In this document: piece by piece, positions 1 to 28,036 of the stretch
Layout of the letters: the number at the start of each line of letters is the position of its first letter
Position numbering within the stretch: position 1 is the stretch's first letter
Notes under the pieces: generated by a model
What the model saw: the letters and a program-made list of their open reading frames with translations, nothing else
Database searches by the model: none
Told to the model about the DNA's origin: nothing
Source: Promethearchaeota archaeon
Lineage (GTDB): Archaea > Asgardarchaeota > Lokiarchaeia > Sigynarchaeales > SOKP01
Direction: 5' to 3'
Length of the DNA: 28,036 bases
NCBI GenBank assembly: GCA_019058515.1
Contig: JAHPYY010000222.1
Span: forward strand, 1-28,036
Position numbers and translations under genes: made by a program

Positions 1-24
1 GTTATAAATGGTACAAATTCATAA

Positions 25-1389
25 CTTCACAATTCTACTACAATATGGGTTCAAGATTCGTTTAATTTTACCTATCGATTTACAGATTCACTGTTTGGTA
101 GATCAATAGGAGGTGCCGACAAAGCCTATTATTATTGGTATAAATTAGATGATGATGGTAAACCCATTGGAGATCCAAGTTCAAACATTAATTTAATACG
201 AAGTGGTAACGATTATGTGCTTGATTTCGATTCAGAAACCAGATCAGTTGGAAGTTATGCGATTTTTCTAACATTCGAGAAGAACTATTACGAAACAAGA
301 AACGCTTATGTAGATTTAAGAGTTAGAGAAAGAATATTCGATGTTAATTTTCCCTCTGATAAATTCACTGACGAAATTATCACAATTTATAACGGGGATT
401 CGTTAGAATTTAATATTTCAATTCAAGATTTATCAAGAAATATTCCTCTAGAGGGTGCTTCTGTTAAAATGGAGTTTCAAGGTAACGAAACCACTCTTAC
501 AAGTGAAGGTGGGGGTGTATATTCAATTAATTTTACCGAATACATCAAACTGATGGAGAATGATATATCAAATACTACTGGAGCCAGTCTCACGATTTCA
601 AAAGCTAATTTTACCACTCAAATTATTGATATTACAGTTGTAATATCCAATAAGAGAATAAATGTGACTTTATCGGATGAATTCGAACAACGGCTTTATA
701 CACTCGTTTCTGGAGAAACCTTATCCTTTACGGTTGATATACTAGATTCTTATGATAAAACCGGAGTTAGAGATGCAGAGATAACTCTAATAATTGGTGG
801 TGAAGAATACAAAGATGTAAACATAACAGATAACGGGGATGGAACATACACTTTTTCATTTCTTTCATATCCTCAAGCGTTCTTTACTTCCCAAACTCTA
901 GATGCTGAAATTGTATTTTCAAAAGAAAATTACAAATCTGAAACAATACCGATCACCATTGTCATAAATATGGCTGAAATTTGGCCTGGATTCCCAATGT
1001 TCTATTTCTTAATGATTGTAATCTCTGCAAGTGCAGTAGCAGGTGGCATTGTTGCCTATCGATATTATCAACAATCCAGAATTCCAACTTTCGTAAAAAG
1101 AGCGAGAAAGATGAAGAGCGAGATAAAAGATCGCAAGATGATATCTGAATCCGTTCTTTATCCATCAAAGGAGGAGTTCATTGTAAAAATTCTCGGAGAT
1201 CGATGGGAATCGCTTGGTATCTCTCTTGCAGATATCTTAGGTATAGAGGTGAGAAAAGCCAAAAAACTTCCAGATTCGGAACCTAAAGTAGAATTAGAAA
1301 CGCTCTCTGAAACGCAACCATCTACAGAAGAACCGGAATCGCAACTAGAAGAGGATGAAAACAAAAATAGCAAGGGAGGTGTAGAGTAA
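25..1389 (+). CDS. Ig-like repeat membrane-anchored surface protein, 5' end unresolved
   Basis: The reading frame is open from 25 and carries at least two or three beta-rich Ig/filamin-like repeats; similar strand motifs (DSFNFTYRF, DSLEFNISIQ, ETLSFTVDIL) recur about every 100 residues. One hydrophobic membrane segment follows at about 988-1065 (WPGFPMFYFLMIVISASA), then a basic stretch (RARKMKSEIKDRK) and an acidic, Glu-rich tail. This predicts an extracellular beta-domain stalk, one C-terminal membrane helix and a cytoplasmic tail of about 100 residues. Frame 1 has a TAA at 22-24 and no ATG before 217, where GTG would be the first usable start, yet residues before 217 look like the same repeat. 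The gene probably began upstream of the window and is interrupted, mis-sequenced or decayed at 22. The stop overlaps the next ATG by one base, so the two genes are probably translationally coupled. Function unknown; cell-surface sensing or adhesion is a guess. Confidence 0.6.
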   Translation, partial: LHNSTTIWVQDSFNFTYRFTDSLFGRSIGGADKAYYYWYKLDDDGKPIGDPSSNINLIRSGNDYVLDFDSETRSVGSYAIFLTFEKNYYETRNAYVDLRVRERIFDVNFPSDKFTDEIITIYNGDSLEFNISIQDLSRNIPLEGASVKMEFQGNETTLTSEGGGVYSINFTEYIKLMENDISNTTGASLTISKANFTTQIIDITVVISNKRINVTLSDEFEQRLYTLVSGETLSFTVDILDSYDKTGVRDAEITLIIGGEEYKDVNITDNGDGTYTFSFLSYPQAFFTSQTLDAEIVFSKENYKSETIPITIVINMAEIWPGFPMFYFLMIVISASAVAGGIVAYRYYQQSRIPTFVKRARKMKSEIKDRKMISESVLYPSKEEFIVKILGDRWESLGISLADILGIEVRKAKKLPDSEPKVELETLSETQPSTEEPESQLEEDENKNSKGGVE

Positions 1390-2510
1390 TGCCTGTAGGA
1401 TTAGTATTAATGAAATGGGACGAACGAGTCGGCACAGAAATCTTAGCCAGATATCCCGAAGAGATAAACATCACCGATAAAACACTCATGCAGGTTTATA
1501 GTACACATGAGTATAGTGGAGAATCTGGAATGGTCAGTCTAATGGTAGGTTCGCTCAACATCGCTTCCTACTACACCGGGCCGGAAAAAGGATATTACAT
1601 TTTACTATTGTTGAACCTTGACGACGACCCAGACTCTTACGAAGGCGGTTTAGCAGATATTTCACGAATCATCCTTCAAAACATTGAAGATGATGCCTAT
1701 TTGCCAATGATTCCCGATTTATTCAGACGGTTATCGGTGTACCCTACTTTAAACACAGAACAGCAGCTAGCTATCACATATCAGGACGAAATTAAAAGGA
1801 TGATCATCAATAGACTTAGAGAAGAAGGTGTTGTATCCAAATCTGAACTTACAGTTTGGTTAAAAGACAGGTATAAACAAGGATTCGTAGATCTTGAAGG
1901 CGTGTTGATCGAACTCATTAAAAGAGATGTCGTTAAGGAAGCATCAGTAAAGGGAATGCCTTCTGAGTTGGTTTTTTTGACAAACGACCTTTTAATGATA
2001 CGTATACCTCCATCTAATTTACTAGTAAATCCCGCTGAAAAAGGTTTACCCGAACAATTAGCAGAGAATTACAAAACGGATGTGAAAAAGTTTTTCCAAA
2101 CCTATAAACCATCTGAAGCCGACAATCTAAGAATAATTGACGCTCTGATTAATCCACAAGTTTACGAAACTATTCGACTTCTACGAACAGCAATCGTCAC
2201 GAAAAATGATCTCGAGAAATTAAAGAAAAAAGGCGTCGATGATGTTGACGATGTGTTGAAAATACTCTGGGAGAACCAGATGATTCAGGTATTTCAGGAC
2301 GACCAAAATAACGAATATTACGGTCTAATATCCGACTTCTACTTAGATCGACTGTTTCCAAAATACCTACTTAACATAATAAAACAGGGATATGACTCGA
2401 AATCAAAATCTGATCAAGTACTTATAGAATATCTAAATGTACTTGAAGATTCTTATCAAAGTATGAAAGAGTCGTCAAAAAAAGAAACTAAAGCAGAAGC
2501 ATCAGAATAA
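1389..2510 (+). CDS. Longin/roadblock-like domain protein with winged-helix region
   Basis: This is a 373-residue cytosolic protein with no signal or membrane segment. The first ~110 residues (GLVLMKWDERVGTEILARYP, then GYYILLLLNLDDD) have the alternating strand/helix look of the longin/roadblock-type small domains common in Asgard archaea. Residues ~130-200 (MIINRLREEGVVSKSELTVW, then a helix and a wing) look like a winged helix, and a second helical/winged segment follows at ~255-320. The ATG overlaps the stop of the membrane protein upstream, with a strong Shine-Dalgarno (GGGAGGTG near 1375) inside that gene. The pair could be a surface receptor with a cytosolic partner that links to small GTPases or DNA. 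The fold calls are by eye and the function is not established. Confidence 0.55.
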   Translation: MPVGLVLMKWDERVGTEILARYPEEINITDKTLMQVYSTHEYSGESGMVSLMVGSLNIASYYTGPEKGYYILLLLNLDDDPDSYEGGLADISRIILQNIEDDAYLPMIPDLFRRLSVYPTLNTEQQLAITYQDEIKRMIINRLREEGVVSKSELTVWLKDRYKQGFVDLEGVLIELIKRDVVKEASVKGMPSELVFLTNDLLMIRIPPSNLLVNPAEKGLPEQLAENYKTDVKKFFQTYKPSEADNLRIIDALINPQVYETIRLLRTAIVTKNDLEKLKKKGVDDVDDVLKILWENQMIQVFQDDQNNEYYGLISDFYLDRLFPKYLLNIIKQGYDSKSKSDQVLIEYLNVLEDSYQSMKESSKKETKAEASE

Positions 2511-2560
2511 TTTTTTATCTTACAATTTTTTTTCTTTCTTATTTTACTTCTTTTTACTGG
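2511..2560 (+). terminator. T-rich terminator tract
   Basis: Directly after the TAA of the longin-like gene come several T runs (TTTTTTATC, then TTTTTTTTCTTTCTT and TTCTTTTT). This is typical of archaeal U-tract termination without a hairpin. Confidence 0.55.
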
Positions 2561-2587
2561 TATTTCTAAATTTTTTAAGTAAATTAC

Positions 2588-3544
2588 TTACATAAAGAAG
2601 TCCCTACGGTTTATGATTTGTTTTGTAATTTGTAATTTCTTATCACTAATATATTGGGCAATGATATTTCCAGAAATATCAAGAAATTCTAAGTTTTCAA
2701 GTTTCTCTAATGTATCGAGATTTTTTATGTCTCGTACCCGATTATTGGCAATATCTAAATGTGTTAAGGATTTTAAATTTTTTAATAATCCTAGATCTTC
2801 AATCGAATTATTTGACAAATCTAACGATTTTAATTGTTTTAAATTTTGAAGTCCAGTAATTTCGCTTAGATCTGTTATATTGTTTCTAAACTCGCTCTTC
2901 CAACCTCTTACTTCATATTCAATATCAGAAAGATCTAGAGTAGACACTAGGCATAAATCAGGGTTTAGTTCAAAATAAACGCTATAAAATTTGTGTACTA
3001 GGGTTTGAATCGTGAAAAAATTAATAAGCACTTGTATTAAATGATCTACCGAAAAACGGGCAAATGAATCGTTTTTCTTGCTATTTGTCAATGTTTTTTG
3101 AAATTTCCTAACGAAGTTATCTTTCATGTTTGAAATTTCCTTCGTTATAATGCTCTTATTGATGAAGTTTATTAAAAAACATTTTGTTTCCTCGAAGTCA
3201 TATTCTCCTAAAAGTTGATGGAAAAATAACTTATTTTCGAATTTAGATTCTTTAGTTATAATCCACAGCATCAAAGGATATGCTCGCTCCTTAAACTGGT
3301 TTACTAAAAAATTTGATGAAATAATACGAATTTGGTCTTGATTGTCAGATATAGCTAAATTTTCAAGAAATCCATAAATCCTATTCTCAGATGGTTGTAA
3401 TTTTTCTATTAAATTAAGCGATAAAACTCTCGTTTTTTGATCTTGTGATTGTTCAACGAGAGTCTTGAGTTTTTCTAAAGCAGTAGACTTATCAATTTCA
3501 TGATTGAGGTATTTTTCGTAAATTTGTTGGGGATTTATAATAAT
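2588..3544 (-). CDS. LRR protein with HEAT-like N-terminus (short paralogue, non-canonical start)
   Basis: Reading from 3544 gives 318 residues. The N-terminal ~130 residues (NPQQIYEKYLNHEIDKSTAL, then GFLENLAISDNQDQIRIISS) align by eye with the helical N-terminal domain of the LRR proteins at 11216-12559, 13776-15275 and 15321-16829. The C-terminus has only about four leucine-rich repeats (LKQLKSLDLSNNSIEDLGLL and following), whereas the paralogues have ten or more. There is no ATG, GTG or TTG in the correct place: a TAG at 3545-3547 is followed by ATT ATT ATA AAT CCC, and the first ATT falls exactly where the paralogues have their initiator Met (M-x-x-x-P). A GGAG lies 13 nt upstream. The first conventional codon, TTG at 3274, would remove 90 conserved residues. 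It may start at AUU or be a decaying copy. Confidence 0.6.
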   Translation of the reverse strand: MIINPQQIYEKYLNHEIDKSTALEKLKTLVEQSQDQKTRVLSLNLIEKLQPSENRIYGFLENLAISDNQDQIRIISSNFLVNQFKERAYPLMLWIITKESKFENKLFFHQLLGEYDFEETKCFLINFINKSIITKEISNMKDNFVRKFQKTLTNSKKNDSFARFSVDHLIQVLINFFTIQTLVHKFYSVYFELNPDLCLVSTLDLSDIEYEVRGWKSEFRNNITDLSEITGLQNLKQLKSLDLSNNSIEDLGLLKNLKSLTHLDIANNRVRDIKNLDTLEKLENLEFLDISGNIIAQYISDKKLQITKQIINRRDFFM

Positions 3545-3626
3545 CTAACGATATACTCTCCAATAATGAAAAATTTTTGGATTCTCTAAAAACTTTCCGA
3601 TTTCTGTTGTATTGTCAAACAGGACT

Positions 3627-4781
3627 TTAGGAAAACATGCGCTGTTCCGTTAAAATTTTTGTTAGTTCAGATTTCACTTCATTAAAAGGCTTTAAATTCC
3701 CTAAAAATTCTTTTTGAGTGATGTTACTAATAATTGGATCTAACCTTTCTTCTACGAGTTTTAATTTTTCCAGATTTCCTTCAGTAAGAAAATACAAGAA
3801 AAAATCGTTGGGATACTTTTTAAAAGTCAGAAATCGGTAGTGTTGATATCCAAGTTTAACTGCTATCCAGCGTGGAACCGCTCCTGTGTTTCCTAAAGTG
3901 TTCGCGGCGATCGCTTCGATTTTTGCCGTGAGAAGGGATTCCTTCAATTCTTTTTCATCCTCGGGATTCTCAAATTCACCTGGAGCCTCCACATTTAGCT
4001 CATCACCCAATAATAGCGATATCACTCCAATTGAGCGTGATGATAACCCCAAATAATCAATTCGAATTTTATCTTCCACATAGGGAAGATCTTGATCTGA
4101 AAAAACATCCTGTAATTTTGAGTATTCTTTTAATATAAAACTTGAGACTCCCTTGAATTTGGATTGGATTTGATATTTATCGTACTTTTCTAAATCATCT
4201 ACATCTTTTGAGTTGGTTAGTTCAGAGTAATGATTCGCCATTTGTTCTAATATCCACTTCCCTTTTTTATCGGGAAAGGAACCATACACTAGATAAATTA
4301 TATTGTTTTTTACGAAGAATTGACACTTTTGTTTTTCCAAATTTGTCTCTCTTTCTAACAGTAATAGCATTTTTTCCAATTGTCCTCCAAGAATAGAAGT
4401 AGCAATGTAGTCTAAATTATTAGAAAGCTCAAGTAAATACACATATTTGGGATTACTGTGATACAGTGGCGTTCTATTGACCGAAGTGATCCCCAACAAA
4501 CTTATATATTCGTTTGGGTTATCGAATTGAATTTTATCGCTCTTTAAAGAGATTTCTCTTTCTTTTTTTTTTACCTTTATCTTATCTCCAAATTTGGTTG
4601 AAACCGTGGTTTTCTTCGTTTGGAATTCTTGAGCCTTTGGTTTCAACGATTCGAAATAATCCTCAATAGCTTTGATGAGTTGTCCACATTTTGGACATAT
4701 TGAGTCTTTCGGATAAGGTTTAATTATATTATAGTTACAATTTCCACATTTTATGGAATCTTTTGGAAAGAAAAATGAAAT
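3627..4781 (-). CDS. Zinc-ribbon protein of unknown function (start probably AUU)
   Basis: From ATT at 4781 the protein has 384 residues. It opens with a four-cysteine zinc ribbon (KCGNC at 11-15, CPKCG at 29-33), then a Lys-rich linker and two or three mixed alpha/beta regions I do not recognise (YVYLLELSNNLDYIATSILG; IAANTLGNTGAVPRWIAVKL). The first in-frame ATG (4646) would delete the zinc ribbon. The frame is closed by TAA at 4797-4799, and no ATG/GTG/TTG lies between. AAGGAG sits 11 nt upstream of ATT-TCA-TTT (M-S-F-F-F-P-K), a plausible N-terminus. An alternative is the ATG at 4792-4790 joined to this frame by one missing T in the T5 run; but that ATG abuts the Shine-Dalgarno. At the 3' end, a one-base shift in TTTT before the stop would add about 26 plausible residues, ending at the TAG at 3545-3547. 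Confidence 0.55.
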   Translation of the reverse strand: MSFFFPKDSIKCGNCNYNIIKPYPKDSICPKCGQLIKAIEDYFESLKPKAQEFQTKKTTVSTKFGDKIKVKKKEREISLKSDKIQFDNPNEYISLLGITSVNRTPLYHSNPKYVYLLELSNNLDYIATSILGGQLEKMLLLLERETNLEKQKCQFFVKNNIIYLVYGSFPDKKGKWILEQMANHYSELTNSKDVDDLEKYDKYQIQSKFKGVSSFILKEYSKLQDVFSDQDLPYVEDKIRIDYLGLSSRSIGVISLLLGDELNVEAPGEFENPEDEKELKESLLTAKIEAIAANTLGNTGAVPRWIAVKLGYQHYRFLTFKKYPNDFFLYFLTEGNLEKLKLVEERLDPIISNITQKEFLGNLKPFNEVKSELTKILTEQRMFS

Positions 4782-4842
4782 TTCTCGAACATCTCCTTAA
4801 ATTCATTAGATTGTGACTATATTGATTATTATTAGTTTCCGG

Positions 4843-4852
4843 ATTTATAAAT
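4843..4852 (-). promoter_or_regulatory. TATA box for the zinc-ribbon/LRR gene pair
   Basis: On the minus strand, AATTTATAAATCC lies just after the hisC stop and 60-70 nt before the zinc-ribbon start. It is a good match to an archaeal TATA element. Transcription would start near 4820, giving a short leader that contains the AAGGAG motif. Confidence 0.45.
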
Positions 4853-4855
4853 TTT

Positions 4856-5929
4856 TTACGCATTTTTACCAATTATGTCTAGAAGTTTATTGTTTTCATT
4901 GGTTTTACCAATCGAAATTCTGAGAAATCTATTCAAGTCTAGATTATCGTAATATCTCACGAGAATTTTGTTTTTTCTTAATTCGGAATATATATTGTAT
5001 GCGTCGTTCTTGCTTTTGAATTCTACTAGAACAAAATTAGCGTCTGATGGAAAGACTTTTAAGTTTTTAAAAGTAGACAAGGACGTAATCATTCTGTCCC
5101 GCTCTTTAATTATATTTTCATTTTGCTTATACACATCATTTATAAATTCCAAGCAAGCGATTCCCGCTTGTTGAGATATATAGCTTGTGTTATAAGGCAA
5201 TTTAAGCTTATTCAATTCATTAATGATAATGGGATTCGCTATGCAATATCCTAACCTCAATGAAGCCAACGAGAAGCTTTTCGAGAATGTTCTCAAGATT
5301 ACTAAATTTTCAAAATTACCCAATAGAGGTAGAGCAGTATGTGAAGAAAAATCGGCGTATGCCTCATCTACTACCACAATCCCAGGAAAGTTTTCACAAA
5401 TCTGCGAAATTATATCGTTTAAAAACGAAGTTCCATTAGGGTTATTCGGAGAATTGATAAAGAACAGCTTACCATCGACATTGAATGCGTCTTCTGGTAC
5501 TGAAAAATCTTCAGAAAGGTTTAATTTCTCATATTTTGAGCCATATAAACTTGCTATCGTCTCGTACATCCCATAAGAAGGATAAAATCCTATTACCACA
5601 TCCCCAATATTTATAAAAAGTTTAAAAATGAGGTCTATTATCTCATCAGAACCGTTTCCTATTAATATCCAGTCAATGGTATCAATTCCCGATTTATTAT
5701 TTAGAAAATTAGTTAGGAGCTTTTCTCTCAACTTTCTTGCAGTTGGATCTGGGTACAACCTTATTTGATCGGAAACATTATCTTTTATCGATTTAAGAAC
5801 CTTTTTTAAAGGAGGAAAAGGATTCTCGTTAGTATTTAACTTAATCCAATCGTCTCCATCAGGCTGCTCCCCTGGTTTGTACTCCAAGAAAGCATTCAAA
5901 GAACTTCTCCTTAATTTTATTATATCCAT
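4856..5929 (-). CDS. hisC: Histidinol-phosphate aminotransferase
   Basis: A 357-residue class I/II fold PLP aminotransferase that converts imidazole acetol phosphate to L-histidinol phosphate with glutamate, in the cytosol. N-terminal KLNTNENPFPP is the HisC signature. GNGSDEIIDL binds the cofactor phosphate, SPNNPNG and VVVDEAYADF (Asp188) contact the pyridine ring, and RTFSKSFSLASLRLGY contains the Schiff-base lysine, Lys217. The length is normal for the family. It is the last gene of the hisG-hisD-hisC cluster, with about 66 nt after hisD. The ATG at 5929 fits the conserved N-terminus (IIKLRRSSLNAFLEYKPG). Tyrosine/aromatic aminotransferases are related, but the his context settles the call. 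Confidence 0.93.
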   Translation of the reverse strand: MDIIKLRRSSLNAFLEYKPGEQPDGDDWIKLNTNENPFPPLKKVLKSIKDNVSDQIRLYPDPTARKLREKLLTNFLNNKSGIDTIDWILIGNGSDEIIDLIFKLFINIGDVVIGFYPSYGMYETIASLYGSKYEKLNLSEDFSVPEDAFNVDGKLFFINSPNNPNGTSFLNDIISQICENFPGIVVVDEAYADFSSHTALPLLGNFENLVILRTFSKSFSLASLRLGYCIANPIIINELNKLKLPYNTSYISQQAGIACLEFINDVYKQNENIIKERDRMITSLSTFKNLKVFPSDANFVLVEFKSKNDAYNIYSELRKNKILVRYYDNLDLNRFLRISIGKTNENNKLLDIIGKNA

Positions 5930-5995
5930 AACGTTTCTTCTGAAAGGTATATAATTTTAAATGCTTAAAATAAAGAATGAACAATTAGTCATATT

Positions 5996-7297
5996 TTATT
6001 CTCCAATCCTCTCAACTAATGAATCGTAGTGAGCCCATAATCCTTCGAATTTAGCCAATCGCGCACTGCATTCTAATGACCGCTTCATTCTTTTAGGATC
6101 TTTACATTCTAACACATCTATTATTTTAATAAATTGGTTAACATTTAATCCCGAGAAGGAAGTAGCCGTACCTGCTGTGGGTAATATGTGATTTGTACCC
6201 GCACAGTAATCACCTAAAGCAGAAGGCGTTTTTTCGCCTAAAAAAATTGCTCCAGCGTTATGAATTTCTGGTAATAGATCTTTAGGATTTTTGGTCATTA
6301 ATTGTAAGTGTTCGGGTGCGATCAAATTAGAGATTCTTATGCTATCTGTAATATTCTTAGTTCGTATAATTTTTGAATTATTATTTAGGGCACTCTCGAT
6401 TATCTCCTTTCTTTTTGACTTCATAATGTAAGAATTAATCTCGTTCAAAATTTTATCTATTAATGAATCGGAGTGCGTCACAATTAATCCAATATTATTC
6501 GAATCATGTTCAATTTGTGAAAGTAAGTCTAAGATAATGTAATGATGGTTAGTGAAGTCATCTCCTACAATTAGTACTTCTGACGGACCAGCAGGAACAT
6601 CAATAGGAACGACATTGGATAAAAGCGATTTTGCTACATTAACATATACATTTCCTGGTCCAACTATTTTTTGCACTTTAGGTATCGATTCTGTTCCGTG
6701 TGCTAGAGCCGCAATCGCTTGAGCCCCACCAACTCTAAATATTTTCCTTACTCCTAATTCATGAGCAGTGACGATGATTTCTGGGGCGATTGTCTTGTCT
6801 TTTCTAGGAGGTGTACACAAAAGTATGTTCGCTACTCCTGCGATATAAGCAGGAACTATAGCATGTAAAACTGTGCTAATGTATGTGGCTTTACCTCCCG
6901 GAATATATACCCCAATAGTGTTTAAAGGCCTATGAACTTGCCCTAAAACCATTCCGTCTTCTTCTTTAGCGAACCAATCGTGTCGGATTTGATTTTTGTG
7001 GAAATTAATTAAATTATTTTTACCGTATTCTATTGCGTCCATTACTTTGGTATCCATGATTTTACGAGCTATTTCAAATTCTGAATTTGAAACTGATAAT
7101 TCTGTTACCTCAATTTTCACATGGTCAAATTTCTCTGTGTAATGTAATAAGGCTTTATCTCCTCTAGTCCTTACACACTCTATTATTCCTTCAACCTCCG
7201 AGATGATAGTTGTGGCTTCAAGTTTATTCCTACCTAAAATAGTACTTATCGTCTTCTCGGATATTTCATCCGAATTTATTACCTCAAGATTCACCAT
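5996..7297 (-). CDS. hisD: Histidinol dehydrogenase
   Basis: An enzyme of about 433 residues that oxidises L-histidinol to L-histidine in two NAD-dependent steps using an active-site zinc. Visible motifs are GVYIPGGKATYIS, the nucleotide-binding VGPGNVYVNVAK, PAGPSEVLIVGD, the catalytic Glu-His pair in APEHLQLM, and GDYCAGTNHILPTAGTA with a zinc/substrate His. I chose ATG at 7297 (MVNLEVINSDE). An upstream TTG at 7309 in the same frame would add only MLYK and lacks a Shine-Dalgarno. The gene follows hisG by 18 nt (6 nt if the TTG is used), so the two are certainly one operon. Confidence 0.94.
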   Translation of the reverse strand: MVNLEVINSDEISEKTISTILGRNKLEATTIISEVEGIIECVRTRGDKALLHYTEKFDHVKIEVTELSVSNSEFEIARKIMDTKVMDAIEYGKNNLINFHKNQIRHDWFAKEEDGMVLGQVHRPLNTIGVYIPGGKATYISTVLHAIVPAYIAGVANILLCTPPRKDKTIAPEIIVTAHELGVRKIFRVGGAQAIAALAHGTESIPKVQKIVGPGNVYVNVAKSLLSNVVPIDVPAGPSEVLIVGDDFTNHHYIILDLLSQIEHDSNNIGLIVTHSDSLIDKILNEINSYIMKSKRKEIIESALNNNSKIIRTKNITDSIRISNLIAPEHLQLMTKNPKDLLPEIHNAGAIFLGEKTPSALGDYCAGTNHILPTAGTATSFSGLNVNQFIKIIDVLECKDPKRMKRSLECSARLAKFEGLWAHYDSLVERIGE

Positions 7298-7315
7298 TTT
7301 ATACAACAAATTTTA

Positions 7316-8302
7316 CTATTTAATTTTATCTAAAGGTATTATCTGCCTAGGTTCGTGTACGACCAAGCCTTGGGCGTATCTTCTTAACACTGGTATTAAG
7401 TTTAAGAATTGTTCTTTTTCAATAATAGTGTTTACTGCATACCAAACTTCTGAATCGCTACTAGCCAATTTAGAAATTGTAGGTCGTTTAAGAGCAGGTA
7501 ACTCCATAAGAATTTTATGTAAGTTCTCTTCTTTAACATTCATAAAAATGTGGAGCTTTTTAGACGCATCAATTACTCCCATTAATAGAACCTTCAAATC
7601 TTTTAATTTTTCTTGCTTCCAAGAGTCTAACAAGGAAGTCTTATTAGCGATCAAAATTGCCGTTGAAGTGTCAATTAATTCGATGATTTTTAAGTTATTT
7701 TCTTTAATTGTAGAGCCAGTTTGGGTGTTATCGATAATTACATCTACCTCTTCTGGTGGTTTTGCTTCTGTGGCGCCAAATGATAAATAAATTTTTATTT
7801 TTGAATTTTCACCCCAAGTTTTCCAAGGAGTAATTACGACAGGTTCTTTTTCGTCATATAGAGTCTTGTACATTTTATTTTTCATTAAATAATCAATTGA
7901 GAGTGTTAAATATTCAGTTGATATCCTTAATGTCTTATCACTTTCGAAAAATGAATTCAATAACTCATCTAGCGAATTGATACTATCCCATATCGTTGGA
8001 ACACAAAGAACTATTTTTACAAAACCAATTTCTAAGTCTAGTAAATTTTCTACATCTGCATTAGTTTCTTTTACCCAATCTGAGCCTGAAATCCCTACAT
8101 CAAATCCATTCGCTCCTATTAAATAATTTGGGATCTCTTGCGGTCTTAATAATTTCACAGAGATCTGAGGATCGTTAATATTTGGTCTATAATCTCGATT
8201 TGATGAAAATTTGAGCTTAAAACCCGCCTTTTCAAACATCTCTACAACTTCACGTTGTAACGAGCCTTTAGGAATAGTTAGTTTTAAGCTTTTTTCACTC
8301 AT
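7316..8302 (-). CDS. hisG: ATP phosphoribosyltransferase, long form
   Basis: 328 residues. It catalyses the first step of histidine synthesis, joining ATP and PRPP. The N-terminal catalytic part has LKLTIPKGSLQREVVEMFEK, GFDVGISGSDWVKE and the PRPP-site-like DNTQTGSTIKENNLKII. The last ~75 residues (LHIFMNVKEENLHKILMELP and onward) match the C-terminal regulatory domain of the long HisG_L form. That form acts without HisZ and is normally feedback-inhibited by histidine. First gene of hisG-hisD-hisC; the other his genes are not in the window. Confidence 0.93.
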   Translation of the reverse strand: MSEKSLKLTIPKGSLQREVVEMFEKAGFKLKFSSNRDYRPNINDPQISVKLLRPQEIPNYLIGANGFDVGISGSDWVKETNADVENLLDLEIGFVKIVLCVPTIWDSINSLDELLNSFFESDKTLRISTEYLTLSIDYLMKNKMYKTLYDEKEPVVITPWKTWGENSKIKIYLSFGATEAKPPEEVDVIIDNTQTGSTIKENNLKIIELIDTSTAILIANKTSLLDSWKQEKLKDLKVLLMGVIDASKKLHIFMNVKEENLHKILMELPALKRPTISKLASSDSEVWYAVNTIIEKEQFLNLIPVLRRYAQGLVVHEPRQIIPLDKIK

Positions 8303-8571
8303 AATATGATTTTAATACATTACGATTGGAAGATAAAACATATAGGTTTTTCTATTAAATATTTAAAACGATTTGAATTTTTCGATTCAAAAATCTGGTT
8401 TTAGAGAAAGCAATTATAATATTAAGTCCTTTCCTCAATTTCGTTGAGCTTATTATATTGTGAAAATTTGTCAAAAAACTTAATTTTTAAATTACCATAA
8501 TCTATTAGATTCTTAAATATTTAAAATAACATTTTAAATCAAACTCAAAAAACATACACAAGTGTTCGAAA
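8303..8571. promoter_or_regulatory. Divergent promoter region hisG / gelsolin-like gene
   Basis: A 269-nt non-coding stretch between divergent genes. On the minus strand TTTTAAATATTTAA (8368-8355) lies ~55 nt before the hisG ATG; on the plus strand TAAATATTTAAAAT (8514-8527) lies ~45 nt before the TTG at 8572. Both resemble archaeal TATA elements. I see no clear operator repeat and no RNA gene. Confidence 0.45.
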
Positions 8572-9345
8572 TTGAATTTTGCGCTAATGTTTAATGTGGA
8601 AGAGGGGGGTGTATCGACTCCTATCTCTTGGAGTAAAGATGCACTTCAACCTGATCGCTCAATAATTATTATGGATGAATCATCGCAGTCGTTGTTTCTA
8701 TGGCACGGTGTTGGGCAAGGACTTGTAGCAAGACGAACGGCCTTACGGCAAGCAGAATCGCTAAAGGGGCATGGTTTTACGATTGGAAAAACTATCGTAG
8801 GTAGAGATCTCAAAAATTTAAAAGAAATCGATGCGAGAAAAGTAGGAAGAGATCCTGAAACTGATAAAATAAATAATGAGCTTCAAGAATTGTTAAATAG
8901 AAAGTTTAAAGAAGCTGAAAATCTCATTGTTACTTTTGACGCAAGTGCTGCAAGTATAAAAGCATCTGTTTCGAAACCTAAACCTTCAGCAGAACCTACA
9001 GCAAAACCAGAACCTAAAGTAGGACCAAAAAAGGAACCTCATGCCCCTATAAAACTCGAAGCACCAGTGGTAAAGCCAACGGTAAAATCTAAGGGATTAG
9101 ATAATTTGAAAACTCAAGCAAAAGTAGGTTTTATGTTAGTAGCCATTACAGAAAAATACAAGGATATTTGGATAAGCAAGAAAGATGACGGAAGTTTTGC
9201 AGTAGAGATGATGGATGGACCAATTTGTCAGTTTTCAATAGAAAATTCAAATGTTAAATTCTCAGTAAAATCTTTTAAGGGAATTAGTCCTGATATCAAG
9301 AATAAGATTCAAAATAAGTTTAACGAATTAAATAAACTAGTTTAA
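8572..9345 (+). CDS. Possible gelsolin-like domain protein with Pro/Lys-rich linker
   Basis: 257 residues from TTG (the first ATG, five codons later, is also possible). Residues ~25-100 (RSIIIMDESSQSLFLWHGVG, then ARRTALRQAESLKGHGFTIG) have the order of a gelsolin/ADF-type repeat: hydrophobic strand, acidic turn, strand ending in W-x-G, then a basic helix. Next come GRDLKNLKEIDARKVGRDPE, a helix, and a Pro/Lys/Ala-rich linker at ~137-175 with repeated KPEPK-like units. A compact C-terminal alpha/beta domain (~180-257) follows that I do not recognise. Gelsolin-like proteins that act on actin are known in Asgard archaea, so an actin-linked role is possible, but this is inferred from pattern only. 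The gene is followed by a T-rich tract and appears monocistronic. Confidence 0.45.
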   Translation: MNFALMFNVEEGGVSTPISWSKDALQPDRSIIIMDESSQSLFLWHGVGQGLVARRTALRQAESLKGHGFTIGKTIVGRDLKNLKEIDARKVGRDPETDKINNELQELLNRKFKEAENLIVTFDASAASIKASVSKPKPSAEPTAKPEPKVGPKKEPHAPIKLEAPVVKPTVKSKGLDNLKTQAKVGFMLVAITEKYKDIWISKKDDGSFAVEMMDGPICQFSIENSNVKFSVKSFKGISPDIKNKIQNKFNELNKLV

Positions 9346-9380
9346 TTTCTACACAACTTTTTCTTTCTTATTTTTTTCAT
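9346..9380 (+). terminator. T-rich terminator tract
   Basis: After the TAA come TTTTTCTTTCTT and TTTTTTTC runs, the usual archaeal U-tract terminator. Confidence 0.45.
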
Positions 9381-9464
9381 ATTATTAAATTCATAAGCTT
9401 AGAGTTACTTTTATATTATATTTTAAAATATTCAATATCGGTTATTATACCTTATAGAATTTCC

Positions 9465-11222
9465 ATGAAATTTAGTAAACTTGTTAATATTCTCGAAAAA
9501 GTAGAAAGCACGACTAAACGATTAGAAATGATAGATATCCTCTCAACTTTCTTCGAGAACATTAAAATTTCTAAAGATTTCGAAAATATTGAAAAAATTA
9601 TTTACCTTCTGCAGGGTCAGCTAGTATCAAACATCAAACAATTTCCTAAAATGGGCATCGCTGAAAAGATGATAATTGAGGCTTTAAGCGTTCATTCTGG
9701 AGTAAGTCCTGAAAAAATTAAACAAGTTTTAATAAAAAAAGGAGATATTGGCTCCACCGCAGAATTATTGCTATCGAAACGAAAAAAGCAGAAATCTCTA
9801 CTTGATTTTAAAACTAATGAAGAAACTGATCAAGAATCTCTAGAAATTCCTACGATTTACACCGAGTTGTTAAAGATTGCCAAAACTGAAGGTTCGGGCT
9901 CTCACGATATAAAACTGGGGATTTTAAGAGGGTTGTTAAGAAAATGTTATCCAGCTGAAGCAAAGTATTTATTAAAAATAATTACTGGAACGATGAGAAT
10001 TGGAGTTTCAACTCAAACCATAATAGATGGAATAGCTAGTGGTTTAACAGGAGATAAATCAAATAGAGATGTTATAGAAAGGGCATATAATCTTTACCCC
10101 GATTTAGGAGATGTAACTCGAATACTAGTTCAAAAGGGTATAAACGGGTTGAGGGAGATAAAAATATCCTACGGAATTCCATTAAGGATGATGTTAGCCT
10201 CTCGAGTCCCGTATGCAGAGATTCTCGAAAAAATGGGTGGAAAGTGTGCAGTAGAATATAAATTAGACGGGGAACGGCTTCAAATTCACAAATTTGATGG
10301 AAAGATCTTATTATTTTCTCGTCGACTCCTTGAAATCTCTGAGCAGTATCCAGATGTATGTGAAAATATTGCGAATAAAATTAAAGCAGATAATGTTGTT
10401 TTGGAGGGTGAAGTGGTTGCGATGGATAAATTTTACGAAAAGATGCTTCCGTTCCAGGTTTTGAGTAAACGGAGAAGGAAATACGATGTGGAAAATATCT
10501 TAAAAGAAGTACCAGTCAGTTTATTTTTGTTTGATCTCCTTAAAATTGACGATAGAGATTATGTCGACGAAAACTTACCTATACGTAGAAAGAAATTGGA
10601 GGAAATAACAACTCAAACTGACGAGATAAGGGTTGTAAAAACGTTAACCGTTTCTTCTACTGAAGAGCTTCTAGAGTTTTTTTATGTAGCTAGAAAAGAA
10701 GGCACTGAGGGTATAATGGCTAAATCTATTGCTGTTGATTCCACATATCAAGCTGGAAATAGAGGGTTTCATTGGATCAAATTGAAAGGGTTAGAAGGCG
10801 GGAAATTAAAGGATAGCATTGATGTAGTAATTGTGGGAGCTTTCTTCGGTCGAGGAAGGCGAAAAGGCGTATACGGGACTTACATCGGGGCGGTATATGA
10901 AGCAGAAAAGGATAGGTTTGTAGGTTTTACGCGAATTTCATCTGGGTGGACCGATGAAATAGTCGAGACGCTAATGGAAGAAGTAAAACCCTTTGAAGTC
11001 AAAAAAAAGCCGAAAGAAGTAATATGCGAAGATATTCCAGACCAATGGATACAACCAAATATAGTTATTGAAATTATTGGCGATGAAATCACAAAAAGTG
11101 AAAAATTTATAACTTTAGGTTATTCTTTGAGATTTCCTGTATTTCAAAGGTTTCGAGAAGATAAAAGTCCTCACGATGTGACGACTGACAAAGAAATAGA
11201 AGAATTATACAAAATTCAGTAA
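9465..11222 (+). CDS. lig: ATP-dependent DNA ligase (archaeal/eukaryal LigI type)
   Basis: 585 residues; seals nicks during replication and repair. The N-terminal ~230 residues are the helical DNA-binding domain (TIYTELLKIAKTEGSGSHDI; ITGTMRIGVSTQTIIDGIA). The adenylation domain starts with motif I, AVEYKLDGERLQIH, whose nucleophile is Lys266. Further motifs are LFSRRLLEIS (III), VVLEGEVVAMD, EGIMAKS (IV), FHWIKLKG (V) and the C-terminal OB-fold (VIVGAFFGRGRRKGVYGTYI; IRVVKTL region upstream). Length and domain order match archaeal Lig. The ATG at 9465 gives the expected N-terminus; there is no strong Shine-Dalgarno. Its 3' end overlaps the convergent LRR gene by 7 nt. Confidence 0.95.
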   Translation: MKFSKLVNILEKVESTTKRLEMIDILSTFFENIKISKDFENIEKIIYLLQGQLVSNIKQFPKMGIAEKMIIEALSVHSGVSPEKIKQVLIKKGDIGSTAELLLSKRKKQKSLLDFKTNEETDQESLEIPTIYTELLKIAKTEGSGSHDIKLGILRGLLRKCYPAEAKYLLKIITGTMRIGVSTQTIIDGIASGLTGDKSNRDVIERAYNLYPDLGDVTRILVQKGINGLREIKISYGIPLRMMLASRVPYAEILEKMGGKCAVEYKLDGERLQIHKFDGKILLFSRRLLEISEQYPDVCENIANKIKADNVVLEGEVVAMDKFYEKMLPFQVLSKRRRKYDVENILKEVPVSLFLFDLLKIDDRDYVDENLPIRRKKLEEITTQTDEIRVVKTLTVSSTEELLEFFYVARKEGTEGIMAKSIAVDSTYQAGNRGFHWIKLKGLEGGKLKDSIDVVIVGAFFGRGRRKGVYGTYIGAVYEAEKDRFVGFTRISSGWTDEIVETLMEEVKPFEVKKKPKEVICEDIPDQWIQPNIVIEIIGDEITKSEKFITLGYSLRFPVFQRFREDKSPHDVTTDKEIEELYKIQ

Positions 11223-12559
11223 TCAGAGTAAATACTGATCTTCCAAAGGCTGAGTTTCTTTAATATTGGTAAATCTCTATTAAACTTGTTATCAGATATG
11301 TAGAGATCCTTTAAATTTTTCAGATTAACAAGTGAATCTGGTAAATCTTGCAATTTATTTCGAGATATATTAAGCGACTTTAATCTTGAAAGCCCTCCAA
11401 TTGAAGGAGGAATTGCCTTTAGGTTATTTTCACTTAAATTCAAGTGTTTTAAATTGTTTAATTTTCCAATAGAGGTTGGAACTTGAGTTATTTTGTTCCT
11501 TTCAAGGTCAAGAATCTCTAAGGATCTAAGTGTACCTATATTTTCTGGCAAAAATTCAATTTCGTTCCAGCTTAAATTGAGGTTTTTAAGATTGTAGAGA
11601 TAGCAAATTGATGTTGGTAATTCTTTCAACTTGTTATCGTGTAAGTTCAAATTTATTAAATTTTCGAGTCTACCAATATTTTCTGGTAGTTTTTTTAGAG
11701 AATTTAAGCGTAAGTTAACGATCTCTAAAGATTTTAAATTGCATATTTCTTCTGGAATACGTTTGAGATTGTTTTTCCACAATAATAACTGTTTAAGTGA
11801 ATTTAAATTCCCAATTTCACTCGGGATCCATTCAATGTTATTAATATTAAGATTTAATAGCTCTAATTTATCGAATTCTCCGATCCATTCCGGAAGTTTT
11901 GTTAATTGATTATATCTAAGGATTAAACTTTCTAAGGAATCTAAATTTCGTATGGAAGCATCTAATATCGTTAACGATTTAAACAAGAAATCAAGTTTTG
12001 TAACTTTACAATCTCTAACATCGAATTTTATGCGCCAGAATTTTTTTTCCAGATAAATAAGGGTGAAGTAATTAATTAAAATTGATGATAAACGCTTAAC
12101 TGAAGAATTTATCTCGGGATTTTTTGAGGAAAAGTCTTGAAAAGCTATGTTTAATTGATGCCTTTTTAACGAAAAAATAATATCTTTTAAGTATTCACAA
12201 ATATTTGGCAAATCGAAAATACTTATATTTCTAAAGTAGTCAATCAAAGCATTGTAAGCTTCAGTAAATACCAGAGGATCTTCGTCGTGCTCTAAACTCC
12301 AACGCATTGGCTTATACGCTTTTTCCAAGTACTTTTCGCGAATAATTTTAGCCGATGTAGACCTTATTTGTCCGCTGGATTCTGATATAAGGAGATTTTC
12401 CAGAAAATGAAAAATTATTTCACTACGATCGTTTTCCAAACTCTTTAATTTACTCAATCCCTCAATTCTAAGATTTGTGTTATCGCTTGCTTCAATAAAT
12501 GCCTTTAAATCATCTATCGTTTCCTGCGTTTTCTTCTTATTTCGCAAGTCGAAGTCCAT
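11216..12559 (-). CDS. LRR protein with HEAT-like N-terminal domain
   Basis: 447 residues. Residues ~1-130 form a helical HEAT-like region (RSEIIFHFLENLLISESSGQ, then PMRWSLEHDEDPLVFTEAYN). After a spacer, about eleven 23-residue leucine-rich repeats follow with consensus L-x-x-L-x-x-L-x-L-x-x-N-x-L-x-x-I/L-P. This type is closest in look to eukaryotic Shoc2/RSU1-like and plant Ras-group LRRs and forms a curved protein-binding solenoid. No signal peptide, membrane helix or catalytic domain is seen, so it is probably a cytosolic scaffold. It ends at TGA (11216-11218), in frame just where the paralogues also end, so this UGA is most likely a true stop. Convergent with lig, 7-nt overlap. Confidence 0.8.
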   Translation of the reverse strand: MDFDLRNKKKTQETIDDLKAFIEASDNTNLRIEGLSKLKSLENDRSEIIFHFLENLLISESSGQIRSTSAKIIREKYLEKAYKPMRWSLEHDEDPLVFTEAYNALIDYFRNISIFDLPNICEYLKDIIFSLKRHQLNIAFQDFSSKNPEINSSVKRLSSILINYFTLIYLEKKFWRIKFDVRDCKVTKLDFLFKSLTILDASIRNLDSLESLILRYNQLTKLPEWIGEFDKLELLNLNINNIEWIPSEIGNLNSLKQLLLWKNNLKRIPEEICNLKSLEIVNLRLNSLKKLPENIGRLENLINLNLHDNKLKELPTSICYLYNLKNLNLSWNEIEFLPENIGTLRSLEILDLERNKITQVPTSIGKLNNLKHLNLSENNLKAIPPSIGGLSRLKSLNISRNKLQDLPDSLVNLKNLKDLYISDNKFNRDLPILKKLSLWKISIYSDY

Positions 12560-12715
12560 ATGTTTCGATTTTCTTAATTATTCTAAAAGAGTGGTATTTA
12601 TCTAAATTCGTCGTAGAATTTGGAACTTTCCAATTTTAACTAAGATATAAAAATTGAAAAAAAAGCATTTATTTTCGTACATTACTAAATGTAGCAATAG
12701 AATAATTAGAATACG

Positions 12716-13750
12716 ATTGTAATAACTAGTCCTAACGGTATGGTGGGGATTAAGGAAGCCATGCGAATACTTAAAGAAGGAGGACCTGCTGTTGAGGCAG
12801 TTGAAGTGGGAATTCGCTTAGTTGAAGCAAACCCTATAGATCACTCTGTTGGTTATAGTGGTTTTCCAAACATATTAGGACAAGTAGAGCTCGATGCAGG
12901 AATTATGGATGGCTCTAACTTAACTGCTGGAGCAGTTGGTGCCATCAAAGGATTTAAACATCCAATATCAATAGCTCGTAAAGTTATGGAAAATATGCCT
13001 CACGTATTTTTAGTGGGTTACGGAGCTGAACGATTTGCTATAGAGATGGGGTTTGAACGATGTGAGTTGCTTACACCCGAGGTCAAAAGGGCATGGGAAC
13101 TACGCTTACAAGCGGAAATACCGGATTTTAATATAAACAAAATAGAAGAAATACCAGATTTGTGGAAGCTTACGGTTCTCGCCACCGATCCGGAGAAAAC
13201 TGCCAAGTGGATGGCACAAAAAGCAGCAGAAGATCCCGACATAAAAAAGATGCTTCAAGATCTCAGGAAATTATGGATGACTAAAGGAACTGTGAATTTT
13301 ATTGCCCAAGATGCGCAAGGAAACATTAGTACGGGTACGAGCACTAGCGGTTGGGCTGGAAAATATCCTGGACGACTGGGTGATTCACCGGTAATTGGTG
13401 TGGGTTTATATGCGGATAGTCGTTATGGTGCTGCAGCTTGTACGGGTATGGGTGAGATGGCTATACGAGCGTGCACTAGTCATAGTGTTGTGTTTCATCT
13501 CAGGAGAGGACTGGCATTAGAAGAAGCTGGGCGACAAGCGATGAGCGATTTGAATGATCTAGGTGGTCCATACCTTAGTCGCATGAACATTATCGCAATA
13601 GATAAGGATGGACGCCCCGGTGCGTTCAGTAACGATAAAAAAAGCATGTATATCTATCTGACTGAGAAAATGGATAAACCAGAAATAACAATGCGAACAT
13701 ATGTTGAAACTAAACAATACTGGAAAAAGGCTAGCGAGTATAACGATTAG
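12716..13750 (+). CDS. Asparaginase / isoaspartyl peptidase family Ntn hydrolase
   Basis: From ATT at 12716 the protein has 344 residues; from the first ATG (12740) it has 336. It is an N-terminal-nucleophile hydrolase expected to self-cleave before Thr192 (KGTVNFIAQD) into alpha and beta chains. Family motifs are NPIDHSVGYSGFPN, VELDAGIMDGSNL with GAVGAIKG, and GNISTGTSTSGWAGKYPGRL followed by GDSPVIGVGLYAD and AACTGMGE, which form the substrate and oxyanion pockets. The match is closest to glycosylasparaginase/isoaspartyl-peptidase-like proteins of prokaryotes; the substrate (asparagine, beta-aspartyl peptide or N-glycosyl-Asn) cannot be read from sequence. The eight codons before ATG encode VITSPNG-type residues that look like the family's first beta strand, so the start may be AUU. 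No Shine-Dalgarno is present; a weak TATA-like ATTTATTTT lies at 12667-12675. Confidence 0.82.
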   Translation: MVITSPNGMVGIKEAMRILKEGGPAVEAVEVGIRLVEANPIDHSVGYSGFPNILGQVELDAGIMDGSNLTAGAVGAIKGFKHPISIARKVMENMPHVFLVGYGAERFAIEMGFERCELLTPEVKRAWELRLQAEIPDFNINKIEEIPDLWKLTVLATDPEKTAKWMAQKAAEDPDIKKMLQDLRKLWMTKGTVNFIAQDAQGNISTGTSTSGWAGKYPGRLGDSPVIGVGLYADSRYGAAACTGMGEMAIRACTSHSVVFHLRRGLALEEAGRQAMSDLNDLGGPYLSRMNIIAIDKDGRPGAFSNDKKSMYIYLTEKMDKPEITMRTYVETKQYWKKASEYND

Positions 13751-13775
13751 GTATTGGATCTTTTTTATGGAAGTT

Positions 13776-15275
13776 TTATTTGTAAAGAATCAACCCTTTC
13801 TTCTGCATGTTTTTTATAGAATTGGGAATGTATGCGATATCGTTAAAGTTAATGTCTAAAATTTTTAACATTTTTAAATCTTTTATCGATTCTGGTAAAG
13901 ATCTAAGCTTATTTCCCCATAAGCTTAAGATTTCTAGTGAGGTCAGTAAATTAATCCATTCTGGGAGATCTGAGAGCTTGTTCCAACTAAGATTAAGTTT
14001 CTGCAATTTGGATAGCTTTTGAAAAGACTCCGGCAAACTGGTCAACGAGTTATTCCATAGAGTCAATTCTTTTAACGATTCTAACTGACCTAATGAAGTC
14101 GGTAAATTATCTAGGTTGTTATCGTATAAGTGGAGTATCTCAAGATGCTTAAAACTTCCCATCCAATCGGATAATGATTGCAATTTGTTCCCTCCAAGGT
14201 CTAATATCTTCAGGTTTTCAAGTTCTTTTAGGTTATCGGGAATAGTAGTTAAATTATTTAATCCTACTTTTAATTCTTCTAGATTTTTTAACTTTAAAAT
14301 CTCCTCTGAAAGAGCATTCAAATTATTGCTGTGTAAATTTAAGATCTTTAGATTTTGGAGTAAACCTAGTGAATTTGGAATATCAATTAATTCGTTGTGT
14401 CCTAAATCTAATACTTCGAGATTTTTTGTTTGTCCTATTGTTTTAGGCAGAATTCTTAGTTTATTATACTTTAAATTTAGAGATTTTAATAGGGGTAGTT
14501 GGTACAGATTATCAGGTAACGATGAGATTTTGTTATAACTCAGATTTAGGTTTTGTAAGGAAACCATTTGGTTGATGTCGTCAGGTAGCGAACTTAATCT
14601 GTTAAATTTTAAGTTTAAAACTTTTACTGCTCCTAATGATTTTATAAAATCAGGTAATTTTCTTAGAATTTTCGACCCAAATACATGAGAGCTCACATCA
14701 GACAAGTCTAATTCCGTGATTAATCCATCTTCAATTTCAAAACTAATGTGGCCGAACTTCTGCTGTAAGAAATTGACAATATGGTAGTTATTTAAGATAT
14801 TGCTTAACTCTAAATTCGGTTGCTTTCTTAGCCTACCACTCACCATCAAATCTTTAACATTTTTTCTGTACTTTTCTTCTTTAATGTTTTTTATGTTTTC
14901 AATTAATACTTTATTCGAGTCAAATCCCTGTATCCCACCTAGTATGTTTGTTAAGGTTATGAGACACTTAAGAGATTTCTCGTGGGTTAAAGACCATCTT
15001 ATTAAGGGAAAGATTTTATCGCCCTCTGCTTGTTTCATAACATAAGCCGCGATGTCTCGCACATTTTCGTTTGAATCAGAGATAAGTAAGTTTTCCATGA
15101 ATTTGAATACCCGCGCATCTTTCAATCCTATTCTCCCTAGAAGCTCAATAGCGTTTAATCTCAAGTGTAAGTTTTCGCTTGTATCAATTAGCGCTATTAA
15201 GCGATCTATTGCGGTGTCTTTATCTAATTCTCCTCGTTTATACTTATCATAAATATAGTTAGGGTCGAATTCCAT
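13776..15275 (-). CDS. LRR protein with HEAT-like N-terminal domain
   Basis: 499 residues. Helical N-terminus (YIYDKYKRGELDKDTAIDRL; FKFMENLLISDSNENVRDIA; LIRWSLTHEKSLKCLITLTN), then about a dozen canonical 23-residue LRRs such as LKNLEELKVGLNNLTTIPDN and LKSLNLKYNKLRILPKTIGQ. It is highly similar in layout to the next gene (15321-16829), transcribed the same way 45 nt upstream, so the two are probably tandem duplicates in one operon. Starts at ATG with MEFDPN; no Shine-Dalgarno. Likely a cytosolic protein-interaction scaffold; partner unknown. Confidence 0.82.
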   Translation of the reverse strand: MEFDPNYIYDKYKRGELDKDTAIDRLIALIDTSENLHLRLNAIELLGRIGLKDARVFKFMENLLISDSNENVRDIAAYVMKQAEGDKIFPLIRWSLTHEKSLKCLITLTNILGGIQGFDSNKVLIENIKNIKEEKYRKNVKDLMVSGRLRKQPNLELSNILNNYHIVNFLQQKFGHISFEIEDGLITELDLSDVSSHVFGSKILRKLPDFIKSLGAVKVLNLKFNRLSSLPDDINQMVSLQNLNLSYNKISSLPDNLYQLPLLKSLNLKYNKLRILPKTIGQTKNLEVLDLGHNELIDIPNSLGLLQNLKILNLHSNNLNALSEEILKLKNLEELKVGLNNLTTIPDNLKELENLKILDLGGNKLQSLSDWMGSFKHLEILHLYDNNLDNLPTSLGQLESLKELTLWNNSLTSLPESFQKLSKLQKLNLSWNKLSDLPEWINLLTSLEILSLWGNKLRSLPESIKDLKMLKILDINFNDIAYIPNSIKNMQKKGLILYK

Positions 15276-15320
15276 AGCAAATATTACTTTATTTTTATCA
15301 AATCCTAGTTATTAGAACTT

Positions 15321-16829
15321 TTATATTATAATTTTTACACCCTTAGCTCTCAGATTAACCAAAATCTCGCTGGAAAAGTCTAATTCGTTTGATTTAAGGT
15401 ATAATTTCTTCAGATTTTCTAAAGAGAGAACAGACTCAGGTAAAAATTTCAGTTTATTACCCCAGAGATTTAAGATTTCTAGGGATTTAAGTTCGGAGAT
15501 GTTATCGGGAACTTTATAAATTTTATTCCAACTCAAATTTAGATTATTAATGTTATTTAATTTTAAAATCGATTTGGGAATTGCACTGATGTTATTGTTT
15601 CTCAAATTTATACTTTCGAGTTTTACACATTGTGAAAACGATTCAGGTACAATTTCAATCATATTTTGATATAAAGTAATTGATTTGAGATTTGGTAATG
15701 AACTAATCCAAGACGGGATAGAATGAATTTTATTAATTTCAATACTTAAACCTTCGAGATTTTTCATAAATTTTATCTCATCGGGAAAATTTTCAAAAGA
15801 ATTATTACCAAGTTCAAGAATTTGTAAATTGCGTAAATTTCCAAATGATTTCGGTAAAGATCTTAATTTATTACTATTAAGATCTAATACTTTAAGACTT
15901 TTCATTAATCCTAACTCGTCAGGTAGCGATATAATCGAGTTATCTCTTAAGATTAATGTTGAGAGGAAGTTCAGACGCTTTATTTCTGAAGATAAGGTTT
16001 TTAACTTATTAGATTTTAGATTCAAGCTTGTTAGTTGACTTAAAGCTGCTAGATTACTCGGTAAGGATCTTATCTTATTGTAACTTAAATTTAAATTTTC
16101 TAAAGGGGATATCTGAGTATCTAAATTAATATTCAAAGAAATTAAATTGTTATTGCTTAAATCTAATTCTTTTAAAAAAGATAAAGTAAGAATTAGGTCA
16201 ATGTAGTTGTTGATTTTCTTTAAATTCAACCCCGCTCTATTTACTCCTGAAAGATCTAGCGAAATTATGGATCCGTCCCCTTTAGGTTCGAATTTGATGT
16301 AACCGAATTTTAATTTTAACGAGGAAATAATGTAATAGTTAATCAGAATTTCAGCTAACTCGCTAATAGCCAAATTTTCTAATTTTGAAACGGATTCTAT
16401 CCAGTTTAAGTTATATTTGTACTTCTGCTTTTTTTTTATGACCTTAATTCTGTTTAGTAGTATAGATTTTGATTTATCAGTTTGAATTTGACTAATGTTT
16501 AAGATAATCTTAACTAGGCAGTTAAGGGACTTTTCATGCTCAAACCCCCACTCCATTAAATCTAAGGCTCTATCTTGATATAGGTCAAGTAAAGCTTTAC
16601 CAGCACGTATTCTTATTCCTTCGTCTGAATCTGAGACGAATAGATTTTCTAAGAATGCATAAACCTTTTCCAACTTTAAGTTCAATTTTTCAAGGTAATC
16701 GATAGCAATAATTCTTGGATTTTGATATTCCGAATTTTCTATAAACCGTATTAGTAAATCTACTCCAGCGTTTTTATCTAAATTGTTAGAATTGATTTCA
16801 CTAAATATCACATCTGGAGTGAATGACAT
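15321..16829 (-). CDS. LRR protein with HEAT-like N-terminal domain
   Basis: 502 residues. The N-terminal helical domain (VYAFLENLFVSDSDEGIRIR; LMEWGFEHEKSLNCLVKIIL) is clearly paralogous to the 13776-15275 product. A linker (YGYIKFEP-type segment; compare FGHISFEIEDG in the neighbour) precedes eleven or twelve LRRs (LSFLKELDLSNNNLISLNIN; LKNLEGLSIEINKIH-type). First gene of the LRR pair; the leader upstream (16830-16900) has an AT-rich TATATATAAAG element on the plus strand. Function unknown. Confidence 0.82.
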   Translation of the reverse strand: MSFTPDVIFSEINSNNLDKNAGVDLLIRFIENSEYQNPRIIAIDYLEKLNLKLEKVYAFLENLFVSDSDEGIRIRAGKALLDLYQDRALDLMEWGFEHEKSLNCLVKIILNISQIQTDKSKSILLNRIKVIKKKQKYKYNLNWIESVSKLENLAISELAEILINYYIISSLKLKFGYIKFEPKGDGSIISLDLSGVNRAGLNLKKINNYIDLILTLSFLKELDLSNNNLISLNINLDTQISPLENLNLSYNKIRSLPSNLAALSQLTSLNLKSNKLKTLSSEIKRLNFLSTLILRDNSIISLPDELGLMKSLKVLDLNSNKLRSLPKSFGNLRNLQILELGNNSFENFPDEIKFMKNLEGLSIEINKIHSIPSWISSLPNLKSITLYQNMIEIVPESFSQCVKLESINLRNNNISAIPKSILKLNNINNLNLSWNKIYKVPDNISELKSLEILNLWGNKLKFLPESVLSLENLKKLYLKSNELDFSSEILVNLRAKGVKIII

Positions 16830-17004
16830 CGTAGAATATGTCCTATTATGAGTGTAAAAAGCGCTTAGTATGTATATATAAAGAAAGACAATAAATATAA
16901 GATATATGAATTACTTGGAAAATTATAATTCACACATTAAACTTATTGGAGCGTACTGGTTGATTCAGCAAATAAATATGGTTGGTAGGCTAAAAACAAA
17001 TAAT

Positions 17005-17073
17005 GTTTGGCTAAGTATGGCTAACTTTTAAGCTTAGATTTTCATTGATTTTTCCAATCTAATCTCGCCAAAC
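17005..17073 (-). promoter_or_regulatory. Candidate SECIS-type stem-loop after the Prx-like gene
   Basis: On the minus strand, 5 nt after the stop codon, GTTTGGC (17073-17067) can pair with GCCAAAC (17011-17005). Inside, TTAGATT (17062-17056) pairs perfectly with AATCTAA (17040-17034) around a 15-nt A-rich loop. A 3' UTR structure is expected if the UGA at 17415-17417 is Sec. I do not see the clear AUGA/AGA core found after mvhD, so this is a weak call. Confidence 0.3.
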
Positions 17074-17078
17074 TAAAT

Positions 17079-17549
17079 TTAATTTTTAATATTTTCAAGA
17101 ATTTCGAATAAAGTTTCATTTTTGGGAATATCACTCATCGAATTCCCGTAATATGCCCATTGAATAATACCTTTTCCATCGATTATTAATAAACCTGGCA
17201 TTCTTCCCCCTTTTAACAACTTAATTTCTTGATATAACATTTTAGGAACTTCTTTTTTCTCATCATAATAAATCGGGTACTTTCTTGCATATTTTTCTTC
17301 CATTTTCTTGGCATTTTTTTCTGTGTCTGCTAATATTGGGAAAAGAACCGCGTTATATTCTCCAAATTTCTCGTAATCTCTTCTTAAATGAGCTGCGTGC
17401 CAACGACAATATGGTCAATGAATACTTCTAAAGAGAATTAAAACAACATTCTTCCCTTCAAGCTCTCGTATATTCACCGTTTGACCTTGCGAGTTTGGCA
17501 AATTAAATTCTTGAATTTTAGTGCCAATCATTTCAAATTTATCTTTCAT
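17079..17549 (-). CDS. Peroxiredoxin-like selenoprotein (UxxC)
   Basis: 156 residues if UGA at codon 45 is read through. The N-terminus (IGTKIQEFNLPNSQGQTVNI) and the strand NVVLILFRSIH are those of a peroxiredoxin/AhpC-TSA thioredoxin fold. The redox motif follows as U45-P-Y-C48-R-W, where the family has C-P-x-C. The remainder (EYNAVLFPILADTEKNAKKM; MPGLLIIDGKGIIQWAYYGN) is the normal C-terminal half, so the coding evidence continues on both sides of the UGA. A start at the first ATG after the UGA (17303) would lose the active site. Expected role: reduction of peroxides by the selenol, resolved by Cys48. Prx-like selenoproteins are known from Lokiarchaeota. Stands alone, transcribed toward the LRR pair. 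Confidence 0.85.
17415..17417 (-). other. In-frame UGA (Sec) codon of Prx-like gene
   Basis: Codon 45, TGA, in the context SIH-U-PYC. It occupies the peroxidatic Cys position of the CxxC motif. Confidence 0.82.
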
Positions 17550-17763
17550 AGTCTTTCAACAAGATATTCAATGTATTATTTTTGATTTAATAATTATTAA
17601 TCTCTAAGATTATAAAAAATAAAGTAAACGAAGTCTTACTCTATACTCTGACTTAGATTAAAGTCTTAGAATAAGCTAAGTTTAATTTATTTTCAATTTA
17701 TAACATAAATCTATTTAAAACACCATATACACGATCCCAATAACTTATTTCAAGAATTATAGT
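17550..17763. other. Non-coding AT-rich spacer with promoter elements
   Basis: Between divergent genes. TTTAAAA at 17714-17720 could be the TATA element of the DUF1499 gene. A few 5-bp inverted repeats around CTTAG/CTAAG are present but are no more than expected in such AT-rich DNA. No RNA gene seen. Confidence 0.3.
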
Positions 17764-18164
17764 ATGTTAAAATAGTAAAACCACGCCAAATAGGACTTAA
17801 TAAAGAACGCAAATTTTACCCATGTTATCCGAAACATGTTTGTGTCCCTACGCAAGCTCCTATGGAAGATGAGATGCATTATATCGAACCGATCGCGTTT
17901 CAAGTCTCGAAAGAAGATGTTAAAAATACAATTATAGGATTTATTAACTCTTATAAAAGAACTAAAGTGCTAGAACAAAAAGACAACTACATTCATGCAA
18001 CCTTTACAACCTTATTATTCCGATTTACTGACGATGTGGAATTTCTCATTGACGAAAATAAAAAACTTATACACTTTCGGTCGCAATCTCGTATTGGAGG
18101 GTTCGATTGGGGGACGAATCGTAATAGAATGGAAAGTTTTAGAAAATTTTTTACCCAGACTTGA
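17764..18164 (+). CDS. DUF1499 family protein, start disturbed
   Basis: The family core is clear: YIHATFTTLLFRFTDDVEFL, then FRSQSRIGGFDWGTNRNRME, the DUF1499 pattern of a phage/plant-plastid-like domain of unknown function. The first ATG in frame is 17862, but upstream codons encode KFYPCYPKHVCVPTQAP, which matches the family's N-terminal PCP..NCVSS-like segment, so the gene is longer. The frame is open to TAG at 17760-17762 without a canonical start. ATG at 17764 (ATG TTA AAA TAG) is one base out of frame: one more A in the A4 run, or a -1 slip on GTTAAAA, would give M-L-K-I-V-K-P. Alternatively translation begins at ATA 17772. It ends at TGA followed by T-rich DNA, which looks like a genuine stop. 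Function unknown. Confidence 0.6.
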
Positions 18165-18209
18165 GTTTTCTCCTTTTTCTTTACTCTTTATTATGGGTGA
18201 TTAATATCT

Positions 18210-19767
18210 TTATACTCTTTCTATAAGCATACCTCCTAAGACTATAGGTCCACCTGTAGAATTGAATATTTTTTCAGCTCTCTTTAACTTTGTTTGGCTT
18301 TCCGAATAAACCGTCAAGATCTTTTCTCCTTCTTCAACTTTTGCTCCTTGTTTTTTATATATTTCGATTCCTGAGCTTTTAGAATACGGGCAACCGGCAG
18401 TCTTTGCCATTTCATTGATAATTGCGTTATTAACCTCTGTTATATGACCTGATTTACTTGCGAAAAAATCTTTATGGTAAGGACCAAGCTTAATATCCTC
18501 TGGTTTAATTGATGGATCACCCCCTTGAATCTCGATAATGCGTTTCATCTTCTCGTAAGCTTTTCCTGATTTTAATATATTCTTTGCTAGGTCTTGTCCT
18601 TTCCCTAACTCAGTTTTTCCAGTCATTTCTAACAATATTCCCGCTAATGAGGTAGATTTTTCAATTAGAGAATTAGGTCCTTTGGAGTAATCCATTAACA
18701 ATTCAAGCGCTTCCTTAGCTTCTATTGCAGGACCAATAGTGTGACCAACGGGTTGATGGGCTAAAGTCAATCCGCACTCTGCAATAATGTTTACTTGCTT
18801 CGCAATCTCTTTAAATGTATAAGCAAATGTCTTAGCTTGATCTATTGTCTGAAATTTCGTTCCTTGTCCTACTGGAATGTCTAAAACGATTTGTTTTACC
18901 CCCATGCATAATTTCTTAGCTAATATAGAAGGTATCATCAAACCCCATGGGTCCATATGTAAGGGTCTTTCGATTTCTATCAATAAATTATCTGCTGGAG
19001 CAATTTCAAGAGCTCCACCCCATACAATACATCCATTTTCTTTAAGAATTAATTCTTTTAACTCTTCGGAACTAAAGGTTACTGGGGCTAAAACTTCCAT
19101 CGAATCCGCTGTTCCCGAAGGTGAGGTGATCGCCCTAGTACTTGTTTTTGGAATTATTAATCCTGCAGCTGCTACTATAGGAACGATTATTAATGATACT
19201 TTATTGCCAGGGACTCCGCCTTTTAGCTAGATTTACGAATTTGTAGATCTATGTGCTATGTTTATCAAAAACTTTTGGTCCAAAATCGAATGCTTCTCCT
19301 GAATATGCTTCTGCTAGAGTTAAAGCAATCATCTCTTCGTTATCACATCCGTTGATGTCCACGCTTGTGATAAATGAAGCAATTTCTATTTCTGAAAGGA
19401 GCCCTGATGTGGCATCACTTATAATATCGTTAATTTCTGGGGCAAGTAGCTTTTCTCCTTTTATTTTCTTTTTTATATACTTAAATGATTTAGGTGGATC
19501 GATCGATTTTACCGAAACCATTGTAGATTGAATTAAGTGTTTCAAATTATTAAAGATTCCTAACTCTCCTGGAGCTACTATAGCGTCAGATGTGGCAATC
19601 TGTAAAATCGCTACGATATATTTGTTATTAACCGACTCTGTTTCGCTGTCTTTGATGATCAAGCGTTCCCCAACTTTAGAGCCTAGTTCCTGTGCGTCTT
19701 TAGAGTTTAAAATAACGTATTTGGTGTTTCCAGATTCAAAATTTATGTTTTTAACTTTTAATCTCAT
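18210..19767 (-). CDS. deoA: AMP phosphorylase (archaeal DeoA type), split by a 31-nt probable BHB intron
   Basis: Joined exons 19767-19253 and 19221-18210 give 508 residues, the usual length for archaeal AMP phosphorylase (nucleoside-phosphorylase class II fold). The enzyme converts AMP and phosphate to adenine and ribose 1,5-bisphosphate, which can feed a type III RuBisCO pathway. The N-terminal ~85 residues are the extra domain typical of the archaeal enzymes. LTLAEAYSGEAFDFGPKVFD leads into DKHST at the exon 1 end; exon 2 resumes with GGVPGNKVSLIIVPI and PKTSTRAITSPSGTADSMEV, all family hallmarks. HQPVGHTIGPAIEAKEAL and the C-terminal PYSKSSGIEIYKKQGAKVEE domain are intact. As unspliced DNA the gene has an in-frame TAG (19251-19249) and a frameshift. 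See the intron feature. A frameshifted pseudogene is the alternative. Confidence 0.88.
19222..19252 (-). other. Probable 31-nt bulge-helix-bulge intron in the AMP phosphorylase gene
   Basis: The exon 1 end UAGC (19258-19255) pairs with GCUA (19227-19224) to give the 4-bp central helix. It is flanked by two 3-nt bulges on opposite strands: ACA (19254-19252) and AAA (19223-19221). The inner helix is UAGAU-C-UAC (19251-19243) with GUA-A-AUCUA (19236-19228), one C/A mismatch and a 6-nt loop. Cutting after the second base of each bulge, the canonical archaeal rule, removes 31 nt and joins AC+A to make a Thr codon, giving DKHS-T-GGVPGN in frame. The outer exon helix is weak (A/G mismatch, then one C-G pair), so the motif would be a relaxed HBh' type. 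The pattern is read directly; splicing is inferred. Confidence 0.75.
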
Positions 19768-19865
19768 TATTTGGTAAAAATATCTACTAGTTATAGAATA
19801 GAGGAAAAAAGATGCTTATTTAATTATATTGAAATTAAACAACCTATTTTACATTCAAATATATA

Positions 19866-19880
19866 CTAAATATATATATT
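19866..19880 (+). promoter_or_regulatory. TATA element for M24 peptidase gene
   Basis: CTAAATATATATATT lies 24-38 nt before the ATG at 19904. With transcription starting ~25 nt downstream, the mRNA would be nearly leaderless. No Shine-Dalgarno is visible. Confidence 0.45.
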
Positions 19881-19903
19881 ATTTCACTAAACTTTAAAGA
19901 AAA

Positions 19904-21046
19904 ATGAATAAATTTGAACAAGCCCAAGAAGTTCTTAAGTCCTTAGATGCAGATGGTTGGCTAATTATATCCGATGGAGAAAAAGATCCAAATTCGCCTT
20001 ATTTGATGGGAGTCATTGCTCCTATAAGGCATTACATATATATAGACAGAGACGGAAACCATAAAATTATCTCGGTACTAATGGAAGCGCCTATGATTAA
20101 ACACTCTCTTGAAAAAAAAGGGATCCCCATAGAAGTAATACCGTTTAGGTCTATAAAACAATTAGTAACCTTATTAATAGATTTACTCAAATCTAAACGA
20201 AAAATCGCTTTAGATTTTGGCGAAAACATAACAGATGACGAAGGAAGCAAGTATGCGGATAATTTAACTGTCGGAGATTATAATGCGATAAGAAAATTAA
20301 ATCCTAATATGGAACTTATCTCAGCAGCTCCTATAATTTCCAAACTTAGAACGGTTAAAAGTTCAGATGAATTAAAAGATATGAGAAACACATGTAAAGC
20401 GACAATGGAGATATATAAAGAAATACCAAACTGGGTAAAAATTGGAATGACAGAAAGAGAGTTAGGAGCTAAGATCGATTACGAATATTCAAAATTGGGA
20501 CATCCCTCCTTTAATACGATTGTAGGAACTGGTCCTCACTCAGCAGATCCTCACCACAACACATCATCAAAAAAAATTGAGCCAGGTCCTCTATTAATTG
20601 ACTCTGGAATGCAAATTGACCAAATGTGCTCTGATGTTACCTGGACTTATTGGGTAAAGGGAAATCCTTCTGAGAAATTCGTAAAAGCTTACAAGGCTCT
20701 TTATTCTGCAAAAGTCGAATCGGTTAAGTATTATACGCACGGTACTAAAAACAATGTACCCGCGTTGAAATGTCGCCAGTGTTTAAGCGTTCTCGGGTAC
20801 GATCATCAGAAACTTTATATTCACAGTTTAGGTCATTCTCTTGGATTTGAGGTCCACGATGTTGGTAAAGGCATAAGTGCAAGTTTTCCAGACCATTATG
20901 TACTTGAAGAAAATATGGTAATTACTCAGGAACCTGGATTATATTGGATGGGTGAATGGGGTGTTAGACTTGAGGATGATGTCGTTATTAGCAAGGATAA
21001 TCCTGAAGTATTAACAAATGTTCCAAAGGATCCAATAATTATATAA
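19904..21046 (+). CDS. pepQ: Xaa-Pro aminopeptidase-like M24 metallopeptidase
   Basis: 380 residues. N-terminal creatinase-like domain (~1-145), then the pita-bread catalytic domain. The five metal ligands are all present: Asp233 in LLIDSGMQ, Asp244 in CSDVTWTYW, His311 in HSLGHSLGFEVHD, Glu343 in ITQEPGLYW and Glu357 in VRLEDDVVI. It is expected to cleave dipeptides or N-terminal residues before proline, using Mn, Co or Zn, in the cytosol. Whether it is a prolidase (PepQ) or aminopeptidase P is not decidable here, so the symbol is tentative. Divergent from the AMP phosphorylase gene; monocistronic, ending 15 nt before the convergent TPR-like gene. Confidence 0.9.
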   Translation: MNKFEQAQEVLKSLDADGWLIISDGEKDPNSPYLMGVIAPIRHYIYIDRDGNHKIISVLMEAPMIKHSLEKKGIPIEVIPFRSIKQLVTLLIDLLKSKRKIALDFGENITDDEGSKYADNLTVGDYNAIRKLNPNMELISAAPIISKLRTVKSSDELKDMRNTCKATMEIYKEIPNWVKIGMTERELGAKIDYEYSKLGHPSFNTIVGTGPHSADPHHNTSSKKIEPGPLLIDSGMQIDQMCSDVTWTYWVKGNPSEKFVKAYKALYSAKVESVKYYTHGTKNNVPALKCRQCLSVLGYDHQKLYIHSLGHSLGFEVHDVGKGISASFPDHYVLEENMVITQEPGLYWMGEWGVRLEDDVVISKDNPEVLTNVPKDPIII

Positions 21047-21061
21047 TCTTTACTTTCAACA

Positions 21062-22369
21062 CTATAAATTAATCGGAAGTTCAAATTCTTTAGATACCGT
21101 TAGAACATTTGAATCTGGGTCTTTAAAGTCAAACTTTATTTTAATGTTGTAGTCATCCGCCTCTAATGGCTTTAACAACAACTCCCAAAACACCTTTTCG
21201 TTCCGTCTTATCGAATAAATCTTTTTAGTGGTGGTACCCCGAATTATTCTAAGCTTTTCCGGCAAAAATATCTCAATATTTATGTCCAACGCTTCGCTAT
21301 CACTATTGTTTTCTAATGTAAATTCGAGAGGAAAATCTTTTCCTATTAACGGTGGTTTTAACGTTTTCATTGAGCAGTCTAAACTGGTAGGCGGAGATTT
21401 TAAATGAGGATCCAGTGATCCTCCTTTTTCGAAAGAGACAAAGTACTTTTCACCCAAACTACAATTAAACAAGACAGGACCTACGAAAGACTGCTCTAAA
21501 ACAAAGTTTGGCTTTAGTCCGAATGTTAAATCCTCTTTTTCCCCTATCTGAATCGATATGGGAAATTGGGGTTTTGCACTGATGTTTAGATTATCAGAAT
21601 GCTCAATTAAAGTACTATCAACTTGAATAGAATTAAATTTACTGCTCGAAAGTTCTGTAAAATTTTCAAGTAATTCGCTTGTATCAAAATTTATCGTATA
21701 TTTTATAAGATCATTTGTGGTATATTCTGTTTTATCAAAAGCAAATTCACATTTGATCAAAATATTAATTATGGTTAACAACAGTACAGTTTTTAAGAGA
21801 GCTAACTCTGATTCAAGTAAATCGTATTGTTCGATATTCTCCTTGATTTTTTCTAAGTGCGTTAATTTGCGGTCTCTATGAGTAAGCGTAATATTTGTTA
21901 CAAATGAAATTAAATTACTATTTTTAAAGTAATCTGGGTCTACTTCTTTTTTTATTTTTTTTACTACATTTAGTCCTTTCTCTAATTCTCCCCTAGTATA
22001 GAAACAAATATACGATAATACAGAGAATAAGGTGTAATAGTGGTTCTTTTCTCTAATATGTTTAAGCTTAGAAGTTAAAGCAATAGCGTTACCGTATAAT
22101 TCTTTCGCTTCCTTGAAGTTTTCTAACATTATAGCGCTATTTCCGGCGTACCTTATCGATTTTAATGAGATATCGATTTTTTCGTAATTTTCAAAAGATT
22201 TCGCTGCTCTTAAAAAAGATTTTATCGCTAATTCATGCTTTCCGATGGCAACAAGATTATTAGCGGCAGAAAAGTACAATTTTGCTGCTTTCTTATATTG
22301 ATTAGCTTTGGCAAGACGGTTCGCTTTAACGAGCTGTTTTTCAATAAGCTCCTCTGAATCTTTCCTCAT
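21062..22369 (-). CDS. TPR/SNAP-like helical repeat protein with beta-sandwich C-terminus
   Basis: 435 residues. Residues ~1-200 are helical repeats with TPR-like spacing (ANRLAKANQYKKAAKLYFSA; GKHELAIKSFLRAAKSFENY; ENFKEAKELYGNAIALTSKL). A hydrophobic helix lies at ~190-210 (LALLKTVLLLTIINILIKC). The C-terminal ~200 residues are beta-rich; the end (FPLEFTLENNSDSEALDINI, then VFWELLLKPLEADDYNIKIK) looks like an Ig-like/CARDB-type sandwich. The combination recalls trafficking adaptors, but nothing specific can be assigned. It ends with TAG. It lies 75 nt downstream of the mvhD SECIS in the same direction and may or may not be cotranscribed. Confidence 0.65.
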   Translation of the reverse strand: MRKDSEELIEKQLVKANRLAKANQYKKAAKLYFSAANNLVAIGKHELAIKSFLRAAKSFENYEKIDISLKSIRYAGNSAIMLENFKEAKELYGNAIALTSKLKHIREKNHYYTLFSVLSYICFYTRGELEKGLNVVKKIKKEVDPDYFKNSNLISFVTNITLTHRDRKLTHLEKIKENIEQYDLLESELALLKTVLLLTIINILIKCEFAFDKTEYTTNDLIKYTINFDTSELLENFTELSSSKFNSIQVDSTLIEHSDNLNISAKPQFPISIQIGEKEDLTFGLKPNFVLEQSFVGPVLFNCSLGEKYFVSFEKGGSLDPHLKSPPTSLDCSMKTLKPPLIGKDFPLEFTLENNSDSEALDINIEIFLPEKLRIIRGTTTKKIYSIRRNEKVFWELLLKPLEADDYNIKIKFDFKDPDSNVLTVSKEFELPINL

Positions 22370-22444
22370 AAGATTAAAGGTTTAAAATGAGATTTTTATT
22401 TGAAATAAAAGGAAAAAAAGAATATAAAAATTAGTAAACATTGT

Positions 22445-22512
22445 TCCGCAACCTTTGCAAGGTCTGTCCTCTCGCGACTAATATTTTTATTCGTGAGACT
22501 CATTCTTACGGA
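22445..22512 (-). promoter_or_regulatory. Eukaryote-like SECIS element in the mvhD 3' UTR
   Basis: Begins immediately after the mvhD TAA. On the minus strand GTAAG (22509-22505) can pair with CTTGC as helix I; an alternative outer pairing is TCCGTAA/TTGCGGA. Then AATGA, a helix TCTC-A-CGA with TCG-C-GAGA (one A/C mismatch), a 13-nt A-rich apical loop (ATAAAAATATTAG), and AGAC on the 3' side. AUGA opposite AGA with an A-rich loop is the kink-turn core of eukaryotic SECIS elements. Lokiarchaeota are known to carry such eukaryote-like SECIS in selenoprotein genes. The fold was drawn by hand. Confidence 0.7.
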
Positions 22513-22974
22513 TTATTTTTTAGCTTTTTTATCGTTAGAGTCTTTTGAATTTTCTTTCTTTGACTCCTTTATAGGATTTCTGCCTAAATTTTCTATAATT
22601 GATGAAACCCGAGAGATTTCGTTTTGAAATCGCTGACCTTCTGCAGCAGAACACCAGGTGATTTGAACTCTTTTGGGTGACATTCCCACAGATTTCAGTA
22701 TTTCTCTTGTATATTCTACATTTCTTTTAGCAATATAGTTACCCGTTTCAAAGTCGCACTCATTGGGATATCATCCAACAACAATTACTCCGTCAGCCCC
22801 TCTTCCAATCGCTCTCATCATCAGACTTGGCGTGACTCTTCCAGAGCAATTGACTCTAACTGGGCGAAGCGTAGCGGGATACTGGGCTCTTATCGTTCCT
22901 GCCATGTCTCCCGCCCCATAACCTCATTTCCAGCAGAGAAAACCAATAATTTTAATATCTCCATTTTCCTTCAT
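22513..22974 (-). CDS. mvhD: MvhD/VhuD-type hydrogenase-Hdr linker selenoprotein (two Sec)
   Basis: 153 residues when two UGAs are read through. The family binds a [2Fe-2S] cluster and passes electrons between a hydrogenase or dehydrogenase and HdrA. IIGFLCWK-U17-GYGAGD corresponds to the family's FxCxxC...YGGAD region. VRVNCSGRVTPSLMMRAIGR and GADGVIVVG-U68-YPNECDFETGNYIAKR correspond to CSGRVDP and GCHPGDCHY..GN. Thus both UGAs fall on conserved cysteines, and coding signal persists to the TAA at 22513. The C-terminal ~25 residues are a Lys/Ser-rich tail. The ATG lies 13 nt after the hdrA stop with AGAGGTG as Shine-Dalgarno. VhuD is a known archaeal selenoprotein family. Confidence 0.88.
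22771..22773 (-). other. In-frame UGA (Sec) codon 68 of mvhD
   Basis: TGA in VVG-U-YPNEC, at the family's conserved Cys of the GCHPGDC motif. Confidence 0.85.
22924..22926 (-). other. In-frame UGA (Sec) codon 17 of mvhD
   Basis: TGA in FLCWK-U-GYGAG, three residues after Cys14, at the second Cys of the N-terminal pair. Confidence 0.82.
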
Positions 22975-22987
22975 AATCTACACCTCT

Positions 22988-24961
22988 TTAATACTCCTCA
23001 AGAATCGCATCAATTTGCTCTTCGTACTGAGGTTCTCTGTAGTACCTGAGAGTAATTGCTTCGGAAGGACAATTTGCTAAGCAGGAACCGCACCCTCTAC
23101 ACAAAATCTCATTGACTTCAGCACCGTCATCTTCTAGAGTAATAGCTCTGTATGGACAGTTTAATTCGCACAAGCCACAATTTGCGCATTTTTCCTTGGA
23201 AACATTTGCTCGAATTAATTTTATCCTGAAAGTTCCCTTACCCATCAATCGGGCTAACGATGATGCTGCAGCCCGGCCTTGCGAAATAGACTCCGCAATT
23301 GATTTTGGACCCTGAGCGACTCCTGCGAGAACGATACCCGGTATTTTTGTGTCGATTGGATTCAGTCTTGAGTGGAACTCTTTGAAAAATCCATCTTGAC
23401 TGGTTTCAAGTTTTAGTATCTTCGTAAGGTGTTCAATTCCAACGGGGGGAACCATCGCAGCAGATAAAACAACCATATCGTATTCGAATTCTCTTAATTC
23501 TAATGAATCTCTCAGCGTATTTTGCATGATGATTTTTAAATTATGTGTTACCGGGTCTTCTTGGATTCGACTAACATTCGTTCGAACATACTTTATACCT
23601 TCTTTTCTTGACGCCGTAAAATACTCTTCATAATCTTTACCAGCAGCTCTTATGTCCATGTATGCTACTGTAATATCGGTATCCGGATGATGCTGTTTGA
23701 TTAATTTAGTATTTTTTATTGAAATCATGCAACATACCCCCGCACTACAGTATGTTTGCTTGTTCAAATCTCTGGAACCGACGCACTGAATAAATAGAAT
23801 CTTTTTAGGGCGTTTTCCATCCGAAGGACGCACTATATGTCCGACCGTAGGACCGTTTGGTGCTAGCATTCTTTCAAGTTTCATCTGTGTTATTACATTT
23901 GGGTACACATTGTAGCCTAAATAGCCCTCGTCTGGTTCATACTCGTCCCAACCCGTTGCAACCACGATAGAGCCCACTTCAAATTCGATGATTTCATCCT
24001 TTTGATCAAAATCTATAGCTTTCAATTCACACACATTCTTGCAAAGTCCACACTTAATGCATCGATTCATGTCGATTTGAGCCATAGAGGGTACTGCTTG
24101 TGTAAAAGCTACATAAATCGCCTTTCTTGGGTTCATGCCCTCATTGAACTCGTCATATCCATATGCAGGACAAACCTCATAGCAAGCACCACAACCGTTA
24201 CAATCGTTTGTTACATATCGCGCTTTTTTCCTTACTTTCACCGAAAAATTACCCACAAATCCAGAAACACTCTCCACTTCGCTATATGTATAAATGTTTA
24301 TTCCAGGTATTCGAGCCGATTCTAACATTACAGGACCAAGAATTCATATACTACAATCGTCGGTTGGAAATGTACGGTCAAGCATCGCCATTTTTCCACC
24401 AATCGTTGGACTTTTTTCAATGAGAAACACTTCAAAACCTTGTTCTGCTAAGTCTATAGCACTACTCAACCCTGCAACTCCCCCTCCGATTACTAGAGTC
24501 TTCTGGGTGACATCCACTTCTTTTATTTCAATTTTTTCTAAAACCGCAGCCCTTGCTACTGCTGATTTGATCGCGTCTTCGGCAACTCGCTGAGCCCCTT
24601 CCCTGTCTTGCCTGTGTACAAAACTTGAATGCTCACGGATATTTACAAATTCTAAAAATGAAGGATCCAAATTCATATCCTGTAATACACTTTGAAATAC
24701 TGGTTCGTGTGTCTTAGGAGTACATGCTGCAACAATAACCCTATTTGCGTTCGATTCAACTACTTTTTCCTTGATAAATTCTGCCCCGGGTTCCGCGCAT
24801 AAGCTAATGTACTTCTCAGCATTTACTACATTTGGCAAATTTTTAGAAAATTCGGCTAATTTGTTGGTATCAATAATTTCAGCGATATTTATCCCTCAAT
24901 CACAGACGGCAACAAATATCCTAATATCTTCGTTATCATTAGTATCGCTGTCTTCTACCAT
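22988..24961 (-). CDS. hdrA: Heterodisulfide reductase subunit A, selenoprotein with two Sec
   Basis: 657 residues with UGA at codons 22 and 206; the whole 1,974 nt is otherwise open in one frame. HdrA is the FAD flavoprotein at the centre of flavin-based electron bifurcation in cytosolic Hdr complexes. The N-terminus IRIFVAVCD-U-GINIAEIID matches the family's CxCG..NIA segment. The Rossmann FAD motif TLVIGGGVAGLSSAIDLAEQ lies at ~154-173. TFPTDDCSI-U206-ILGPVM matches the conserved Cys of the DCSxC motif, a Sec site in methanogen HdrA. Fe-S motifs: CNGCGACYEVCP (from ~254), CIKCGLCKNVCE (~301), and two C-terminal ferredoxin sets, CANCGLCELNCP and CRGCGSCLANCP. ATG at 24961 follows AAAGGAT. 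Read without recoding it would appear as two broken genes (24344-24838 and 22988-24328). In an operon with mvhD. Confidence 0.93.
24344..24346 (-). other. In-frame UGA (Sec) codon 206 of hdrA
   Basis: TGA in DDCSI-U-ILGPVM, at an invariant HdrA cysteine that is Sec in some methanogens. Confidence 0.9.
24896..24898 (-). other. In-frame UGA (Sec) codon 22 of hdrA
   Basis: TGA in VAVCD-U-GINIAE, two residues after Cys20, at the second Cys of the N-terminal CxC motif. Confidence 0.85.
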
Positions 24962-25110
24962 TGCATATCCTTTAGATTGTTATTTTGTGTTAAATCCTCC
25001 AAAAATTTTGATTTAATCAGATAAAAAGGTATATGATTTATCGTACTTAAAAACGTATATCACATTTTATAAGTTCGAGGTGCATTATTATTATAACAAA
25101 ACAAATTAAC

Positions 25111-25128
25111 TTAAGTTTTAAAACTTAA
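25111..25128. promoter_or_regulatory. 18-bp perfect palindrome upstream of membrane protein
   Basis: TTAAGTTTTAAAACTTAA reads the same on both strands. It sits just before the Shine-Dalgarno GGAGGA (25135-25140) of the 25147 gene, where a bound dimeric repressor would block transcription. An AT-rich chance palindrome of this length is possible but uncommon. Confidence 0.4.
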
Positions 25129-25146
25129 ATAATTGGAGGAAATCTT

Positions 25147-25566
25147 TTGTTACTACAAATTCCACGCACACCTTTTGTAGATTTTATACTCCTAATTATT
25201 GTACCTGTTGCATTGGTCATTACAGATGCCTTAGTTTACAAAATAAGCTTTAGATTAATTAAAGGAGATATAGCAAGAACCAGCATAAAGTGGATATTTA
25301 TTAGTTTTGGTTTAATTGTTGGAGTTATCCTTATTATACTGATTCCGGTGTTTCTTATTAGTTTCGATCTGAGTTCAGGATTCATTAATTTTGGTATCTT
25401 AATTCCCTTCATTTTGCTTGCGGGATTTATCGACCTTAACATGTTAAACGTGATTCACAAGGTTGGATTAGCCAAATCATTTATAATGTTCGTATTAATC
25501 CTCCTCCCAATAATCTTATTTGGTTCCTTACTAGGCTTTTTAATCTCAACAACAAGTTTATTGTAG
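25147..25566 (+). CDS. Small four-helix membrane protein of unknown function
   Basis: 139 residues from TTG, with a good Shine-Dalgarno GGAGGA 6 nt upstream. Four hydrophobic segments: LLIIVPVALVITDALVYKI (~14-32), WIFISFGLIVGVILIILIPV (~49-70), FGILIPFILLAGFIDLNML (~81-99) and FIMFVLILLPIILFGSLLGF (~111-132). Charged residues are few and lie in the loops. There are no recognised motifs and the family is unknown. Convergent with pyrF (2 nt between stops). Confidence 0.65.
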   Translation: MLLQIPRTPFVDFILLIIVPVALVITDALVYKISFRLIKGDIARTSIKWIFISFGLIVGVILIILIPVFLISFDLSSGFINFGILIPFILLAGFIDLNMLNVIHKVGLAKSFIMFVLILLPIILFGSLLGFLISTTSLL

Positions 25567-25568
25567 TC

Positions 25569-26486
25569 TTATTTTTTTGTTAATGCTTTAGAGATTTCTT
25601 TGTTCATTCTGATAATTTCATTTCTTGCGGCTTTGGAAAAATCCTCTGGATTTACTCCCTTTTTTTGGTAGGCAAACATAATGCTTCTCGAAGCACTAAC
25701 TATAGCTCCTAACCCTGATTTATCAACTCCATTTACGATATCTTTTGCAGTTCCTCCTTGGGTTCCGTATCCGGGTATTAATAAAAATGAGTTATTTAAA
25801 ACTTTTCTTAGATTTTTTAACTCATTCGGATAAGTAGCACCAACTACAGCACCCAGATTAGTATAATTTTCGAATTTCTCTAACTCTTTGCCCCATTTAT
25901 TTATTAATTCCGCCATCCTGATGTAATTCCTTTTTAATTCAATCGAGTGAACTTCTATTGAGACTTTATTTTCAGGGCAATCTTCAATCGATGCGCTAAA
26001 GAGATTTTGAAACTCACTACTGCTTGGATTTGAAGTTTTCACTAAAACAAATTTACCCTTATCCTTATAATCCAGAAAAGGTTTCACTCCGTCGAATCCG
26101 AAGTAGGCATTGATTGTACACGCATCAGGGCCATAATTGTTGAATATAGCATCTGCATATGCTTCCGAAGTAGCACCAATGTCATTCCTTTTTGCATCTA
26201 GAATTACTAATAAGTCTTTTTTGAGTGCATAACTAATCGTGCTTTTTAACGCCTCTATTGCGTCGTATTTTTCGTAAAAAGCCATCTGGGGTTTAATAAC
26301 TGGAATTAAATCGTGAGTATCGTCAATTAGTGTTTTATTAAATTCTAATATTATATCGTTCGGATTGTTGTATTCCTTTTTAAGATAATCTGGGATTTGC
26401 CCCTCGCTTTCTAATCTTGGATCAAGCCCCATACACACGATGCTTTTTTTATCTTTTATCGCTTCACATAATTTTTGAACAAACAT
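25569..26486 (-). CDS. pyrF: Orotidine 5'-phosphate decarboxylase (type 2, long form)
   Basis: 305 residues, longer than the ~220-residue standard archaeal PyrF and typical of the type 2 group. It decarboxylates OMP to UMP, the last step of de novo pyrimidine synthesis. Motifs: SIVCMGLDPRLESEG at the N-terminus, VIKPQMAFYEKY with a substrate Lys, the catalytic LDAKRNDIGATSEAYADAIF (Lys99, Asp102), and the phosphate-binding FLLIPGYGTQGGTAKDIVNG near the C-terminus. The ATG at 26486 gives the expected start. A single gene with an AT-rich leader; other pyr genes are not nearby. Confidence 0.92.
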   Translation of the reverse strand: MFVQKLCEAIKDKKSIVCMGLDPRLESEGQIPDYLKKEYNNPNDIILEFNKTLIDDTHDLIPVIKPQMAFYEKYDAIEALKSTISYALKKDLLVILDAKRNDIGATSEAYADAIFNNYGPDACTINAYFGFDGVKPFLDYKDKGKFVLVKTSNPSSSEFQNLFSASIEDCPENKVSIEVHSIELKRNYIRMAELINKWGKELEKFENYTNLGAVVGATYPNELKNLRKVLNNSFLLIPGYGTQGGTAKDIVNGVDKSGLGAIVSASRSIMFAYQKKGVNPEDFSKAARNEIIRMNKEISKALTKK

Positions 26487-26721
26487 CTATTCCAAACAAT
26501 ATATAGCACTTTTGTAAATAATATTAATTTTTGAGAATTAAAAATAATTTTTAAGAACTAACAAAAATTTTTGATAAATTCTACTACATACTATTAATAA
26601 TTGCGTTCTAAAAACTATAAGGACTCTTTGAAATAAAAGATAAAAACAAAAGGCAATTCTATTCAATTAATCAAAATTATTTGAATAGAAGGACACTTAC
26701 CTTCTATGATTGTGATTAAAA
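26487..26721. other. AT-rich spacer between pyrF and ICMT-like gene
   Basis: Divergent promoter region. It has several AT-rich TATA-like words but none stands out. No RNA gene or repeat array seen. With the methyltransferase counted only from ATG 26890, this gap would be 403 nt. Confidence 0.3.
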
Positions 26722-27333
26722 TTGCTCATAGAGTGGTTAAATTTCATCTTTTTCAATATTTTTATAATATTGATTATATGTTTTTCTAAAATTGCCGCTA
26801 TGCCAGTTACATGAGAGAAAAAGCGTGGTGAAAAAGCATGAGAGAAAAGTGCTCGATACAGAAGTTTTGTTGGAATATTCGAATTAGGAATGATTATATG
26901 CCTTTTCCTATGGATTTGGTTTCTAATTCCCGAACTAAGTTGGTTGATTAACCAAAATATCTTTGTTGGTATCACTATTGGAATTTGCATAGGCGTTCCT
27001 TGTTTATTACTCTTGAGAAAGGGAATGAAAGATGCTGGCAAGGAAAGCTTATATCCTTCTAAAGAAACCAAGATGTTCGGCGGAATTTATAGATATATTC
27101 GTCATCCTCAAAACTTAGGCAAGCTTTCGCTTTTTATTGCTTTGGCTTTCTGTATTAATTTGCTCTTTCTCGTTCTTTGGGTTACCAGCAGCGTGATTAT
27201 ATTAATTTTAATTATTAGCTATTTTGAAGAGAAAGATTTAATACTGCGGTTTGGTGACTCTTATATTAAATATAAGCAAACTGTCGGAGCTTTCTTCCCA
27301 AAAATTAGAAAGAAATTGAATAAAAAAGAGTAA
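26722..27333 (+). CDS. ICMT/PEMT-like membrane methyltransferase with two in-frame UGA codons
   Basis: From ATG 26890 it has 147 residues. GGIYRYIRHPQNLG and the C-terminal EEKDLILRFGDSYIKYKQ with a final GAFFPK are the SAM-binding and catalytic signatures of the isoprenylcysteine methyltransferase/phospholipid methyltransferase group; four hydrophobic segments are visible. The same frame continues upstream to a TTG at 26722, adding a first membrane helix (NFIFFNIFIILIICFSKIAA) and a loop, UEKKRGEKAUEKSARYR, with TGA at 26812-26814 and 26839-26841. As I recall related archaeal proteins, this loop resembles an EKK-GEKA-aromatic-x-K segment, so the extension looks real (203 residues). The UGAs could be Sec, Trp readthrough, or mutations. 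If not decoded, the protein starts at 26890 and lacks one helix. Confidence 0.65.
26810..26848 (+). repeat. Direct repeat CATGAGAGAAAA, twice
   Basis: CATGAGAGAAAA occurs at 26810-26821 and 26837-26848, 27 nt apart, so in the same reading frame. Each copy contains one of the two in-frame TGA codons (followed by GAG AAA). Confidence 0.6.
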
Positions 27334-27441
27334 TTTTAACATCTATTAAGTCTGAATTCGTGATTTTAATTATAGAATAACGAATAAAATTGATTCCTTT
27401 CGGCATGATAATCTTCTATTAGTGTTCTGAACAGATAACGG

Positions 27442-28036
27442 TTACATTTTTATCTCTTCTAATTTTGCTTGTCTGGATGCTAATAGAAAACTGCTCAAAA
27501 TAACTGATGATAAACCAATAATTATAAACATTATCGAAAAGTTACTTGGTGGTGCTAATAAGAAGACTAAAAAATAAGCAACTACCGGTGTAATTTGACT
27601 GGGTACTCCAATAAGGGGTGATAATATATTTACTTGACCCTCCTTGAAAGATTTTTGAGCATAAATGATTCCATATGCAGTACGTAAAATGATTATAATG
27701 AGTGATGGAACGAATAGAAAAATCTCTTCTAATGTTATATTCCCAGAGAAAAAGTGTGTTATAAAAGCTGTAATTATTCCTATCCAAACAGTCCCTAACG
27801 AATATATAAAACCAGATATGAGAGCATAGGTGATTCCCTTTAATTTATCAGTTTTTCTGATGTGAATTAATAACCCAATAATAATAGCAATATATATGCT
27901 TGTAAAAGCTGTGATTCTTATAATAAAGTGGGTATTCAAAATATTATAATTTGCTACATCTACAGAAAGTTCGCTAAAACTAATAAACACGATACCAAGT
28001 ATCATTATTAAGATCCCGATAATCTCTTCCTTTTTA
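27442..28036 (-). CDS. EamA/DMT-like transporter, C-terminal part, runs off the window
   Basis: The visible part from the window edge is about 198 residues with six hydrophobic segments (ILIMILGIVFISFSEL; FTSIYIAIIIGLLIHI; ALISGFIYSLGTVWIGIITA; FVPSLIIIILRTAYGIIYA; QITPVVAYFLVFLLAP; FIIIGLSSVILSSFLLAS). The order, with a YSLG segment and a Pro in the penultimate helix, resembles the second half of EamA-type drug/metabolite transporters. The ATG at 28005 is probably internal because the same frame is open upstream (KKEEIIGILI). The substrate cannot be told. Confidence 0.6.
   Translation of the reverse strand, partial: KKEEIIGILIMILGIVFISFSELSVDVANYNILNTHFIIRITAFTSIYIAIIIGLLIHIRKTDKLKGITYALISGFIYSLGTVWIGIITAFITHFFSGNITLEEIFLFVPSLIIIILRTAYGIIYAQKSFKEGQVNILSPLIGVPSQITPVVAYFLVFLLAPPSNFSIMFIIIGLSSVILSSFLLASRQAKLEEIKM

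What the first reader, a model, noticed from the sequence alone, without database searches (positions are those of the whole stretch)
19222..19252. A 31-nt BHB-type intron inside a protein-coding gene (AMP phosphorylase)
Without splicing the gene has an in-frame TAG and a frameshift inside its most conserved motif. The 31-nt insert is framed by a 4-bp helix (UAGC/GCUA) with 3-nt bulges on opposite strands (ACA and AAA) and an intron hairpin. Cuts after the second base of each bulge, the archaeal tRNA-endonuclease rule, restore DKHS-T-GGVPGNK exactly. Frame, motif and splice geometry agree independently. mRNA introns of this type are rare outside a few crenarchaeal genes. The weak outer helix implies a relaxed HBh' substrate.
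Basis: partly seen in the sequence, partly recalled or inferred. Interest (0 to 1): 0.92.

Follow-up and report, generated by a model that had tools for sequence, protein, structure and literature searches.

The report
Tiny spliced introns in Asgard genes
A 31-letter insert that breaks an enzyme gene in this Lokiarchaeota-like archaeon is very probably a tiny intron cut out by the tRNA-splicing machinery, and relatives carry similar ~30-letter introns in at least six genes, including the gene for the ligase that would seal them.

Summary
Of 53 Lokiarchaeota loci, 12 carry a 29-31 nt insert at the identical site and 41 lack exactly it. The 13 inserts covary: 98.2% of pair cells form (0 of 500 shuffles reach this) and 6 pairs change on both sides (2 of 500). 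RNAalifold returns the geometry unprompted.

The finding is bigger than reported. Similar ~30-nt BHB inserts interrupt five more genes of relatives: an ABC ATPase, a thiolase-domain protein, an AAA ATPase (three sites), a Ras-family GTPase, and the RNA ligase RtcB. In all: 36 introns, 8 sites, all three codon phases, at least 22 of 83 genomes of the class. The related genomes encode a crenarchaeal-like splicing endonuclease, and 11 of 12 AMPpase-intron genomes have RtcB.

Splicing itself is inferred: no RNA data could be examined. Nine searches of the held papers listed no report of BHB introns in Asgard protein-coding genes; the shown precedent is crenarchaeal cbf5. This is a new variant of a known kind, patchily distributed.

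The parts
19253..19767 (-). Exon 1 of AMP phosphorylase (171 codons + 2 nt; ends ...DKHS-AC)
   Evidence: ORF; TIGR03327 profile positions 1-165
19222..19252 (-). 31-nt BHB-type intron, in-frame TAG, length not a multiple of three
   Evidence: sequence; 12 homologous inserts at the same site and 41 empty sites in 53 Lokiarchaeota loci; covariation
19255..19258 (-). 5' strand of the central helix (UAGC, in exon 1)
   Evidence: 4 of 4 paired in 13 of 13
19252..19254 (-). 5' bulge ACA; cut inferred after its second base
19228..19251 (-). Intron hairpin: 9-pair stem (8 of 9 paired here) and 6-nt loop
19224..19227 (-). 3' strand of the central helix (GCUA, in the intron)
19221..19223 (-). 3' bulge AAA; cut inferred after its second base
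   Evidence: AAA in 25 of the 34 tabulated introns
18210..19221 (-). Exon 2 of AMP phosphorylase (starts A-GGVPGNK...; 336 aa and stop)
   Evidence: TIGR03327 profile positions 167-500, E 1.3e-136; 4564 proteins at E <= 0.001

Best explanation
The 31 nt are a pre-mRNA intron of the archaeal BHB type. After transcription, four exon bases (UAGC) pair with four intron bases (GCUA), leaving a 3-nt bulge on each strand. A heteromeric tRNA-splicing endonuclease of crenarchaeal (alpha-beta)2 character cuts inside both bulges. RtcB joins the exons, and the ribosome then reads one ~508-aa AMP phosphorylase. The intron belongs to a class of 29-34 nt BHB introns scattered over protein-coding genes of Lokiarchaeia, with repeated gain and/or precise loss. 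Shown here by sequence: insert, geometry, covariation, empty sites, purifying selection on both exons, and endonuclease and ligase genes in relatives. Inferred: cleavage, ligation, translation of the joined message, how the endonuclease subunits assemble, and that the window's own genome has these enzymes.
For: (1) Empty sites: 41 of 53 Lokiarchaeota AMPpase loci lack exactly the insert and 12 have it. (2) Covariation over 13 introns: 98.2% of cells paired, 17 double-change cells, covariation score 0.445, each with 0 of 500 shuffles; 6 pairs with a double change, 2 of 500; slid structures 28-50% paired. The unconstrained consensus fold is identical. (3) Lengths 29, 30 and 31 at one site, all three phases over 8 sites, and an in-frame stop in 34 of 34 tabulated introns, so the frame is best restored at RNA level. 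(4) Both exons of three close intron-bearing pairs change mostly at third positions, e.g. L009/L031 10-3-27 and 10-4-52. (5) Same kind of insert and precise empty sites in the ABC ATPase (6 of 30 loci), thiolase-domain gene (6 of 30), AAA ATPase (3 sites), GTPase (3 of 30) and RtcB (G008, G064). (6) Endonuclease alpha of G001 is nearest to Aeropyrum pernix EndA with the K-P-R loop motif aligned; a second subunit lacks the His. RtcB in 11 of 12 AMPpase-intron genomes.
Against: No transcript data, so excision is not shown. The exon-side outer helix is minimal. The window's hairpin energy alone is not unusual. Of nine other junctions folded freely, four gave the BHB form exactly (L163, L317, L379, L386), two a close register variant (L180, L287) and three a different pairing (L168, AAA site 3 of L377, L187). 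Four of 34 tabulated introns have one mismatch in the central helix, and two further GTPase inserts have irregular stems. Thiolase covariation is modest by pair counts (61 of 500 shuffles reach the 2 double-change pairs). No genome is held for the window. G034 (intron-bearing) gave no RtcB match, and G007 gave only the beta-type endonuclease and G003 only the alpha-type; incomplete assemblies may explain this.
Confidence: 0.92

Rival explanations
1. Translational bypassing or programmed frameshifting: the ribosome hops over the hairpin, as on T4 gene 60 (recalled).
For: A hairpin sits at the break, and the product is continuous at protein level.
Against: Inserts of 29, 30 and 31 nt at one site and all three codon phases over 8 sites. 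The covarying pairs include the exon-intron central helix. By eye, the codons before and after the gap do not match at the AMPpase, thiolase, AAA-ATPase and GTPase junctions, as a hop is recalled to need; not tested by a call.
Confidence: 0.03
2. Gene fission or decay: the gene is broken, or makes two separate half-proteins; or the insert is an assembly artefact.
For: 35 of the 120 listed best homologues are ORFs starting right at the junction, some named 'hypothetical protein' by their source.
Against: The break cuts the KHS-T-GGVPGNK motif. The window's second ORF has no start codon before residue 41 of exon 2. Third-position bias is kept in both exons. Twelve other contigs, with accession prefixes from several studies, carry the insert with compensatory changes. 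Gene callers unaware of introns would explain the deposited halves.
Confidence: 0.03
3. A spliced insert, but removed by something other than EndA/RtcB, for example a self-splicing ribozyme or another nuclease-ligase pair.
For: I saw no enzyme assay for any Asgard archaeon.
Against: 29-34 nt is far too short for a group I or II ribozyme (recalled sizes); no Rfam match in the window. The 4-bp helix with two opposed 3-nt bulges is the EndA substrate as described in PMC6379350 (passages).
Confidence: 0.02

Closest known systems
cbf5 pre-mRNA intron of Crenarchaeota (Yokobori 2009, PMC2738675, abstract and passages seen; Watanabe 2002 only as cited there)
   Same: Short (16-44 bp) BHB or relaxed-BHB intron inside a protein-coding gene, linked to a hetero-oligomeric splicing endonuclease; patchy through lineage-specific loss; confused by annotators with frameshifting.
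   Different: There one gene in Crenarchaeota, with splicing shown; here at least six other genes (cbf5 not examined) in Lokiarchaeia, near-uniform length 29-34 nt, three introns in one gene of G005, one in RtcB; no RNA proof.
Archaeal tRNA introns, including the many in Asgard Atabeyarchaeia and Freyarchaeia (PMC11291895, passages)
   Same: Introns of the type handled by the splicing endonuclease.
   Different: tRNA, not mRNA; the passages seen report no protein-coding introns, and 'protein-coding' does not occur in that text.
12-bp putative introns in an archaeal virus (Peng et al., as cited in PMC2738675)
   Same: Short inserts in protein-coding genes, splicing not shown.
   Different: Viral, 12 bp; no sequence comparison made here.
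HVO_1309 5' UTR substrate of EndA in Haloferax (PMC7714728, abstract and passages)
   Same: An mRNA processed by the splicing endonuclease.
   Different: Untranslated region, not a coding intron.

Membership tests
Archaeal BHB intron | 4-bp central helix between exon 1 and the intron's 3' part | tested here: met
   4 of 4 in 13 of 13 AMPpase introns with compensation; 30 of 34 over all tabulated genes, 3 of 4 in the other four
Archaeal BHB intron | Two 3-nt bulges on opposite strands with cuts inside them that give the exact product | tested here: met
   Junctions agree with the empty sites of relatives; the cut positions themselves are inferred
Archaeal BHB intron | Outer exon helix (strict hBHBh' form) | tested here: not met
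   About one pair in the window, so a relaxed form; relaxed forms are accepted in the family (passages)
Archaeal BHB intron | Excised from RNA by EndA and exons ligated | not testable with these tools
   No transcriptome or biochemistry available
Heteromeric (alpha-beta)2 EndA with crenarchaeal loop in the hosts | Catalytic alpha with loop Lys and a non-catalytic beta | tested here: met
   PF01974 in 12 of 12 genomes (8 with, 4 without the AMPpase intron), two or more matches in 10 of 12. 11 alpha and 5 beta sequences read: all 11 alpha keep K-P-R, or K-P-K in G005; alignment to K44-P45-R46 made for G001; beta lacks the His. Assembly state not tested; window's own genome not held
RtcB ligase in the hosts | RtcB gene present | tested here: met
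   11 of 12 AMPpase-intron genomes, G034 without; 75 of 83 in the class
Group I/II intron | Catalytic RNA core | tested here: not met
   No Rfam match in the window; 29-34 nt
Translational bypass element | Matching take-off and landing codons, one reading phase (recalled) | tested here: inconclusive
   Three phases and varying lengths speak against; codon match judged by eye only

The most novel reading that the evidence does not exclude
Lokiarchaeia carry a dispersed, possibly mobile family of ~30-nt mini-introns in protein-coding genes. They sit in catalytic motifs, much as inteins do, are gained and precisely lost through RNA intermediates, and through the intron in RtcB can couple the ligase's own production to splicing capacity: a modest mRNA-splicing regime in archaea close to the eukaryotic stem.
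Probability: 0.4. Interest if true: 0.95.

Novelty: new variant of a known kind. Interest (0 to 1): 0.88.

Why it matters
In the papers seen, the archaeal coding-region pre-mRNA intron shown to be spliced is that of cbf5 in Crenarchaeota. Finding such introns in at least six Asgard genes, three of them in one gene, changes the view that archaeal mRNAs are effectively unspliced. It explains half-genes in Asgard databases: 35 of the 120 listed homologues here. It gives a testable system for how tRNA-type introns enter, spread in and leave protein-coding genes. The RtcB intron suggests self-regulation of splicing. Gene callers for Asgard genomes should allow for such introns.

Tried and rejected
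Formiminotransferase-like hits L144/L145 (name by eye; model R2, E 8e-4 and 0.06) are in frame without a stop: chance. The other weak model hits read by eye did not restore a protein. A low-threshold scan of the fetched G001 stretches gave 1118 candidates; the 70 printed were mostly antisense ORFs and gene borders. The stricter ranking gave 248 candidates, of which 45 were printed; the top four were the thiolase, AAA-ATPase, GTPase and ABC introns (scores 16.0, 15.4, 14.3, 14.1; next 13.8). That score had small bonuses for an AAA 3' bulge and an A in the 5' bulge, set after those introns had been seen, so it is a consistency check and not a blind test. The ABC intron was missed by the energy filter.

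The two ORF breaks in the window's HdrA gene looked like introns, but are in-frame TGAs without a convincing BHB fold, so more likely selenocysteine. ARAGORN with introns allowed gave implausible tRNAs and is not used. My first registers for AAA site 2 and for L378 were off and were corrected. A notebook count of 8 thiolase introns was wrong; it is 6. Alignment A4 used a wrong coordinate for L287 and was replaced by A5. A homology survey of G005 could not be done. The weak phylum-wide hit in G155 (E 8e-4) was not followed. The name MoxR-like for the AAA ATPase is recalled: NCBIfam's nearest is MadB, below its cut-off.

Full report
WHAT IS THERE. On the minus strand of the window an AMP phosphorylase gene is split into two open frames (19767-19249 and 19226-18210). 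They match consecutive parts of the same family, TIGR03327. Between the exons lie 31 nt (19252-19222) with an in-frame TAG and a frame change. Taking them out gives DKHS-T-GGVPGNK; 82 of the 120 listed homologues have KHS[TI]GG unbroken. The RNA around the insert folds by itself into a 4-bp helix (UAGC/GCUA), a 3-nt bulge and a hairpin stem with 8 of 9 pairs. The second bulge (AAA) follows the helix. The fold's energy is ordinary (37 of 200 shuffles as low), but the geometry at the splice register is not: 0 of 200,000 dinucleotide shuffles.

RELATIVES. A scan of one genome per species gave the best 80 of 524 loci, 53 of them Lokiarchaeota by title. Twelve of the 53 have an insert of 29-31 nt at exactly this place, and 41 read straight through KHS[TI]GG. 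The 27 loci from other archaea also read through (by eye). In all 13 introns, window included, the central helix is fully paired, with U-A replaced by C-G in L017 and L021. Over 13 pairs, 98.2% of cells pair and 17 cells show changes on both sides (0 of 500 shuffles each). Six pairs have such a change, which 2 of 500 shuffles reach. Slid structures pair in 28-50%. RNAalifold without guidance returns the same structure. Lengths of 29, 30 and 31 nt at one site mean the insert is not kept in frame.

SELECTION. Both exons of three close intron-bearing pairs differ mainly at third codon positions: 10/3/27 and 10/4/52 for L009/L031; 3/0/9 and 4/1/20 for L017/L021; 20/7/59 and 37/14/123 for L026/L039. 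So both halves are under protein-level selection. A fourth pair, L031/L045, shows it in exon 1 (23/8/49), but exon 2 was spoiled by what looks like a frameshift in L045.

MORE INTRONS. A covariance model of the 13 introns, run over 83 genomes of one class, found the AMPpase intron in 12, and a second strong hit in G001 inside an ABC-transporter ATPase (PF00005). Of 50 genomes with an ABC match, 30 loci were read: 6 have an insert at DEPT|TGVD and 24 are intact. The helix changes from UACC/GGUA to AACU/AGUU.

A structure-plus-ORF scan of 1.96 Mb of G001 (1.89 Mb without overlaps, of 4.1 Mb) brought out a thiolase-domain gene (IGN|MDHFEG), an AAA ATPase (QRL|NDSRFG) and a Ras-family GTPase (TIGV|DFHVKTI). 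The family names were checked on intact relatives or pieces. In the later ranking of 248 candidates these three and the ABC gene took the top four places (the score was tuned after seeing them).

RELATIVES OF THE NEW GENES. For the thiolase, 30 loci from 30 genomes were read: 6 with a 30-nt intron, 23 intact, and one (L303) cut by its contig end. Its six introns have 100% of cells paired (2 of 500 shuffles as high) and 2 double-change pairs (61 of 500). For the GTPase, 55 genomes matched and 30 loci were read: 27 intact, and 3 carry the insert (L347, L362, L368), the last two with less regular stems. The AAA ATPase of G005 has three inserts: one in GEPG|TGK, one at the G001 site and one in AD|IEFPND. 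The third site is also occupied in G078 and G050, where GCCG/CGGA becomes GCAG/CUGU. Of 33 AAA loci checked (62 genomes matched), 31, 31 and 30 read intact at the three sites; L324 is cut before site 1 by its contig end.

RTCB. The RNA ligase RtcB (PF01139) is itself interrupted in G008 and G064 by a 29-nt BHB insert at GGVG|YDINCGVR, with TTGG/CCAA and nine stem pairs in both. The insert is nearly the same in both genomes while the flanking codons differ. In the class, 75 of 83 genomes have an RtcB match; most listed matches span the whole model, and I did not read the sequence of the unbroken ones.

GENERAL ANATOMY. Of 34 tabulated introns, the lengths are 30 nt (19), 31 (8), 29 (3), 32 (2), 33 (1) and 34 (1). 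Thirty have 4 of 4 central pairs and four have 3 of 4. All 34 have an in-frame stop; 14 have lengths not divisible by three. The 3' bulge is AAA in 25 and the 5' bulge ACA in 19. Phases: AMPpase and ABC 2; GTPase, RtcB and AAA sites 1 and 2 phase 1; thiolase and AAA site 3 phase 0 (with three registers corrected in 109). Nine junctions were folded freely: four gave this form exactly, two a register variant and three another pairing. With the two extra GTPase cases this makes 36 introns at 8 sites in 6 genes, in at least 22 of 83 genomes, plus the window. This is a lower bound, since only six genes were looked at closely. Phylum-wide, the AMPpase model rang at E <= 0.001 in these 12 genomes and weakly in one more (G155) of 227.

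MACHINERY. All 12 genomes tested (8 with and 4 without the AMPpase intron) have the endonuclease catalytic domain PF01974, and 10 of 12 have two or more matches. The alpha-type protein of G001 is closest to a PDB chain I know as Aeropyrum pernix EndA (3p1z, E 2.3e-37). It keeps the Tyr, His and Lys that I recall as the catalytic triad, and a K-P-R that aligns with K44-P45-R46 of the crenarchaeal loop, which PMC12397907 (passages) ties to activity and broad specificity. The K-P-R, or K-P-K, is in all 11 alpha sequences read; the 5 beta-type sequences read lack the His. Beta of G005 is nearest to 5x89 and 1a79. [quoted passage not shown] That fits the weak exon-side helix here. RtcB is found in 11 of 12 AMPpase-intron genomes; G034 gave none. 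For the window's own genome nothing can be said, as none is held.

EVOLUTION. On a tree of 58 AMPpase exon-2 proteins the intron label needs at least 8 changes, 5 forced by well-supported branches; shuffled labels need 12 on average and 0 of 500 are as low. Sisters such as L038 (intron) and L043 (none) differ. Because introns at one site resemble each other in sequence, an old intron with repeated precise loss is the simplest reading, but repeated insertion at a preferred site is not excluded. The sites lie in motifs that I recall as catalytic or nucleotide-binding (Walker A, the region after Walker B, switch I, the RtcB metal site), which recalls inteins; the cause is not known.

RIVALS. Translational hopping is disfavoured by three phases, changing lengths and covariation of the exon-intron helix. 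Fission or decay is disfavoured by selection on both exons and by the lack of a usable start. Catalytic introns are disfavoured by size and by no Rfam match. None of this replaces RNA data.

LITERATURE. Nine searches of the held library listed no paper on BHB introns in Asgard protein-coding genes. I judged this from titles, starts of abstracts and passages of seven papers. One search listed 20 of 218. Preprints and most subscription papers are not held. The nearest precedent is cbf5 (PMC2738675, abstract and passages): introns of 16-44 bp with splicing shown in some species, a relaxed motif linked to the hetero-oligomeric enzyme, and lineage-specific losses. That paper also says introns in other protein-coding genes had been predicted but not confirmed. 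PMC7714728 (passages) cites one mRNA with the motif and adds a 5' UTR substrate. PMC11291895 (passages) reports abundant tRNA introns in other Asgard archaea. PMC9887622 (passages) reports group II introns in Asgard genomes. PMC6125680 (passages) concerns rRNA introns.

Noticed in passing
window 22988-24961 (-), stops at 24896-24898 and 24344-24346: HdrA-like gene with two in-frame TGA codons (VCD*GINI, DCSI*ILGP) at positions where I recall Cys in relatives: probable selenoprotein with two Sec residues.
   Followed up: partly
window 11216-12559, 13776-15275, 15321-16829 (-): Three proteins that look by eye like leucine-rich-repeat paralogues lie near each other.
   Followed up: no
L386, L395 (RtcB of G008 and G064): The intron sequence is almost identical in both genomes although the neighbouring codons differ, hinting at constraint on the intron or recent transfer.
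   Followed up: partly
G001 and G078: Two full-length RtcB matches in each of these genomes.
   Followed up: no
L045 exon 2: An apparent frameshift in exon 2 separate from the intron, possibly an assembly error.
   Followed up: no
35 of P0001-P0120: Deposited ~339-aa proteins, some named 'thymidine phosphorylase' or 'hypothetical', start at the junction (such as ML[KNI]GGVPGNK): probably misannotated halves of intron-bearing genes.
   Followed up: partly
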